Assembly (NCBI RefSeq): GCF_017316305.2
Contig: NZ_CP147250.1
Coordinates: 2,107,001 to 2,171,000 of the forward strand
DNA length: 64,000 nt
Source: Enterococcus sp. DIV1094
GTDB lineage: Bacteria > Bacillota > Bacilli > Lactobacillales > Enterococcaceae
Direction: 5' to 3'
Part shown: in pieces, positions 1 through 64,000 of the stretch
Layout: each line of letters starts with the position of its first letter
How positions within the stretch are numbered: the stretch's first letter is position 1
The notes under the pieces: generated by a model
Seen by the model: the letters and a program-made list of their open reading frames with translations, nothing else
Told to the model about the DNA's origin: nothing
Databases searched by the model: none
Made by a program: the position numbers and the translations under genes

Positions 1-1521
1 ACGACGATTTTTGAATAATTCGTCTACAGCGTCTGTCCGAGATAATCGTTTGCCAAATGCACCATACATATAAAGGATCGGAGCGTTAGCAGGGATGGCT
101 TCTTTACAGCGCTCAACACGATAAACTAAGGCATCTTTCATGATCGATAAACGATCTGACAGTAATTGCCAGAATTTTTCTTGGTCGCCATTTGCTTCTA
201 AAGCGATCCGTGGTAAGTTCAATGTAACGACACCTAGGTTCATTCGTCCTACATTCACTTCTTCGCCATTTTCGTCTTTCCAGCCTTGTAAGAAGGAACG
301 ACAGCCCATTGGCACTTTGAAGCTGCCAGTCAATTCAACGATCTTGTCATAATTTAGAATATCTGGATACATTCTTTTTGTGGCACACTCTAATGCGAGT
401 TGTTTAATGTCATAGTTTGGATCAGTCGGTTTCAAATTGATGCCATCTTTTAGCGTAAATATCAATTTAGGGAAGATCGCCGTTCTTTTTTCACTGCCGA
501 GTCCGTTGATTCGAATTTGTAAAATTGCTTTTTGGATTTCTCGTTCAAACCAGTTTTCACCTAGACCGAAGCCAAGTGAAGTAAAAGGGGTTTGTCCGTT
601 TGAAGTGAATAGCGTATTGATCTCATATTCCAAACTTTGCATCGCATCAAAAATATCTTTTTTCGTTTTTGCTTTTGCGTAGGCTTCTTGACGTTCTGAT
701 GTTTCGATCCATTCTTTGGCTTCGCTCAGATGCTTTTTATAATTTAATTCTGCAAAAGGAGCAAGTAATTCATCTGTTCGATCGGCAGAGCAACCACCAT
801 ATTGGCTAGATGCAACATTTGCAATGATCTGTGAGATCTGGGCAGTTGCTGTTTGGATCGATTTTGGTGATTCAACTTCAGCATTACCGATTTTAAACCC
901 ATTGTTCAACATCCCTTTGAAGTCGATCAAACAGCAGTTTGTCATCGGAGTATATGGATGATAATCCAGATCGTGATAATGGATATCGCCTTTTTGATGC
1001 GCATTTGCAATATGTGGTGGGAGTAGTTTTAATCCGATTGATTTCCCTACGATCCCAGCAGTCAAGTCACGCTGTGTATTGAAAACATTGCTGTCTTTAT
1101 TCGCATTTTCATTGACAACACTTTGATCCTTATTGATCAGTTTCTCGATTGAAAAGTTGATATCTGTCGCCTTGCTGCGAGCAAAATCGCGTTTTGTTCG
1201 ATAGTTGATATATTCTTCTGCTAAGGCATATTCGTTTTTTTCTAGCAAGATATGTTCCACGATGTTTTGGATCTCGTAGATTTTTACGTTATGTGCGAAG
1301 CGATCTTTGATTTCTTTGATCACAAGTTCAGCGATGGATTGGATCTTTTCATACGTAATAGGAGATAAGGAACCATGAATTTTCTTTTCTGCTTTGATCA
1401 GTGCGGCATTTATTTTCTGCTCATCAAAAGGTACCTCGCGTCCATCACGTTTGATGACAGTCATTTGTTTTGTTTCAGGCTGTTTTTCGAGTACAGCCAT
1501 TTCTTGATCTGTTCGTTTCAT
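1..1521 (-). CDS. nrdD: Anaerobic ribonucleoside-triphosphate reductase, N-terminal part
   Basis: Class III ribonucleotide reductase makes deoxyribonucleotides without oxygen. The reading frame starts at the ATG at 1519-1521 (minus strand) and runs off the left edge, so about 507 residues are present and the C-terminal glycyl-radical region is outside. The N-terminus (MTVIKRDGREVPFDEQKINAA) is a typical ATP-cone, the allosteric nucleotide-binding domain. Further on, HYHDLDYHPYTPMTNCCLID and the NVASSQYGG segment are characteristic of NrdD. An AGGAG ribosome site lies about 10 bases before the ATG. Two NrdR-type boxes lie 70-126 bp upstream. Its activase NrdG is not in the window. Confidence 0.96.
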   Translation of the reverse strand, partial: MKRTDQEMAVLEKQPETKQMTVIKRDGREVPFDEQKINAALIKAEKKIHGSLSPITYEKIQSIAELVIKEIKDRFAHNVKIYEIQNIVEHILLEKNEYALAEEYINYRTKRDFARSKATDINFSIEKLINKDQSVVNENANKDSNVFNTQRDLTAGIVGKSIGLKLLPPHIANAHQKGDIHYHDLDYHPYTPMTNCCLIDFKGMLNNGFKIGNAEVESPKSIQTATAQISQIIANVASSQYGGCSADRTDELLAPFAELNYKKHLSEAKEWIETSERQEAYAKAKTKKDIFDAMQSLEYEINTLFTSNGQTPFTSLGFGLGENWFEREIQKAILQIRINGLGSEKRTAIFPKLIFTLKDGINLKPTDPNYDIKQLALECATKRMYPDILNYDKIVELTGSFKVPMGCRSFLQGWKDENGEEVNVGRMNLGVVTLNLPRIALEANGDQEKFWQLLSDRLSIMKDALVYRVERCKEAIPANAPILYMYGAFGKRLSRTDAVDELFKNRR

Positions 1522-1590
1522 TTTCTTCAGCTCCTACAAAATAGTTCTTGTCTATCATAAAACAAATTGAAGAAAGGAGCAACTGATTAT

Positions 1591-1647
1591 CTGCTACATA
1601 TAGTGTTTTATCACTGCATAATTGAATGAGTATACTATATATGGTGT
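1591..1647. promoter_or_regulatory. Two NrdR boxes upstream of nrdD
   Basis: Two 16-bp sites resemble the palindromic NrdR consensus (acaCwATATATwGtgt). The one at 1632-1647 matches at 14 of 16 positions and the one at 1591-1606 at 12 of 16. Their starts are 41 bp apart, about four helical turns, so both would face the same side of the DNA. The nearer box overlaps AT-rich sequence that could be the -10 region of nrdD on the minus strand. Repression by NrdR is inferred from the known family; the nrdR gene is not in this window. The rest of the 320-bp gap holds a tandem 13-bp A-rich repeat (1715-1740) and the ribosome site of the next gene. Confidence 0.75.
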
Positions 1648-1841
1648 ATATTATCTTGTGAAAAAAAGTGAAAACGTACGGTATCAGCTTTTGAAAAATA
1701 CGAATTATTTTTTTTTGAATAAAAAAATTGAATAAAAAAATTTCAAAGGTAATTTTCGTGTGTGATGGGGTGACAAAATCAAAAGGGAAAAAAATGGAAG
1801 GATATGCTACTATTCAATTAAGGATAATGGTGGAGGACAAA

Positions 1842-2612
1842 ATGATGAATAAAATAATCGAAGTAAAACATCTAAGTAAAAGTTATGGAAGTAGTAAAAC
1901 ACCAGTCAAAGTGCTGGATAATATTTCTTTTTCAGTTGAAGAGGGAGAGTTTATTGGGATCATGGGGCCAAGTGGTGCTGGAAAAACGACCTTGATGAAT
2001 ATATTATCAACGATCAATCTGCCAACGATGGGAAGTGTGTTGATCCAAGGGAATGAACTCACTAAAATGAAAAAACATGAACTAAGCGATTTTAGACGTA
2101 AAAAAATTGGGTTTATCTTTCAATCATTCAATCTCATCGATACATTGAACGGTAAAGACAATATTTTGCTTCCTTTAGCTGTTGAAAATATTGCCAAAAA
2201 TGAAATGGAACGTAGAGTATTACATGTTGCGCAACTTTTGGGGATCGAAGAATTAATGAAGCGTTATCCGGATGAAATGTCAGTCGGACAAAGACAACGG
2301 ATTGCGGCAGCAAGAGCTTTAGTGGTGAAACCAGAGGTGATTTTTGCGGATGAACCAACTGGGGCTTTGGATTCAAAATCAGCGACAGAATTGCTGAATT
2401 ACTTGAAAACGATCAATGAAGTAGAAAAAACAACGATCTTGTTAGTTACGCATGATCCTTATACTGCTAGTTACTGCAATCGGATTTTATTCATCAAAGA
2501 TGGGGTGATTTTTTCAGAAGTCATCCGTCGAGGAACAAGAAAAGAATTTTTTGAAAAGGTCATCGACATGCAGGCGACGATTGGAGGAGGCGGTAAAATC
2601 AATGCTTTATAA
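1842..2612 (+). CDS. BceA-like ABC transporter ATP-binding protein
   Basis: ATPase subunit of a peptide-resistance (bacitracin/lantibiotic type) ABC transporter. The 256-residue protein has Walker A (GPSGAGKTT), Q-loop (FQSFNLI), a signature loop in the variant form SVGQRQR, Walker B ([13 protein letters not shown]) and the H-loop (LVTHDP). I chose the ATG at 1842, behind GGAGG at 1832-1836, rather than the upstream in-frame codon at 1728, which has no ribosome site. A second ATG follows at 1845. The 3' end overlaps the permease gene by 11 bp, so the two are translationally coupled. No BceRS-type two-component system is adjacent, unlike in Bacillus. The exact drug is unknown. Confidence 0.93.
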
Positions 2613-4662
2613 ATTAGCCGCAAAGAGTTTTCTAAAACAGTCAAGAGGCTACCTTGTTTATTTCTTTAGTTTGACCTTATCAACGATGATCTATTATTCA
2701 TTTAGTGCAATGACTTATGACCAATCATTGATCCGCCGGGCGAGTCAAGATGTTTCTATTGATAATACATTGAATCTAGGTAGCTGGATCATTACTGTTG
2801 TTTTGCTCTTTTTCGTTCTCAGTGCGAATCGTTTTTTTCTCAACCGAAGGCAAAAAGAAATAGGTATCTATCAATTGTTTGGGATCAATAAGTTTCAGAT
2901 CTCCTCGATTTATGTGTTGGAAACGATGATCATTGGTTTTTTTGCTTGTGCCTTAGGGATATTGTTAGGCAGTATTTTCTCAAAATTGTTCCAAATGATT
3001 TTAGTACGAATGATGAAGATGGACATCACGAGTCGCTTTTTTGTTTCTATTCCTTCGATCGTTGAAACCGTCGTTGTCTTTTTCGTCATTCTTGCAGCGG
3101 TCTCCCTTTATTCGTTATGGAAGATCTGGAGTTATCCAATGACTCGCAGCTTTGGGGAGAAAGAACAAGTCGAAAGTTCGATGATGCGTATACGGACAAG
3201 GCATCGTTTATTAGGGGTCGTTGGTCTATTGATGATCTCTAGCAGTTATTTCGCTGCATTGAATTTTAGAGAAGTATTGACCCGGTTATATGAAACAAGA
3301 GTCAGTCTCGGATTGATCATCGCTTTTCCATTTTCGATCCTATTTGTCTGTTTGCTAGGTACGTACCTGTTCTTTTGCTATTCTTTTCGATTATTGTTCC
3401 ATTTATTGAGTGAATCGAAATTCAAGTATAAAGGAACTAATTTTTTATTGATCGGGAACACACAGATCCACCAGTTAAAAAATTGGCGCATGAATTCTCT
3501 GATCACTTTAGTTATCGGTTTATCACTGGCCATGATCGGTGGAATGACGGGGATATCGACACTTATTGCTCACGGTGAACAAATCGCGACGCCTGTTGCT
3601 TACCAATTGGATACTCAAATAGCTAGTAAGTTTCGACCGATTTTAGGAGAAGAAAATCAAAAAATCACAGACGAAATCGTCTTTCATTACAAAGTAGTAG
3701 GTAGCTATTATGACATGAATATTGGTTCGTTCTCTGCGGGTAATGAAATCAAACCGGTGAATTTGATCTCAGAAAATGAATATCAGGCTTTTCGTGAACT
3801 CAAACCTAATTTGCCAGAGATCAAATTAACGGAAACTGATCACGCTGTTATGTTAGATGCAGTCGAATCGATGTTTCGCAATTTTTCCAGTTATGGGAAA
3901 AAGATCCATCTACCTGATCAGCAGGAATTAGTGATCCAACAAGTACTTCCTGGATTTTTAGGAGATGAAAGCATGACCTATTATGGACCGACCTTAGTCG
4001 TTAATCAGGAAATCTTTGAACGTGTCGATGGATTAGAATATCAGATCATCAACTGGAATGTGACTGGTGGGAATGAAGAAGAAGTTATCGACCGAATCAA
4101 TGAGGAATTGCCGACCAATTGGACACATACGATCTATTATAGTTACGAGATCACTGATCAAGGGTTGATTGGAAACATTCACGCGGACCCTTCTAAAGCT
4201 GAGGCTAGTGTGTATTCAGAAACGAAATTGACTGGTCAGTCCTCACGCTTGAATTATAATGCGCGCTATCCTAGATTGCGTGCAATCGATCGCCAAATTG
4301 GCATCAATATTTTTGTCGCCTTGTTTGTAGGGATGATCGTGATCGTCACTACTGGTAGTATTTTAATGGTTCGGCAATTATCGGAGGCTGAAACGGAACG
4401 TAGTAATTATCAGTTGTTGACAAAATTAGGTATTGCTCAGCGTAAAACCAATCGGATGATCTATGAACAAAATGCATTGATGTTCTTTCCGCCGATGATC
4501 TTAGGGATCACACATGCAGTTTTTGCAATCAACGTGTTTTCCCAATATGTCGAAGGCGCAGATTATTGGTTGGCATATTTTGTCAGTGGCGTATTGATCG
4601 TCATTTATCTGCTCTTTTACGTGGTGACGAGTCGCTTATATTGTCGGATCATTGAGGAATAA
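2602..4662 (+). CDS. BceB-like ABC transporter permease (FtsX family)
   Basis: Membrane partner of the preceding ATPase. The 686-residue size, N-terminal membrane segments starting near residue 17, and a large extracellular domain (roughly residues 310-540, between hydrophobic blocks) fit the BceB family, in which this domain senses the peptide. FtsX-like permease blocks occur at about residues 60-200 and 570-680. The start at 2602 follows GGAGGCGG; an in-frame start at 2551 would lie deep in the ATPase gene. A strong terminator follows at 4711-4754. By family, the transporter frees cell-wall lipid intermediates from bound peptides and often signals to a sensor kinase; no such kinase is next to it here. 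Confidence 0.92.
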
Positions 4663-4710
4663 GAAGAACCATCAAAAGCACATCTAGTGGAGACAATAAC
4701 TATTCAACTT

Positions 4711-4754
4711 AAAAAGTGAGCGATACGAAATGATTTTCGTATCGCTCACTTTTT
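4711..4754. terminator. Rho-independent terminator after bceAB-like genes
   Basis: Perfect 20-bp stem (4711-4730 with 4735-4754), 4-base loop TGAT, flanked by A5 and T5, so it can work in both directions. It separates the ABC transporter from the dlt operon. Confidence 0.93.
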
Positions 4755-4892
4755 CTATTGGTTATTTTTGCGCAATTGCTAGTTAGTGACAAAACTGTTA
4801 GCTATAAAGCGCATTCTGTTAGTAAAACAGATGTATTTTTTTCACATGGATGAGTAGAATTTGACTAAGGATTTGATTAGGAGGAAAAAGAG

Positions 4893-5042
4893 ATGAAACA
4901 ATGGTGGCAGCGACCGCACGTTCGATATTGGCGAACATTTATATTTCGGACCCTTGTCTATTCTGCAATACTATTGGTACTCATTTATTTGTATCATTAC
5001 AAAAATATCCAAGGTGGAACTTTTATATATAACGAATTCTAG
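4893..5042 (+). CDS. dltX: DltX, small membrane protein of the dlt operon
   Basis: A 49-residue protein with one membrane segment (about residues 20-36) after a basic Trp-rich N-terminus (MKQWWQRPHVRYWR) and the C-terminal motif FIYNEF typical of DltX. DltX is required for D-alanine transfer to teichoic acids and works at the membrane with DltB and DltD. The ATG at 4893 has a TAGGAGG ribosome site (4879-4885). The stop at 5040-5042 lies 10 bp before dltA, within that gene's ribosome site. The gene is short enough to be missed by automatic annotation. Confidence 0.93.
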   Translation: MKQWWQRPHVRYWRTFIFRTLVYSAILLVLIYLYHYKNIQGGTFIYNEF

Positions 5043-5052
5043 GAGGGAAACG

Positions 5053-6555
5053 ATGAAGAAAAAAGGAATCGTGGCAGCGATCGATTTTTGGGGAGTATCA
5101 GACCCGGAGAGAATCGCGTATCAGACATCAGAAAAAAATTACACATATAAAGAGCTGAAGCAGTCCTCGGACGCATTAGGTTATTACTTAGAAAAACGAT
5201 TGCTGGAGAAAGGCCCGATCGTGGTGTTTGGCAATCTGGAGTTTGAGATGGTCGTGGCTTTTTTAGGTGCATCAAAAGCAGGACATGCGTATTTACCGAT
5301 TGATGCCCAAACACCGAAGGAGCGGATCGAAGCCATTTTAAGAGTGGCTGAACCTAGTATGATCATTAGTTTAAATGATTGGGAGATTGAGACAGAGATA
5401 CCAGTCATTCATAAAGATTGTTTACATTCAATCATTACGTTGATGGTCGAATATCCATTTGAGCAGCCGGTAAAAGAGAATGAAAATTTCTATCTGATTT
5501 TTACTTCCGGTACGACAGGCGAACCAAAAGGCGTACAGATCAGTCACGATAATTTAGTCAGCTTCGTGGATTGGGTCTTGACGGATTTTCCCATCAAAGA
5601 AGGGGAACGTTTTTTAGCACAAGCACCTTTTTCTTTTGATCTCTCGGTATTCACGTTATATCCGGCATTGGTTTCTGGTGGGATCATCAGTCCTTTATCT
5701 AAGGAAATCGTTCAAGATTTTCAAAAACTATTTACAGTTTTACCACAACTAGAACTGAATTTTTGGGTATCAACCCCTTCCTTTGTCGATATGTGTTTGA
5801 TGGACCCAGCATTCGATGCGATACATTTGCCAGAACTGTCTACATTTATTTTCTGCGGAGAAGAATTGACGAAGAAAACTGCCCAAGCATTAGTAGCTCG
5901 TTTCCCTTTAGCTGATATTTACAATACGTATGGACCGACAGAAGCAACCGTGGCGATTTCTAGTGTATTGATCACCAAGGAGATATTGGCTCGCTACGAA
6001 CGGTTACCGATCGGCTATGTCAAATCAGATACGGCTGTATCGATTTTGAAAAAAGGAGAAGGCGATCGTGGGGAGATTTTGATAACCGGACCTAGTGTTT
6101 CAAAAGGCTATTTGAATAATCCAGAAAAAACGAAAGAAGTGTTCTTTCAAACAACAGGTGGGCGGCAAAGCTATCGAACTGGCGATGCAGGCTATTTAGC
6201 AGAAGATGGCTTACTTTTTATTGAAGGAAGAATCGATCAACAGGTAAAATTGCACGGGTATCGCATTGAGTTGGGAGATATTGAGCATGCGTTGCTAAAG
6301 GATGAGCGGATCAATCAAGCAATCGTTGTTCCTAAATATCAAGGGTCAAAAGTCCAACAATTAGTGGCGTTTGTTGTGCTAAATGAAGAGACTCCAGATG
6401 CCAACTATCAATTGGCTCGTTCGATCAAGCAAGGATTATCGGACTTTTTGATGGATTATATGATTCCGCAAAGAGTGATTTTTATTGACCAATTGCCCCA
6501 AACGAACAACGGCAAGATCGACCGTAAAGCACTGACTGCTGAGGTGAATAGGTGA
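5053..6555 (+). CDS. dltA: D-alanine--D-alanyl carrier protein ligase
   Basis: Activates D-alanine with ATP and loads it on the phosphopantetheine arm of DltC, the first step of teichoic-acid D-alanylation, in the cytoplasm. The 500-residue length is normal. The adenylation-domain P-loop FTSGTTGEPKG lies near residue 150, the A5-type motif NTYGPTEATVA near 295, YRTGD near 375 and the C-terminal catalytic lysine region NNGKIDRKAL at the end. The ATG at 5053 follows AGGAGGG. The stop overlaps the dltB start by one base. Increased D-alanylation lowers negative surface charge and raises resistance to cationic peptides. Confidence 0.98.
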   Translation: MKKKGIVAAIDFWGVSDPERIAYQTSEKNYTYKELKQSSDALGYYLEKRLLEKGPIVVFGNLEFEMVVAFLGASKAGHAYLPIDAQTPKERIEAILRVAEPSMIISLNDWEIETEIPVIHKDCLHSIITLMVEYPFEQPVKENENFYLIFTSGTTGEPKGVQISHDNLVSFVDWVLTDFPIKEGERFLAQAPFSFDLSVFTLYPALVSGGIISPLSKEIVQDFQKLFTVLPQLELNFWVSTPSFVDMCLMDPAFDAIHLPELSTFIFCGEELTKKTAQALVARFPLADIYNTYGPTEATVAISSVLITKEILARYERLPIGYVKSDTAVSILKKGEGDRGEILITGPSVSKGYLNNPEKTKEVFFQTTGGRQSYRTGDAGYLAEDGLLFIEGRIDQQVKLHGYRIELGDIEHALLKDERINQAIVVPKYQGSKVQQLVAFVVLNEETPDANYQLARSIKQGLSDFLMDYMIPQRVIFIDQLPQTNNGKIDRKALTAEVNR

Positions 6556-7760
6556 TGAATCTCCCACATATGATTCCTTATGCGGAGCCGTATTACTTTC
6601 TAATGTTGGGTTTCGCGTTAGCACCAATCATTTTTTCTTTGCTATTTTTTCAGAAACGTTTAACGATTTATCAAGCCGTCGTAACTTGCTTTTTCTTATT
6701 CATCAGTTTTGGAGGAACGTATTGGCAACAAGGACTTGCCTTGATTGGCTATGTAGTCTGGCAATCGATACTTGTCTGGTGCTATTTCACTTATCGAAAA
6801 AAAAGTAATCAAGGTATTTGGTTTTATTTGGCGGTAGTTCTCGCAATTTTACCTTTAGTGATCACAAAGATCACACCGTTTGTCTTATCAGGTAAAGAAT
6901 CTCTGTTTATTTTTTTAGGGATTTCTTATTTAACATTTAAATCGGTACAAATGATCATGGAAATAAGAGACGGCATGATCAAGACCTATCATCCGTATCG
7001 TTATATCCAGTTCTTACTATTTTTCCCAACCATTTCTTCAGGACCGATTGATCGTTATCGAAGATTTGAGAAAGACCAAGTGCAACCACCAACAAAAGAA
7101 CGATATCTGGAATTGTTGGAGAAAGGAGTCCACCATTTGTTTATGGGCTTCTTATACAAATTCATCATCGGTTACTATCTTGGACAGGTATTGTTACCCA
7201 TCGTATCAAAAGGAGCCTTAGCTCATGGTGGGATCTCCTGGTCGTTACTTGGCTACATGTACGTATATAGTTTGTATCTCTTTTTTGATTTTGCCGGTTA
7301 TAGCTTCTTTGCGGTCGGCACAAGCTATTTGATGGGGTACGATACACCAATCAACTTCAACAAACCATTTTTAGCTTGGAACATCAAAGAGTTCTGGAAT
7401 CGATGGCATATGTCGTTATCCTTCTGGTTTAGAGATTACGTTTATATGCGGTTGATGTTTTTCTTGATGAAGAAAAAATGGTTCAAGAGCAAAATCGTGA
7501 CGTCCAATATCGGTTACTTTGCCTTGTTTCTACTGATGGGTGTCTGGCATGGTTTGACATGGTACTACATTTTGTATGGCATTTATCATGCGACGTTGAT
7601 TTGTTTGACAGACGCATGGATTCGCTATAAGAAAAAACGGAAGAAGAAACTTCCTTCGAATCGTTTTACTCACGCATTTTCTGTTTTTATGACATTTCAA
7701 GCAGTATGTGTTAGTTTATTGATTTTTTCAGGATTTTTAAATCAACTATTTTTCAAGTAA
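6555..7760 (+). CDS. dltB: D-alanyl transfer membrane protein DltB (MBOAT)
   Basis: Membrane-bound O-acyltransferase that moves D-alanine from DltC across the membrane. The protein has 401 residues with many hydrophobic segments, and both histidines expected of the family: FWNRWHMSLSFW (His about 285) and MGVWHGLTWYY (His about 332). I start at ATG 6555, which overlaps the dltA stop as TGATG; a GTG at 6552 is an alternative that adds one residue. GAGGTG at 6541-6546 is the likely ribosome site. It is part of dltXABCD. Confidence 0.97.
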   Translation: MNLPHMIPYAEPYYFLMLGFALAPIIFSLLFFQKRLTIYQAVVTCFFLFISFGGTYWQQGLALIGYVVWQSILVWCYFTYRKKSNQGIWFYLAVVLAILPLVITKITPFVLSGKESLFIFLGISYLTFKSVQMIMEIRDGMIKTYHPYRYIQFLLFFPTISSGPIDRYRRFEKDQVQPPTKERYLELLEKGVHHLFMGFLYKFIIGYYLGQVLLPIVSKGALAHGGISWSLLGYMYVYSLYLFFDFAGYSFFAVGTSYLMGYDTPINFNKPFLAWNIKEFWNRWHMSLSFWFRDYVYMRLMFFLMKKKWFKSKIVTSNIGYFALFLLMGVWHGLTWYYILYGIYHATLICLTDAWIRYKKKRKKKLPSNRFTHAFSVFMTFQAVCVSLLIFSGFLNQLFFK

Positions 7761-7787
7761 ATAATTAACTCAAAGGAGAGAATAGAC

Positions 7788-8021
7788 ATGGAAGAACAAG
7801 TTTTAACGATTTTAGCAGAAATTACAGGGACAGATGAAGTGAAAGAAAACAAAGAAATGGATCTATTTGGGGAAGGTTTATTAGATTCGCTAGGCTCCGT
7901 CCAATTATTAGTGGAGCTTGATGGCCAACTTGATGTTCAGATCCCTGTATCAGAATTCGATCGAGAAGAATGGGCAACACCAAATAAAATCATTGACCAA
8001 GTCAACGAATTGAAGGGATAG
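7788..8021 (+). CDS. dltC: D-alanyl carrier protein
   Basis: A 77-residue acyl-carrier-type protein that holds activated D-alanine on 4'-phosphopantetheine. The attachment serine is Ser34 in the motif LLDSLGSV. It is strongly acidic, as carrier proteins are. It has its own AAAGGAGAG ribosome site 27 bp after dltB and stops 2 bp before dltD. It hands D-alanine from DltA to DltB at the membrane. Confidence 0.98.
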
Positions 8022-8023
8022 AG

Positions 8024-9289
8024 ATGAAGAAAAAGCTGTTTGTGATTTTTGGACCTGTGATACTGGCATTTCTATTGATTGCGGTATTTTTCACCTCATC
8101 TTATCGCGTGAATGTATCTGATCCGGAAATCATCCATAAAGCAGCCAGTTCAATGTCAGATAATGTGTTGCGAGGGGACATAATCAAAAACACAGCTTTT
8201 GCTGAGAAGCAGTATGTCCCTTTTCTTGGATCGAGTGAACTGAGTCGAATCAGTCCTTTTCATCCTTCAGTATTAGCCCAAAAATATGAACGAAGCTACG
8301 AGCCATTTTTATTAGGTGCGCCTGGAACGCAATCACTGAGCCAATTCATGATGATGCGCTCAGCCAGTAAGGAACTTAAGAATAAAAAAGTCGTGGTGGT
8401 CGTGTCGCCTCAATGGTTCGTAAAAGAAGGTGTGAAGGAAGACTATTTCAGTACACATTATTCGGAGTTACAGACATTGGATTGGTTGTTCTCAATAAAA
8501 AAAGTCACACCTACAGATCGTTACTTGGCCAGACGATTATTAAGTTTTTCGATCGTTTCCGATGATGAGGAAATCGCACGAATTTTAAATACAGTGAAAA
8601 AAGGACTCACACCAGGAGATAAAGAGCTTGCAGAGTTAGAAGACAAATGGAATATCTTGAAACGTGAGGATGAATTGTTTAGTGGTATTGGTTTGACAGA
8701 CAAACAAAACAGGATCGATCAAGCAACAAAACCATTACCTGCGAGTTATGAAAAAGAGCAATTGGCAAAACTTGCGACGCAGATTGGTTCCAGCGAAACG
8801 AAAAATAATCCTTTTGCCCTAAAAAACGAGTTCTATACTACTCGGATCAAAAACCATTTAAATGAGTTGAAAGATTCGCAAAAAGATTGGGATTATCGTT
8901 TTTCCAAAGAGTATTCTGATTTCCAATTATTGTTGCAACAATTAGCGAATGAACAAGCGGAAGCCCTATTCATTCTTCCACCAGTGAATGAAAAGTGGAG
9001 TGAGTATACTGGCTTGTCGCAAGAGATGTTGCAAGGATTTGCGAAAAAAATCAAGTATCAATTAAAGGAACAAGGTTTCCAACATATCGCCGATTTGACA
9101 AAAATGGCGAGTGTTCCTTATTTTATGGAAGATACGATCCATCTTGGTTGGCAAGGCTGGTTGACGGCGGATCAATACATTCAACCATTTTTAGAAGAAA
9201 AGCAAGCGAAGAGTAGCTATCACATGGATGATGCTTTCTATAGTAAGGATTGGCAATTGCAATCCCCAGAAACGCTACCAGAAAAATAA
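8024..9289 (+). CDS. dltD: D-alanine transfer protein DltD
   Basis: Membrane-anchored extracellular enzyme that completes D-alanine transfer to teichoic acid. The 421-residue protein has one N-terminal membrane segment (about residues 5-24). Its SGNH-like residues are visible: the nucleophile serine in LGSSELSRIS near residue 70 and the Asp/His pair in EDTIHLGWQGW near residue 373. The start at 8024 lies only 2 bp after dltC, with its ribosome site in the end of that gene. The operon ends at the terminator at 9338-9378. Confidence 0.97.
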   Translation: MKKKLFVIFGPVILAFLLIAVFFTSSYRVNVSDPEIIHKAASSMSDNVLRGDIIKNTAFAEKQYVPFLGSSELSRISPFHPSVLAQKYERSYEPFLLGAPGTQSLSQFMMMRSASKELKNKKVVVVVSPQWFVKEGVKEDYFSTHYSELQTLDWLFSIKKVTPTDRYLARRLLSFSIVSDDEEIARILNTVKKGLTPGDKELAELEDKWNILKREDELFSGIGLTDKQNRIDQATKPLPASYEKEQLAKLATQIGSSETKNNPFALKNEFYTTRIKNHLNELKDSQKDWDYRFSKEYSDFQLLLQQLANEQAEALFILPPVNEKWSEYTGLSQEMLQGFAKKIKYQLKEQGFQHIADLTKMASVPYFMEDTIHLGWQGWLTADQYIQPFLEEKQAKSSYHMDDAFYSKDWQLQSPETLPEK

Positions 9290-9337
9290 GTCAAAATACC
9301 AACACGGTAGTATCATTCATGTAAGTAAGATCAAGTT

Positions 9338-9378
9338 ATGACCCGTAACATCCAAATAAAAAGGATGTTACGGGTCAT
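9338..9378 (+). terminator. Terminator of the dlt operon
   Basis: Perfect 16-bp stem (9338-9353 with 9363-9378), 9-base A-rich loop, followed by T5. Confidence 0.92.
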
Positions 9379-9502
9379 TTTTGGCATGCTGGACAGACTA
9401 AATCAATAACATAAGGCGGAACAAATCAAACAAATATCCTGCCCAAAAACGAATGAAAAATGATATAATTCTACTATTAAGTATAGAAAAGAGGGAAAGC
9501 GT

Positions 9503-10585
9503 TTGAATAAAAATGAAGAACAATTATTGATTGATTTAACAGCTGCGCGTGGTGTACCAGGAAATGAAGAAGAAGTACGAAAAGTCTACAAAAAATATGC
9601 AGAGCAGTTCGCTGACGAGATTATTTATGATGGCTTAGGTAGTATCATCGCAAAACATGATTCTGGCAACGGTCCTAAAGTATATATCTCAGGACATATG
9701 GATGAAGTTGGTTTCATGGTTACGAAAATCACAGATAAAGGATTTATTGAATTTCAAACACTTGGTGGCTGGTGGGGTCAAGTGATGTTGGCACAACAAG
9801 TAGAAATCAAGACTCAAGCTGGAAAAATCATCCATGGAGTGATTGGTTCAAAACCACCGCATGTCTTAACAGCTGAAGTCCGAAATAAACCTTACGATAT
9901 CAAAGATATGTTTATTGATATCGGTGCGACAAGCAAAGAAGAAGCGACAGCGTGGGGCATTCGTCCTGGAGATATGGTCACTCCTTACATTGAATATCGT
10001 CGAATGAATGATGGAAAATTCTTGTTAGCAAAAGCCTGGGACAATCGCATTGGAACTGCTGTTTCGCTACGTGTACTTGAAAATCTAGCCAAAGAAGGCC
10101 ATCCAAATGTCTTGTTTGCCGGTAGTGATGTCCAAGAAGAAGTCGGCTTGAGAGGCGCTCGTACAAGTACACATTTAGTTGATCCTGATATTGCGATTGC
10201 TTTAGATACAGGAACTGCTGGAGATACACCAGGTATGTCACCTAAGGAGGCAGACTCTGTTTTAGGTAAAGGACCACAGGTTTTGATTTTCGATGCTTCA
10301 ATGATCCCACATAAAAAATTATTGAATTTTGTGATCCAAGTGGCAGAAGAAATGGACATTCCTTTCCAATATACAGTGATCACAGGTGGAGGGACAGACG
10401 CTGGTCAAATGCATGTGTCACGTAACGGCGTGCCATCTATTGCTATCACAGTTCCAGTTCGTTATTTACATTCTCACACATCGATCATCCATGAAGAGGA
10501 TTATTTCAATACAGTGAAATTAGTTACTGAAGTAGTTAAACGTTTGGATAGTGAAAAAGTAGCAGAAATCCGGAGTTATGAGTAA
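9503..10585 (+). CDS. pepA: M42 family glutamyl/deblocking aminopeptidase
   Basis: Cytoplasmic metallo-aminopeptidase of family M42 (PepA/FrvX/YsdC type), 360 residues. Two-metal-site residues are visible in order: YISGHMDEVGF (His/Asp), AWDNRIG, VQEEVGLRGA (catalytic Glu pair), ALDTG and RYLHSHTS (His). Lactococcal and streptococcal PepA removes N-terminal Glu or Asp; substrate here is inferred. The start codon is TTG at 9503, placed 6 bases after the AGAGGGAAAG ribosome site; no better ATG is in frame upstream. The stop overlaps the next start (TAATG), so the DUF975 gene is probably co-translated. Confidence 0.93.
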   Translation: MNKNEEQLLIDLTAARGVPGNEEEVRKVYKKYAEQFADEIIYDGLGSIIAKHDSGNGPKVYISGHMDEVGFMVTKITDKGFIEFQTLGGWWGQVMLAQQVEIKTQAGKIIHGVIGSKPPHVLTAEVRNKPYDIKDMFIDIGATSKEEATAWGIRPGDMVTPYIEYRRMNDGKFLLAKAWDNRIGTAVSLRVLENLAKEGHPNVLFAGSDVQEEVGLRGARTSTHLVDPDIAIALDTGTAGDTPGMSPKEADSVLGKGPQVLIFDASMIPHKKLLNFVIQVAEEMDIPFQYTVITGGGTDAGQMHVSRNGVPSIAITVPVRYLHSHTSIIHEEDYFNTVKLVTEVVKRLDSEKVAEIRSYE

Positions 10586-11382
10586 TGAAAATCAAGGTAT
10601 CTGAGTATCGGAAAAAGGCGCGGGCATCACTAGAAGGTCAGTGGGGGATCAATGCCTGGATCATCTTTCTTTCAATCGTGATCGGGATCGTCCTTCAAGA
10701 GATTTTTGGCGGCTTTTTCCCAACGGGTAGCACACAATCTAATATTTTCAATTTTTTGCTCCAGCATGTGTTGGTCTTTGCGTTCACTTATGGGGTCTAT
10801 TATATCTCGTTGGTGGTGGTCAGAGGTGGGCAAGCAAAACCGAATCTGTTGTTTGCTGTTTTTCAGAAAGAATATTTTGTGCCGATTTTACTTATCAATC
10901 TTTTCAATGCAGTTGTGAATTGGCTGATCAACGGCATCATTTTTTTACCGGGCTTTTTGATTGGTGGCTTCAATACGTATGTTGATCTACTTTTTAATGG
11001 GAATACTGCGCCTCAACAAATCATGCCTGATTATACGATCGATTTGAGTTTTGCGGTCCTTACAACCTTATTGTTCTTCGTATCTTTATTTGCGATGACG
11101 GTCGTTATGGGTTTATTCCAGTTTGCTGCATGGACAAAGTTCGACTATCCAAAATTGACAGTTATTCAAAGCTTGAGATATGCCTGGTTTTTATTGAAGG
11201 ATCGTATTTGGACCTATCTGCTTTTACAACTGTCCTTTATTGGTTGGTATATTCTCGGATTCATCGCCCTATTTTTCGGTTTACTTTGGGTGATTGTTTA
11301 CGTCAATGTGTCGATTGCAGAATTTTATGAACAAGCCCGTATCGAAAAAGGAAGCCCTATGGAATATTTTTCCTTAGGATAA
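10585..11382 (+). CDS. DUF975 family integral membrane protein
   Basis: 265-residue membrane protein. The N-terminus (IKVSEYRKKARASLEGQWG) is the DUF975 hallmark: a short amphipathic cytosolic stretch before the first membrane helix. About five hydrophobic segments follow (near residues 22-40, 52-75, 90-125, 150-185 and 210-245). The function of the family is not known. The start overlaps the pepA stop by one base. The gene is followed 61 bp later by a hydrolase gene with its own GGGGGA ribosome site. Confidence 0.85.
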   Translation: MKIKVSEYRKKARASLEGQWGINAWIIFLSIVIGIVLQEIFGGFFPTGSTQSNIFNFLLQHVLVFAFTYGVYYISLVVVRGGQAKPNLLFAVFQKEYFVPILLINLFNAVVNWLINGIIFLPGFLIGGFNTYVDLLFNGNTAPQQIMPDYTIDLSFAVLTTLLFFVSLFAMTVVMGLFQFAAWTKFDYPKLTVIQSLRYAWFLLKDRIWTYLLLQLSFIGWYILGFIALFFGLLWVIVYVNVSIAEFYEQARIEKGSPMEYFSLG

Positions 11383-11443
11383 GCAGTTTTTCTTATGAAA
11401 ATAAGAAATTGTGGTAGCATAAGTTTTTGAGGGGGAATCAGTC

Positions 11444-12184
11444 ATGAAATTAACCGTTTTAGGTTGCTTAGGTGCATATCCTTACAAAAAACAAGGAACG
11501 ACGAGTTATTTGTTGCAAGCCGATCAATTTAATTTAATGATCGATGCAGGCAGTACGACACTTGTAAAATTGGAAGATCATCTTGATCCACTTGATTTAG
11601 ATGCAGTGATCATCAGCCATTACCATCACGATCACATCGCAGATCTAGGCGTTTTACAATACGAGTGGCAATTGAATCCAAACAGAGACAAGGAAAAAAT
11701 ATTGCCGATCTATGGGCACGCAAAAGATACTAGTCATTTTGAACAATTGACGATGCCTGGAGTTTCACAAGGATTCGCCTACGATCCAGCAAAAGAACTT
11801 GAAATTGGTCCTTTTTCTATTACTTTCATGGAAACCATTCATCCAGTGGTATGTTATGCGATGCGCATTGTCGAAAGAGCAACTGGTAAAGTATTTGTTT
11901 TTACAGGAGACTCCGGTTATTTGGAGAGCTTCATACCGTTTGCTGAAGAAGCTGATTTATTTTTGGCGGATACGTATCTTTTTGCAGGAAATGAACGACA
12001 TCAGGCGCATTTTACTTCAAAAGAATCTGGAGAAATCGCAAAAGCGGCAAAGGTCAAAAAACTGGTTTTAACACATTTACCACAATTCGGTGACTTAACA
12101 CAATTAAAGGACGAGGCGAAACAAGCAGCTGGAGAAGGAATCGAAGTTGCTTTAGCGGAAGTCGATAAAGTGTTCGATATCTAG
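11444..12184 (+). CDS. MBL-fold metallo-hydrolase (RNase Z-like)
   Basis: 246-residue metallo-beta-lactamase-fold protein. The signature HYHHDHIADL near residue 60 supplies the two-zinc site, with further ligands in TIHPVVC, FTGDSGYL and LVLTHLPQF. Length and motif order match the small RNase Z/ElaC-like hydrolases of Firmicutes, but no tRNA-specific exosite is evident, so the substrate is unknown. It stops 13 bp before lplA and the two likely share a transcript that ends at 13231-13282. Confidence 0.88.
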   Translation: MKLTVLGCLGAYPYKKQGTTSYLLQADQFNLMIDAGSTTLVKLEDHLDPLDLDAVIISHYHHDHIADLGVLQYEWQLNPNRDKEKILPIYGHAKDTSHFEQLTMPGVSQGFAYDPAKELEIGPFSITFMETIHPVVCYAMRIVERATGKVFVFTGDSGYLESFIPFAEEADLFLADTYLFAGNERHQAHFTSKESGEIAKAAKVKKLVLTHLPQFGDLTQLKDEAKQAAGEGIEVALAEVDKVFDI

Positions 12185-12197
12185 GAGGACGAGAAGA

Positions 12198-13202
12198 ATG
12201 ATTTTTGTACCAAATGAAAACCATGATCCAAGAGTAAATTTAGCAATCGAAACATATTTACTACAAGAGATGCCATTAGAAGAACCAATCTTGCTGTTTT
12301 ATATCAATGAACCGTCGATCATTATCGGACGAAATCAAAATACGATCGAAGAGATCAATCGTGAGTACGTGGAAGAACATGGTATCCATGTGGTACGTCG
12401 GTTAAGCGGCGGTGGCGCAGTATATCATGATTTTGGTAATCTGAATTTCAGTTTTATCATGCCGGATGACGGAGATTCTTTCCGGGACTTTGCGAAGGTG
12501 ACTAAACCAATCATCCAAGCATTACACGAGTTAGGCATTTCTGGTGCGGAATTAAAAGGACGCAACGATTTAGTCATCGATGGTTTGAAGTTCTCAGGAA
12601 ATGCCATGTACGCTACAAACGGACGAATGTTTGCGCATGGAACGATCATGTTCGATTCAGATATTGACGAAGTAGTGAATGCGTTAAAAGTCAAAAAAGA
12701 AAAGATCGAATCAAAAGGAATCAAATCCATTCGTTCCCGTGTCACAAATATCAAACCTTTCTTACCTGAAGAAAAACAAGGAATGACGACGGAAGAATTC
12801 CGTGAAGATATTCTTTTGAAAATCTTCGGTGTGTCTTCGGTAGAAGAAGTAAAAACGTATGAATTGACAGAAAAGGATTGGGAGAAAATCAATCAAATTT
12901 CTGAACAATACTATCGAAACTGGGACTGGAATTACGGAAAATCACCAGATTTCAACTTCTCACGTCAAAAACGCTTCTCGATTGGTTCGATCGAGGTACA
13001 TTTAAATGTTTCAGAAGGAATCATTGATGACGTAAAAATCTTCGGCGATTTCTTTGGTCTAGGAGATATCAAAGATGTTGAACAAGCATTGACTGGCTTA
13101 AAGTATGACAAACCTACTTTACAAAAAGCAGTTGAAACGATCGATATCAAAAAATACTTTGGCGCGATCGAAGCCCAGGACTTATTAGAGCTCTTGTACT
13201 AA
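12198..13202 (+). CDS. lplA: Lipoate--protein ligase
   Basis: Attaches scavenged lipoic acid to the E2 or H proteins of lipoate-dependent enzymes through a lipoyl-AMP intermediate. The 334-residue protein has the family motif RRLSGGGAVYHDFGN near residue 70 and the catalytic lysine region GLKFSGNAMY near residue 133, followed by the C-terminal LplA accessory domain. The ATG at 12198 is preceded by TAGGAGGACGAG. It is the last gene before a terminator shared with the convergent membrane protein gene. Confidence 0.95.
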   Translation: MIFVPNENHDPRVNLAIETYLLQEMPLEEPILLFYINEPSIIIGRNQNTIEEINREYVEEHGIHVVRRLSGGGAVYHDFGNLNFSFIMPDDGDSFRDFAKVTKPIIQALHELGISGAELKGRNDLVIDGLKFSGNAMYATNGRMFAHGTIMFDSDIDEVVNALKVKKEKIESKGIKSIRSRVTNIKPFLPEEKQGMTTEEFREDILLKIFGVSSVEEVKTYELTEKDWEKINQISEQYYRNWDWNYGKSPDFNFSRQKRFSIGSIEVHLNVSEGIIDDVKIFGDFFGLGDIKDVEQALTGLKYDKPTLQKAVETIDIKKYFGAIEAQDLLELLY

Positions 13203-13230
13203 ATGAGTGTATGATAAAATCTAAAACATC

Positions 13231-13282
13231 AAATAAAGACCTTCGAAAACAGTCTATTGACTGCTTTTGAAGGTCTTTATTT
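13231..13282. terminator. Bidirectional terminator between convergent genes
   Basis: A 24-bp stem (13231-13254 with 13259-13282) broken only by two G-U pairs, loop TATT, with AAATAAA at one end and TTTATTT at the other. It ends lplA on the plus strand and overlaps the TAA stop (13281-13283) of the minus-strand gene. Confidence 0.92.
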
Positions 13283-15113
13283 AGCTAGGAGAGATATTGA
13301 TTTTTAAACGATCGACCCATTTATCTTTTTCTTGGATCAAGGTGCTGCTGTATTTATCGAGCGTAGTTTGGATCATCATCAAGTCATACTGCTCCTGTCG
13401 CATCAATTCTTCTGTCACATCTTTTGAAAAAATATTTTTCTCATATTGTATGCTGTGTTCACAGTGGATCTGGATTTGAGAATTGATTTCTTGGATCGAT
13501 AAATAGATTTCTCGATGCAAAGGATTCTCAATGGCTTGAGTCTCTCGGAACGAGTGCTCGAGAATATGAATAAGCAGTTGCGTGAAATCTTCATCTTGGA
13601 TCGGTAACGAAGCGGGAATGTGTGTATGGAAATCGACTTTGATATTCTTTTTAGTCGCCACTTCTTGATATCTCGCCAGAATCAAATTTGTCAGTTGGTG
13701 CCCTGTCGGAAATAGGGACAGATCCAATTGTTTTGTTTCTTGTACGATTCGCTTTAAGTAAGCTTTTGCTTCATCTTGTTCATCTGCATCGATCAACTGA
13801 CTGAGTGCTTCCATCCGGGCAACAAAGTCATTTTTAGCATGATCGATTTGCTGGATCTGTGCTTGGATTTTCGCGTAATGTGTTTCAATCAAATCAGTTT
13901 TAGTTTGTAAGAAAAGCCGTTCTTTATGATAACTATCGATTTTCATGACATTTTCCATGATGTTGTATGCAACAATAACAATCAGGATGATCGCAAATAA
14001 AAGAGTGGACCAGTTGATGATCGTATGCCCGATACCTAAAGCTGTTTGGATATAGAACATACAATGAAAAATAGCGATCAAAACGATCCAAGGACTACAA
14101 ACAGTGAAAAATCGATTTTCTTTATATGCTTCTCCGATACTTGCGATGGAAGTAACTAAAGTGCTGACCACACTGACGACACTTGCAAATGGCATCAATT
14201 CAGGCAATTCAAAATCGGACAATAACGAATAAAGAATGATATTGGCAAAAAGAAATGCTTGGAAATAGCAGAAGTAGCCATACCATTTCTGGTAGCTCGT
14301 CATTTTTGATTGATAGTAAAAAATGATCAGTATAGAAGTCAAAATAGCGAATAAGTGAGAAAAAATTGAATGAACGATTGGCTCAAAAAGAACCCCACTC
14401 AAGATATCCTCCGAAATAGATTCAAACCCAAGAACTAAAGAAAATAGACTTAAAATCAATAATGAACGATCCAATTTCTTGTGTCTATAGAGAATATAGC
14501 TCGTCCAGATCAATAATCCGATGGCGATAACGAAAGCCAGGATCATCGCAATGACTTGAGGGATCGACTGTGAAAAAATAAAGCTGATCATAGGACTGGT
14601 TGTTCCTAAATAAACTTTTGGTGTCAGTCCTGAATAATTCTGGTAGGGGGAGGAAACAACGATTTTCAATGTCTTACCAACATAAGATTCTGGAAGATCA
14701 ATGATCGATAATGATAATCCAGGGTTGTTTCTTTCACTATCTTTTGATCGACTGTAGAGTAGAGTATCATCTAGTGAAACACTTAGCCATTGGTGATTAC
14801 CTTTGATCAACAGATTGGCATCATCCAAATCTTTATGTAGAGTCGTCTCCATTATAAATGGTTCATTTTTATCGATCGATGGCATGTAGTCGATATGGCT
14901 GCTATCGAACTGGAAATATGGATCATACTCAGAATAATACACCCATGAGTCTTCGATCTGTGACATTTGTTTGCTGTCAACTGGAGTGAAAATGTAATGG
15001 AAAAAATAAGTAATGCTGATTATAAATAACGTAGTTAATGTAATGATTATACTCCATTTGAGTTTTATAGAGAATGGTGCATTTTTATTACGAATGTTAT
15101 TAAAAAGAACCAT
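13281..15113 (-). CDS. 7TM membrane sensor with degenerate histidine-kinase core
   Basis: 610 residues. Order: membrane helix (about 18-42); extracellular beta-rich region (43-180); block of about seven membrane helices (185-395), an arrangement like 7TMR-DISM receptors; a coiled coil (395-450); and a cytosolic part laid out like an AgrC/SpoB-type kinase. Key residues look lost. Where AgrC-type kinases have the HDxxNH phospho-acceptor helix, this has DHAKND (424-429), with Asp at the usual His position. The N-box region reads LLIHILEHSFRE (about 510-522) without the binding Asn residues, and no glycine-rich G-box is visible near the end. I infer a pseudo-kinase or ligand-binding adaptor. No response regulator is adjacent. 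ATG follows AAAGGAGA. Confidence 0.75.
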   Translation of the reverse strand: MVLFNNIRNKNAPFSIKLKWSIIITLTTLFIISITYFFHYIFTPVDSKQMSQIEDSWVYYSEYDPYFQFDSSHIDYMPSIDKNEPFIMETTLHKDLDDANLLIKGNHQWLSVSLDDTLLYSRSKDSERNNPGLSLSIIDLPESYVGKTLKIVVSSPYQNYSGLTPKVYLGTTSPMISFIFSQSIPQVIAMILAFVIAIGLLIWTSYILYRHKKLDRSLLILSLFSLVLGFESISEDILSGVLFEPIVHSIFSHLFAILTSILIIFYYQSKMTSYQKWYGYFCYFQAFLFANIILYSLLSDFELPELMPFASVVSVVSTLVTSIASIGEAYKENRFFTVCSPWIVLIAIFHCMFYIQTALGIGHTIINWSTLLFAIILIVIVAYNIMENVMKIDSYHKERLFLQTKTDLIETHYAKIQAQIQQIDHAKNDFVARMEALSQLIDADEQDEAKAYLKRIVQETKQLDLSLFPTGHQLTNLILARYQEVATKKNIKVDFHTHIPASLPIQDEDFTQLLIHILEHSFRETQAIENPLHREIYLSIQEINSQIQIHCEHSIQYEKNIFSKDVTEELMRQEQYDLMMIQTTLDKYSSTLIQEKDKWVDRLKINISPS

Positions 15114-15134
15114 AGACGAATCTCCTTTTGTAAG

Positions 15135-15175
15135 TACTCTAATTCAAGAGTAAACTTTTTTTATTTTAGAGTCAA
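15135..15175 (-). promoter_or_regulatory. Promoter with palindrome for the minus-strand membrane sensor
   Basis: On the minus strand TTGACT (15170-15175), a 17-bp spacer and TACTCT (15147-15152) form a good sigma-A promoter 34 bp upstream of the start. The -10 hexamer is also one arm of an 18-bp inverted repeat, TACTCT-6-AGAGTA (15135-15152), which could be an operator. The role is inferred. Confidence 0.6.
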
Positions 15176-15200
15176 TTTTTATCTGCGTCAACACATTTTT

Positions 15201-15229
15201 TTGTCAATTAGTTTTATTTTTCTTTAATA
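15201..15229 (+). promoter_or_regulatory. Possible promoter for the SipW-like gene
   Basis: TTGTCA (15201-15206), 17-bp spacer, TTAATA (15224-15229), in a very AT-rich gap. The match is modest and other AT-rich -10 candidates follow nearer the gene. Confidence 0.35.
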
Positions 15230-15313
15230 AGATAATGCTTGAGTGTTAATGTTGTAATAAATATCTTGTTATTATATTATGTATTTAATGAAATGTTACG
15301 AAGGAGGTCCGAT

Positions 15314-15844
15314 GTGCCTATCTATAAAAAAATAACCTTTATTAGCTCAATTACGTTAGTGTCTTTATTAGCAATGATTTTATGTGTCGTGTTGCTTCCT
15401 CGTGTATTTGGATTGACCCCACATATCATCGACGATCAAGCAATGGGCGCAGCCTATTCAGAAGGAAGCTTGATCTATGTACAAAAAAGAAAGGTGGATA
15501 CGTTATTAGTTGGCGATGTGATTACCTACTATGAGAATTCTGGTAAACATATTGTGACAAGAAGAGTCGTTGCTATTGAAGACCAACATCGCTATTTTTA
15601 TACGAAAGCCGATGGGAAAACGCAGATTGAAGTCGAAGCCGTTCGAGACCGCAATATTATTGGAACACCTGTGTTTAAGATTCCTTACATCGGATTGCTG
15701 TTTTCACGACATGCATTTAATTGGATGAAATGGGTTTTCTTAGGCATTGCTGTTTGCTTGTCCTCAATTACTGCTTGGCACACTTACCTTGAATTGAAGA
15801 AGCGCCGAGAGAAAGAAACTGATTTCTTTTCTGATATCCAATAG
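15314..15844 (+). CDS. SipW-like (S26B) signal peptidase homologue, catalytically inactive by sequence
   Basis: 176 residues: membrane helix (about 8-29), peptidase-like domain, second helix (about 130-153), basic tail. From FGLTPHII onward it aligns without gaps to SipW-type signal peptidases (EGSLIYV, GDVITYYEN, YTKADG, FKIPYIGLL). The serine of the usual SGSMEP motif is Ala43 (DDQAMGAA), and the histidine of the usual VTHRIV is Arg83 (VTRRVV). Both catalytic residues of the S26B dyad are therefore missing and it should not cleave signal peptides. I start at GTG 15314, six bases after AAGGAGG (15301-15307); an upstream TTG at 15239 lacks a ribosome site and an ATG at 15312 is out of frame. 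It is divergent from the pseudo-kinase gene. Confidence 0.82.
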   Translation: MPIYKKITFISSITLVSLLAMILCVVLLPRVFGLTPHIIDDQAMGAAYSEGSLIYVQKRKVDTLLVGDVITYYENSGKHIVTRRVVAIEDQHRYFYTKADGKTQIEVEAVRDRNIIGTPVFKIPYIGLLFSRHAFNWMKWVFLGIAVCLSSITAWHTYLELKKRREKETDFFSDIQ

Positions 15845-15923
15845 ATTGATTTTTTAACGATCGATTCTTCCTCTTGTCGAAAGATAGGTTTCTTCGTATA
15901 ATGTTTGGAAGAGGAGTGGAAGT

Positions 15924-16607
15924 ATGCGTAATGAAATGATGCATCGTCCCGTTGTAAAAGAAGAATTATTGGACTTTATGCGGACAGAACAAAAACAGTT
16001 GACCGGAGAATTAGGGAAAGTTGAAGAGGAAGCACATGTGGCAGAAGTGCCGATCATTCCTCATGAAACAGTCGTATTTTTACAGTTTTTATTAGGACAG
16101 ATCAAACCAAAACAAGTGCTTGAAATTGGAGCAGCGATTGGTTTTTCATCTAGTTTAATGGCACAAGTGATCGGAAAAGATGGTCATGTGACAACGATCG
16201 ATCGCTTTGATGTGATGATCAGAAAAGCGAAAGCGACGTATGAGCGTTTAGGATTGACCGATCAAGTGACATTATTAGAAGGGCAAGCAGCCGATATTTT
16301 GCCAACCTTGACTGGCCCTTATGATTTTATTTTCATGGATAGTGCAAAATCAAAATATATCGAATTTTTACCAGAATGCTTACGCGTGTTGAAAAAAGGT
16401 GGCGTCTTGATGGTTGATGATATTTTCCAAGGAGGAACGATTCTTTTAGCTGATGAAGAGATTCCGAGAGGGAAACGAGCAATCCATCGTAAATTGAATG
16501 AATTTTTACGTGTAGTTATGGCACATCCAGATTTGACCTCTACGTTATTACCTTTGGGAGACGGTGTGATTTTGATCACGAAAGAGGCTGAAACAATCGA
16601 TTTATAA
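15924..16607 (+). CDS. trmR: O-methyltransferase, TrmR-like
   Basis: 227-residue SAM-dependent methyltransferase. Motif I is VLEIGAAIGFSS (about residue 72), the acidic residue after strand 2 is in TTIDRFD, and FIFMDSAKSKY, VLMVDDIFQGG and LLPLGDGV match the layout of Bacillus YrrM/TrmR, which methylates 5-hydroxyuridine at the tRNA wobble position. A general catechol-type O-methyltransferase is the alternative. The ATG at 15924 follows GAGGAGTGG. It is alone, with a terminator 25 bp downstream. Confidence 0.8.
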   Translation: MRNEMMHRPVVKEELLDFMRTEQKQLTGELGKVEEEAHVAEVPIIPHETVVFLQFLLGQIKPKQVLEIGAAIGFSSSLMAQVIGKDGHVTTIDRFDVMIRKAKATYERLGLTDQVTLLEGQAADILPTLTGPYDFIFMDSAKSKYIEFLPECLRVLKKGGVLMVDDIFQGGTILLADEEIPRGKRAIHRKLNEFLRVVMAHPDLTSTLLPLGDGVILITKEAETIDL

Positions 16608-16631
16608 ATTGATATAGTGTAATTAAGCGTG

Positions 16632-16667
16632 AAGCACCTATCCGTTCGTAACCGAACCTAGGTGCTT
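16632..16667 (+). terminator. Terminator after trmR-like gene
   Basis: 9-bp outer stem (16632-16640 with 16659-16667) with a further TTCG/CGAA inner pairing, followed by a T-rich stretch. Confidence 0.85.
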
Positions 16668-16843
16668 TTATAGTATTTCTTTAACAGATGGAGCCTAAAG
16701 GATTGATCAAGCGCTATGTTGATAGTTGGTGTCGAACTACTCTCTCGTAGCCGAAACTTAATAATGACAAATGTTTTTTTAGGTAAAGGCGATGTGAATA
16801 AAGTACGATAAAAATTTTTGTTTCATAAAATAACTATTTTGTA

Positions 16844-16872
16844 TTGACAGAAGCTGTCTATTTATCTATAAT
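16844..16872 (+). promoter_or_regulatory. Consensus promoter of tRNA-Arg
   Basis: Perfect sigma-A hexamers TTGACA (16844-16849) and TATAAT (16867-16872) with a 17-bp spacer. The start of transcription would be near 16879, about 15 bp before the tRNA. The preceding stretch from 16668 holds no gene that I can see. Confidence 0.93.
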
Positions 16873-16893
16873 TATTTTTGTTCCGCTAAAGCT

Positions 16894-16967
16894 GTCATAG
16901 TAGCTCAGCTGGATAGAGCATCCGCCTTCTAAGCGGACGGTCGGGGGTTCGAATCCCTCCTGTGACG
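16894..16967 (+). tRNA. tRNA-Arg (anticodon TCT)
   Basis: 74 bases fold as a full cloverleaf: acceptor GTCATAG/CTGTGAC with one G-U pair, D-arm GCTC/GAGC, anticodon stem TCCGC/GCGGA around loop CTTCTAA (anticodon TCT, reads AGA), T-arm with TTCGAAT loop, discriminator G. CCA is not encoded. A terminator follows directly. Confidence 0.97.
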
Positions 16968-16974
16968 TAAAAAA

Positions 16975-17005
16975 CCGTTAGAAACTTTTGTTTCTAGCGG
17001 TTTTT
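16975..17005 (+). terminator. Terminator of tRNA-Arg
   Basis: 11-bp stem (16975-16985 with 16990-17000, one G-U pair), TTTT loop, then T5. Confidence 0.92.
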
Positions 17006-17006
17006 C

Positions 17007-17229
17007 TTGTATATTGTGCCAAATGAGTGCCAAAAGGTGAGAAAAGTATAAGAGTATGGAGCAGCGATTCTTAAAACCACGAAAATGTTGTTCCAGAATC
17101 ACTCCTTCAGAAATAAGTGTGAAACCCCCATAAATTCGTCGAGTAATTTTCGGTTCTTCATGCTTATTTTTTGGAGCTGCCCCACCCGTCATCCCCTCTT
17201 TCTGTACATATTTGTAAGAAATCAACATG
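17007..17229. other. Intergenic stretch after tRNA-Arg, possible scar of an integrated element
   Basis: No convincing gene. Right after the tRNA terminator lies a repeat, TGCCAAATGAGTGCCAAA (17018-17035). On the minus strand this reads like the Gly-Thr/Leu-Ala-rich tails often seen at the end of tyrosine-integrase genes next to tRNA attachment sites. The remaining bases show no integrase motif. This may be the scar of a lost element; the evidence is weak. Confidence 0.25.
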
Positions 17230-17919
17230 CTAAATACCAAACAATAAAATGATAAAAAGCAAAATCAAATCATATAAGATATGCGCGAGCATCGGGATCC
17301 ATAAGTTTTGTGTTTTTAGCCATGCGTAGAGGGAAGGTGCATGAGCTAAGCCGATAACAAAAATACATTGATAGAGATTGCCACCATATACTGCATAATG
17401 GCTGAGACCGAAAACGAGTAGAGAAATCGTACTAGCGGTCAAAATAGAAACTTTAGTAGGCATAAATCTGGAAAGTAATAGAAAAGTTAGGACGAAGATC
17501 GCTGCAATATAAAGTTCTTCACCAATCAGGCTCACACTAAGTTGAGATAGATATAGGATTCCTCCGCCAATACTTAATCCTTCGTACCAGTTGGCTCCAC
17601 CAGCATTCGCAGCCATTGTTTGATTGAGCAGTTTTCCGATCAAGATAAAAATATCTGAAAGTAGAGAACCACTGATAATAACAAAAATGATCCAGCTCCA
17701 ATCTTTCTTTCTTAGTTTTTCAAATAAGGACTGTGTATTTTTCCAACCAATCAGCGAGATCAAAGCAAGCAGACCTCCGATAGGTAAAAAGGTCCAATCT
17801 AGAGCCCCTGAGAAGACCGGATTAGCGGTCATCATGCCCCAATCAGCCAAAATCAAAAGAATGAGTGCTAAGAGCGACCGCCACGGATTGAACGTGACAG
17901 CTTGAAACATCGTGAACAT
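17230..17919 (-). CDS. CPBP family intramembrane protease-like protein
   Basis: 229-residue membrane protein with about seven hydrophobic segments. It carries the CPBP/Abi layout: GEELYIAAIF (motif 1, about residue 130), FGLSHYAVYGG (motif 2) and AHILYDLILL (motif 3). Motif 1 is normally EExxxR; here the pair of glutamates is kept but the arginine position is Ala or Ile. Family members process prenylated or membrane proteins and some give bacteriocin immunity; the role here is unknown. ATG at 17919 has AGGAGGAG upstream. It is a single gene with no obvious bacteriocin neighbour. Confidence 0.8.
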   Translation of the reverse strand: MFTMFQAVTFNPWRSLLALILLILADWGMMTANPVFSGALDWTFLPIGGLLALISLIGWKNTQSLFEKLRKKDWSWIIFVIISGSLLSDIFILIGKLLNQTMAANAGGANWYEGLSIGGGILYLSQLSVSLIGEELYIAAIFVLTFLLLSRFMPTKVSILTASTISLLVFGLSHYAVYGGNLYQCIFVIGLAHAPSLYAWLKTQNLWIPMLAHILYDLILLFIILLFGI

Positions 17920-18160
17920 TAAATAACTCCTCCTATAATAAAATCAACAAAGTGCGATTGTATCATTGATCTAAAAGATATTGAAATCATTTGCTGTTTT
18001 TTTTAGAGCTAGATGAGAGAGCTTTTTTCTTGGTGTAGGAAAACCAGATATCTATGATAAAATAAAGTATCAAAAGAAACTGTCTGAGCAGATAGTGACT
18101 AGCGTTTCTTGAGTCGAAAATCGAATGGGCATATTTTAGGAGAGGACAAAGGAAAAACGA

Positions 18161-18511
18161 ATGTTAATCACAAAAAAATGGATGGATCGTTTGACACGTC
18201 CATACAGGTCACAAGGAATGGTCCGTTGTTTAGCGGAATCGCAGAGTATGGATAGTATTAGTAGTAAAGTGATTTTATTGATCAATGAGAAGAATGTGAC
18301 GATTTTATTTTTGAATTTTTTTCAAACGAAAGTCATTGATCATCTCACCTATGAACGAGCAGAGATTGAAAAGGAAGATGTGGCTTTAGGTGGTGGACTA
18401 TCTGTTGTCTGGCGTTTTTCTGCTGGAGGGAAGAAGTGGCGCTTTCGAATCATAAAAAAAATCATTCCTTTAGGGGATGAACAAAGAGAATTTTTAATGC
18501 AAATCCAGTAA
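18161..18511 (+). CDS. Small conserved-looking protein of unknown function
   Basis: 116 residues, basic, no membrane segment or signal peptide. It alternates short hydrophobic beta-like stretches (KVILLINEKNVTILFLNF, LSVVWRF, WRFRIIKKIIPLG) and ends in an amphipathic helix (DEQREFLMQIQ), a pattern compatible with a small PH-like fold, but I do not recognise the family. The ATG at 18161 follows AGGAGAGGACAAAGG. It converges with the tetR-type gene and they share a terminator. Confidence 0.65.
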   Translation: MLITKKWMDRLTRPYRSQGMVRCLAESQSMDSISSKVILLINEKNVTILFLNFFQTKVIDHLTYERAEIEKEDVALGGGLSVVWRFSAGGKKWRFRIIKKIIPLGDEQREFLMQIQ

Positions 18512-18540
18512 GGTATGTATTTACGGGTTCAATAAAGAAA

Positions 18541-18580
18541 AGAAGAACGACTATACAACCGTAGGTGATAGTGTTCTTCT
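18541..18580. terminator. Terminator between convergent small gene and tetR-type gene
   Basis: Stem AGAAGAAC-g-ACTAT (18541-18554) with ATAGTGTTCTTCT (18568-18580), then T7 on the plus strand; A-rich on the other side, so probably bidirectional. Confidence 0.88.
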
Positions 18581-18588
18581 TTTTTTGA

Positions 18589-19125
18589 TCAGAATCGCGT
18601 GATGATGTCATCTAAAATAGTGATCAGTTCGTCTTTTTCTACTTTTAAGTGACCACTGCTCCATTCAGCTAAGACGTTTGTGATTCCTGAAATCGAGAAA
18701 AGAACTTCTACTTTGTTTTTGATATCCTTTTCATCTAATTGTTCTTCGTCCAGGACTCTTTTTATCAAGATGTGTGTCAACTGAGCGGAGAGTTCATCAT
18801 CCATGAAATCATTGAAGAAAAAGTGGAAAACAGCTTTGTTCTCATCTACATGATTGACTAAAGCATGGACAAAGTTGCGAAAGTCATATTGCTCTTTTTT
18901 TGGGTAAGTTTGATCGAAGATATCTGTCAGTATACAGATCGATTCTTCAATGATTTTTGAACGAAGATCATAAATATCTTCATAATGAGTATAAAACGTT
19001 CCTCGCCCGATATCTGCTTGTTGTGAAAGCTCCGCGATCGTGATTTTATTGATTGGTTTTTCTTTCGTTAAATCCAAAAAGGCTTGTTTGATTGCTTGTT
19101 TAGTTTTGGCGCTTCGACGGTCCAT
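18589..19125 (-). CDS. TetR family transcriptional regulator
   Basis: 178 residues. The N-terminal helix-turn-helix (KITIAELSQQADIGRGTFYTHYED, positions about 27-50) is a textbook TetR DNA-binding motif, and the C-terminal half resembles the TetR_C/DhaS-like group. Ligand unknown. It is transcribed away from the acetyltransferase gene across a 145-bp gap that contains an inverted repeat, so it may control itself and that neighbour. The ATG at 19125 follows AAAGGAGAT. Confidence 0.93.
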   Translation of the reverse strand: MDRRSAKTKQAIKQAFLDLTKEKPINKITIAELSQQADIGRGTFYTHYEDIYDLRSKIIEESICILTDIFDQTYPKKEQYDFRNFVHALVNHVDENKAVFHFFFNDFMDDELSAQLTHILIKRVLDEEQLDEKDIKNKVEVLFSISGITNVLAEWSSGHLKVEKDELITILDDIITRF

Positions 19126-19159
19126 GCGTATCTCCTTTTTTAGACAGTATCTTCCTAAA

Positions 19160-19186
19160 TGTTCATTATTGGACAGATGTTGAACA
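19160..19186. promoter_or_regulatory. Possible TetR-type operator in divergent gap
   Basis: Inverted repeat TGTTCA (19160-19165) and TGAACA (19181-19186), 15 bases apart, with partial symmetry extending outward, between the tetR-type and GNAT genes. Assignment to the adjacent regulator is inferred from position. Confidence 0.4.
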
Positions 19187-19270
19187 ATTGCCTATAGGAA
19201 GTGGCTTTCTGAGTAATTATAATAAAGTTACATCAAGAAATAAAGTTTTGTTTTAAAGGAGAAGATGAAC

Positions 19271-19876
19271 ATGGAAAAATTAACGATTCGTTCAATCGAT
19301 AAAAAAGACTTAGATACAGCAAGTAAATTTGCGGCGCAAGGGATGAACTATTCGAGTTATACAGAAAATCCGATCGCGCTTTATCTCTATCGCCAGTACG
19401 CATTGTCAGCAATGTTGATGAAATCAACAGTCACCCTGGGTGCTTATTTGGATGGAAAATTTGTTGGCTTTATATTTGCTCGCTTCGATGGAGAAAAGAA
19501 AGTACCTGTTTCATGGGGGAGACGGTTGTTTGTCAACATGGTAGAAAAAATGATCGGCTTGACTGGTTACCAAGGTGCGATAGGAGCATATGACCAAGCC
19601 AATCAAAAAATGTATCATGAATTTGCATCGAATCATCCAGAGGGTGAAATCACTTATTTTGCGGTTGATCCGGCTTTGAAAGGTAAGCGGATCGGTTCAC
19701 GCTTGTTAGAAGAAATCAAGAAACGTTACAAAGATAAACGTGTATATCTCTATACAGACTCTAATTGTAATTACCAATTTTACTTGAAAAAAGGATTCCA
19801 GATTTTCGGTCGTCAACCAATCGATCTAGGTGAAGGAGAACCAATGACTTGTTACTTACTAAGCACAACTTTATGA
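19271..19876 (+). CDS. GNAT family N-acetyltransferase
   Basis: 201 residues. The acetyl-CoA binding segment is ITYFAVDPALKGKRIGSRLLEEI (about residues 130-150; the R/Q-x-x-G-x-G/A part is GKRIGS), and the C-terminal YTDSNCNYQFYLKKGFQIFG is typical of the fold. The acceptor is unknown. Two ATGs lie at 19265 and 19271; I prefer 19271, nine bases after AAGGAG. A terminator follows at 19911-19938. Confidence 0.9.
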   Translation: MEKLTIRSIDKKDLDTASKFAAQGMNYSSYTENPIALYLYRQYALSAMLMKSTVTLGAYLDGKFVGFIFARFDGEKKVPVSWGRRLFVNMVEKMIGLTGYQGAIGAYDQANQKMYHEFASNHPEGEITYFAVDPALKGKRIGSRLLEEIKKRYKDKRVYLYTDSNCNYQFYLKKGFQIFGRQPIDLGEGEPMTCYLLSTTL

Positions 19877-19910
19877 TCGAATAAATGACGTTAATATATA
19901 TGCTACTCTT

Positions 19911-19938
19911 AACGTTGACTCATTGATGAGTCGGCGTT
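19911..19938 (+). terminator. Terminator after GNAT gene
   Basis: AACG-tt-GACTCAT (19911-19923) pairs with ATGAGTC-gg-CGTT (19926-19938), followed by a T-rich tract. Confidence 0.85.
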
Positions 19939-20001
19939 TATTTTTCTTTTACCAATCATGAGTCACGAGCAGAAGTTAAAGTAAAAAAACAAGAGTTCCT
20001 T

Positions 20002-20058
20002 TATAATCTAAATGGAGATCGTTTTAGTTGGCGGAGAATCACAGCGAGCCAACTAAAA
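20002..20058 (+). promoter_or_regulatory. Promoter -10 and leader hairpin before DUF1304 gene
   Basis: A TATAAT at 20002-20007 (no good -35) is followed by an 11-bp perfect inverted repeat, TTTTAGTTGGC (20022-20032) and GCCAACTAAAA (20048-20058), loop 15 bases. It would sit near the 5' end of the transcript. It has no T-tract, so it is not a terminator. It could be an operator or an mRNA structure. Confidence 0.5.
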
Positions 20059-20095
20059 ATAGGATCGATCACTGATTTAGAAAGGAAGAAAATAG

Positions 20096-20455
20096 ATGAC
20101 ACTTTTATCTCAGATTTTAGTTACCCTTGTTGCATTGGAGTTTCTTTATATCATGTACATTGAAACATTTGCGACAGTCTCTGCAACAACTAGTCGAGTA
20201 TTCAATATGCCAAAAGAAGAATTACAACGGCAGTCAGTGCAGACTTTATTTAAGAATCAAGGGATCTATAACGGTTTACTTGGCGTGGCTTTGATATACG
20301 GTGCTTATTTTTCAAATGCACCGAAAGAAATCACAGGGCTATTATTGATTTATATCTTACTTGTTGCGGCTTATGGCAGTTTTACGAGTGATCGCTTGAT
20401 CATTGTCAAACAAGGTGGATTAGCGCTGATTGCACTCATTACGCTATTTTTTTAA
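20096..20455 (+). CDS. DUF1304 family membrane protein
   Basis: 119 residues, four hydrophobic segments (about 5-25, 57-72, 78-96 and 100-118). The start MTLLSQILVTLVALEFLYIMYIE and the conserved ETF...KNQGIYNG...AYG pattern match DUF1304 proteins, whose function is unknown. ATG follows GAAAGGAAG. It has its own promoter and a leader hairpin. Confidence 0.85.
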   Translation: MTLLSQILVTLVALEFLYIMYIETFATVSATTSRVFNMPKEELQRQSVQTLFKNQGIYNGLLGVALIYGAYFSNAPKEITGLLLIYILLVAAYGSFTSDRLIIVKQGGLALIALITLFF

Positions 20456-20576
20456 GAATGATGCGGAGAATTCAATGTAAAAAACATGAAAGTTTGTGAA
20501 AAACCTTACTTTGGTCGCTAGAATATGCTATCCTATAACGTGCATTTTATAAATTTTTTATGAAAATGGGGTAGTA

Positions 20577-22214
20577 GTGTTGTTGAAGAATTATATGCGT
20601 TTATTGAGAAAAGAATTTACTGGTTATGATCTTTCAAAATTCCAAAAAGATGTATTGGCAGGAATCACCGTTGCTGCGGTTGCTTTGCCTTTAGCATTGG
20701 CGTTTGGTGTTTCAAGTGGGGCTGATGCGGCCGCTGGGTTGATTACAGCTGTCATTGCCGGTCTAGTCATTGGTGGTTTGTCAGGTGGGTTCTATCAAAT
20801 CTCTGGTCCGACTGGTGCGATGGCGGCTATCTTGATGTCTATTGCGGCTAAGCAAGGGATGCAAGGGGTTTTGTTAGCCACTTTCTTAGCTGGCGGCTTT
20901 TTACTAGTTGCGGGTATTTTTAGGCTTGGAACGTTGACTTCGTTTATTCCAGCGCCAGTCATCACCGGATTTACTTCTGGGATCGCGATTATTATCGCAT
21001 TGGGGCAGGTGGATAATTTATTCGGAGTCTCGTCTAAAGGTGCGAATGTCATGGAGAAGTTGACTAGCTATCAAGATTTAGGCTTTGCTATCTCTTTTCC
21101 AACGCTTCTAATGGGGAGTTTGGTGATCATCGGGATGGTGTTCTATCCTAAAAAATGGGGACAAAAAATACCAAGTTCATTACTAGCGATCGTCATTACA
21201 ACTGCTTTGATGATGCTTGTTGATTGGCCAATCGCAACGGTAGGAGAAATTCCTCAAACATTGATCAGTAACAATCGGTTGTCCCTTGGCGATTTTAGCC
21301 TTTCAGCGTTCCAAACAGTACTTGTCCCTGCAATCAGTATTGCGTTATTAGGGATGATCGAAAGTTTGTTGTGCGGTGCTTCGGCAGGACGTATGGCGAA
21401 TCGTCAATTAGATAGCAACCAAGAATTGATTGCACAGGGGATTGGCAATCTACTGTTGCCATTTTTTGGTGGGATTCCGGCGACAGCAGCAATCGCTCGA
21501 ACGAGTGTAGCGATCAAATCAGGTGCGCAAACAAGATTAGCTGGGATGATCCACGCCATCGTCTTGTTTCTATCTATGCTGATTTTTGCTCCGATCATGT
21601 CGAATATCCCAATGCCAGCACTAGCAGGTGTGTTGATCGTTACTGCTTGGCGTATGAACGAATGGGAAACGATCAAAGAACTATTTGCTAAAAAATACTG
21701 GTCAGCGATCCTCTTATTTTTCTTGACGATGGGGTGTACAGTGATCTTTGATCTAAGTATAGCAATCGTTATCGGAATCATCAGCGGATGTGTATTTTTT
21801 GTTGCTAAGAGCGCAGCCATCACGATTTCGATTGAAGAAGTCGATTGGCAACGAGTGAACTTACCAGAAACAAGACAGTTAGATAATTGGGCGGTGGTTT
21901 ATATCAGTGGGCCTTTGTTCTTCATGTCTGCTGAACGCTTGAAGGCAACCTTAGCACAGTTACAAGAAAAAGAAGGAATCATTTTTTCGATGCGTGGGGT
22001 ACCGAGTATTGATTTGACGGCTCAAAGCTTATTTGAAGAATTTCAAGAAAAAGCTGTTTTACAAGGGCAGACGATCATTTACACTTCGTTACAGCCAGAA
22101 GTTGAAAAGCAATTGGAACATCTCTGGGAAAAACAAAAGACGGAACAGCATCGCACTGTAGCCCATGCATTATCCTCCTTGCACAAAAAATATGTGATCG
22201 ACGGTGAAGCGTAG
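20577..22214 (+). CDS. SulP family anion transporter with STAS domain
   Basis: 545 residues: about 12 membrane segments (roughly residues 20-405) forming the SulP core, including SGPTGAMAAI and the GNLLLPFFGGIPATAAIAR signature, then a cytosolic STAS domain (about 430-530). SulP proteins carry sulfate, bicarbonate or other anions; no carbonic anhydrase or sulfur genes are adjacent to help decide. The likely start is GTG 20577, with a GGGG sequence eight bases upstream; TTG codons follow immediately in frame. Confidence 0.93.
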   Translation: MLLKNYMRLLRKEFTGYDLSKFQKDVLAGITVAAVALPLALAFGVSSGADAAAGLITAVIAGLVIGGLSGGFYQISGPTGAMAAILMSIAAKQGMQGVLLATFLAGGFLLVAGIFRLGTLTSFIPAPVITGFTSGIAIIIALGQVDNLFGVSSKGANVMEKLTSYQDLGFAISFPTLLMGSLVIIGMVFYPKKWGQKIPSSLLAIVITTALMMLVDWPIATVGEIPQTLISNNRLSLGDFSLSAFQTVLVPAISIALLGMIESLLCGASAGRMANRQLDSNQELIAQGIGNLLLPFFGGIPATAAIARTSVAIKSGAQTRLAGMIHAIVLFLSMLIFAPIMSNIPMPALAGVLIVTAWRMNEWETIKELFAKKYWSAILLFFLTMGCTVIFDLSIAIVIGIISGCVFFVAKSAAITISIEEVDWQRVNLPETRQLDNWAVVYISGPLFFMSAERLKATLAQLQEKEGIIFSMRGVPSIDLTAQSLFEEFQEKAVLQGQTIIYTSLQPEVEKQLEHLWEKQKTEQHRTVAHALSSLHKKYVIDGEA

Positions 22215-22241
22215 TCGGATGATGTGCGAGACAAAAAAGAT

Positions 22242-22281
22242 TTGTGACTGTTACAAGGGGTAAGGTAAAATAAAGTAACAG
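22242..22281 (+). promoter_or_regulatory. Promoter of merR-type gene with dyad
   Basis: TTGTGA (22242-22247), 18-bp spacer, TAAAAT (22266-22271). CTGTTAC (22248-22254) and GTAACAG (22275-22281) form an inverted repeat that brackets the spacer and -10. The wide spacing suits MerR-type control, but the dyad extends past the -10. Confidence 0.5.
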
Positions 22282-22305
22282 ATTTCTGGGAGGCGGAGAA
22301 ATAAA

Positions 22306-22680
22306 ATGAATATCAAACAAGTCAGTGAAGAAAAAGGCATCTCTGCGGATACATTGCGTTACTATGAGCGAATCGGACTGATTCCACCGGTAAATCGAAC
22401 AACCGGGGGCATCCGTGATTATACCGAAGAAGATTTACGCTGGGTCGACTTCACACTATGTATGCGAAGCGCGGGTTTGTCGATCGAGTCCTTGACCGAG
22501 TATATCCGTTTATATGGTGCAGGTGAAGAAACGATCCTTGCTCGTAGAGACTTGCTGATGGAAGAAAGCGCCCAATTGGAAAGAAAGATGGCAGAGATGC
22601 AAGCTTGCTACGATCGTCTTCAAAAGAAAATCGCCCATTACAACGAAGACTTGGTAAAAGGCGATAAAATCTTTGCCTGA
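22306..22680 (+). CDS. MerR family transcriptional regulator
   Basis: 124 residues. The N-terminal winged helix (IKQVSEEKGISADTLRYYERIGLIPP) is the MerR signature, followed by the linker helices and a coiled coil (about 80-115). One cysteine (Cys62, in LCMRS) and another near 104 exist but the metal-binding loop of MerR itself is absent, so it belongs to the small AdhR/YraB-like group. ATG follows GGGAGGCGG. It probably controls itself and perhaps the SulP gene upstream. Confidence 0.92.
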   Translation: MNIKQVSEEKGISADTLRYYERIGLIPPVNRTTGGIRDYTEEDLRWVDFTLCMRSAGLSIESLTEYIRLYGAGEETILARRDLLMEESAQLERKMAEMQACYDRLQKKIAHYNEDLVKGDKIFA

Positions 22681-22695
22681 TCGGGTAGACGAAAC

Positions 22696-22742
22696 AAAGA
22701 ACCAAGCAATTGCGCCTAAAATAAGGGATTGGTTGGTTCTTT
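22696..22742. terminator. Terminator between convergent merR-type and UDG genes
   Basis: AAAGAACCAA-g-CAAT (22696-22710) pairs with ATTGGTTGGTTCTTT (22728-22742) with one mismatch; loop 17 bases. T-rich sequence follows on the plus strand. Confidence 0.78.
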
Positions 22743-22749
22743 GCTGTCT

Positions 22750-23394
22750 TTATATTTTTTGGTGAAGTAGTTCTCCGAGTGTTTGCCAATCCGCTAAAAT
22801 AGTGTCTGTCAATGTTCGATTATAAAAAATAGCAGCTGGATGAAAGAGTGGCAGTACCTTATATTGCTTGTTGGAGTACTGGTAAGCATCGTGTTGTTGA
22901 TTCAACTCTAAGACTGGGCCCGTATACAATTTCCCGTGATTTTTTGAAATCGTATAGTCTTTTCCTAACAAGCGCTGCAACCCAATATTACCTAATGTGG
23001 CAATCAATTGGGGACGAACATGTTGCAATTCATAATCCAAGATCGGTGCGTGGGCAAACACTTCTGCTTTACTAGGCGTTCGATTCGGATAGACGATCTC
23101 TGATTTTTGAGTCCGTCCATTGATCCGTTGGACGATACGGTAGGGGCGACTTCTAACAGCACTCGTGATATACACTTCTTCTCGAGATAAACCGACTGAC
23201 TGCAGGGCATTCATCAACTCTTTGCCAGCTTGACCGCTAAATGGAATATGGTTCTCAATTTCTGTTTTTCCTGGTGCTTCGCCGACTAGCATCAACTTAG
23301 GCTGCATAGGACCTTGGCCTGCAACAAACCCTTCTACGTGATACCCTTGGATACGGCGCGTGGCTTCGTCAATCAATTGTTTTGGATAATCCAT
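22750..23394 (-). CDS. Uracil-DNA glycosylase superfamily protein (family 4-like, no Fe-S cysteines)
   Basis: 214 residues. Motif GEAPGKTEIENHIPFSGQAGKEL (about residues 38-60) and the C-terminal HPAAIFYN (about 188) are those of family 4/5 uracil-DNA glycosylases that remove uracil from DNA. Family 4 enzymes normally bind an iron-sulfur cluster through four cysteines; this protein contains no cysteine at all. It is therefore a cluster-less relative. ATG at 23394 follows a weak AGGAGTTGATGAG site. It is convergent with the merR-type gene. Confidence 0.85.
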   Translation of the reverse strand: MDYPKQLIDEATRRIQGYHVEGFVAGQGPMQPKLMLVGEAPGKTEIENHIPFSGQAGKELMNALQSVGLSREEVYITSAVRSRPYRIVQRINGRTQKSEIVYPNRTPSKAEVFAHAPILDYELQHVRPQLIATLGNIGLQRLLGKDYTISKNHGKLYTGPVLELNQQHDAYQYSNKQYKVLPLFHPAAIFYNRTLTDTILADWQTLGELLHQKI

Positions 23395-23470
23395 CTCATC
23401 AACTCCTGTTCTTATCCATTATAAAAAGAAATCGATCAATTGACGAATGATTGGCAACATAAAAAAGTAG

Positions 23471-23499
23471 TTGACGAATAAAGCCAGATTTGGTATTCT
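23471..23499 (+). promoter_or_regulatory. Promoter of the rplU-prp-rpmA operon
   Basis: TTGACG (23471-23476), 17-bp spacer, TATTCT (23494-23499), directly before the L21 leader. Confidence 0.8.
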
Positions 23500-23506
23500 A
23501 GTAATG

Positions 23507-23612
23507 TTGTAATTGTGGTCTCCACAGCTACAACCGCACAGAACGAGTTAAATGAAGCACAGGTCACCCTGTCACTCTGGATGGCGAGTCTAAGTATGAA
23601 AATAAGGAGGTG
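23507..23612 (+). ncRNA. Ribosomal protein L21 leader
   Basis: The roughly 105-base leader between the promoter and rplU contains the features of the Firmicute L21 leader: a GTGGTCTCCAC hairpin near the start, the AACCGCACAGAACGAG stretch, and AGCACAGGTCACCCTGTCACTCTGGATGGCGAG paired segments before the AAGGAGGTG ribosome site. It is expected to bind L21 and feed back on the operon. Confidence 0.8.
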
Positions 23613-23621
23613 CTTTAAAGC

Positions 23622-23930
23622 ATGTACGCAATTATTAAAACAGGTGGTAAACAAGTTAAAGTTGAAGTTGGACAAACGATCTACATCGAAAAACTTGACG
23701 TTGAAGCAGGCGAAAAGGTTGTATTTGACGAAGTTATTTTAGTAGGTGGCGAAACTACGAAAGTAGGCGCTCCAACCGTTTCTGGTGCAACAGTTGAAGG
23801 TACAGTTGAAAAACACGGCAAACAAAAGAAAGTCGTAACTTTCAAATACAAACCTAAAAAACACTCACACCGCAAACAAGGTCATCGTCAACCATACACA
23901 AAAGTGGTTATCGACGCGATCAACGCTTAA
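23622..23930 (+). CDS. rplU: 50S ribosomal protein L21
   Basis: 102 residues, normal length. The start [17 protein letters not shown] and the end [20 protein letters not shown] are diagnostic; it binds 23S rRNA in the large subunit. The ATG at 23622 follows AAGGAGGTG. First gene of the L21-Prp-L27 operon, whose order is conserved in Firmicutes. Confidence 0.99.
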
Positions 23931-23958
23931 TCTGCGTTTGAGAAAGAAGGCCTAAACA

Positions 23959-24297
23959 ATGATCAAAGGGACATTTAAACGAAATGACGCTGGTCAAATC
24001 GTTTCATTTACTTTGACTGGGCATGCTGATGCCGGTCCTTACGGAAGTGATATCGTCTGTGCAGGTGTTTCTGCATTAGCGATCAGCACGGTCAACGGGA
24101 TTGCTTCATTAGCAGGTTTCGAACCGATTGTTGAAATGAATGAAGAAGAAGGCGGCTATTTGTACGTCGAAGTAATTTCACCATTGACACAAGAGCAAAA
24201 CAATATTGCTGAAATCTTATTGGAGAATCTCCTATTAGGTTTACAATCGATCGAAGCTGACAACCCAGAACATATCCAAACAAAAACAATCAAATGA
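23959..24297 (+). CDS. prp: Ribosomal-processing cysteine protease Prp
   Basis: 112 residues. The catalytic pair is visible as GHADAG (His22) and DIVCAGVSAL (Cys34). Prp removes the N-terminal extension of ribosomal protein L27, encoded by the next gene, which carries the matching cleavage sequence. The location between rplU and rpmA is conserved in organisms that have it. Confidence 0.97.
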   Translation: MIKGTFKRNDAGQIVSFTLTGHADAGPYGSDIVCAGVSALAISTVNGIASLAGFEPIVEMNEEEGGYLYVEVISPLTQEQNNIAEILLENLLLGLQSIEADNPEHIQTKTIK

Positions 24298-24315
24298 AAA
24301 TAGGAGGTGCAGACC

Positions 24316-24609
24316 ATGTTGTTAACAATGAATCTACAATTATTCGCCCACAAAAAAGGTGGCGGTTCTACATCTAACGGCCGTGACTCAGAATCAAAAC
24401 GTCTAGGTGCTAAACGTGCTGACGGACAAACAGTTACAGGTGGATCAATTCTTTACCGCCAACGCGGAACAAAAATTTATCCAGGTGTGAACGTAGGTAT
24501 TGGTGGAGATGACACTTTATTTGCTAAAGTTGACGGTGTTGTTCGTTTCGAACGCAAAGGCCGCGACAAAAAACAAGTGTCTGTTTATCCAGTAGCTCAA
24601 GAAGCTTAA
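24316..24609 (+). CDS. rpmA: 50S ribosomal protein L27 with cleavable N-terminal extension
   Basis: 97 residues from the ATG at 24316, eight bases after TAGGAGG. The N-terminus [18 protein letters not shown] contains the Prp recognition pattern (LNLQxFA-like), so mature L27 should begin at Ala, with the tail reaching the peptidyl-transferase centre. The body ([19 protein letters not shown]) is typical L27. A terminator follows. Confidence 0.98.
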
Positions 24610-24622
24610 TGAACAGTTGGCT

Positions 24623-24656
24623 CTATTCCTTGCGTAGCAAGGGATAGGGTTTTTTT
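24623..24656 (+). terminator. Terminator of rplU operon
   Basis: 11-bp stem (24623-24633 with 24637-24647, one G-U pair), 3-base loop, then a T7 run. Confidence 0.92.
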
Positions 24657-25000
24657 ATGATTTAAATCAAACTATTCTCATGAGGGCCGGTTTCGACTCA
24701 GTAAGAGGTGGTTTTTTTGTCTCTATAGAATGAAGGGCATCTATCATTAGTGGTTTAGCAATGTTCTTCAGCTATATATGGAAAAGAGAATGCGAAAAAA
24801 ATAAAAATATCCAGACAGTTATTAGTGATATCTAAAAGATCTTAGTATTTCAGAAGTGCATTATTTTCTCGGAAAATAAATAACGAACGTTCTTTGTCGT
24901 TTTGAATGTATCTTGCTTCCTTTTTGATATAAATAGTTGACGAATAGTGATTAAATCAATAGTATTAAGTTTCAAGGACAAGAGAAAAGGGGCGAAAAAA
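24657..25000 (+). promoter_or_regulatory. Gap before mptR with a sigma-A promoter
   Basis: This 340-bp AT-rich gap has no gene that I can support. Near its right end TTGACG (24937-24942), a 17-bp spacer and TAGTAT (24960-24965) make a reasonable vegetative promoter, giving a leader of about 30 bases before mptR. I see no -24/-12 promoter here, so mptR itself should be made by the housekeeping polymerase. Confidence 0.6.
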
Positions 25001-27859
25001 TTGGCAAAACGAATTGACCGAATTTATACGTATGTCAAAGAAAAGACCGCTCATTTATCAATAGAAGAAAATGATCAAGGCGTAACGACCCAAGAGATTG
25101 CTGAAGTTTTGGGTATCCAGCGTACCAATAGCAGTAAAGATCTTAACAAACTAGTACGCGAAGGAAAGCTAAAGAAAATGGATGGTCGTCCGGTTCGGTA
25201 TGTCTACCAAGAGAGTCCAATCACAGAAAAACCATTAACCAAATATGTACCAAGTTATAAAGAAGAAATGACTGGTGTGAAAAAGCCGAGTCTTCAAGTA
25301 GATACGAAGGATATCTTTGCCAAGATCATCGGGGCAAATGGCAGTATGAAAAACTCAGTGGAGCAAGCCAAGGCGGCGATTTTATATCCGCCAAGAGGAC
25401 TGAACTGTTTGATCACTGGGCCAACGGGATCAGGAAAAACCTATTTTGCTCATGCGATGTTTCATTTTGCTAAAACGAACCATGTAGTGGAAGATGATAC
25501 AGAACTGATCGTCTTCAACTGTGCCGATTACGCGAATAACCCTGAATTACTGATGAGTCATCTTTTTGGCTATGTCAAAGGTGCATTTACAGGTGCAGAA
25601 GAAGAGAAAATGGGGATCATTGACCAAGCAGATGGTGGAATGCTTTTCTTGGATGAGATCCATCGCCTGCCTCCTGAAGGACAAGAAATGATTTTTTACT
25701 TTATGGATCATGGCACGTATAGTCGATTGGGTGAAACAACAAAATCTCATGAAGCGAATGTTCGGATCGTCGGTGCCACGACGGAAGATCCAGGTTCGGC
25801 ACTACTTGAAACGTTCGTTCGTCGTATCCCTATCAACATCAAGTTGCCTGCTTTTGATCGACGTCCAGCAAATGAAAAAATCGATTTAGTCAAAATCATG
25901 ATTGCTCACGAAGCCAATCGTACACAAAGAAAAATCTCTTTGACAGAAGATGTTGTGAAAGCGCTAATAGGGAGTGTCACTTACGGGAATATCGGACAGC
26001 TGAAGTCGAATATCCAATTAGTTTGTGCGCGTGGATTTTTGAATCACATGAATAAACCTGAAATATCGATCACGATCGATGATTTGACGGAAGGGATTCG
26101 TAGTGGGTTGATCCAATTGGCAAGTAATCGGAAAGAGATGGCAGAGTTATCTAAGATTCTTGACCCAAAAATCACAGTATTTCCGAACGATGATGTGATG
26201 CAGTTACAGGCGGACTCTTATGAGTTACCTTACAATTTATACGATATTATTGGCGATAAAGCAGCATTGCTGAAGTCAGACGGATTGGACCAAGAAGCCA
26301 TCAATCATTTTATCTCAACGGATATCAATATCCATTTAAAGTCATTCTACAAAGATCATGGATTTTCATTTAATGCTGACAATAAGTTAGCAGAGTTTGT
26401 CGATCCTAAAATCATTGAAGTAACGAATCAGATTTATATGATGGTCAAACAATCATTACCTTATGAATTTCAACAAAACTTTATTTATGCGATGAGTCTT
26501 CATATCAGTTCTTTTCTAAAACGAATCCATTTAGGGGAAGAGCGTCATACGAATGATAATATTCGTGAAATGGCGATCGATTTCCCTGAGGAATATTCGT
26601 TGGCCAAGGAAGTACGGCAACATATCGAAGCGTATTTCCAAGTGGATATCCCAGAAAGTGAAGATTACTATTTGACCGTTTTACTTGTCTCGTTACGAGC
26701 GAATCAAGCAAGCGGTCGGATCGGTGTCGTTGTAGCTGCACATGGCAATAGTACGGCGAGCAGTATGGTCCAAGTGGTGCAACAGTTGCTTGATGCGGAT
26801 AATGTTCGTGCAGTGGATATGCCGCTAGATATGGACCCGAAAACGGCATTGAGTCGGATCGAACGTAGTGTGCAAGAAGTAGATGAAGGAAGTGGAACGA
26901 TTCTTTTAGTAGATATGGGGTCACTTGCGTCCTTCAATACACAGATCCAACAAGATACTGGTATTCCAGTCCGAACGGTCGATATGGTCACGACTTCTTT
27001 AGTTTTAGAAACGGTGCGTAAAGTTTCTGTACTAGGAACAGACCTTGATCTACTTTATGAATCCTTGAAGAATTTTCGAGGTTATGCTGAGGTTTCATCT
27101 GGAGAGGTCAGTAAAGAAGTGACGGATAAACAACGAAAAGCAGTAGTGGCGATCTGTGCGTCAGGCGAAGGAACGGCACAACGGATCAAATCTTTGATTG
27201 AACGAGCAGTCAGCAAAAGGCAAGAAGCCCAATTAGAAGTGATTGCATTGTCGATCGTTGATTTGAAAACAAAACTACCAGAGATTCAAAAAAACTATCA
27301 AATCATTGCAACGACAGGAATCACTGATCCACACATCGCTGCACCATTTATTCCTTTAGAGCGATTTATTGATCAAAATATTGAAGTGATTTTAGATCAA
27401 CTATTATTGGAGTCAGAATTAGACGAAACGGAAGATGTGTTGTTGAATGAAGAGACAGCTAAAACGACATGTGTGTCATTTATCGCTGAGAATTTTACAT
27501 TTATCAATGGAGAAAAGTTGATCGATCCTCTTTGGAGATTTGCAGATGGCTTAATGGATTCAGCAGGTATCGACGTCAAAGAATACGGATTTATGATCAA
27601 CTTGGTCTTGCATACAGCAGGAATGATCGAGCGTGTCATTTTAGATGAGCCGCTTTCTGTCGAAAGACAAGAGGATCATTTGATTGAAAATGACCCGTTG
27701 TATGTAAAAGTAATTGAGCCGTTAAACGATTTAGAAGAAAAGATCAAAGTGAAATTTCCGTTGGAAGAAGTGTATTATCTGTTGAAGATGATCAACAACC
27801 ATTTAGAGAAAAAAGAATACACTAATGAGGATATACACAAAAAAGATACACTATTGTAG
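25001..27859 (+). CDS. mptR: Sigma-54-dependent activator of mannose PTS (LevR/ManR family)
   Basis: 952 residues, full length for LevR-type activators. Order: N-terminal helix-turn-helix (about 25-70); AAA+ domain with Walker A GPTGSGKT (about 140), the sigma-54 contact GAFTGA (194-199) and DEIHRLP; PRD1 with LHISSFLKR; EIIA-Man-like domain with AAHGNSTA; EIIB-Gat-like domain with ICASGEGTA; and PRD2 with VLHTAGMIER. All expected phosphorylation residues are present, so PTS phosphorylation should set its activity. I start at TTG 25001 behind AAAAGGGG; an earlier ATT-region start lacks a ribosome site. It lies directly upstream of the -24/-12 promoter that it should activate. Confidence 0.96.
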   Translation: MAKRIDRIYTYVKEKTAHLSIEENDQGVTTQEIAEVLGIQRTNSSKDLNKLVREGKLKKMDGRPVRYVYQESPITEKPLTKYVPSYKEEMTGVKKPSLQVDTKDIFAKIIGANGSMKNSVEQAKAAILYPPRGLNCLITGPTGSGKTYFAHAMFHFAKTNHVVEDDTELIVFNCADYANNPELLMSHLFGYVKGAFTGAEEEKMGIIDQADGGMLFLDEIHRLPPEGQEMIFYFMDHGTYSRLGETTKSHEANVRIVGATTEDPGSALLETFVRRIPINIKLPAFDRRPANEKIDLVKIMIAHEANRTQRKISLTEDVVKALIGSVTYGNIGQLKSNIQLVCARGFLNHMNKPEISITIDDLTEGIRSGLIQLASNRKEMAELSKILDPKITVFPNDDVMQLQADSYELPYNLYDIIGDKAALLKSDGLDQEAINHFISTDINIHLKSFYKDHGFSFNADNKLAEFVDPKIIEVTNQIYMMVKQSLPYEFQQNFIYAMSLHISSFLKRIHLGEERHTNDNIREMAIDFPEEYSLAKEVRQHIEAYFQVDIPESEDYYLTVLLVSLRANQASGRIGVVVAAHGNSTASSMVQVVQQLLDADNVRAVDMPLDMDPKTALSRIERSVQEVDEGSGTILLVDMGSLASFNTQIQQDTGIPVRTVDMVTTSLVLETVRKVSVLGTDLDLLYESLKNFRGYAEVSSGEVSKEVTDKQRKAVVAICASGEGTAQRIKSLIERAVSKRQEAQLEVIALSIVDLKTKLPEIQKNYQIIATTGITDPHIAAPFIPLERFIDQNIEVILDQLLLESELDETEDVLLNEETAKTTCVSFIAENFTFINGEKLIDPLWRFADGLMDSAGIDVKEYGFMINLVLHTAGMIERVILDEPLSVERQEDHLIENDPLYVKVIEPLNDLEEKIKVKFPLEEVYYLLKMINNHLEKKEYTNEDIHKKDTLL

Positions 27860-27877
27860 TGTATCTTTTTTGTGTAT
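27833..27877. repeat. 45-bp perfect palindrome at the end of mptR (terminator and possible activator site)
   Basis: Arms of 21 bp (27833-27853 and 27857-27877) match perfectly around TTG; the mptR stop codon lies at 27857-27859. The right arm contains T6, so it may end mptR transcription. The motif AGTGTATCTTTTT of the right arm occurs again as a direct copy at 27903-27915 just before the -24 element, and ATACACTA occurs once more at 27818. This clustering suggests binding sites for MptR. Confidence 0.75.
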
Positions 27878-27919
27878 TGTATAAGAAACCATTAAATAAA
27901 GCAGTGTATCTTTTTAAAG

Positions 27920-27936
27920 TTGGCACGGTTCTTGCT
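27920..27936 (+). promoter_or_regulatory. Sigma-54 (-24/-12) promoter of mannose PTS operon
   Basis: TTGGCACGGTTCTTGCT matches the RpoN consensus TGGCAC-N5-TTGCW exactly; the GG (27922-27923) and GC (27934-27935) are 12 bp apart. Transcription should begin near 27947. A short hairpin (27963-27984) follows in the leader. Confidence 0.96.
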
Positions 27937-28022
27937 TTTAATAAAGTGTGCTTAACGGAGATTCTTCCTATACGAGTAGGAAGATGTTTTGCGTAGTGAT
28001 TTTAAAAGAAGGAGATTTACGA

Positions 28023-28514
28023 ATGGATATTCGATTAGCACGTATAGATGATCGTTTGATCCATGGGCAAGTTGCAACTGTCTGGTCTAAATTGACTGGC
28101 GTTGAACGTATCATCGTCATCAGTGACGTAGTAGCAAAAGATAAGTTACGAAAGTTTCTTTTAAAAGAAGCTGCTCCTCCAGGGATCATGGCAAATGTCA
28201 TCACAGTCGAAAAGATGATCCAGATTTTTGAGAGCGGACTCTTAGCGAGAACGAAAGTGATGCTTTTGTTTACGAATCCTAAAGACGTTGAAAAAATTGT
28301 CCGAAGTGGTATCCGACTGAATTCTCTAAATATCGGAGGAATGAGTTTTTCTGAAGGGAAAACCATGATCACAAATTTTGTGTCCGTCGATCAACGAGAT
28401 ATTGAAGCCTTCCATTTTTTGGATGGACAAGGTGTCGAACTGGAGATTCGGAAAGTACCCGCAGATCGGAAAATCTTTTTGATGGAATTGCTGACCAAAG
28501 CCAAAAAAGCATAA
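28023..28514 (+). CDS. Stand-alone mannose-family PTS IIB protein
   Basis: 163 residues. The phosphorylated histidine is in IDDRLIHGQVATVW (His about 14). It resembles the IIB half of the IIAB protein encoded next but has diverged in the middle. It is the first gene behind the sigma-54 promoter; E. faecalis has the same extra IIB at this position. It may act as an alternative IIB or as a regulatory phosphate carrier toward MptR; this is inference. ATG follows AAGGAGATT. A 102-bp gap with a small palindrome (28582-28597) precedes the next gene. Confidence 0.93.
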   Translation: MDIRLARIDDRLIHGQVATVWSKLTGVERIIVISDVVAKDKLRKFLLKEAAPPGIMANVITVEKMIQIFESGLLARTKVMLLFTNPKDVEKIVRSGIRLNSLNIGGMSFSEGKTMITNFVSVDQRDIEAFHFLDGQGVELEIRKVPADRKIFLMELLTKAKKA

Positions 28515-28616
28515 AATTGTTGTTGCGTAACGGTCAAATGTATCTGTTGTAAGAGGAAAGCACTTATTTTTTTATTTTTGATTTTGTTACAACAAAAAGA
28601 AGTAGGAGGTATAAAT

Positions 28617-29588
28617 ATGGTAGGGATTATCCTTGCAAGTCATGGGCAATTTGCTGAAGGAATCTTACAGTCGGGTTCAATGATCTTTGGCGAACAAGAA
28701 AACGTCAAAGCTGTTGTTTTACAACCGAGTGAAGGTCCAGATGACTTGAGAGCCAAATTAGAAGAAGCAGTCGCTTCCTTCGATAACCAAGACGAAGTCT
28801 TATTCTTAGTTGATTTATGGGGCGGAACTCCGTTCAATCAATCAAACACATTATTTGAAGAACACAAAGATAAGTGGGCAATCGTAAGTGGTTTGAACTT
28901 GCCTATGCTGATCGAAGCATATGCTTCACGTTTTTCAATGGAATCAGCGCATGAAATTGCTGCTCATATCATTGAAACAGCAAAAGAAGGTGTGAAAGTC
29001 AAACCAGAAGAATTAGAGCCAGTAGTAGAAACTAAAGCTGCAGGACAAGAAGCTAGTACTTCAGGAGCACCTGGTAAATTCACTTATGTATTAGCACGTA
29101 TTGATTCACGTTTGTTGCACGGACAAGTAGCAACTGCTTGGACAAAAACAACAAAACCAACACGTATCATCGTTGTATCTGATGCTGTAGCAAAAGATGA
29201 ATTACGTAAAAAATTGATCCAACAAGCTGCACCTCCTGGGGTAAAAGCTCACGTTGTACCAGTTGAACAAATGATCAAACTTGCAAAAGACGATCAACAT
29301 TTTGGTGGACAACGCGCATTGCTATTGTTTGAAAATCCTCAAGATGTCGTGCGTGCAGTTGAAGGTGGCGTACCACTAGAAACAGTGAACGTCGGTTCAA
29401 TGGCGCATTCTCCAGGTAAAGTACAACCAAATAAAGTACTTGCTTTCAGTCAAGATGATATTGACTCATTCAATAAATTGAAAGAATCTGGCGTGAAATT
29501 CGATGTACGTAAAGTACCGAATGACTCTAAAGGAAACATGGATGAAATTTTGAAAAAAGCGCAAGATGAATTGAAAAATCGTGCTTAA
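28617..29588 (+). CDS. manX: Mannose PTS IIAB component
   Basis: 323 residues. The IIA domain (about 1-135) has its active histidine in ILASHGQFAEG (His about 9); a linker rich in Glu/Ala/Ser (about 137-160) leads to the IIB domain with RIDSRLLHGQVATAW. It takes phosphate from HPr and passes it to incoming mannose, glucose or glucosamine. Start at ATG 28617 after TAGGAGGT. Codon choice is clearly more biased than in nearby genes, fitting high expression. In E. faecalis this is MptAB. Confidence 0.97.
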   Translation: MVGIILASHGQFAEGILQSGSMIFGEQENVKAVVLQPSEGPDDLRAKLEEAVASFDNQDEVLFLVDLWGGTPFNQSNTLFEEHKDKWAIVSGLNLPMLIEAYASRFSMESAHEIAAHIIETAKEGVKVKPEELEPVVETKAAGQEASTSGAPGKFTYVLARIDSRLLHGQVATAWTKTTKPTRIIVVSDAVAKDELRKKLIQQAAPPGVKAHVVPVEQMIKLAKDDQHFGGQRALLLFENPQDVVRAVEGGVPLETVNVGSMAHSPGKVQPNKVLAFSQDDIDSFNKLKESGVKFDVRKVPNDSKGNMDEILKKAQDELKNRA

Positions 29589-29620
29589 TTAATTATCAGA
29601 AAAAATGGAGGATTACTATC

Positions 29621-30427
29621 ATGGATTTAAATATTATTCAAGTGATCTTAGTCATCATCGTCGCATTTTTAGCTGGTATGGAAGGAATTCTTGATGAATT
29701 TCAATTCCATCAACCAGTTGTTGCATGTACGTTGATCGGCTTAGTAACTGGAAATCTAGTTCCTTGTCTTATCTTAGGTGGTACATTACAAATGATCGCG
29801 CTAGGTTGGGCAAATATCGGTGCCGCTGTCGCTCCCGATGCTGCTTTAGCATCTGTTGCATCTGCAATTATTTTAGTTTTAGGTGGTCAAGGTTCAGCCG
29901 GCGTTTCTTCAGCGATCGCGATTGCTGTGCCACTAGCTGTTGCTGGTTTATTGTTAACAATCATTTGTCGTACGATTGCGACAGCGTTTGTTCATTTGAT
30001 GGATGCTGCTGCAAAAGAAGGTAACTTTAGAAAAGTTGAATTATGGCACATTGTTGCAATCTGTATGCAAGGTGTTCGTATTGCAATCCCTGCTGGTTTG
30101 ATCTTAGCAATCGGTGAAGGTCCAGTAAGAAGCTTACTTGAATCTATGCCAGTTTGGTTAACAGACGGATTAGCTATCGGTGGTGGAATGGTCGTTGCCG
30201 TTGGTTACGCAATGGTTATCAACATGATGGCTACAAAAGAAGTATGGCCATTCTTTGCAATCGGTTTTGTTTTGGCAACTGTATCAGAAATCACTCTTAT
30301 CGGTCTAGGCGCAATCGGTATTGCTTTAGCTCTTATTTACTTGGCACTTTCTAAACAAGGTGGTTCAGGTAACGGCGGAAGCTCAAATACTGGTGACCCA
30401 CTAGGCGATATCATCGATAACTATTAA
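29621..30427 (+). CDS. manY: Mannose PTS IIC component
   Basis: 268 residues, mostly hydrophobic, with the family patterns GMEGILDEFQFHQPVVAC and GGTLQMIALGWANIGAA near the N-terminus. With IID it forms the membrane channel for mannose-family sugars and is a common receptor for class IIa bacteriocins in Enterococcus and Listeria. The ATG at 29621 follows GGAGGATTACTATC. The C-terminus ends in a Gly/Ser-rich tail. Confidence 0.98.
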   Translation: MDLNIIQVILVIIVAFLAGMEGILDEFQFHQPVVACTLIGLVTGNLVPCLILGGTLQMIALGWANIGAAVAPDAALASVASAIILVLGGQGSAGVSSAIAIAVPLAVAGLLLTIICRTIATAFVHLMDAAAKEGNFRKVELWHIVAICMQGVRIAIPAGLILAIGEGPVRSLLESMPVWLTDGLAIGGGMVVAVGYAMVINMMATKEVWPFFAIGFVLATVSEITLIGLGAIGIALALIYLALSKQGGSGNGGSSNTGDPLGDIIDNY

Positions 30428-30443
30428 AGGAGGCGTTCACGAA

Positions 30444-31358
30444 ATGGCAGAAGAAAGAATTCAATTATCTAAAAAAGATCGTATTTCTGTTTGGTTGCGT
30501 TCGACTTTCCTTCAAGGATCTTGGAACTACGAACGTATGCAAAATGGTGGTTGGGCATTCTCAATGATCCCAGCGATCAAGAAATTATATAAAACAAAAG
30601 AAGACCGTGCGGCTGCGTTGACACGTCATTTAGAGTTTTTCAACACACATCCATACGTTGCTTCACCAATCATCGGGGTAACTCTTGCACTAGAAGAAGA
30701 ACGTGCAAATGGCGCACCTGTTGATGATGTTGCGATTCAAGGGGTTAAGGTTGGTATGATGGGTCCTTTAGCTGGTATCGGTGATCCAGTCTTCTGGTTT
30801 ACAGTAAGACCGATCCTTGGTGCTTTAGCAGCTTCTCTAGCGATGGCTGGTAACATCTTAGGCCCAATCATTTATTTCGTTGCTTGGAATATCATCCGTA
30901 TGGCATTTATGTGGTACACACAAGAATTCGGCTACAAAGCTGGTTCTAAAATCACAGAAGATTTATCTGGTGGATTGTTGCAAGATATCACTAAAGGTGC
31001 TTCAATCTTAGGGATGTTCATCTTAGGTTCATTAGTTAACCGTTGGGTATCTATTGGTTTCGCACCAGTAGTATCAGAAGTTAAACTTGACGATGGCGCG
31101 TTCATTGACTGGAGCAGCTTACCTGCAGGTGCTGAAGGAATCAAGAGTGCTTTGGAACAACAAGCAGCTGGACTTTCTCTATCTGAATACAAAGTAACAA
31201 CATTACAAGACAACTTAGACAGCTTGATCCCTGGATTAGCTGCATTGTTACTAACATTGTTCTGTATGTGGTTATTGAAGAAAAAAGTTTCACCAATCGT
31301 TATCATTCTTGGATTATTCGTAGTGGGTATCGTATTCCACTTGATCGGTTTAATGTAA
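30444..31358 (+). CDS. manZ: Mannose PTS IID component
   Basis: 304 residues. Characteristic segments: SWNYERMQNGGWAFSMIPA near residue 26, GVKVGMMGPLAGIGDPVFW near 104, and a C-terminal hydrophobic anchor. IID works with IIC in sugar transport and is the second part of the class IIa bacteriocin receptor. The ATG at 30444 follows AAAGGAGGCG, 16 bp after manY. A terminator follows at 31377-31417. Confidence 0.98.
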   Translation: MAEERIQLSKKDRISVWLRSTFLQGSWNYERMQNGGWAFSMIPAIKKLYKTKEDRAAALTRHLEFFNTHPYVASPIIGVTLALEEERANGAPVDDVAIQGVKVGMMGPLAGIGDPVFWFTVRPILGALAASLAMAGNILGPIIYFVAWNIIRMAFMWYTQEFGYKAGSKITEDLSGGLLQDITKGASILGMFILGSLVNRWVSIGFAPVVSEVKLDDGAFIDWSSLPAGAEGIKSALEQQAAGLSLSEYKVTTLQDNLDSLIPGLAALLLTLFCMWLLKKKVSPIVIILGLFVVGIVFHLIGLM

Positions 31359-31376
31359 TCTAAAGGAATAAAAGAT

Positions 31377-31417
31377 AAGCTGTGACAGAAATCAATCATT
31401 GATTTTTGTTGCAGCTT
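31377..31417 (+). terminator. Terminator of mannose PTS operon
   Basis: AAGCTG...AAATCA pairs with TGATTT...CAGCTT (31377-31417) with internal mismatches, followed by T6. Confidence 0.88.
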
Positions 31418-31578
31418 TTTTCTTGAAACGTATCGAGATTGGTCTCTTCAATCGTCCTGTTACATCAGGGAGTGAATGGGAGAAACTGTTCGTTGAAGGT
31501 AGTGTCTATGCTCGAAAAGGCATATAATTTATGATAAGATGACCTTGATATAGAAGCGAAAACTTGTGAGTATAAGTG

Positions 31579-31598
31579 AGGTCAACCGCTTCTGACCT
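31579..31598 (+). promoter_or_regulatory. Leader hairpin before manO
   Basis: AGGTCA (31579-31584) and TGACCT (31593-31598) form a 6-bp stem, loop of 8, with outer partial pairing, followed by ACCTTCTTTTAC. A possible -10 (TATAAT) lies about 50 bp upstream in AAGGCATATAATTTATG. It could be an attenuator, but the T-tract is poor. Confidence 0.4.
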
Positions 31599-31650
31599 AC
31601 CTTCTTTTACTTAATATAACTTTAGATTGATTAGAAATGGAGTGATTGAA

Positions 31651-32025
31651 ATGGTCCAATCGCTGAATACAAAAGTGGACTTAACGATGAATGCCACCTC
31701 TTATCTAGGGGTAGCAGAATATGGAAAAATCATGATCGGGGATAAAGGATTTGAATTTTACAACGATCGCGATGCACGTAAATTTGTGCAGATCCCTTGG
31801 GAAGAGGTCGATGTAGTAATTGCCTCAGTGATGTTCAAAGGGAAATGGATTCCCCGTTTTGCGATTCGAACAAAGAAAAATGGGACGTATTCATTTTCTG
31901 CTAAGCGCCCCAAGGAAGTTTTACGAGCAGTTCGAAAATATGTCGACCCAAGTCACATGGTGCGCTCTCTCAGTTTGTTCGACGTAGTCAAACGAGGTGT
32001 GATTGGTATTTTTAAGCGTAAATGA
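31651..32025 (+). CDS. manO: DUF956 family protein (ManO-like)
   Basis: 124 residues. The sequence (VDLTMNATSYLGVAEYGKIMIGDKGFEFYN, with KGKWIPRFAIRTK) is a typical DUF956 protein; such genes follow mannose PTS operons in lactic acid bacteria and ManO is reported as a regulator of that PTS. It has no membrane segment. I start at ATG 31651, seven bases after GGAGTG; an earlier in-frame start at 31627 lacks a ribosome site. It is transcribed separately from the PTS operon, beyond its terminator. Confidence 0.88.
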   Translation: MVQSLNTKVDLTMNATSYLGVAEYGKIMIGDKGFEFYNDRDARKFVQIPWEEVDVVIASVMFKGKWIPRFAIRTKKNGTYSFSAKRPKEVLRAVRKYVDPSHMVRSLSLFDVVKRGVIGIFKRK

Positions 32026-32102
32026 TCTGTAGCGAACCCTCATCGTTTGCTTGGTTTTTATTTCTTATGATAAACTTAAGAAGTAAAGAGGGAGGTTATA
32101 CG

Positions 32103-32348
32103 ATGAGTTGGTTATGGACATTGATTGTTGGTGCGATCATTGGAGCGATTGCTGGAGCAATCACAAGTAAAGGAAATTCAATGGGATGCATCACAAATAT
32201 TATTGCTGGTTTGATTGGTTCAACGATCGGTCAAGCGATTTTTGGCAACTGGGGACCGAGCGCTGCTGGTATGGCACTTATTCCATCTATTTTAGGGGCA
32301 GTGATCTTAGTTGCAGTTGTTTCATTTTTCTTTGGCAAAAGATCTTAG
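32103..32348 (+). CDS. GlsB/YeaQ/YmgE family small membrane protein
   Basis: 81 residues, three hydrophobic Gly-rich segments (about 3-22, 30-48 and 56-76), pattern WTLIVGAIIGAIAGAIT...GCITNIIAGLIGSTIG. The family is linked to general stress (GlsB in E. faecalis); function unclear. The ATG at 32103 follows GGGAGGTTATACG. A strong terminator follows. Confidence 0.92.
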   Translation: MSWLWTLIVGAIIGAIAGAITSKGNSMGCITNIIAGLIGSTIGQAIFGNWGPSAAGMALIPSILGAVILVAVVSFFFGKRS

Positions 32349-32361
32349 AAATAAAAGTATG

Positions 32362-32401
32362 AAGCGTTTTGACTTGAGTGAAAGTTCAAGTCAGAACGCT
32401 T
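32362..32401 (+). terminator. Terminator after GlsB-like gene
   Basis: AAGCGTT-tt-GACTTGA pairs with TTCAAGTC-ag-AACGCTT (32362-32401). Confidence 0.85.
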
Positions 32402-32499
32402 TGTTCGTTTCTATTGAGGGAATTTATCTTTCTTATGCCTATAAAAAAGAAAGTTTGCTATAATGATAAAAAGAGTGCAAAGAAAGAAGGAATTTACAC

Positions 32500-33564
32500 A
32501 TGATGTTACGAGTAGAAAAGTTACGCAAAAAAATGCGAGAAGCGAATCTAGATTCATTTTTAGTGACAAGTCCTTACAATCTCCGCTATTTGACAAACTT
32601 TACCGGAACGACTGGTTTAGCTGTGATCACATTAGATAAAGCTTTTTTTATTACGGATTTTCGTTATACAGAACAAGCAGCAGCACAAGCACAAGGCTTT
32701 GAGATCATCAAAAATGTTGCCCCTATCTTTGAAGAAGTAGCAGATTTGACGCACAAAGAAGGTTTGAAAAATCTAGCGTTTGAAGAACGTACAGTATCAT
32801 TTTTAGAGTATTCGGTATTAGAAGAATTACTTGATGCAGAATTGATCCCTGTTTCTGACATGATCGAAGAATTGCGTGAAGTAAAAGATGACGATGAATT
32901 AGTGATCATTGAAAAAGCATGTAGTATCGCTGACATGGCGTATGATCATATCCTAAAAATGATCCAACCAGGCATGACAGAGATCGAAGTTGCGAACCAA
33001 TTAGATTTCTATATGCGCTCACTAGGTGCATCCGGTGTATCTTTTGAAACGATCGTGGCAAGTGGCGTTCGTTCCGCAATGCCACATGGTGTTGCTAGCA
33101 AAAAGATCATTGAACAAGGGGATTTGATCACGATCGACTTTGGCTGTTACTACGAAGGCTATGTTTCTGATATGACTCGTACTTTTGCGATCGGTGATCC
33201 AGGAGAAAAGCTGAAAGAAATCTATCAAATCGTCTTGGATGCTCAATTAGCAGTGTTAGAAGCTGCTAAACCAGGTGTGACAGGAATCCAGCTTGATGCA
33301 GTGGCTAGAGACTATATCAGTAAACATGGTTACGGTGAAGCATTTGGTCATTCGACTGGCCACGGTATTGGGTTAGAGATCCACGAAGGGCCTAATGTAT
33401 CTTCTCGTGCAGAGAAGCCGTTTGTTGTTGGTAATGTCATCACAGATGAACCAGGTATTTACTTACCAGGAATTGGCGGGGTCCGGATCGAAGATGATCT
33501 GTTGATCACGGCTGAAGGAAATCGGGTGTTGACTCACTCACCAAAAGAATTGATTATTTTATGA
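32500..33564 (+). CDS. M24 family Xaa-Pro dipeptidase/aminopeptidase
   Basis: 354 residues. N-terminal creatinase-like domain (1-125) and C-terminal pita-bread domain with the dinuclear metal ligands in TIDFGCYYEGYVSDMTRTF (two Asp), FGHSTGHGIGLEIHE (His), DEPGIYL (Glu) and GVRIEDD (Glu). It cleaves peptides next to proline. Equivalent of Bacillus YqhT. ATG 32500 (a second ATG at 32503) follows AAGGAATTTACAC. In Bacillus efp follows this gene; here it does not. Confidence 0.93.
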   Translation: MMLRVEKLRKKMREANLDSFLVTSPYNLRYLTNFTGTTGLAVITLDKAFFITDFRYTEQAAAQAQGFEIIKNVAPIFEEVADLTHKEGLKNLAFEERTVSFLEYSVLEELLDAELIPVSDMIEELREVKDDDELVIIEKACSIADMAYDHILKMIQPGMTEIEVANQLDFYMRSLGASGVSFETIVASGVRSAMPHGVASKKIIEQGDLITIDFGCYYEGYVSDMTRTFAIGDPGEKLKEIYQIVLDAQLAVLEAAKPGVTGIQLDAVARDYISKHGYGEAFGHSTGHGIGLEIHEGPNVSSRAEKPFVVGNVITDEPGIYLPGIGGVRIEDDLLITAEGNRVLTHSPKELIIL

Positions 33565-33711
33565 TCGATTAGCCTTTTTCAATAAATGTAAATGTCAAAA
33601 CTCAGACTTTGTTATAGAAAATGGGCTCATTTAATGATACACTATAAGAGAAATCAAGCGATTGTAAACGGCGCGTTTTTCACGCATGACTGATTTACAG
33701 GCGACAGTTTT

Positions 33712-33757
33712 CCTAGGTACATGAACGGAGCTTATTGAAGTGAGGGATGTACGTAGG
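33712..33757 (+). promoter_or_regulatory. Structured leader hairpin before the Asp23-like gene
   Basis: CCTA-g-GTACAT (33712-33722) pairs with ATGTAC-g-TAGG (33747-33757), a 10-bp stem with one internal mismatch and a 24-base loop. It ends three bases before the AAAGGAGG ribosome site (about 33760-33767), so it could affect translation. The 214-bp gap has no gene. Confidence 0.55.
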
Positions 33758-33778
33758 CAAAAGGAGGAATAAATAAAA

Positions 33779-34204
33779 ATGGCAGACGAAAAAAACTTAG
33801 TCTTACATGCTAATCAAGATTTAGGAGAAATCGTGATTGCACCAGAAGTAATCGAAGTCATTATCGGTATTGCAGCTTCTAAAGTCGAAGGTGTCTACGG
33901 GATGCGTGGAACTTTTGCTAGCAATGTCACAGAATTGCTAGGTCGCGCAGCGCATGGTAAAGGTGTATATTTAGTCAATGATGAAGAAGGTTTGAAAGTT
34001 GACTTATATTGTTATTTAGAATATGGCGTTTCAGTACCAAAAGTAGCGATGGAAATGCAAGATCGAGTGAACCAAGAAGTACTTTTCATGACCGACATTG
34101 CACTAGCTGAAGTCAATATCCATGTCGTAGCAGTTGTGCCAGAAAAATTGGAACAACCAGCAATCGATGAACTTTTTGAGGACGAAGAGGAAGAAAATGA
34201 ATAA
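33779..34204 (+). CDS. Asp23/Gls24 family envelope stress protein (YqhY-like)
   Basis: 141 residues. The core GEIVIAPEVIEVIIGIAASKVEGVYGM and VAMEMQDRVNQEV are typical of the Asp23/Gls24 family. Bacillus YqhY, at the same place before nusB, is tied to acetyl-CoA carboxylase activity. It ends in a strongly acidic tail (DELFEDEEEENE). Its last 8 bp overlap nusB. Confidence 0.94.
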   Translation: MADEKNLVLHANQDLGEIVIAPEVIEVIIGIAASKVEGVYGMRGTFASNVTELLGRAAHGKGVYLVNDEEGLKVDLYCYLEYGVSVPKVAMEMQDRVNQEVLFMTDIALAEVNIHVVAVVPEKLEQPAIDELFEDEEEENE

Positions 34205-34646
34205 AGAGTTATCAAGACACGAAATCCGCGAGATGGCATTACAGGCATTGTTCCCATTAGATTTCAATACTGATCTGACGAAAGAAGATGCGATTTTCAA
34301 TGCGATCGAGTTGGATCACCAAGAGATGATCAATGAAGAGCAATCAGAATTTGTTCCGGTATATCTAGACACACTAGTAGGTGGCGTCTGTGCAAAAAAA
34401 GAATCGTTAGACACGATCATTGAAAAGCATTTAAAAAATAATTGGCGGATCAACCGTATCTCCAAAATGGATTTGATTATTTTAAGAATCGCGATTTTCG
34501 AAATGATGTACGTGGATGACGTACCTGCAACCGTTGCATTGAATGAAGCAATCGAGTTAGCGAAGACCTTCAGTGACGACCGCTCACGTAAGTTCGTGAA
34601 TGGTATGTTATCGAATGTGTTGAAAGAATTAGAAGCTGGGGCGTAA
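34197..34646 (+). CDS. nusB: Transcription antitermination factor NusB
   Basis: 149 residues. The start MNKELSRHEIREMALQALFPLDF and the C-terminal WRINRISKMDLIILRIAIFEM...PATVALNEAIELAKTFSDD are diagnostic. NusB binds boxA RNA with S10 in rRNA antitermination. The ATG at 34197 overlaps the preceding gene and has GAGGAAG upstream. Confidence 0.98.
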   Translation: MNKELSRHEIREMALQALFPLDFNTDLTKEDAIFNAIELDHQEMINEEQSEFVPVYLDTLVGGVCAKKESLDTIIEKHLKNNWRINRISKMDLIILRIAIFEMMYVDDVPATVALNEAIELAKTFSDDRSRKFVNGMLSNVLKELEAGA

Positions 34647-34740
34647 GTCCTAGCTTTTTTCTATGATGGTCAAGAAATCAGGTTATGTTACAAGAGATTT
34701 CTATGGTAGAATGAAAGCAAAAATATCTGGGAGTGATCGT

Positions 34741-35595
34741 ATGTCAGAACTGATAAATGGAAAAGAATTAGCAGAAAAAATGCAAGCAGAACTTGCTTTA
34801 AAAGTAAAAGAGCTTAATGAACGACAGATCAATCCCGGATTAGTTGTTTTATTAGTTGGCGAAAATCCGGCAAGCCAAGTCTATGTTCGCAATAAAGAGC
34901 GAGTAGCCAATCAATTAGGCATTTATTCAAAAGTAGAACGCTATAATCAAACAATCTCAGAAGATGAACTATTGAGTGAAATCGAGAAATACAACCGCGA
35001 TCCTCTTTTCCATGGCATACTGGTACAGTTGCCATTGCCAGAGCATATTGATGAAGAAAAAGTATTATTGGCTATCGATCCTAAAAAAGATGTCGATGGT
35101 TTCCATCCATTAAATCTAGGACGCTTGTTTGCAGGAAATCCGGATAAGATCCCTTGTACGCCTTATGGAATCATGAAAATGTTTGAAGCTTATAATATCG
35201 ATTTAACAGGCAAACGTGCTGTAGTGATCGGTCGTAGTAATATTGTTGGTAAACCAATGGGACAACTTTTATTGATGGCGGATGCGACAGTCACGATCGC
35301 TCATTCAAAAACGAAGGACCTTCCAGCATTAGCGCGAGAAGCAGATATCCTCGTGGTAGCTATTGGTCGCGGTCACTTTGTAACGAAGGATTTTGTCAAA
35401 CCTGGTGCAGTCGTTATCGATGTCGGTATGAATCGCGATAAGGAAGGCAAATTGATTGGTGATGTCAAATTTGATGAAGTCGCTCCTCTTACAAGCTTCA
35501 TCACACCTGTTCCTAAAGGAGTAGGACCAATGACGATCACGATGCTGATGGCACAAACGGTGCAATCAGCTGAAGCGGAGCGAGGCGAGTTATGA
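34741..35595 (+). CDS. folD: Bifunctional methylene-THF dehydrogenase/methenyl-THF cyclohydrolase
   Basis: 284 residues. Makes 10-formyl-THF from methylene-THF with NADP. Motifs: [23 protein letters not shown] (catalytic Lys in the first domain), [20 protein letters not shown] and [16 protein letters not shown] (NADP fold). I start at ATG 34741 after TGGGAGTG; an in-frame start at 34663 has no ribosome site. The stop overlaps xseA by 4 bp. Confidence 0.97.
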
Positions 35596-36932
35596 CGCAA
35601 GAGTATCTCACGGTCACCACGTTAACCAAATATTTAAAACGAAAATTCGAAGCAGATCCATATTTGGAAAGAGTTTATTTAACTGGTGAAATCTCAAATT
35701 TCCGTATGCGAGCAAATGCGCATCAATACTTCAGCTTAAAAGATGATCATGCAAAAATTTCTGCGATCATGTTCAAGGGGGCTTTTCAAAAGTTACGTTT
35801 CCAACCAAAAGAGGGCATGAAAGTATTAGTGATCGGTCGTATCTCTCTTTACGAAGCCAGTGGTTCTTATCAAATCTACGTAGAACATATGGAGCCGGAT
35901 GGTGTCGGTGCGCTCTACCAAGAGTTAGAGGAACGAAAAGAGAAATTGATGAAAGAAGGCCTATTTGCCGGACCTAAACAGGCGCTACCGAGATTTCCCA
36001 AAAGGATCGCCGTATTAACAAGTCCGAGTGGTGCGGTCATTCGTGATATCATCACGACGGTCAAACGTCGTTATCCGATTGCGCAACTTGTTTTGTTCCC
36101 AACAGTTGTCCAAGGAAATCAGGCCGCAGATGATGTCGTTCGCAATATCCAACGTGTAGAAGAGCTAGGGAATTTCGATACGATGATCATAGGGCGCGGA
36201 GGCGGCTCGATCGAGGATCTTTGGCCTTTCAATGAGGAACGAGTGGCTCGTGCCATTTACCAAGCCAAAACGCCAAGTATTTCCTCTGTCGGACACGAAA
36301 CAGACACGACGATTGCCGACTTAGTTGCAGATGTTCGAGCAGCGACACCGACTGCGGCAGCTGAATTGGCTGTACCAGTGCTATCTGAAGAGTTGATGCG
36401 GATCAAAGAACGACAAGCACGCTTAGAACAAGGTTTTTTACGTCAGATCCAAAGAAAGCAAGAACGATTTGCTCGAGCGCGACAATCTTATGTTTTTCGT
36501 CAACCTGAACGACTTTACGAAGGACAAACAATCAAATTAGATCAATTGCGGCAACGTCTGTATCAAGCGACGCAGCAAATTTATCATGCAAAAGAAAAAC
36601 AAACGTTGAATTTAAGTCATCAGTTGCAACAAGTCGCACCAATTTATCGAGTGAAAGCAGCCAAGCAAGAAACAAGCTACTTAGAAAAACGATTAGCAGA
36701 AAAAATCCAACAATATATGCAACAACAGCAACAAAAATTTCAACAAGCGGTTCAATCACTTGATTTACTTAGTCCTTTAAAAATCATGGGTAGAGGATAT
36801 AGCTACACGACGTTGAATGATCAAGTAGCAAAAAGTGTCGAAGAGATCCAAGTCGGTGATGAATTAGTCATTCATTATGCAGATGGACGGGTCAAAGGCA
36901 AAGTGGAACAGATCGAAAAGGAGACAGAATAA
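35592..36932 (+). CDS. xseA: Exodeoxyribonuclease VII large subunit
   Basis: 446 residues. N-terminal OB-fold ([24 protein letters not shown]), nuclease core with [16 protein letters not shown] and [28 protein letters not shown], then a long coiled coil (about 275-390). With XseB it degrades single-stranded DNA to short oligonucleotides. ATG 35592 overlaps folD (ATGA). Confidence 0.98.
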
Positions 36933-36933
36933 G

Positions 36934-37158
36934 ATGGCAAATCCAACATTTGAAGAATCATTGCAAGAATTAGAAAAAATCGTCATGCAATTAGAGCAAG
37001 GAGATGTCCCTTTAGAATCAGCGTTAGATGCGTTCAAAAGAGGAATGGAATTGAGTAAGCAATGTCAAGATACACTTTCGAAAGCGGAAGAAACATTAAC
37101 AAAAATGATGACTGAAACGAATGAAGAAATCACTTTTGACGAGAAAGAGGGAGCATGA
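36934..37158 (+). CDS. xseB: Exodeoxyribonuclease VII small subunit
   Basis: 74 residues, normal for XseB. FEESLQELEKIVMQLEQGDVPLESALDAFKRG is diagnostic. It starts one base after the xseA stop and overlaps ispA, in line with coupled expression; several copies bind the XseA coiled coil. Confidence 0.97.
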   Translation: MANPTFEESLQELEKIVMQLEQGDVPLESALDAFKRGMELSKQCQDTLSKAEETLTKMMTETNEEITFDEKEGA

Positions 37159-38045
37159 TGGAACTAACTGATTTTTCTGAGATCCACCTGCCTTTGGTAG
37201 AAGAAGAAATGGTTTCTTTCATTACGGAATATACGTCGGATGAACGCCTGAAGGAAAGTATGGTCTATTCGATCCATGCGGGCGGAAAAAGAATCCGACC
37301 ACTTGCTTTACTAGCAACTGTCTCTTCATTTGGTACCAAGATTGACACTTCGGTTTACCAAGTGGCAGCCGCATTAGAAATGATCCATACCTATTCATTG
37401 ATCCATGATGATCTTCCTGCGATGGATAATGATGATCTGCGCAGAGGCAAGCCAACGAACCATAAAGTTTACGGAGAAGCTTTAGCGATTTTAGCAGGCG
37501 ATGGTTTACTAACAGGGGCCTTTCAGTTGATCAGTATGACTCACTTAGCCAATTCACCAAAATTATTGTTATTGCAGCAATTAGCTGTTAGCGCTGGAAC
37601 CCAAGGAATGGTAGCAGGTCAAGCGGCAGATATCGAAGGTGAAACGAAAGAGTTGACGCTAGAAGAATTAGCACTGATCCACGAGCGAAAGACTGGACGT
37701 CTTATACGCTATGCTTTGCTAGCTGGGGGTATTTTAGCGGAACAACCAGAAGAAGTCTTGCTTCAATTACAAAAAATCGCCGCACATCTCGGTTTAGCAT
37801 TTCAAATCCGCGATGATCTATTGGATGTAACCAGCACGACTGAAGCGTTAGGAAAAACAGCGGGCAAGGATGAGCGAGCGGATAAAAATACGTACCCTCG
37901 TTTATTAGGAATCGAGCAGACAAGAGCTGCCTTGCAACAAGAAATCCATTCCGCTAATGAGATCATTGCCCAGTTAGAACAAGAAGTTTGTTCATTTGAT
38001 GGAGACATCCTTCGTCAATTGGTCAAACGATTCGATGAGAAGTGA
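37155..38045 (+). CDS. ispA: Geranyl/farnesyl diphosphate synthase
   Basis: 296 residues. The first Asp-rich motif DDLPAMDND (about 84-92) and the second RDDLLDVT (about 218) bind Mg-diphosphate. It makes farnesyl diphosphate for undecaprenyl and quinone synthesis. ATG at 37155 overlaps the xseB stop as ATGA; ATG 37158 is an alternative. dxs, the next gene in Bacillus, is absent here, consistent with mevalonate-pathway isoprenoids. Confidence 0.97.
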   Translation: MMELTDFSEIHLPLVEEEMVSFITEYTSDERLKESMVYSIHAGGKRIRPLALLATVSSFGTKIDTSVYQVAAALEMIHTYSLIHDDLPAMDNDDLRRGKPTNHKVYGEALAILAGDGLLTGAFQLISMTHLANSPKLLLLQQLAVSAGTQGMVAGQAADIEGETKELTLEELALIHERKTGRLIRYALLAGGILAEQPEEVLLQLQKIAAHLGLAFQIRDDLLDVTSTTEALGKTAGKDERADKNTYPRLLGIEQTRAALQQEIHSANEIIAQLEQEVCSFDGDILRQLVKRFDEK

Positions 38046-38053
38046 GGAAAAGG

Positions 38054-38875
38054 ATGGAAAAAGAACGAGTAGATGTATTAGCTGTCAAACAAGGGCTATT
38101 TGAAACGAGAGAACAAGCAAAACGTTCTGTGATGGCTGGTTTGATCTATAATGAAAAAAATGAACGTTTTGACAAACCAGGAGAGAAAATCCCTGTGAGC
38201 AGTGAACTAAAAGTCAAAGGAAAAAAACTGCCGTATGTATCTCGTGGTGGGTTAAAATTAGAGAAGGCATTAAAGCAGTTTGATCTGACAGTAAAGGATA
38301 AGGTATTGCTTGATATTGGGGCATCTACTGGAGGCTTTACAGATGCAGCACTGCAAAATGGTGCAAAGATGAGTTATGCGTTAGATGTGGGCTATAATCA
38401 GTTAGCATGGAAAATCCGCCAAGACCCCAAAGTGGTAGTGATGGAACGCGTTAATTTTCGTTATGCAAAACCAGAAGATTTTGATCAAGGTGTTCCTGAA
38501 GTGGCAGTTATCGATGTTTCATTCATCTCTTTGAAACTGATGTTACCACCTTTACATGCGATTTTAAAACCAGAAGGTGAAGTGATCGCATTGATCAAAC
38601 CACAGTTCGAAGCAGGCAGAGAAGCTGTTGGCAAAAATGGCATCGTCCGTGATGCTGCAACACATCAACAAGTTATCGAAGACATTTTGACTTTTTCTAC
38701 AGAACATGGTTTTGATGTATTGGATCTAAGTTATTCTCCAATCACTGGTGGAGAAGGAAATATTGAATTTTTAGCGCACTTGAAAAAAGTATCAGATAAA
38801 GGAACAATCTATGCGAACGTTGATCCAGTTCAAATCGTTGAAATGGCTCATGAACAATTTACGCATAAGCGATAG
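38054..38875 (+). CDS. tlyA: TlyA family rRNA methyltransferase (YqxC)
   Basis: 273 residues: S4 RNA-binding domain (about 3-65) then an FtsJ-like methyltransferase with SAM motif LLDIGASTGGFTDAAL (about 88) and KPQFEAGREAVGKNGIVRD. In other bacteria TlyA methylates 16S/23S rRNA ribose; haemolysin labels for the family are historical. I prefer ATG 38054 (GTGAGGAAAAGG upstream) over a GTG at 38042. Confidence 0.95.
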   Translation: MEKERVDVLAVKQGLFETREQAKRSVMAGLIYNEKNERFDKPGEKIPVSSELKVKGKKLPYVSRGGLKLEKALKQFDLTVKDKVLLDIGASTGGFTDAALQNGAKMSYALDVGYNQLAWKIRQDPKVVVMERVNFRYAKPEDFDQGVPEVAVIDVSFISLKLMLPPLHAILKPEGEVIALIKPQFEAGREAVGKNGIVRDAATHQQVIEDILTFSTEHGFDVLDLSYSPITGGEGNIEFLAHLKKVSDKGTIYANVDPVQIVEMAHEQFTHKR

Positions 38876-38976
38876 TCTCGAAAAATGATAAAAAAAGACT
38901 ATGAGTTCTTCTTTATTAAGCGCTTGAAATAAGCTATCATTGATAGAAGAAGGATTGGCGAAGGAGCGGATTGAGC

Positions 38977-39426
38977 ATGAGAAAAAAAGATCGACATCGT
39001 TTGATTACTCGATTACTGAATGAACAAGATATACGTAAACAAGAAGAATTTGTAGAAATACTAAAAAATAGAGGAATCTCTGTCACGCAAGCGACGATTT
39101 CAAGAGATATCAAAGAGCTGAAATTGATCAAAGTTCCAGCTGTAGATGGCGGCTATCGTTATAGTTTGCCTGCTGAAACAAGTGAAGATGTGAACACAAA
39201 GTTAGAAAAATTATTGAAAGACGCATTTGTAGCTGTTGACCAGATGGAGAAATTCGTTATTTTGAAAACTTTGCCGGGTAATGCTTCAGCTGCTGCAAAT
39301 CTGATCGATAAGCGTTACAAAAAAGAATTATTCTCGATCATCAATGATGATGACAATGTGTTGATGATCACACGATTGGAAGAAGATGCTGTTCAATTAA
39401 AGAAAGATTTTCTGCATTACCTTTAA
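38977..39426 (+). CDS. argR: Arginine repressor ArgR/AhrC
   Basis: 149 residues. N-terminal winged helix (RHRLITRLLNEQDIRKQEEFVEIL, then VTQATISRDIKELKLIKV) and C-terminal arginine-binding/oligomerisation domain with LPGNASAAANLIDK and ILNDDDN-like SIINDDDNVLMIT. It sits ahead of recN as in Bacillus. ATG 38977 is ten bases from AAGGAG; TTG 38971 is closer (four bases) and possible. Enterococci often have several ArgR copies; this is the one in the recN locus. Confidence 0.96.
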   Translation: MRKKDRHRLITRLLNEQDIRKQEEFVEILKNRGISVTQATISRDIKELKLIKVPAVDGGYRYSLPAETSEDVNTKLEKLLKDAFVAVDQMEKFVILKTLPGNASAAANLIDKRYKKELFSIINDDDNVLMITRLEEDAVQLKKDFLHYL

Positions 39427-39443
39427 TCTAAGGAGTGATTGCA

Positions 39444-41123
39444 ATGCTACAAGAAATCAGTATCACCAATTTTGCGATTATTCCTGAGTTGCGGTTGTCG
39501 TTTCATGAAGGAATGACTGCTTTAACAGGAGAAACCGGTGCGGGTAAGTCAATTATCATTGATGCTTTAGGCTTATTAGCAGGGGGTCGCGGATCAAGTG
39601 ATTATATCCGTCAAGGTGCGGATAAATGTATTCTTGAAGGATTATTCGAATGGCCAAAGCAAAAGGGTTTTGAATCATTGATGGAAGAATTGGGGATCGA
39701 GTCGGATGGCTCAAACCTGATTGTTCGCCGTGATATGTCATTGACAGGAAAAAATGTCTGTCGGGTCAACGGGCATATTGTTACATTGGCGAATCTAAGA
39801 CGTGTCGGTGGTTACTTAGTGGATATCCAAGGCCAAAATGAACACCAAGAATTACTACAACCTGAATCGCATCTTGTTTTACTTGATCGTTTTGGAGATG
39901 CGACGTTCCAAGAGAAGAAAAGAACGTATCAAGAAGCTTATGAAGCATATCGTGAACTAGAAAGAAAAGTACGTAAGATCCAACAAAACGAAAAAAACTA
40001 TGTGCAACGCATCGATATGTTGAACTTTCAACAAGAAGAAATCGCAGCTGCACAACTAGTAGTTGGTGAAGAAGAAAAACTAAAAGAAGAGCGCGATAAG
40101 TTAAGTAATTATCAAAAAATCGTTGATGGCTTGGCTACGGGTTACGGCGCATTAAGTGAAGGGGAACAAAGCAGTCTTGATGGTGTCGGGATGGCTGTTT
40201 CTGAAATACAGAGTATCGCGCATCTTGATCCAGAATACGAAGCGATTTTTGAGAATATCCAGAGTGCCTACTATTTGTTGCAAGATGCAGTAGGGGATAT
40301 GAGCAGACAAATCGATTTACTTGAACTGGATGAAAATCGTTTAGAAGAAGTAACGCAACGTATGGAAACGATCCGACAATTAAAACGTAAATACGGTGAT
40401 TCAGTTGAAGCAATCTTAGCCTACTACGAAGAAATTTCAGAGGAACTAGATTCTTCCGACTTTACAGAAGGTCAGCTTGATAAAATGAAGCAAGAACTCA
40501 CTCAAAAAGAAGAACGAGCTTTTCAGTGTGCGAATGAGCTTCATCAAGCAAGAAAAGCCATTGCAAGTGAGTTGGAGCAATCGATTTTACGTGAATTGAA
40601 GAGCCTGTATATGGAAAATACCGAATTTGAAGTTCGTTTTTCCAACCGAGCAGATGGACGATTAGACGAGCAAGGGATTGATGTCGTTGAATTTTATATC
40701 ACGACGAACCCAGGAGAACCATTGAAACCGCTGGTCAAAGTTGCTTCAGGCGGTGAGTTGTCCCGAGTATTACTTGCATTGAAAACCATTTTTTCTTCTG
40801 AGCATGGGGTGACTAGTATCATTTTTGACGAAGTAGATACTGGGGTCAGTGGCCGAGTGGCACAAGCCATTGCAGATAAGATATTGAAAATCTCTAAGTA
40901 TTCTCAAGTACTCTGCATCACACATCTACCCCAAGTAGCTGCTGTAGCGGATTATCAATACTACATTGTAAAAGAAGTAGTCGGTGGAAGAACACGAACA
41001 TCCGTTGCCGAACTAGCTGCGGCTGAAAGAGAAAATGAAATTGCGCGAATGTTGGCAGGTAGTGAGATCACACCATTAACGATCGAACATGCCAAAGAAT
41101 TACTGCGCTTAGCGAAAAAATAA
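39444..41123 (+). CDS. recN: DNA repair protein RecN
   Basis: 559 residues, SMC-like ATPase acting early in double-strand-break repair. Walker A GETGAGKSI (about 31), QGQNEHQELL, two coiled-coil arms (about 155-350), signature VASGGELSRVLLALK and Walker B IIFDEVDTGVSG. I start at ATG 39444, after TAAGGAGTG, rather than the GTG at 39435 inside the ribosome site. A very strong terminator follows. Confidence 0.97.
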   Translation: MLQEISITNFAIIPELRLSFHEGMTALTGETGAGKSIIIDALGLLAGGRGSSDYIRQGADKCILEGLFEWPKQKGFESLMEELGIESDGSNLIVRRDMSLTGKNVCRVNGHIVTLANLRRVGGYLVDIQGQNEHQELLQPESHLVLLDRFGDATFQEKKRTYQEAYEAYRELERKVRKIQQNEKNYVQRIDMLNFQQEEIAAAQLVVGEEEKLKEERDKLSNYQKIVDGLATGYGALSEGEQSSLDGVGMAVSEIQSIAHLDPEYEAIFENIQSAYYLLQDAVGDMSRQIDLLELDENRLEEVTQRMETIRQLKRKYGDSVEAILAYYEEISEELDSSDFTEGQLDKMKQELTQKEERAFQCANELHQARKAIASELEQSILRELKSLYMENTEFEVRFSNRADGRLDEQGIDVVEFYITTNPGEPLKPLVKVASGGELSRVLLALKTIFSSEHGVTSIIFDEVDTGVSGRVAQAIADKILKISKYSQVLCITHLPQVAAVADYQYYIVKEVVGGRTRTSVAELAAAERENEIARMLAGSEITPLTIEHAKELLRLAKK

Positions 41124-41146
41124 AACGATGCAAGAAGCATTCAACT

Positions 41147-41196
41147 AAAAAAGCAGAGCTTGGAAATCAGAAATGATTTCCAAGCTCTGCTTTTTT
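41147..41196. terminator. Terminator after recN
   Basis: Perfect 23-bp stem (41147-41169 with 41174-41196), loop GAAA, A-run on the left and T7 on the right; it can also stop minus-strand transcription from the DUF4044 gene. Confidence 0.96.
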
Positions 41197-41236
41197 TATC
41201 ATTAATCATAAAGAGACTAAGGTTATTAGCAGTTAT

Positions 41237-41353
41237 CTACATTACACTGATTACAGCAGTTAAAACGACTGAACCGATTGTCAAAATCAACATTGTCCAA
41301 ATCACTAATTTGGTCACTTTCGCAAAAGTACTCGTTTGTTTTTTTTCTCGCAT
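41237..41353 (-). CDS. DUF4044 micro-protein
   Basis: 38 residues from the ATG at 41351-41353: a basic N-terminus (MREKKQTSTFAKVTK) and one membrane helix (about 17-36). The pattern matches DUF4044 proteins, tiny membrane proteins of unknown function in Firmicutes. CGAGGTAATCACG gives a ribosome site. It lies downstream of corA on the same strand, about 70 bp away, and ends at the bidirectional terminator. Confidence 0.8.
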   Translation of the reverse strand: MREKKQTSTFAKVTKLVIWTMLILTIGSVVLTAVISVM

Positions 41354-41424
41354 CGTGATTACCTCGATTTATTATTGTTAACTTAATTTTACATGCTTTT
41401 CGCCTATTCTACAAGAGGGCATCT

Positions 41425-42381
41425 CTATAAAAACTTCCCTTTTTTTAAATAATAAGTGGTTAACAGGGAAATGATCACGGTCAATAAGATCAGCCAGAGA
41501 AACGCATCATCCCTTTCAGCAATTGGTAGTTTAATGTTCATCCCATAAATACTTCCGATAATTGTAGGGATTGTTAAGATGATCGTTAAAGAAGTTAAAA
41601 TTTTCATAATATTATTCAAGTTGTTGGAAATGATTGCTGAAAAAGTTTGGTTCATTTGCTCGACTAGCTTTAAACGGATACGAGCAGTTGTCTTCGCTTG
41701 TTCGGTTTCGATGATCACGTCTCTTAGATGATTCATCAAAGCGTGATTATTTTGGACAGCTTGATTTTCGGCTAAGTGTTGTAAGGCTTCAAGGTTGGAG
41801 GCTGTCGCTTCTTTGAAGTACACTAAACTTTTTTGGATATCCATGATTTGATATAGCTGTTTATTTTCAGTTGAAACTTTTAATTGCGTTTCAAGCAAAT
41901 CACATTGAGCAAGTAATGAAGATAAGTAGGTGTTAAAAGATTGAGTAATTTGCCAAAGCATCTGCATAAAAATATTTAGATTTGCCGAAAGGTCATTTTT
42001 ATGAAACGTTTGTTGGAACACTTTCTTCAAAAAAAGTGGTTCATGATTGGTAATTGTGATAAGCTTCTTTTTGGGCGTGAGAATAATCGAGAACGGATAG
42101 GTGTCTACTTGGAAATACCCACTAGGACTTGTCTTTGGAAATGGGTATTGTAACAACAATAATGCTGGTTTCGTTAATTTTTCTTGATTGAATTCTTCTA
42201 CCCGTGAGTTTTCTGCATCGTCTAAGACAGACGTAAGGTAATCTCTAGGTATCTGAAATTGTTTGATCAACTGATCGATCTCTTCTCCTGTAGGACGCTC
42301 GACACAATACCAAACGGTTTCAGCAGTTTCTTCCGATGAGTCAATCAATTTTTGGTCTTCGAGTGTGAAATACTTTATCAT
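41425..42381 (-). CDS. corA: CorA family magnesium/divalent metal transporter
   Basis: 318 residues. A long cytosolic alpha/beta and helical part (1-255) is followed by two C-terminal membrane helices (about 260-280 and 292-312) with the signature YGMN (GSIYGMNIKLP) between them. ATG 42381 follows GAGGAGG; an in-frame TTG at 42396 lies within the ribosome site. By family it takes up Mg2+ or similar ions; the loop is less acidic than in E. coli CorA. Confidence 0.93.
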   Translation of the reverse strand: MIKYFTLEDQKLIDSSEETAETVWYCVERPTGEEIDQLIKQFQIPRDYLTSVLDDAENSRVEEFNQEKLTKPALLLLQYPFPKTSPSGYFQVDTYPFSIILTPKKKLITITNHEPLFLKKVFQQTFHKNDLSANLNIFMQMLWQITQSFNTYLSSLLAQCDLLETQLKVSTENKQLYQIMDIQKSLVYFKEATASNLEALQHLAENQAVQNNHALMNHLRDVIIETEQAKTTARIRLKLVEQMNQTFSAIISNNLNNIMKILTSLTIILTIPTIIGSIYGMNIKLPIAERDDAFLWLILLTVIISLLTTYYLKKGKFL

Positions 42382-42591
42382 TGGGAACCTCCTCAATACT
42401 TCTTTCTTCTATTATAACTAATTCTTGAAAAGAACACATTGAAAGAGACTATCCTTTGACCAGCAATGAGTTGATTTGTAAAAAAGGGCTATAGTAAAGT
42501 AATAAAACAGTATAAATTTAAACTAAATGAAATCGTTGTGTAAACTAAATCACGTATACTTAACGCAACGATTAAAAAGGAGATTTGTCGT

Positions 42592-42960
42592 ATGGGCAGT
42601 TTTTCACCACTTGTATTATTTTGGTACATCTTTCCGGCAATCGTGATTTTTGGTTGTCAATTTCTAGTTAAAATCTTTGCTCTGACTCGCCGTTTTAAAG
42701 TCAAAGCACCTGATTTAGCCGTTCCCTTTTTGTGGGGAGGTATCCACGCATTGTCTCGTAATACCGCTACGTCTTCATTTTTGCCTTTTTTATTGATCAC
42801 AATCCTTTTGATGGCAATCTGTATTGCGTTATTCCAAGCTTATTACTATGACGAAATCGTGTATTCACGTTATTTCAAAATGACTTGGCGACTTACTTTT
42901 TTGGTTACCTTAGTCATGTATGTCGTATTGATCGTCTTGAACATCCTTTCATTTCTCTAA
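42592..42960 (+). CDS. DUF3397 family membrane protein
   Basis: 122 residues, four hydrophobic segments (about 8-28, 43-53 weaker, 62-84 and 96-120). Pattern VKAPDLAVPFLWGGIHALS matches DUF3397, a family found just upstream of mraZ in lactobacilli and enterococci. Function unknown. ATG follows AAAGGAGATTTGTCGT. A terminator separates it from the dcw cluster. Confidence 0.82.
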   Translation: MGSFSPLVLFWYIFPAIVIFGCQFLVKIFALTRRFKVKAPDLAVPFLWGGIHALSRNTATSSFLPFLLITILLMAICIALFQAYYYDEIVYSRYFKMTWRLTFLVTLVMYVVLIVLNILSFL

Positions 42961-42967
42961 TATGACG

Positions 42968-43015
42968 CAATCAGGCTGTTAAAAGACTTTTAAAAATCTT
43001 TTTGCAGCCTGATTG
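42968..43015 (+). terminator. Terminator between DUF3397 gene and mraZ
   Basis: CAATCAGGCTG (42968-42978) pairs with CAGCCTGATTG (43005-43015), with inner AT pairing, followed by a T-rich run. Confidence 0.9.
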
Positions 43016-43066
43016 TTAAAATTTTTTTTACTAATAAAAAAGTTATTCTCAGATTTCCCATAAAAG

Positions 43067-43091
43067 GTGGTAGAAAGTGGGGGATTGTGGT
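43067..43091 (+). promoter_or_regulatory. MraZ box array
   Basis: Three direct repeats GTGGT (43067-43071), GTGGG (43077-43081) and GTGGT (43087-43091) at exact 10-bp steps, 40-64 bp before mraZ. MraZ binds such spaced GTGG/TGGG repeats in its own promoter, so autoregulation of the dcw cluster is likely. Confidence 0.82.
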
Positions 43092-43130
43092 AGACTGATT
43101 TTAGTTAGTGGAGGATTGGGGGTAGTTTCG

Positions 43131-43562
43131 ATGTTAATGGGCGAATATCGGCATAATATTGATGCAAAAGGTCGCTTGATCGTGCCTTCAAAATTGCGCG
43201 AGGAGTTAGGCGAACAATTCGTGTTGACTCGTGGTTTAGATGGTTGTCTTTTCGGCTATCCAATGAGTGAATGGAACGAATTAGAATCGAAACTAAACGA
43301 TATGCCTCTAGCAAAGAAAGACGCTAGGACGTTTGTGCGCTTTTTCTACTCAGCAGCTACAGAATGCGAGCTAGATAAGCAAGGACGTATCAATATCCCT
43401 AATACATTAAGAAACTACGCAACAATTACGAAAGAGTGTGTCATTGTTGGTGTGTCAAACCGAATTGAGATTTGGGATGAAGCCAAATGGCAAGAATTTT
43501 CAGAAGCTGCAGAAGAAAACTTTGATGAAATCGCTGAGAACATGATCGATTTCGGATTATAA
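43131..43562 (+). CDS. mraZ: Transcriptional regulator MraZ
   Basis: 143 residues, two AbrB-like swapped-hairpin repeats: [24 protein letters not shown] at the start and [19 protein letters not shown] near residue 80. It represses the dcw operon by binding repeats in its promoter. I start at ATG 43131 after GGGGGTAG; ATG 43137 is also possible. Confidence 0.97.
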
Positions 43563-43583
43563 GAAATAGGAAGAGGCTGACTA

Positions 43584-44543
43584 ATGACTGAAACATTTCG
43601 ACACTATACAGTCATGTTAAAAGAAACGGTAGATGGACTTGCGATCAAACCGAACGGAATATATGTGGACTGTACACTCGGCGGAGCCGGACATAGCGAG
43701 TACTTATTAAGCCAATTGAATACAGAGGGTCATCTTTATGCGTTTGATCAAGATCAAAAGGCAATCGATCACGCAAAAATCCGTTTGGCTGAGTATGTCG
43801 AAAAAGGTATGGTCACTTTTATCAAAGCAAACTTCCGTGAACTTGAAGAGCGTCTGACGGAATACGTTTCTAAAGTCGATGGGATCCTTTACGATTTAGG
43901 CGTGTCCTCGCCGCAACTAGACGAAGCGGAACGTGGGTTCAGTTATCATCAAGATGCGCCTTTAGATATGCGGATGGATCAATCGGCACCATTGTCAGCT
44001 TATCATGTGATCAACGAATATCCATACAACGAATTAGTGAAGATTTTCTTTCGTTATGGAGAAGAAAAGTTTTCAAAACAAATTGCCAGAGAAATTGAAC
44101 GGGTGAGAAAAGATCATCCGATTGAAACAACCGGGGAGTTAGTAGAGATCATCAAAAACGTGATTCCTGCCCCAGCAAGACGAAAAGGCGGTCATCCTGC
44201 AAAACGTATTTTTCAAGCTGTACGAATTGCAGTCAATGATGAATTAGGAGCTGAGGAAGCTTCCTTGGAACAAGCTATCCGTTTATTGAAGGTCGATGGT
44301 CGGATCAGTGTGATCACTTTCCACTCATTAGAAGACCGGATCGTCAAAAACATGTTCAAAGAATATAGTACAGTCAAAGATCTACCACCGGGTTTACCGG
44401 TCGTACCTGATGAGTTCCAACCGGAATTAAAAGTGATCACGAGAAAACCGATGTTACCGTCTGAAGAAGAATTAGCAGAAAACAATCGTTCTCGTAGCGC
44501 AAAACTGCGTATCGCTGAAAAAATAAGAGAGAAAGAGGAGTAG
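43584..44543 (+). CDS. rsmH: 16S rRNA m4C1402 methyltransferase RsmH (MraW)
   Basis: 319 residues. SAM site [14 protein letters not shown] (about 29-42), [27 protein letters not shown] and [16 protein letters not shown] are diagnostic. Methylates N4 of C1402 in 16S rRNA. ATG 43584 lies 21 bp after mraZ with a GGAAGAGG ribosome site; ftsL follows 4 bp later. Confidence 0.98.
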
Positions 44544-44547
44544 AAGA

Positions 44548-44946
44548 ATGGCAGAATTAAAGAAAGTCCAACAATATCCATATGATTTACAAGAAATTGA
44601 ACTACCAGAGCAACCTCTGCCAGATTCACCCTCTGAGAAAGAAATCATTCTTCCTCAATCGCCAGCTAAGCGCTTGAAGCAAATCTCTATTTTTGAAAAG
44701 CTTGCAGTAGTGTGTATTGCTTTTTCCGTCGTTGCACTTTGTGTGTTGACAGTCATGTTAAGAACCAATATCAGTGGCATGGAAAAACAAATCGGTTCAA
44801 TACAAGTTGAAGCCAATGAGAAGAAACAACAAAAAATAAGTTTGGAACAAGAGAAAAGTGAACTTTCTCGTACCGAACGTGTCAAACAAATCGCAGAAGA
44901 AAAAGGGTTGTCAATCAATGACGACAATTTAAGGAAAGTGAAGTAA
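44548..44946 (+). CDS. ftsL: Cell division protein FtsL
   Basis: 132 residues: cytosolic N-terminus (1-48), one membrane helix (about 50-70), then an extracellular coiled coil (about 72-115). This layout and position define FtsL, which with DivIC and DivIB forms the divisome core that switches on septal wall synthesis. ATG follows AGAGGAGTAG. The next gene starts directly after the stop. Confidence 0.93.
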   Translation: MAELKKVQQYPYDLQEIELPEQPLPDSPSEKEIILPQSPAKRLKQISIFEKLAVVCIAFSVVALCVLTVMLRTNISGMEKQIGSIQVEANEKKQQKISLEQEKSELSRTERVKQIAEEKGLSINDDNLRKVK

Positions 44947-47139
44947 ATGAGTCTTAAAAATAAATTCCGGCGGTTTATGGAAAAGAAAAATCTAAATCCG
45001 ATGAACAATCGCAAAAAAGTAGGTATCATTTTATTTGCTACGAGTATTGGATTGTTCTTTTTATTTGCCGTTCGTTTTGCATACATCGTGATCGGTGGTC
45101 ATGTGGCAGGCACTTCATTAGAAGAAAAAACGAACCAGCTTTACCAAGGAAGTGAAGTGGTCAAGGCAAAAAGGGGCACGATCTTTGATCGTAATGGGGT
45201 AGCTTTAGCAGAAGATGCTACTTCTTACTCGATCAAAGCGATTCTTTCCAAAACCTATACGTCTGGAGACAAAAAATTATTTGCACAAGAAAAAGATTTT
45301 GATACGCTTGCTGATATCATCAGTAAAAACCTTTCAATGGAAAAAAGCAAAGCATTGAAGGTCCTCCGTGATGGAGCCGATCAAAATTTGTATCAAGTAG
45401 AATTTGGTAATTATGGGCGCAATATCACCCAAGAAACCAAACAAAACATTGAAGATGAAATGAAAGCGGCCAATGTTACTGGCCTTTATTTTGATAACCA
45501 TCCAGCACGTATGTATCCAAGTGGTGTCTTTTCTTCCCACTTTATTGGGTACGCTGTACCTGATGAAAAAGAGACTGGTTTAGTCGGACGTCTGGGAATC
45601 GAATCTGCTTATGATGACATCTTAAGTGGACAAAATGGAAAGATCTACTATCAAAAAGATAACTTCCAAAATCCATTACCTGGAACCGTAGCAGAAGAAG
45701 AACCGGCAACCGATGGGAAAAATATCTATACGACCCTTGATAGTCGTCTGCAAACTTACTTGGAAACGTTGATGGACCAAGTGAATGAAGAATACCAACC
45801 CGAAGAATTGACAGCTGTCTTGATGGAAGCTAAAACAGGTGAAATCACTGCCATGGCTCAACGCCCAACGTTCAACCCTGAAACGATGGAAGGATTGACG
45901 GGGGAAGATGCTGTATGGCGTAATATCCTTGTACAAGATTCTTATGAACCAGGTTCGACGATCAAAGTATTCACAACAGCAGCTGCGATCGAAGAAGGTA
46001 AATTTGATGAAAATGAATCGTTCTTATCTGGACAGATCAAAGTGGCTGATGCAACGATCAATGACCATGACTTTGGTAAAAAAGGGATGCTGACGATGCG
46101 TCAAGCTCTTTCTTGGTCTAGTAACGTTGGTATGGTGATGCTTGAACAGCGCTTGGGTGGTAAATGGTATAACTATTTGCAGAAATTAGGATTTGGTCAA
46201 AGCACTCACTCTGGATTAGATGATGAAGTAGCTGGTGCTTTACCGACGGCCAATATCGTTGACCAAGCGATGAGTGCCTATGGTCAAGCGATCGGTGTGA
46301 CTAATTTCCAAATGATGAAAGCTTTCAGCGCAATCGCAAATAATGGCACGATGATCCAACCACGTTATATCAGTAAAATCGTTGATCCAAATACCGGAGA
46401 AGAAGTATCTACTGAAACGGAAGTGTTAGGACAGCCGTTTTCTAAAGAAACGACAGAAAAAGTACGTGAATATATGCGCGATGTCATTGAAGACGAAAAT
46501 TATGGTAGTGCGTATGGCGTGTATAGTGTTCCAGGATATAACATCGCAGCTAAGACTGGTACTGCTCAGATTGCCTCAGATACAGGAGGCTACCTAACAG
46601 GAGAAACAGCTTATCTATATTCGATCGTCGAAATGATACCAGCTGAAGATCCTGAATATGTGTTATATCTGACAATGAAACATCCTAAGACATATGACCG
46701 TACAGCTTTAGCAAAAATCGCAAACCCATTGTTAAAACGAGCGATGGATTTCAAAGAAGCTGAAACAGCTACACCAGAAGAAAAGCAGACTGGCAATGTG
46801 ACAGTCTCTGATTACCGGAACTTAAATCCTGATATTGCGGCCGCAGATGCACAAAAAAGCGGGTTGCAACCAGTAGTCATCGGTGATGGAGACAAGGTGC
46901 AAGCACAGTCCACAGCAAATGGTGATGAGCTGATATCTGGAGAAAAATTGATTTTATATACTGGTGGTACTGCACTGATGCCTGATGTAACAGGTTGGTC
47001 AAAAGCAGATATCATGAAACTAGGAAAAATACTTGGTGTAGAAGTGACGTTCCATGGCGATGGTTACGCAACGGAACAAAGCCTTGCACCATATGAAAAA
47101 ATATCTGATGAAACCTTGAGTTTCCATCTAAAAGAATAA
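44947..47139 (+). CDS. pbpX: Division-specific penicillin-binding protein (PBP2X type) with PASTA domains
   Basis: 730 residues. N-terminal membrane anchor (about 27-46), dimerisation domain, transpeptidase with STIK (Ser about 337), SSN (about 391) and KTGTAQ (about 535), then two PASTA repeats (about 625-680 and 680-730). It cross-links septal peptidoglycan. The active-site motifs are intact. The start at 44947 has no separate gap from ftsL; its ribosome site (AAGGAAGTG) is in the ftsL end. Confidence 0.96.
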   Translation: MSLKNKFRRFMEKKNLNPMNNRKKVGIILFATSIGLFFLFAVRFAYIVIGGHVAGTSLEEKTNQLYQGSEVVKAKRGTIFDRNGVALAEDATSYSIKAILSKTYTSGDKKLFAQEKDFDTLADIISKNLSMEKSKALKVLRDGADQNLYQVEFGNYGRNITQETKQNIEDEMKAANVTGLYFDNHPARMYPSGVFSSHFIGYAVPDEKETGLVGRLGIESAYDDILSGQNGKIYYQKDNFQNPLPGTVAEEEPATDGKNIYTTLDSRLQTYLETLMDQVNEEYQPEELTAVLMEAKTGEITAMAQRPTFNPETMEGLTGEDAVWRNILVQDSYEPGSTIKVFTTAAAIEEGKFDENESFLSGQIKVADATINDHDFGKKGMLTMRQALSWSSNVGMVMLEQRLGGKWYNYLQKLGFGQSTHSGLDDEVAGALPTANIVDQAMSAYGQAIGVTNFQMMKAFSAIANNGTMIQPRYISKIVDPNTGEEVSTETEVLGQPFSKETTEKVREYMRDVIEDENYGSAYGVYSVPGYNIAAKTGTAQIASDTGGYLTGETAYLYSIVEMIPAEDPEYVLYLTMKHPKTYDRTALAKIANPLLKRAMDFKEAETATPEEKQTGNVTVSDYRNLNPDIAAADAQKSGLQPVVIGDGDKVQAQSTANGDELISGEKLILYTGGTALMPDVTGWSKADIMKLGKILGVEVTFHGDGYATEQSLAPYEKISDETLSFHLKE

Positions 47140-47155
47140 TAGGAGAGAAGAGAGC

Positions 47156-48118
47156 ATGGATTTGACACAAACATTGATCCCCATTGCGAGTAGTTGTGCA
47201 ATGACGATTGCAACAATGCCGTTATTTATTGGTTATTTTCAAATGAAAAAACAAGGCCAAGCCATTCGTGAGGAGGGACCTAAATGGCATAATGTAAAAG
47301 CCGGAACTCCAACGATGGGGGGATTGGTGTTTTTAGTCAGTGCGATCTTGACAGGTATCTGGGTAGGTGCTTGGCAACAACAGTTGACACCTACTCTTTT
47401 CATCTTACTTTTTGTCCTTGCTTTATACGGGGCAATCGGCTTCTTGGATGATTTTATCAAAATCTTCAAGAAAAGAAACATGGGACTGAATTCAAAGCAA
47501 AAACTGATCGGACAAATCGCAGGTGGAATCATCTTTTATCTCGTTTATCGTGGGGAAGGTTATCCAGGAACACTGAACTTTTTTGGCATCGATCTGCCAT
47601 TAAGTTGGTTGTACGGAGTATTTGCGATTTTTTGGCTAGTCGGCTTTTCCAATGCGGTCAACTTGACAGATGGGATCGACGGCTTAGTGGCTGGATTAGG
47701 CAGTATTTCATTTTTGACCTATGCAGTGATTGCTTGGCACCAACAACAGTATGACGTATTAGTCATCTGTTTAAGTGTTTTGGGCGGTTTACTAGGTTTT
47801 TTCGTTTACAATCGTAAGCCAGCCAAAATTTTTATGGGTGATGTCGGTTCTTTGGCTTTAGGTGGCTTATTAGCGGCAATCTCGATCATGCTCAATCAAG
47901 AATGGACGTTATTGCTGATCGGATTGATGTATGTCATTGAAACAGCTAGTGTGATGTTGCAAGTTTCTTCTTTCAAATTGACGGGGAAAAGAATCTTTAA
48001 AATGTCACCGATCCATCATCATTTCGAGATGAGTGGCTGGTCAGAATGGAAGATCGACACTGTCTTTTGGATAACAAGTGTAATTACTTCATTGATCACA
48101 TTATGGATCGTATGGTAG
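47156..48118 (+). CDS. mraY: Phospho-N-acetylmuramoyl-pentapeptide transferase
   Basis: 320 residues, ten membrane helices expected. The Mg-binding FLDDFIK (about 97-103), NLTDGIDGL (about 170) and the C-terminal HHHFE loop (PIHHHFEMSGWSE) are all present. It forms lipid I at the inner membrane face. ATG follows AGGAGAGAAGAG, 17 bp after the PBP gene. Confidence 0.98.
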   Translation: MDLTQTLIPIASSCAMTIATMPLFIGYFQMKKQGQAIREEGPKWHNVKAGTPTMGGLVFLVSAILTGIWVGAWQQQLTPTLFILLFVLALYGAIGFLDDFIKIFKKRNMGLNSKQKLIGQIAGGIIFYLVYRGEGYPGTLNFFGIDLPLSWLYGVFAIFWLVGFSNAVNLTDGIDGLVAGLGSISFLTYAVIAWHQQQYDVLVICLSVLGGLLGFFVYNRKPAKIFMGDVGSLALGGLLAAISIMLNQEWTLLLIGLMYVIETASVMLQVSSFKLTGKRIFKMSPIHHHFEMSGWSEWKIDTVFWITSVITSLITLWIVW

Positions 48119-48130
48119 GAGATGACGAGA

Positions 48131-49492
48131 ATGAAAAAAATAACAACTTATGAAAATAAAAAAATCCTTGTTTTAGGATTAGCAAAAAGCGGATTTAGTG
48201 CGGCCAAGTTATTACATGAACTGGGCGCACTTGTCACCGTTAATGACGGTAAACCATTTGATGAAAATCCTGAAGCACAGGAATTGCTATCTTTAGGGAT
48301 CAAAGTCGTGACCGGTAGTCACCCCATCGAACTATTAGATGAAAAATTTTCGATGATTGTCAAAAACCCTGGTATTCCTTACACACAACCATTAGTTGCA
48401 AAAGCTCAAGAAATGGGTATTCCGGTAATTACGGAAGTTGAACTAGCTTACGAAGTAGCGGAATGCCCAATTATAGGTATCACAGGAACCAACGGAAAGA
48501 CAACGACCACTACGATGATCGGTTTATTGCTGAATGCAGGGAAATCGGCGGGTGTTGCACGTTTAGCAGGGAATATCGGGTTTCCTGCAAGTAGTGTGGC
48601 ACAAGAGGCTGGTCCAGAAGATAAAATCGTCATGGAACTATCAAGCTTCCAGTTGATGGGAATCACTGATCTTCGTCCACATATTGCAGTGATCACGAAC
48701 ATCTATGAAGCCCATATCGACTATCACGGCTCTCGTCCAGCTTATGTCAAAGCCAAATGGCATTTGCAAAAAAATATGACAGCAGACGATTACCTCGTGT
48801 TGAATTGGAACCAAAAAGAATTACAAGAACTCAGTAGAAAAACGAAGGCAAAAGTATTGCCTTTTGCGACAGATCAAGTTTTGGAAACAGGCGCTTATTC
48901 TTTTGAAGGAGTCATTTATTACGATAAAGAAAAAGTGATGGATACCTCAGAAATCGGTGTTCCAGGCGCCCATAATGTTGAAAATGCACTAGCAGCGATT
49001 ACAGTGGCAAAACAACATGGCATATCAAATGAGGAAATAAAAGAAACGTTGAGTCATTTTCATGGCGTGCCTCACCGTACACAGTATGTTGGTGAAGTCC
49101 AAGGACGTAAATTTTATAATGATTCGAAAGCGACTAATATCTTAGCAACGAAGATGGCTTTAGGTGGTTTCAAACCAGAAACAATGATCTTGATTGCTGG
49201 TGGACTTGATCGTGGAAATTCATTTGATGAATTGATTCCATCGCTTGAAGGAGTCAAAGGCTTGATCACGTTTGGTGAGACAAAAGAGAAATTGAAAGAC
49301 GCGGGTGAAAAAGCAGGGATCCCGACGATCTATACGGCAGAATCTGCGGAAGCAGCGGTTCCATTAGCTTTAGAAAATAGCGACCCGGGAGACGTGGTTT
49401 TATTGTCACCTGCTAATGCAAGCTGGGATCAATACCCTAACTTTGAGATCCGAGGCGATCGCTTTATGGAAGCCGTAAGAAAATTAAAATAG
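48131..49492 (+). CDS. murD: UDP-N-acetylmuramoylalanine--D-glutamate ligase
   Basis: 453 residues. ATP site GTNGKTTTT (about 118-126), substrate loop [16 protein letters not shown] and the C-terminal [20 protein letters not shown] are diagnostic. Adds D-Glu to UDP-MurNAc-Ala. I start at ATG 48131, ten bases after TAGGAG, rather than ATG 48122, which is too close to it. Confidence 0.98.
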
Positions 49493-49518
49493 AAAAGTAG
49501 AAACGAGCGATAATAACT

Positions 49519-50607
49519 ATGAAAATTTTGGTAACAGGTGGAGGAACCGGTGGACATATCTATCCCGCGCTAGCCTTCGTCAATTATGTGAAAACACAAG
49601 AGCCGAACGCCGAGTTTATGTATGTAGGTGCAAAACGTGGTTTGGAAAATAAAATCGTCCCAACCACTGGGATTCCTTTTCATACCTTAGAGATCCAAGG
49701 ATTTCAGCGAAAGTTTTCACTAGGTAATGTCAAAACGATCCATTTATTTTTAAAAAGTATCCATCAAGCAAAAAAAATACTAAAAGAATTCCAACCGGAT
49801 ATCGTGATCGGGACGGGTGGCTATGTATCGGGGGCAGTTGTCTATGCTTCTGCTAAGTTAGGGATTCCGACGATCATCCATGAACAAAACAGTGTTCCGG
49901 GAATGACGAATAAATTTTTAAGTCGCTACGTGGATCGGATCGCCCTTTCTTTTAAAGATGCAGCAACATTTTTTCCAGAAAATAAATCGGTTTTGATCGG
50001 TAATCCACGTGCCCAAGAAGTTGCAGATACGATGAAAACTGATATTCTAAAAAAATTCGACCTTGATCCTGAGAAAAAAACAGTTTTGATTTTTGGCGGG
50101 AGCCAAGGGGCATTAAAAATCAATCAAGCTGTTACTTCTTATTTAGACACGTTTACTGCTACTGACTATCAGATTCTTTACGCATCAGGTGATCGCTATT
50201 ATCAAAGCATTAAGGAAACACTTGGAGAAGCGAAAGCAAACATCAGCATCCAACCTTATATCAATGATATGGCTGAAGTGATGGCGGCAAGTGATTTGTT
50301 AGTTGGTCGAGCAGGAGCAACATCGATTGCTGAATTGACTGCCTTAGGGTTACCTTCGATCCTTATCCCGAGTCCCTATGTGACGAACGACCATCAAACT
50401 AAAAATGCGATGAGCTTAGTTCGAGTTGGGGCAGCCAAGATGATTGCAGATGGAGAATTGGACGGTGATTCATTAGGCGCCGCGATCGCTGAGATCATGA
50501 CAGATGAAACATTACAAAAGAACATGTCAACTGCTTCTAAAACATTAGGTATACCGGATGCATCGGAGCGCTTGTATCAACTGGCAAAATCGTTAATCAA
50601 AGAGTAA
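49519..50607 (+). CDS. murG: UDP-N-acetylglucosamine transferase MurG
   Basis: 362 residues. [13 protein letters not shown] at the N-terminus, [21 protein letters not shown] and the GGSQGA plus GAATSIAE motifs of GT-B family 28 are clear. Adds GlcNAc to lipid I, giving lipid II. The ribosome site is weak (ACGAGCG), suggesting reliance on upstream translation or low rate. Confidence 0.98.
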
Positions 50608-50621
50608 GGTGGTGGTCATAG

Positions 50622-51785
50622 ATGAGTAAGAAAAAAGAAACAAAAAAGCCGGAGCAGTCAAACGACGAAAAAAAGTTGACGCCTTGGCAAATGGCCAACC
50701 GTGAATACTTAGAAGAACATAAAGAGCAGTCAGAGAAGCCGCTGGAAACAAGTGAAAAAAGCGATCAAAAGGAAGAGCAACAAGAAGCTACTATTCCTTC
50801 TAAAGTCGAAGACCCGCTTGTTGAAGAAGACTTCTTGGACTATGAAGAAATCGAACATAAGAAAGACGGCGCACCATATAATGGTTCGTTTATCGATCGT
50901 TTACCTAACTTGAAGAATTACCGAAACAAAGTTTTATATCGTAGGCTGAGCTTAATCATTTCCATTCTGTTGATTCCTTTGTTATTTTTGATTTATTATG
51001 TTTCTCCTTTAAGTAAATTAGAGGCAGTTTCTATTTCGGGAAACGAGGTCGTCTCCAAAGAAGAAATATTGAATGATACGCAATTAGAGATGAACCAGCA
51101 TATCTGGGGACAGTATTGGCACCGCCAAACTTATATCGACCAGTTGAAAAAAGAACAACCACGGATAAAATCTGCTACGATCGCTTTTAGTGGCATCAAT
51201 ACATTTGATCTGTCTGTCACTGAATACAAAGAGATCGCCTTGATTTTAACGGACGGGAAATATCATCCTGTGATCGAAGATGGCACGGTGTTAGATGAGA
51301 CGGTTGAAAGTCCTACGAAGAACTTACCGATCTTAGAAGGATTCACAGATTCAACAAAAATCAAAGAATTAGCAACCGAATATAATAAGCTATCACCAGA
51401 ATTGCAAAAAGCCATTTCAGAAATCAAGTATACGCCTCGTGATACTAATAAAAATTTGATCCAGCTAAATATGAATGATGGCAATCAGGTGATCGTCAAC
51501 ATTAGTAATTTAGCGACACAAATGAATTTTTATGCGCAAGTAGCAAGTGAAATGGAAGAAAATGGCGTGATCGATATGGAAGTAGGGATTTTCTCTTACC
51601 CATACTCAAATAACGATGAAGAAGAATCAGAAGAGGGAACAGAAGCAGGAACAGAAGAAAGCACAAACCAAACTTCTGTACCGGAAACAAGCGAAAATGA
51701 GCCTGAAATCAGCGAGAATCAAGACGAAATGAATCCGACAAATGAAAATACGACCCCATCTTCGTCAAGTTTGGATGAAAATTAA
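50622..51785 (+). CDS. divIB: Cell division protein DivIB (FtsQ)
   Basis: 387 residues. A long, highly charged cytosolic N-terminus (1-107), one membrane helix (about 108-127), a POTRA domain starting LEAVSISGNEVVSKEEI, a beta domain, then a C-terminal tail of about 55 residues rich in Glu, Ser, Thr and Asn outside the cell. It joins FtsL and DivIC in the divisome. ATG follows AAGGTGGTGG. The long acidic tails explain its length over typical FtsQ. Confidence 0.95.
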   Translation: MSKKKETKKPEQSNDEKKLTPWQMANREYLEEHKEQSEKPLETSEKSDQKEEQQEATIPSKVEDPLVEEDFLDYEEIEHKKDGAPYNGSFIDRLPNLKNYRNKVLYRRLSLIISILLIPLLFLIYYVSPLSKLEAVSISGNEVVSKEEILNDTQLEMNQHIWGQYWHRQTYIDQLKKEQPRIKSATIAFSGINTFDLSVTEYKEIALILTDGKYHPVIEDGTVLDETVESPTKNLPILEGFTDSTKIKELATEYNKLSPELQKAISEIKYTPRDTNKNLIQLNMNDGNQVIVNISNLATQMNFYAQVASEMEENGVIDMEVGIFSYPYSNNDEEESEEGTEAGTEESTNQTSVPETSENEPEISENQDEMNPTNENTTPSSSSLDEN

Positions 51786-51939
51786 GAAAACCATTGTAAA
51801 ATGTGATAATCTACTTTCTAAAAACTGGTAATTTATGGTAAAATTGGAAACAGTGAATATATCTATAAAGTATATTTTTAAAACGGACGTTATTTGTTCG
51901 CATGTATATGGAATAGTTAAGTAGGAGGGAATCCCATTC
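51786..51939 (+). promoter_or_regulatory. Gap before ftsA with possible promoters
   Basis: The longest gap inside the dcw cluster (154 bp), AT-rich, no gene. TGGTAAAAT (51836-51844) is an extended -10 motif with a weak -35 (TTTCTA) 18 bp upstream; a second AT-rich candidate lies near 51805. An internal ftsAZ promoter is likely. Confidence 0.45.
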
Positions 51940-53268
51940 ATGGCAAAAACAGGAATGTACGTAGGCCTTGATATTGGAACGACATCTGTCAAAGTTGTCG
52001 TGGCTGAATATATCGACAGCCAAATGAATATTATTGGAGTAGGGAACGCAAAATCAGAAGGGATTAACCGAGGCATCATCGTTGATATCGACAAAACAGT
52101 TCAAGCGATACAGCGAGCAGTGCGTCAGGCAGAAGAAAAAGCCGGCATCCAAATCAAAAGTGTAAGTGTGGGTCTACCAGCAAACATGCTTGAAGTAGAA
52201 AACTGCCAAGGGATGATTGCAGTAAACGGAGATTCAAAAGAAATCACCGATGAAGATGTCCGTAACGTGGCTTCAGCTGCACTGGTTCGTTCAATACCTC
52301 CTGAACGTCAAATCGTGTCAATTTTACCACAGGACTTTACGGTAGATGGATTCGAAGGCATCAAAGATCCTCGCGGGATGATCGGTGTCAGATTAGAAAT
52401 GTACGGTCTATTATTTACAGGACCAAAAACAATCATTCATAACATCCGCAAGTGTGTTGAGAATGCAGGGTTGATCGTGAACGAATTAGTGATCACACCT
52501 TTAGCATTGACTGAATCGATTCTTTCAGATGGAGAAAAAGATTTTGGTACGATCGTGATCGACATGGGTGGCGGACAAACAACCACTGCTGTCATGCACG
52601 ACAAACAGTTGAAATTCACAAGCCTGGATCAAGAAGGCGGCGAGTTTGTTACAAAAGATATCTCTATCGTTTTGAATACGTCATTCAACAATGCAGAAGC
52701 ATTAAAAATAAATTATGGGGATGCTTACCCAGAACGTACTTCAGAGCAAGAAGAATTTCCGGTAGATGTGATCGGCCAAACAGAGCCTGTTAGAGTCGAT
52801 GAGCATTATCTATCAGAAGTGATCTCAGCTCGTATGGAACAAATCTTCAACAAAGCAAAAGAAGCGTTGGATCAAATCGAAGCGTTAGAACTGCCTGGCG
52901 GCATCGTTCTAACTGGTGGGGCAGCAAGCCTTCCAGGTGTAGTTGATTTGGCACAGGAAATATTTGGCGTAAATGTAAAACTTTATGTACCAAATCAAAT
53001 GGGTCTAAGAAATCCGGTATTTACAAACGTGATCAGTATCGTTGATTACTCTGCGAATTTAAGTGAAGTCTATCAATTAGCTAAAATCGCTGTAATGGGT
53101 GAATCAGCACCTGTTCATTATACAACCAATGAGCCGGAAGCTCACACATCTTATGAACAATATGATGTGGCAGAAGAAACAACGTATAACGAAGAACCAG
53201 AAGAAAAAAAATCTGGGGAAAACGTTACAAGTAAAATCAAAGGATTTTTTACCAATATATTTGATTAA
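51940..53268 (+). CDS. ftsA: Cell division protein FtsA
   Basis: 442 residues, actin-like ATPase that anchors FtsZ to the membrane. Phosphate-1 motif GLDIGTTSVKVVV, VIDMGGGQTTTAV (phosphate 2), adenosine motif GIVLTGGAASLPG, an extended variable region (about 370-420), and the C-terminal amphipathic membrane helix SKIKGFFTNIFD. ATG 51940 follows AGGAGGG. Confidence 0.98.
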   Translation: MAKTGMYVGLDIGTTSVKVVVAEYIDSQMNIIGVGNAKSEGINRGIIVDIDKTVQAIQRAVRQAEEKAGIQIKSVSVGLPANMLEVENCQGMIAVNGDSKEITDEDVRNVASAALVRSIPPERQIVSILPQDFTVDGFEGIKDPRGMIGVRLEMYGLLFTGPKTIIHNIRKCVENAGLIVNELVITPLALTESILSDGEKDFGTIVIDMGGGQTTTAVMHDKQLKFTSLDQEGGEFVTKDISIVLNTSFNNAEALKINYGDAYPERTSEQEEFPVDVIGQTEPVRVDEHYLSEVISARMEQIFNKAKEALDQIEALELPGGIVLTGGAASLPGVVDLAQEIFGVNVKLYVPNQMGLRNPVFTNVISIVDYSANLSEVYQLAKIAVMGESAPVHYTTNEPEAHTSYEQYDVAEETTYNEEPEEKKSGENVTSKIKGFFTNIFD

Positions 53269-53289
53269 TCATCGTGGGAGGAAAAAAAC

Positions 53290-54537
53290 ATGGAATTCTC
53301 AATTGATAATAACATCAATGACGGCGCAGTAATCAAAGTCATCGGCGTCGGTGGCGGAGGCGGAAATGCTGTAAACCGTATGATTGAAGAAAACGTTAAA
53401 GGTGTTGAGTTCATCACTGCCAACACAGACGTACAAGCATTAAAAAATTCAAAAGCAGAAACAGTGATTCAATTAGGCCCTAAATATACACGTGGCTTAG
53501 GTGCAGGTTCACAACCAGAAGTTGGTCAAAAAGCAGCAGAAGAAAGTGAACAATCTTTACGTGAAGCACTTGAAGGTGCTGACATGATCTTCATCACTGC
53601 TGGTATGGGTGGCGGAACTGGTACTGGTGCAGCACCGATCGTTGCGGGTATCGCTAGAGAATTAGGCGCATTGACAGTAGGTGTAGTGACTCGTCCATTC
53701 ACATTTGAAGGACCAAAACGTGGTCGTTTCGCCGCTGAAGGAATCGCTCGTTTGAAAGAAAACGTGGATACATTATTGATCATCTCTAACAACCGTCTTC
53801 TTGAAGTCGTTGATAAAAAGACACCGATGCTTGAAGCATTCCGTGAGGCAGATAATGTCTTACGCCAAGGTGTTCAAGGTATCTCTGATCTGATCACTGC
53901 TCCAGGTTACGTAAACTTGGACTTCGCTGATGTGAAGACAGTTATGGCAAACCAAGGAACTGCTTTGATGGGTATCGGAGTAGCAAGTGGCGAAGAACGC
54001 GTGATCGAAGCAACGAAGAAAGCTATCTCTTCTCCATTATTAGAAACATCGATCGATGGGGCAGAACAAGTCCTATTGAATATCACTGGTGGCTTAGATA
54101 TGACATTGTTCGAAGCACAAGACGCTTCAGACATCGTCGCTAATGCAGCAACTGGCGATGTAAATATCATCTTAGGTACATCGATCAATGAAGAAATGGG
54201 CGATGAGATCCGTGTAACGGTCATTGCTACAGGTATTGATGAAACAAAAAAGGAACGAAAGTCTAGTCGTCCAGCTAGACAAACACCAACACAAACGCAA
54301 TCTTCTGCTCAAAGCAATCGATTAGACATGGACCAAGCAAAACCGATCACTGCTGAAGATGAAAGCAGTTTTGGTGATTGGGACATCCGTCGCGAACAAA
54401 ATGTTCGCCCTAAAGTGGATGAGTCTAATTATGAAACTATTGAGAAAAAAGAATTTGATACATTCAATCGTGAAGAAACAAAAACAAAAGGTGACGACGA
54501 ATTGAATACACCGCCGTTTTTCCGTCGTAAAAAATAA
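53290..54537 (+). CDS. ftsZ: Cell division protein FtsZ
   Basis: 415 residues, tubulin-like GTPase that forms the Z-ring. GTP-binding loop GMGGGTGTG (about 104-112), N-terminal [14 protein letters not shown]7 region with NLDFADV, a variable linker (about 318-400), and the C-terminal conserved peptide [11 protein letters not shown] that binds FtsA and SepF. Strong codon bias fits high expression. GGGAGG precedes the start. Confidence 0.99.
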
Positions 54538-54552
54538 AAGGAGGAAGAGCAC

Positions 54553-55239
54553 ATGATTGCTGACAACTTGCAGAATATCAAGCAAGACATTCAGGATTCG
54601 TGTGCTCTTGTTCATCGTGACCCGAAAGAAGTTACACTAGTAGCTGTTACAAAATCTGTTGGATCGCCCCAAGCAGAAGAATTGATCACTGCTGGAGTGA
54701 CCCATTGTGCAGAAAATCGTGTCGATAAATTGTTGCAAAAAAAACAAGATTTGCTTAAACATTCTGAAGTAAAGTGGCATTTAATTGGTAATTTACAGCG
54801 CAGAAAGGTAAAATTGATTGTAAATGAAATTGATTACTTTCATGCGTTGGACAGTTTAAAATTGGCAGAAGAGATCCAAAAAAGATTAGAAAAGCAGTTA
54901 GCTTGCTTTGTGGAAGTGAATGTATCTGGTGAAGCCTCTAAGCATGGTATCTCACCAGATGAACTTCTACCTTTCTTAGAATCTTTAGCAGCCTTTCCTG
55001 ATATTCAGATAGTGGGACTTATGACTATGGCCCCTAAGGATGCTTCTGCTGAACAAATTCGTAAAGTGTTTGAAACGCTGAGAGAATTGCGTGATCTTGT
55101 CCAATCAAAAAAATACACACATGCACCATGTACCGAACTAAGCATGGGGATGAGCCAAGATTTTCAGCTTGCAATTGAAGAAGGAGCTACATTTATCCGT
55201 GTAGGAACAGCGCTATTCAAAGACGAGGAGGAAGAATAA
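54553..55239 (+). CDS. ylmE: YggS-family pyridoxal phosphate homeostasis protein
   Basis: 228 residues. The PLP-lysine is in VTLVAVTKSV (Lys near 36), with WHLIGNLQRRKVK, EVNVSGEASKHG and ELSMGMSQDFQLAIEEGAT all conserved. It keeps vitamin B6 pools balanced; no separate catalytic role is established. ATG follows AGGAGGAAGAGC. Stop overlaps sepF start by one base. Confidence 0.96.
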   Translation: MIADNLQNIKQDIQDSCALVHRDPKEVTLVAVTKSVGSPQAEELITAGVTHCAENRVDKLLQKKQDLLKHSEVKWHLIGNLQRRKVKLIVNEIDYFHALDSLKLAEEIQKRLEKQLACFVEVNVSGEASKHGISPDELLPFLESLAAFPDIQIVGLMTMAPKDASAEQIRKVFETLRELRDLVQSKKYTHAPCTELSMGMSQDFQLAIEEGATFIRVGTALFKDEEEE

Positions 55240-55841
55240 TGCCACTTTTAAACAGAGGAGCAATTGCTAATTTTTTCGGATTAGCTGATGAAGAAGAGTA
55301 CGAATACGAAGATTATCCTGAAACACAACAAAAGGTTGCCCCGCAACCAACTAAAACAAAAACACAGTATCAACAACATTCTCCAGCTGTTTCACAGCCG
55401 ATTGAAAAACAACAACGCTCAACTACGACAACTCGTCCTGTTGGTCGTGAGAATGTGCCGACGAACGAAACAAAGAAAGTAATCGAATTACATCAATCTT
55501 CTACAAAAAATACGCAAAAAGAGCAAAGACAAACGAGACCATCCGCGCAACCTAAAACACAATTAGCGGGAAAAATCACAGTGATGGAACCACGTGCTTA
55601 CTCTGAAGCAATGACGATTGCCAAAAGAATCATTGCAGGAGAAGCAACGTTAGTCAACTTTCGGTTAGTAGAAGAAAAACAGGCGAGACGTATCGTGGAC
55701 TTCCTAACTGGGACAGTCTATGCATTAGATGGCGATATTAAACGAGTAGGGGATGAGATTTTCTTATGTACCCCTGCTGGTCTGGAAATCGATAGTTCGA
55801 CGGCTCAATCTTTCGCAGATGGAAGTATGTTTGATCTGTAA
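55239..55841 (+). CDS. sepF: Cell division protein SepF
   Basis: 200 residues. N-terminal amphipathic membrane-binding helix, an acidic patch (DEEEYEYEDYPE), a Gln/Thr-rich linker (about 30-105), then the SepF core with VMEPRAYSEAMTIAKRI and RRIVDFLTGTVYALDGDIKRVG. It bundles FtsZ and tethers it to the membrane. The overlapping start is ATG at 55239. Confidence 0.97.
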   Translation: MPLLNRGAIANFFGLADEEEYEYEDYPETQQKVAPQPTKTKTQYQQHSPAVSQPIEKQQRSTTTTRPVGRENVPTNETKKVIELHQSSTKNTQKEQRQTRPSAQPKTQLAGKITVMEPRAYSEAMTIAKRIIAGEATLVNFRLVEEKQARRIVDFLTGTVYALDGDIKRVGDEIFLCTPAGLEIDSSTAQSFADGSMFDL

Positions 55842-55856
55842 TGAGGAGGAGCAAAC

Positions 55857-56141
55857 ATTTATATTCTTTTTATGTTACTTAATTTAATTTCACGAGCTGC
55901 GTACTTTTATAGCATGATCCTAGTAGTCTACGCGTTATTATCTTGGTTTCCTGGTGGATACCAGTCTAATCTCGGACGTATATTAGCAAAAATCTGTGAA
56001 CCATATATCAGCCTATTTGATCGTTTGCCATTAAGATTTGGACCAATCGATTTTACGATCTTAGCATCGATTGTGATTTTAAATCTGGCCGTGCAAGGAT
56101 TGGCACATATCGTTGACTGGATTTTGATCATGGCTTTTTAA
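55857..56141 (+). CDS. ylmG: YggT family membrane protein (YlmG), possible AUU start
   Basis: Two-helix membrane protein; the core VVYALLSWFPGGYQSNLGRILAKICEPY and FDRLPLRFGPIDFTILASIVIL is the YggT signature, linked to envelope and division. The first in-frame ATG is at 55872 (89 residues), but it lies 21 bases beyond the strong AGGAGGA site (55844-55850). ATT at 55857 is in frame at the ideal six-base distance and would give 94 residues (MYILF...), closer to homologues with a longer N-terminus. AUU starts are rare, so the start needs proof; I list the longer form. Confidence 0.8.
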   Translation: MYILFMLLNLISRAAYFYSMILVVYALLSWFPGGYQSNLGRILAKICEPYISLFDRLPLRFGPIDFTILASIVILNLAVQGLAHIVDWILIMAF

Positions 56142-56174
56142 TGTAGAACAAACAGGGATATAGGAGGGAATCAA

Positions 56175-56957
56175 GTGGATGCGAATGTGTATCAGCATTT
56201 CCGAGTAGATGAACGTTCTTTTATCGACTCTGTCGGAGATTGGATCGAACAGGTCCAGAGTCAGTATGCACCTTATCTGACAGAATTTCTTGATCCGAGA
56301 CAGTGCTACATCTTAGAGACCCTGATTCGCCAAAACAGTGACTTGCGTTTTCAGTTGTATGGTGGATATGAGCAAGCGGAGCGAAAACGTTGCTTGATTT
56401 TCCCAGATTACTATGAACCTGTTGACGATGATTTTGAAATGTCATTATATGAAGTCCATTATCCGAGTAAATTCGCCAATTTAAGTCATGGGAAAATTCT
56501 AGGCACGCTAGTAGGTACTGGAATCAAACGTTCTTACTTCGGTGATATTATTTCAGATGATGAACGATGGCAAGTGTTCATTGCAAATGAAGTCGATCAC
56601 TTTGTCGTTAATCAAGTGACTAAGATCGGAAAAGTAGCTGTTCGCTTAGAGGAAATCAAGTATACAGATATGGTCTTGCCAAAAGATAGTTGGACGCAAG
56701 AAAGAGGAACAGTGACTTCACTTAGACTGGACAGTGTGATCTCGGAAATCTATAATATTTCCAGACAGCGTTCGAAGCAACTGATCGAAGCAGGAAAAGT
56801 AAAAGTCAACTGGACAGAAAATACCAAACCGGACTTTCTACTTGAGTTATTAGACATTGTTTCGATCAGAGGATATGGTAGAATACAAATCCAAGACCTT
56901 GAGGGGAAAACGAAAAAAGACAAGTGCAGGGTGTTGTTTGGTGTATTACGTAAATAA
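56175..56957 (+). CDS. ylmH: YlmH family S4-domain RNA-binding protein
   Basis: 260 residues. N-terminal YlmH domain, FPDYYEPVDDDFEMSLYEVHYPSKF and GTLVGTGIKRSYFGDI, then a C-terminal S4 domain (TSLRLDSVISEIYNISRQRSKQLIEAGKVKVNW). In Bacillus YlmH helps rescue stalled ribosomes. The start is GTG 56175 after TAGGAGGGAATCAA. Confidence 0.95.
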   Translation: MDANVYQHFRVDERSFIDSVGDWIEQVQSQYAPYLTEFLDPRQCYILETLIRQNSDLRFQLYGGYEQAERKRCLIFPDYYEPVDDDFEMSLYEVHYPSKFANLSHGKILGTLVGTGIKRSYFGDIISDDERWQVFIANEVDHFVVNQVTKIGKVAVRLEEIKYTDMVLPKDSWTQERGTVTSLRLDSVISEIYNISRQRSKQLIEAGKVKVNWTENTKPDFLLELLDIVSIRGYGRIQIQDLEGKTKKDKCRVLFGVLRK

Positions 56958-56977
56958 AACAAGAAGGTGGTTTACTC

Positions 56978-57685
56978 ATGGCTTTAACTCCATTAGATAT
57001 TCAAAATAAAACATTCCCAACTAAAATGCGGGGATATAATCAAGACGAAGTAGATGATTTCTTAGATTTAGTTGTTCGTGATTACGAAGAAGTGACACAA
57101 CGAAACCGTGAATTAGAAAAAGCAGTGAAGCATTCAGAGGAAAAACTTGAATACTTCAATGAATTGAAAGATGCCTTGAATCAATCGATCATCGTGGCAC
57201 AAGATACAGCGGACAAAGTAAAAACAAGTGCAAGTAAAGAATCAGAAGTGATCGTTACTTCTGCACAAAACAAAGCGGACGAAATGGTTGCAAATGCTGA
57301 AAAGCGTGCGCACCAATTAACTACAGATGCAGAAGAAAAAGCACGCCGTATCTTGACAGATGCGACTGAAAAAGCAAGACAATTAGCTACAGAAACAGAA
57401 GATTTGAAGAAGAAAACTCGTGTCTTCCATCAACGAATCAGCTTGATGTTAGAGTCACAGCTTGAACAAGTAAAAAGTCCAGAATGGGATGAGATCTTAC
57501 AACCTTTCTCTAGTTATGTAACAGATAGCCATGAAGTAATCAAAGAAGTTTTGGCAAAACAGCTTGACAATGAAAATGAAAGTGATGTACACTCTGAAAC
57601 AGGAGTATACGAGTCTCCAGTGACTGCTTTTGATACTCAAGCAATCGACCTTTCGATCATTCCTGGAGAATACGAAGAAGAGTAG
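56978..57685 (+). CDS. divIVA: Cell division initiation protein DivIVA
   Basis: 235 residues. N-terminal lipid-binding domain (LTPLDIQNKTFPTKMRGYNQDEVDDFLD), then a long coiled coil (about 30-165, with Ala/Glu/Lys heptads) and an acidic C-terminus. It recognises curved membrane at poles and septa. ATG follows AGAAGGTGG. The enterococcal protein is longer than Bacillus DivIVA because of the C-terminal extension. Confidence 0.97.
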   Translation: MALTPLDIQNKTFPTKMRGYNQDEVDDFLDLVVRDYEEVTQRNRELEKAVKHSEEKLEYFNELKDALNQSIIVAQDTADKVKTSASKESEVIVTSAQNKADEMVANAEKRAHQLTTDAEEKARRILTDATEKARQLATETEDLKKKTRVFHQRISLMLESQLEQVKSPEWDEILQPFSSYVTDSHEVIKEVLAKQLDNENESDVHSETGVYESPVTAFDTQAIDLSIIPGEYEEE

Positions 57686-57710
57686 AACAGAAAAGCATTT
57701 TGACATTCTT

Positions 57711-57898
57711 AAAGCGAGCCGATGATAGTGTAAGATTGGTAAGACCCTGCAAAGTGAAAGATCCTCTACTTGATTTATTTCTGAACATCAGTAAGAAATA
57801 GCGGCTGACCTCGTTATCGGTCTTTGAGAGTTACGATCGTAACTAAATTTGGGTGGTACCACGGCATGTTCGTCCCTAGGATGAGCATGCTTTTTTGC
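57711..57898 (+). ncRNA. T-box riboswitch (isoleucine)
   Basis: Contains the T-box sequence TGGGTGGTACCACGG (57850-57864) and a terminator whose stem joins CATGTTCGTCC with GGATGAGCATG before a T6 run (about 57864-57898). AGCCG (57717-57721) and CGGCT (57802-57806) could close stem I. The specifier candidate is ATC (57787-57789) following GAAC, coding Ile, which agrees with the ileS gene behind it. Uncharged tRNA-Ile should favour read-through. Confidence 0.95.
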
Positions 57899-57929
57899 GT
57901 TCTGTAAACTATAGTTAAGGAGTGTTTGT

Positions 57930-60728
57930 ATGAAAATGAAAGAAACCTTGCAACTAGGAAAAACAAGTTTTCCTATGCGTGGGAATTTGCCAAACCGTGA
58001 AGGTGAATGGCAAAAAGAATGGGAAGAAAATCAAATCTATCAACAAAGACAAGCGTTGAATGAAGGCAAACCAAGCTTCATTCTTCATGATGGCCCTCCA
58101 TATGCAAATGGAAATATCCATTTAGGGCATTCGTTAAACAAAATCAGTAAAGATATCATCATCCGTTCAAAATCAATGTCAGGTTTTCGCGCACCATACG
58201 TACCCGGCTGGGATACACATGGTTTGCCGATCGAGCAAGTATTGACGAACAAAGGGATCAAACGAAAAGAAATGACGATGGCAGAATACTTGGAGAAATG
58301 TCGCGAATACGCACTTTCACAAGTAGACAAACAACGTGAAGACTTTAAACGATTAGGAGTAGCTGGGGATTGGGAAAATCCTTATGTGACGTTAGATCCT
58401 TCATATGAAGCTGCGCAGATCCGTGTATTTGGTAAAATGTCTGAAAAAGGTTATATCTATAAAGGATTAAAACCGATTTACTGGTCACCATCTAGTGAGT
58501 CTTCTTTAGCTGAAGCAGAAATTGAATATAAAGATGTCAAATCTCCTTCAATTTATGTTGCTTTCACTGTCAAAGATGGCAAAGATCTTTTAGGTGAAGA
58601 CACTGCATTTGTAATTTGGACAACTACACCATGGACATTACCAGCAAACCAAGGGATTGCTGTAAATCCAACATTTACGTATGTTTTAGTCGAAGCAGAT
58701 GGCCGCAAATTTGTTGTTGCGAAAGATTTATTGGAAACTGTGCAACAAGCTATCGGCTGGGAAGCAGTCAACGTCTTAAAAGAATTCGCTGGACAAGAAA
58801 TGGAATACATGACAGCGACACATCCTTTCTATGATCGTGAATCTTTAGTGATCTTGGGAGATCATGTAACGTTAGATGCCGGTACTGGCTTAGTTCATAC
58901 TGCACCTGGACACGGGGAAGATGACTACATTGCTGGAAATCGCTACAAGTTACCTGTAGTTTCACCAGTTGATTCTAAAGGTGTATTCACAGAGGAAGCA
59001 CCTGGCTTTGAAGGAATCTTTTATGATAAAGCAAATCCAATGATTACTGATTTATTGCAAGAAAAAGGTGCTTTGTTGAAATTGGATTTCTTCACACATA
59101 GTTATCCGCATGACTGGCGTACTAAAAAACCTGTCATTTATCGTGCCACACCACAATGGTTTGCTTCAATCAATGACTTCCGTCAAAACATCCTTGATGA
59201 AGTTGAAAAAGTTGATTGGATCATTCCTTGGGGTAAAACACGTCTTTTTAATATGGTACGTGATCGTGGCGATTGGGTAATCTCACGTCAACGTGCTTGG
59301 GGTGTACCACTACCGATTTTTTACGCTGAAAATGGAGAAGCGATCATTACGCCAGAAACAATTGAACATGTTGCTGAGTTATTTGCGGCCCATGGTTCAA
59401 TCATTTGGTTTGAAAAAGAAGCGAAAGACTTACTTCCAGAAGGCTTTACGCATCCAGGTTCACCTAATGGCGAATTCACCAAAGAAACAGATATCATGGA
59501 TGTTTGGTTCGATTCAGGTTCTTCCCATGAAGCAGTTTTACGTCAACGTCCTGAATTATCTTTCCCGGCAGATATGTACCTTGAAGGTTCCGATCAATAT
59601 CGTGGCTGGTTCAATTCAAGTATTACGACAAGTGTAGCGATCAATGGAGTTGCGCCATATAAATCAGTTCTTTCTCAAGGGTTCACATTAGACGGCGAAG
59701 GTCGGAAAATGAGTAAATCTTTAGGTAATACGATCGTTCCAGATAAAGTAATCAAACAATTCGGTGCGGATATTCTACGTCTATGGGTATCTAGTGTGGA
59801 TTATGAAGCCGATGTTCGTGTATCAATGGATATTTTAGGTCAGGTTGCGGAAGTTTACCGTAAGATCAGAAATACGATGCGCTTCTTATTAGCAAATACG
59901 GATGATTTTGATCCGAAGAAAGATGCAGTGGCGTATGAAGAGCGTCGTTCAGTCGATAAATATATGACAGTTCGTTTAAATCAAGTGATCAAAGAAATCC
60001 GTGAAGAAGGATATGACAAGTATAACTTTATGCAAATCTATCGTACGGTAATGAATTTCTTAACAGTTGATCTATCTTCTTTCTATCTTGATTTTGCCAA
60101 AGATGTGGTTTATATCGAAGCAGAAAATGATTATCAACGTCGTTGCATGCAAACTGTATTCTATGAGACAGCAGTTGCCTTGACTAAATTACTAACGCCG
60201 ATCATTCCTCATACAGCAGAAGAAATCTGGTCATTCTTAAAAGAAGAGGAAGCATATGTTCAATTAAGTGAATTACCAAGCTATGTTGAATATGCGAACC
60301 AAGATGAGTTGTTGGACACATGGACAGCCTTCATGGATTTCCGTGACAAAGTCTTAAAAGCGTTGGAAGAAGCAAGAAATAGTAAATTGATCGGTAAATC
60401 ATTAGAAGCAAAATTAACGATCTATCCGAATCAACAAGTGGCACATTTATTAACAGCAGTTGCTGCTGATATTCCACAATTATTGATCATCTCACCAGAT
60501 TACTTTACGATCATGCCAGAAAATACGGAAGCATCTGAAAATGCTTTAGTCTTTGATGATGTGGCAATCTTAGTCGAAAAAGCAGATGGGGAAACTTGTG
60601 ATCGTTGTCGCCAGATCCGTAAAGATGTTGGTTCCCATGAAAAATTACCACACTTATGCGGACGTTGCGCACAGCTTGTTGAAGAGTTCTATCCAGAAGC
60701 AGTTGCAGAAGGTTTTGAAGAGAAATAA
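57930..60728 (+). CDS. ileS: Isoleucyl-tRNA synthetase
   Basis: 932 residues, class I synthetase. HIGH motif as [10 protein letters not shown] (about 57-66), editing domain (about 190-400), KMSKS loop [11 protein letters not shown] (about 591), anticodon-binding domain and C-terminal zinc finger with four cysteines (CDRC and CGRC). The bacterial (mupirocin-sensitive type) form. ATG follows AAGGAGTGTTTGT; expression is under the T-box. Confidence 0.99.
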
Positions 60729-60736
60729 GTCAAAAA

Positions 60737-60763
60737 CGACCAAACACATTTTGTGTTTGGTCG
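60737..60763. terminator. Bidirectional terminator between ileS and zwf
   Basis: 12-bp perfect stem (60737-60748 with 60752-60763), A5 on one side and T6 on the other. Confidence 0.93.
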
Positions 60764-60809
60764 CTTTTTTGTATAAAGATTAAAAGTAGCAGACAAAGTG
60801 GCTGAATGA

Positions 60810-62330
60810 TCAATCCAACTTGCCACGTTCACGGTACCAATGATCAGGCTGCCAAATCCATTCGAAGCCGTCTTTTTCTAAAAGTTCGAAGGCTGCTTGA
60901 GGACCCATGGAACCAGCTTTGTAATTTGGAAAATCTGGTTGTACTTGATCCCAAACTTGACGAATGATATCAACGATATGCCATGATTGTGCAACTTCTT
61001 CCCAATGAGAGAAATTGGTACTATCGCCATTTAACGCATCTAGCATCAGTTTTTCATAGGCTTCTGGACTATTTTCGACCATTTCAGCACTATTACGGTA
61101 TTCTAGTTTGATTGGATCAGTCGCAAAACCTTGGCCGACTTTTTTACCATTCAATGTGAATGAAAAACCTTCTGTTGGTTGGATATAAATCGTCAAGACA
61201 TTCGGTGGTAATGTCGTGTCATTACATGGTTCATCGATCGATGTTTTAAACACATTGACAGGAACTTGTTTAAAGACGATATTGATACGTGTTCCTTTTT
61301 CAGTTAGACGTTTCCCCGTACGTACATAGAAAGGTACACCAGACCAACGGAAATTATCGATCGTGAATTTTCCGGCAACAAATGTTTCAGTTGTCGATTC
61401 TGGATCAACATTATCTTCTTCTCGGTATCCTTTGAACGTTTGATCGTCCAATTGTCCTGCGGCATATTGACCTCGGACAAAGTTTTCTAAAACTTCTTCT
61501 TTTTCATAAACACGAATCGCTTTTAAGGCTTTGATTTTTTCTGAACGAATTTCTTTTTCAGAAAAAGCGACAGGCGGTTCCATTGCTAATAGCGCCAGTA
61601 CTTGGAGAATATGGTTTTGGACCATATCTTTTAATGCACCGCTATGGTCGTAGTATCCCCCACGATCTTCGACACCTAAACTCTCGCCAAAAGTGATTTG
61701 GATATTATCGATATAGCGGTTGTTCCATTGAGACTCAAAAATATTATTGGCAAAGCGGATCGCAGAAATATTTTGGATCATTTCTTTTCCTAAATAATGG
61801 TCGATGCGGAAAATGTCGTCTTCTGGAAAGACTTGACGGATTTTCTCATTTAATTCAAAGGCAGATTGGTAATCAGAACCAAAAGGCTTTTCGATGATCA
61901 ATCGATTGAATCCAGTCTCTGTAACGATTTTCTGAGATTTCAAATGAGAAACGATCGTACCGAAAAATTGGGGAGCCATTGCTAAATAGTACATCCGATT
62001 GCCATTTAAGTGATATTGTTCATCTAAACGATCTGACAATTCTTTCAATGTTTGATAATGAGAAGAATCGTTGACATCATGAGATTGGTAATAAAAATGG
62101 CTAGCAAATCGTTCGGCTTCTTCTGGCGAAGGATTCAATGATGCAATCGTTCCTTTGACTACTTCACGGTAGTGTTCGTCACTCCAAGGGCGGCGTGCTG
62201 TACCGATCACAGCAAAATGTTCACTCAGGTTGCCTTTTTTGTATAAACGAAAAAGCGAAGGATACAATTTACGTTGTGCTAAATCTCCAGTACCGCCAAA
62301 TATAGTAAATAATACGTTTTTTTCATTCAT
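60810..62330 (-). CDS. zwf: Glucose-6-phosphate 1-dehydrogenase
   Basis: 506 residues. N-terminal NADP fold FGGTGDLAQRKLYPSLF, substrate/catalytic motif RIDHYLGKEMIQN (about 177), and EKPFGSD. Makes 6-phosphogluconolactone and NADPH, entry to the pentose phosphate path. ATG at 62330 follows AAGGAGATTACGCAAATA. It is 17 bp downstream of the mntR-type gene, so the two may be co-transcribed. Confidence 0.99.
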   Translation of the reverse strand: MNEKNVLFTIFGGTGDLAQRKLYPSLFRLYKKGNLSEHFAVIGTARRPWSDEHYREVVKGTIASLNPSPEEAERFASHFYYQSHDVNDSSHYQTLKELSDRLDEQYHLNGNRMYYLAMAPQFFGTIVSHLKSQKIVTETGFNRLIIEKPFGSDYQSAFELNEKIRQVFPEDDIFRIDHYLGKEMIQNISAIRFANNIFESQWNNRYIDNIQITFGESLGVEDRGGYYDHSGALKDMVQNHILQVLALLAMEPPVAFSEKEIRSEKIKALKAIRVYEKEEVLENFVRGQYAAGQLDDQTFKGYREEDNVDPESTTETFVAGKFTIDNFRWSGVPFYVRTGKRLTEKGTRINIVFKQVPVNVFKTSIDEPCNDTTLPPNVLTIYIQPTEGFSFTLNGKKVGQGFATDPIKLEYRNSAEMVENSPEAYEKLMLDALNGDSTNFSHWEEVAQSWHIVDIIRQVWDQVQPDFPNYKAGSMGPQAAFELLEKDGFEWIWQPDHWYRERGKLD

Positions 62331-62347
62331 TATTTGCGTAATCTCCT

Positions 62348-62995
62348 TTACAGTTTGTCGACAAAAATTGTACTGGCGGCTTTAAAGCTGACAGGAATTT
62401 TTTTGGTTTTATTTTGGATAGTGATTGGCCCTTCATAAGCGGCTACATCAGTTATTTCATAAGTTTCATCAATGTTGACATCAATTGTCACTAAATAGTC
62501 TAACAATTCTTTTTCATCAAGGACACGTGCGATCCGTATTTTTGTACCGACGGGGTATGATTCAAGTGTTTGTCGACGCTCTTCATGAACAACTTGTTCC
62601 TTCTCAGGGATAATCCCCCCATGAGGACAATGTTTAGGATGATTTAAATAACTTTCTAAATGATCCGCAAGCTGTTCAGAAGTCACATGTTCTAATACTT
62701 CTGCATCATCATGTACCTCATTCCAGTTGTAATCTAAATGCTCGACTAAAAAAACTTCCCATAGTCGATGTTTACGTATCAGACTGCTTGCTTTTATCAG
62801 CCCGCTGTCAGTTAATTGTACACCTTGATAAGGAGAGTGTTCGACTAATTTTTCTTTTACGAGTTTAGAAATCATTTCGCTTACTGAAGCAGGGGACACT
62901 GCTAGGCTAGAAACGATTTGTTTATTGTTGACTTTAGTTGTGTCACCGCCTAATTCCAGAATGATTTTTAAATAATCTTCTCGGTTTGGTGTCAT
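62348..62995 (-). CDS. mntR: DtxR/MntR family metal-dependent regulator
   Basis: 215 residues: winged helix (NREDYLKIILEL...NKQIVSSLAVSPASVSEMISKLV), dimerisation and metal-binding domain with EHVTSEQLADHLESYLNHPKHCPHG, and a C-terminal SH3-like (FeoA) domain (about 145-215). The length with FeoA domain matches ScaR/EfaR-type manganese regulators of streptococci and enterococci. ATG 62995 follows GAAAGGATGATCGC. Its targets (Mn transporters) are not in the window. Confidence 0.92.
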   Translation of the reverse strand: MTPNREDYLKIILELGGDTTKVNNKQIVSSLAVSPASVSEMISKLVKEKLVEHSPYQGVQLTDSGLIKASSLIRKHRLWEVFLVEHLDYNWNEVHDDAEVLEHVTSEQLADHLESYLNHPKHCPHGGIIPEKEQVVHEERRQTLESYPVGTKIRIARVLDEKELLDYLVTIDVNIDETYEITDVAAYEGPITIQNKTKKIPVSFKAASTIFVDKL

Positions 62996-63262
62996 ATGCG
63001 ATCATCCTTTCATGGTAAGAAACCATCACTTGTAAGTGTAACAAAAAAAACACGAATTGACTATTTTATGAGAAAAAAAGTAAGAGCAAATCGAATGATT
63101 TTTTTCAGTGATAGTAGCCAATCGATTTCCTATAATTCTAAGGTTTTGTGTGAGGTCATAGATCTAAAAATAAAGCATTCAGCGAACGATTTCTTTTCTC
63201 CCATCATAGCATAATCTGATGGGTGATTGTTATCATAAGGAAGTTCTATAAAGGAAACTTGC
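62996..63262. other. Gap upstream of mntR-type gene
   Basis: AT-rich, no gene that I accept. It should hold the minus-strand promoter for mntR-zwf; a weak -10 (TATGAT on the minus strand near 63207) is the best I find. CACTTACAAGTG at about 63029-63040 is a short palindrome close to the start of mntR and may be an operator. Confidence 0.3.
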
Positions 63263-63319
63263 AAAACAAGACAAATGGTTTAGAAAATGGGGGAGTTTCT
63301 AAATCATTTGTCTTGTTTT
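63263..63319. terminator. Strong bidirectional terminator after DUF4828 gene
   Basis: 24-bp stem (63263-63286 with 63296-63319) with one G-U pair, 9-base G-rich loop, T5 on the plus strand and a T-rich run on the minus strand. It should end minus-strand transcription from the DUF4828 gene. Confidence 0.9.
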
Positions 63320-63396
63320 TATAGTGGAAAAGAAATGCGATTATCTACTGAAGGGATAGAGGGAGAGCGAGCGTCGTATTCAGTCAGCCAGTCTAA

Positions 63397-63741
63397 TTAT
63401 GATTTTTTTGATAACAAGTAAGCTGAATCATTTGCTTCATCGTACAGTAACATATCATTGTAAGAAAAGGTCAGATAAAAGCCATACTGGTCTCTAACGA
63501 TCAGTTTTTCAGAGGTAACTTCGACTAACAGCGTACCTAAAGAACGGTCATCAAGCCAAAAAGAATAGTCAGAAGTAATGGTTAATTCATGGTATGTTTG
63601 ATTTTTATCAACGAATGACCAAGCCCCACAGTATTTAGTCAGGTCATCGACGTGTGCTTCTTTTATTTTACGATCAAGTACTTTTTTCCCAGCAAGTGTC
63701 GCGACACCGGCAAGCAGGAAATAGAGGATTCTTTTTTTCAT
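63397..63741 (-). CDS. DUF4828 domain protein
   Basis: 114 residues. N-terminal membrane helix or signal anchor (KKRILYFLLAGVATLAGKKV), then a small beta-rich domain (YCGAWSFVDKNQTYHELTITSDYSFWLDDRSLG, DQYGFYLTF, LYDEAND) that fits DUF4828 of lactic acid bacteria. Function unknown; the second part looks lipocalin-like in strand pattern. ATG 63741 follows AAAGGAGTGGTCAC. Confidence 0.82.
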   Translation of the reverse strand: MKKRILYFLLAGVATLAGKKVLDRKIKEAHVDDLTKYCGAWSFVDKNQTYHELTITSDYSFWLDDRSLGTLLVEVTSEKLIVRDQYGFYLTFSYNDMLLYDEANDSAYLLSKKS

Positions 63742-63912
63742 GTGACCACTCCTTTGTCTTTACGTATATTGGAAGCATATTTTGCCTGTTGCTCCTTTTC
63801 TTATATTTTACTAAAGAAAGTGAATGATTTCTCTAAGACTTTCGACTGGTTTTTTAAGTGTTTTTAGCAAAATTATGGTAGGATACAGTAGTAGGGAGAC
63901 AGGTGATGAATA

Positions 63913-64000
63913 TTGTACTACCAAGATGTTGAAATTGCTTACTTTATTGAACGACCAAATCGTTTTATTGCGTTCTGTTTAAACCAAAAAGGCGAAGTAC
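63913..64000 (+). CDS. sfsA: SfsA homologue, first 29 codons
   Basis: Partial at the right edge. From TTG 63913 the frame reads YYQDVEIAYFIERPNRFIA, and FIERPNRFIA is the SfsA N-terminal signature (OB-fold). SfsA is called sugar fermentation stimulation protein in E. coli; its enzymatic role is unclear. AGGTGATGAA upstream serves as ribosome site; an ATG at 63906 is out of frame and short. Confidence 0.85.
   Translation, partial: MYYQDVEIAYFIERPNRFIAFCLNQKGEV

Follow-up and report, generated by a model that had tools for sequence, protein, structure and literature searches.

The window analysed here is the whole 64,000-nucleotide stretch from Enterococcus sp. DIV1094, an Enterococcus close to E. 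mundtii. It carries a gene, provisionally named sipX, for a predicted inactive signal peptidase homologue, back to back with a gene for a predicted kinase-dead sensor (Table 1). The first-pass annotation had described sipX and missed the neighbouring gene; the divergent kinase-dead partner is therefore an addition to it. Two E. mundtii genomes encode SipX proteins 91% identical to that of the window, and the partner protein has a match of 100% identity in Enterococcus sp. DIV1298c. sipX starts with GTG at 15314, with AAGGAGG at 15301-15307, and its stop codon ends at 15844. In the intergenic region GTTATTATATTAT is a promoter-like candidate by sequence; a promoter scan of this region found sites no commoner than in shuffles (4 vs 4.0). 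The surrounding genes include those which we take to be dltC, dltD, lplA, an M42 peptidase, DUF975, a metallo-beta-lactamase fold and DltA, together with a methyltransferase and a CPBP protease identified by Pfam. The sole tRNA found in the window is a tRNA-Arg (TCT) at 16893-16968 on the plus strand, after which GTGCCAAATGAGTGCCA, at about 17017-17035, resembles the remnant of an integration site.

Table 1. Features of the sipX locus in window coordinates.
Feature	Position	Strand	Remarks
sipX (provisional name)	15314..15844	+	176 aa; predicted catalytically inactive ER-type signal peptidase homologue
sipX product layout			TM helix at N-terminus, S26 domain, helix at C-terminus
S26 fold region, residues 32-130	15407..15703	+	predicted fold matches SEC11C, SipA, LepB
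Ala43, codon GCA	15440..15442	+	nucleophile Ser position
Arg83, codon AGA	15560..15562	+	general-base His position; Arg in 51/51 family rows, all six codons
Asp100	15611..15613	+	retained active-site Asp; invariant in 51/51 family rows
Intergenic region	15114..15313		common to the divergent pair
GTTATTATATTAT	15268..15280	+	upstream of sipX; first ten bases GTTATTATAT invariant in 10/10 aligned loci
Partner sensor gene	13281..15113	-	610 aa, divergent from sipX
Partner layout			TM helix; beta-rich ectodomain (about 42-183); seven helices; long coiled helix; AgrC-like GHKL pseudo-kinase domain (about 471-610)
Asn428	13830..13832	-	phosphoacceptor His position; KNDF vs KHDL of intact GHKL kinases
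His516 to His520 (HILEH)	13554..13568	-	N-box; NILDN in intact kinases
Gln575 and Asp577 (QYD)	13383..13391	-	two G-box glycine positions

Several lines of evidence place SipX among the signal peptidases of ER type. This evidence can be summarised as (i) a score of 55 bits against TIGR02228 (archaeal/ER-type signal peptidase I), above the cut-off of 51.85; (ii) three matches at E<=0.01 when a 13-row SipX family profile was compared with solved structures, all of them human SEC11A or SEC11C (E 4.2e-8 to 1.3e-7); (iii) a model in which the S26 fold is kept, with structure prediction giving the matches listed in Table 1. In a viral structure library, seven of the ten matches at E<=0.001 are named signal peptidase, S26 or SipA, the other three being one predicted transcriptional regulator and two without a name. 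Scores fell below the cut-offs of Pfam PF10502 (20.9 bits against 22.9) and of the SipW equivalog NF046067 (48 bits against 190). A gap-free alignment with SipW-type peptidases had been claimed; the homology stands, but a one-residue indel separates the Ser and His motifs.

A first protein search with SipX returned 166 proteins at E<=1e-3 among 274 candidates, and a second, with the 13-row alignment, 242 proteins at E<=1e-10; the best 120 were listed from each. Among the matches listed by the first search, an enterococcal block scores above the SipW-like remainder. Across 105 Enterococcaceae genomes, a profile search found a match at E<=1e-8 in 59. Family membership by score comprises 51 of these, 50 at 121 bits or more and one (G066) at 78 bits; in the remaining eight the match is a SipW-like protein with Ser and His at the aligned positions. 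Carriers include E. mundtii, E. durans, E. villorum, E. ratti, E. thailandicus and E. faecium. Housekeeping peptidases are present as well: in each of 10 genomes searched, at least two S26 matches exceed 160 bits (cut-off 22.9).

The replacement of the nucleophile Ser by Ala43 and of the general-base His by Arg83, as first reported, is confirmed at the level of reading frame, codon and residue; in addition, the second Asp of active ER-type enzymes is Glu106 in SipX. Conservation was followed in 51 family rows, consisting of the window and 50 related genomes (G066 left out). Fixation in orthologues holds for Arg83 (51/51 rows) and fails for Ala43: nine residue types occupy the nucleophile column of the 50 genomes (K15 A13 D8 G5 E4 Q2 N1 T1 H1), and Ser is found in 0/51 family rows. 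Fourteen of the 15 Lys residues come from one clade. The general-base column of the same 50 rows is R50. In the remaining 20 rows of the alignment, G066 among them, the nucleophile column is S20 and the general-base column H20. Arg83 is spelled with all six codons over the 51 rows (CGG17, CGA9, CGT9, AGA7, CGC6, AGG3), which indicates that the residue is held, rather than the underlying DNA. The matches listed agree with this pattern. Among them, the His position is Arg in 26 of 27 family proteins, the exception being P0150 with His, and the Ser position reads G10, A8, E4, D3, S1 (P0150) with one gap in a fragment; the other SipW-like matches listed have Ser and His in 111/111. Judged from these alignments, Arg83 and Asp100 are invariant in the old active site while the nucleophile position drifts freely. 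A substitute dyad seems to be missing too: across the 50 rows, no column of Ser, Cys or His reaches 85% conservation.

Rates of substitution point the same way. The dN/dS of sipX lies between 0.034 and 0.154 in 15/16 genome pairs, dS being saturated in the remaining pair, which supports selection and not decay. The earlier claim of a fold maintained by selection is thus upheld by low dN/dS, by Arg83 fixed through six codons and by the predicted retention of the fold. A tree of 70 rows gives a single origin for the 50 family rows (support 98/94), with G066 as their sister (support 95/84) on a long branch whose placement is less certain. Both Ser and His are found together in 0/50 family genomes; only the sister G066 and P0150, a similar protein, have both.

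The partner shows a comparable loss. A GHKL ATP-binding fold was found, and the sequence predicts a dead kinase, without phosphoacceptor His, N-box Asn or G-box Gly. Among 13 rows compared, the G004 partner has His in the phosphoacceptor column but its other boxes are not intact, and the N-box and G-box of the G062 partner resemble those of intact kinases. The seven helices in the model are read as 7TM; five pass the hydropathy cut. This helix layout agrees with 7TMR-DISM, families of which are absent from the best 25 of 34 Pfam families for 17 partner members. Relative to AgrC-type GHKL sensor kinases, the partner lacks the phosphoacceptor His, has altered N- and G-boxes and carries an ectodomain and seven helices in front; the N-terminal half of AgrC differs from this front. 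RetS has the same layout of an ectodomain followed by 7TM and acts by pairing with GacS, but is a hybrid kinase, unlike the partner. Among the structure matches of the partner, a complex of GacS with the RetS kinase region ranks fourth; comparison of the partner profile with solved structures gave nothing better than E 0.49. Human WLS (Wntless) appears at rank 46 of the Foldseek list for the partner model m8e0d10864555, over 467 columns at 15.3 A rmsd; on the model, this match to residues about 40-390 is a weak lead on the upper half of the sensor.

Conservation of the partner was assessed in 44/50 partner proteins, with gaps counted as different. Columns at least 90% identical number 15/145 in the ectodomain, 20/210 in the TM part, 0/80 in the coil and 2/137 in the GHKL domain. 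The columns common to all partners therefore belong to the membrane or external parts, which is also where one expects the SipX domain. The low GHKL figure stems from other lineages, the cytoplasmic part being shortened and hardly alignable in 13/44 partners. In the two groups nearest the window, mean identity to G015 is 0.60 for the GHKL domain against 0.59 for the ectodomain (11 genomes) and 0.41 against 0.40 (10 genomes), so the dead kinase domain is constrained there too. Across the order, the sensor profile matched 34/395 genomes at E<=1e-15, in a sample that includes family members and with at most three candidates scored per genome; the four matched genomes outside the 105-genome set (G227, G246, G332, G389) match its GHKL end only. 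In E. mundtii Pe161 (G001; L001 8571-9636) the sensor homologue is broken by internal stops. A sequencing or assembly error is possible, because the M42 peptidase gene nearby is likewise divided between two matches. The sensor is also split in G013 and is intact in another E. mundtii (L002).

The two genes occur together. Among the 105 Enterococcaceae genomes the peptidase homologue is found in 51, the sensor in 50 (51/105 at E<=1e-10, less G082, which has the GHKL end only) and both in 49; all 15 genomes in the genus of E. mundtii have both. Wherever both are present they are adjacent and divergent (49/49). The sensor is found without SipX in G051, where the contig ends, and SipX without a sensor match in G030 and G036. 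Fisher's test gives p of about 2e-26 for co-occurrence, a figure that treats genomes as independent, ignores common descent and is thus no gauge of selection. Common descent at a single conserved site of the chromosome confounds both co-occurrence and adjacency.

Comparison of 16 neighbourhoods (15 and the window) shows how far this site is conserved. Genes for lplA and the metallo-beta-lactamase fold lie beside the pair, or the remaining sipX, in 13/16. The pair itself is kept in 14/16, the methyltransferase family is found in 9/16, and the four genes beyond the methyltransferase are matched in only 2/10 loci, both E. mundtii. In G022, G041 and G066 the pair stands together without lplA nearby; the methyltransferase side is unchanged in G041, and the surroundings are different in G022 and G066. 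A conserved third gene was considered and rejected, the sole extra family beside the sensor (6/16 neighbourhoods) reading as prolyl-tRNA synthetase, probably an ordinary neighbour. In G022 (L134, 7727-15669) the pair adjoins a three-gene LPxTG pilin operon on the minus strand, encoding a VWA tip protein, a 266-aa protein and a pilin with D1/SpaA domains; a TLxTC sortase-like motif was absent from the ORFs scanned there. By motif scan, which is short of full annotation, LPxTG pilin genes occur in this one neighbourhood of the 16, and a TLxTC sortase-like ORF in 0/16. The part of the window that was scanned (5001-26000) and G034 each hold one LPxTG-like motif, inside an ORF read as DltA and not a sorting signal. 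A homologue of the G022 major pilin (E<=1e-15) is encoded in 44/51 SipX genomes and 18/54 others, and is missing from seven SipX genomes (G005, G006, G021, G036, G050, G052, G066). A pilus link of the SipA kind was rejected, as the motif scan finds it in 1/16 neighbourhoods and the co-occurrence is confounded by descent.

Signal peptidases that have lost catalysis are known. ER-type enzymes, as described in PMC10269814, use a Ser-His dyad. SipX resembles SipW and ER-type signal peptidase I (S26B; human SEC11) in fold, N-terminal TM anchor, motif order, Met44 and Asp100, but it lacks the Ser and His, has Glu for the second Asp and would be a non-peptidase by sequence. SipW also needs its Asp residues. 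A review describes it as bifunctional, its second role being in surface-adhered biofilm (PMC4238804). The closest functional parallel to SipX is Streptococcus pyogenes SipA, in which the catalytic residues are likewise replaced on a signal peptidase fold. SipA belongs to the P-type (Ser-Lys) line, unlike ER-type SipX; the accessible portion of its description places its gene in a pilus cluster, reports it as required for pilus polymerisation and names no sensor partner, in contrast to the SipX pair (PMC4049620). A sortase and pilin cluster setting of this kind was not found for sipX. The SipA authors propose peptide binding but detected none in vitro with their candidate peptides (PMC4049620). 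Staphylococcus aureus SpsA is reported to be a signal peptidase homologue without two conserved catalytic residues (PMC12445088). It too is P-type, unlike ER-type SipX. SpsA is encoded with active SpsB, and we know of no pseudo-kinase partner for it. Our search of the literature, outside which most subscription journals lie, recognised no description of the sipX-sensor pair.

We propose, with somewhat better than even confidence, that non-cutting SipX and the kinase-dead sensor are a paired envelope module of two pseudoenzymes with a role in sensing or scaffolding. The usual back-to-back encoding of two dead proteins suggests a joint, non-enzymatic role for both at the cell surface. The proposal draws on the active-site losses read from sequence, the predicted folds, purifying selection, a single origin in the tree and the observed adjacency in 49/49 genomes. 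SipX would be a membrane-anchored protein whose S26 domain faces outwards and may hold, uncleaved, either an exported peptide or part of a surface protein; peptide binding is suggested by the retention of the fold and by analogy with SipA. The sensor would read the bound state of SipX via its ectodomain, possibly in a physical complex, and the output may perhaps come from pairing with an intact GHKL kinase, which cannot be general given that the GHKL domain is shortened in 13/44 partners. A more specific version, a conserved enterococcal receptor in which the dead ER-type signal peptidase traps exported peptides or uncleaved signal peptides at the membrane and signals this to the kinase-dead, AgrC-like 7TM protein, letting the cell monitor secretion or surface-protein assembly with no proteolysis or phosphorylation by either, is put forward tentatively and is well short of probable.

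A different view would make SipX a stand-alone, non-catalytic accessory of secretion or surface assembly, a chaperone or modulator of the housekeeping peptidase, as SipA is for pili, with the sensor merely an inherited neighbour. The sister species G030 and G036 speak for it: SipX is shortened before its C-terminal helix in both (L131, L132), sensor deletion and SipX truncation can be aligned between the two genomes, and dN/dS between the truncated proteins is 0.08. SipX constrained in this way seems to have, or recently to have had, a use independent of the sensor, and strict dependence on the sensor seems to be contradicted by this one lineage. The existence of inactive SipA and SpsA, the housekeeping S26 peptidases of all 10 genomes searched, the pilin operon beside the pair in G022 and the excess of pilin homologues in SipX genomes would also fit. 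Against this stand the adjacency in 49/49 genomes, which holds even at loci without lplA next to the two genes, and a pilin link that is confounded by descent, fails in seven SipX genomes and has its genes in a single neighbourhood; we consider the stand-alone role possible but rather unlikely. The adjacency could alternatively reflect intact inheritance of a chromosome stretch, the 610-aa protein being an unrelated sensor with no functional link. The 13/16 neighbourhoods that retain lplA and the metallo-beta-lactamase-fold genes, the unchanged methyltransferase side of G041 and the loss of the sensor alone in the G030/G036 lineage are in line with this, yet the pair persists in 14/16 neighbourhoods as the methyltransferase (9/16) and the next four genes (2/10 loci) do not, and it is found in different surroundings in G022 and G066. 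Such passive inheritance is improbable.

Two further explanations concern SipX itself. Peptidase activity through another nucleophile or base would find a basis in the invariant Arg83 and Asp100 and in the Lys of 15/50 rows; the nine residue types at the nucleophile position and the absence of a conserved Ser, Cys or His column weigh against it. In SipA, changes to Asp48 and Lys83 at the parallel positions are reported to have left pilus polymerisation visibly unaffected (PMC4049620), and retained activity in SipX is very improbable. A pseudogene or recent strain mutation could claim the loss of catalytic residues and nothing further; it is refuted by the dN/dS values of the 15 pairs and by an Arg83 written in six codons over 51/51 rows, and its probability is negligible.

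The database name of the SipX family, signal peptidase I, is very probably wrong for function. Inactive signal peptidases are already known in SipA and SpsA, the bacterial examples compared here, both of the Ser-Lys type; SipX adds a variant of the SEC11/SipW type with a testable partner. Since the two genes can be deleted separately, a non-cutting role for the signal peptidase fold becomes directly testable. The sister lineage G066 offers a natural comparison: its SipX keeps Ser and His, and the two Asp columns read His and Ser. At that locus (L103, 858-3278) the genes form a divergent pair as in the dead clade, with other catalytic residues lost.
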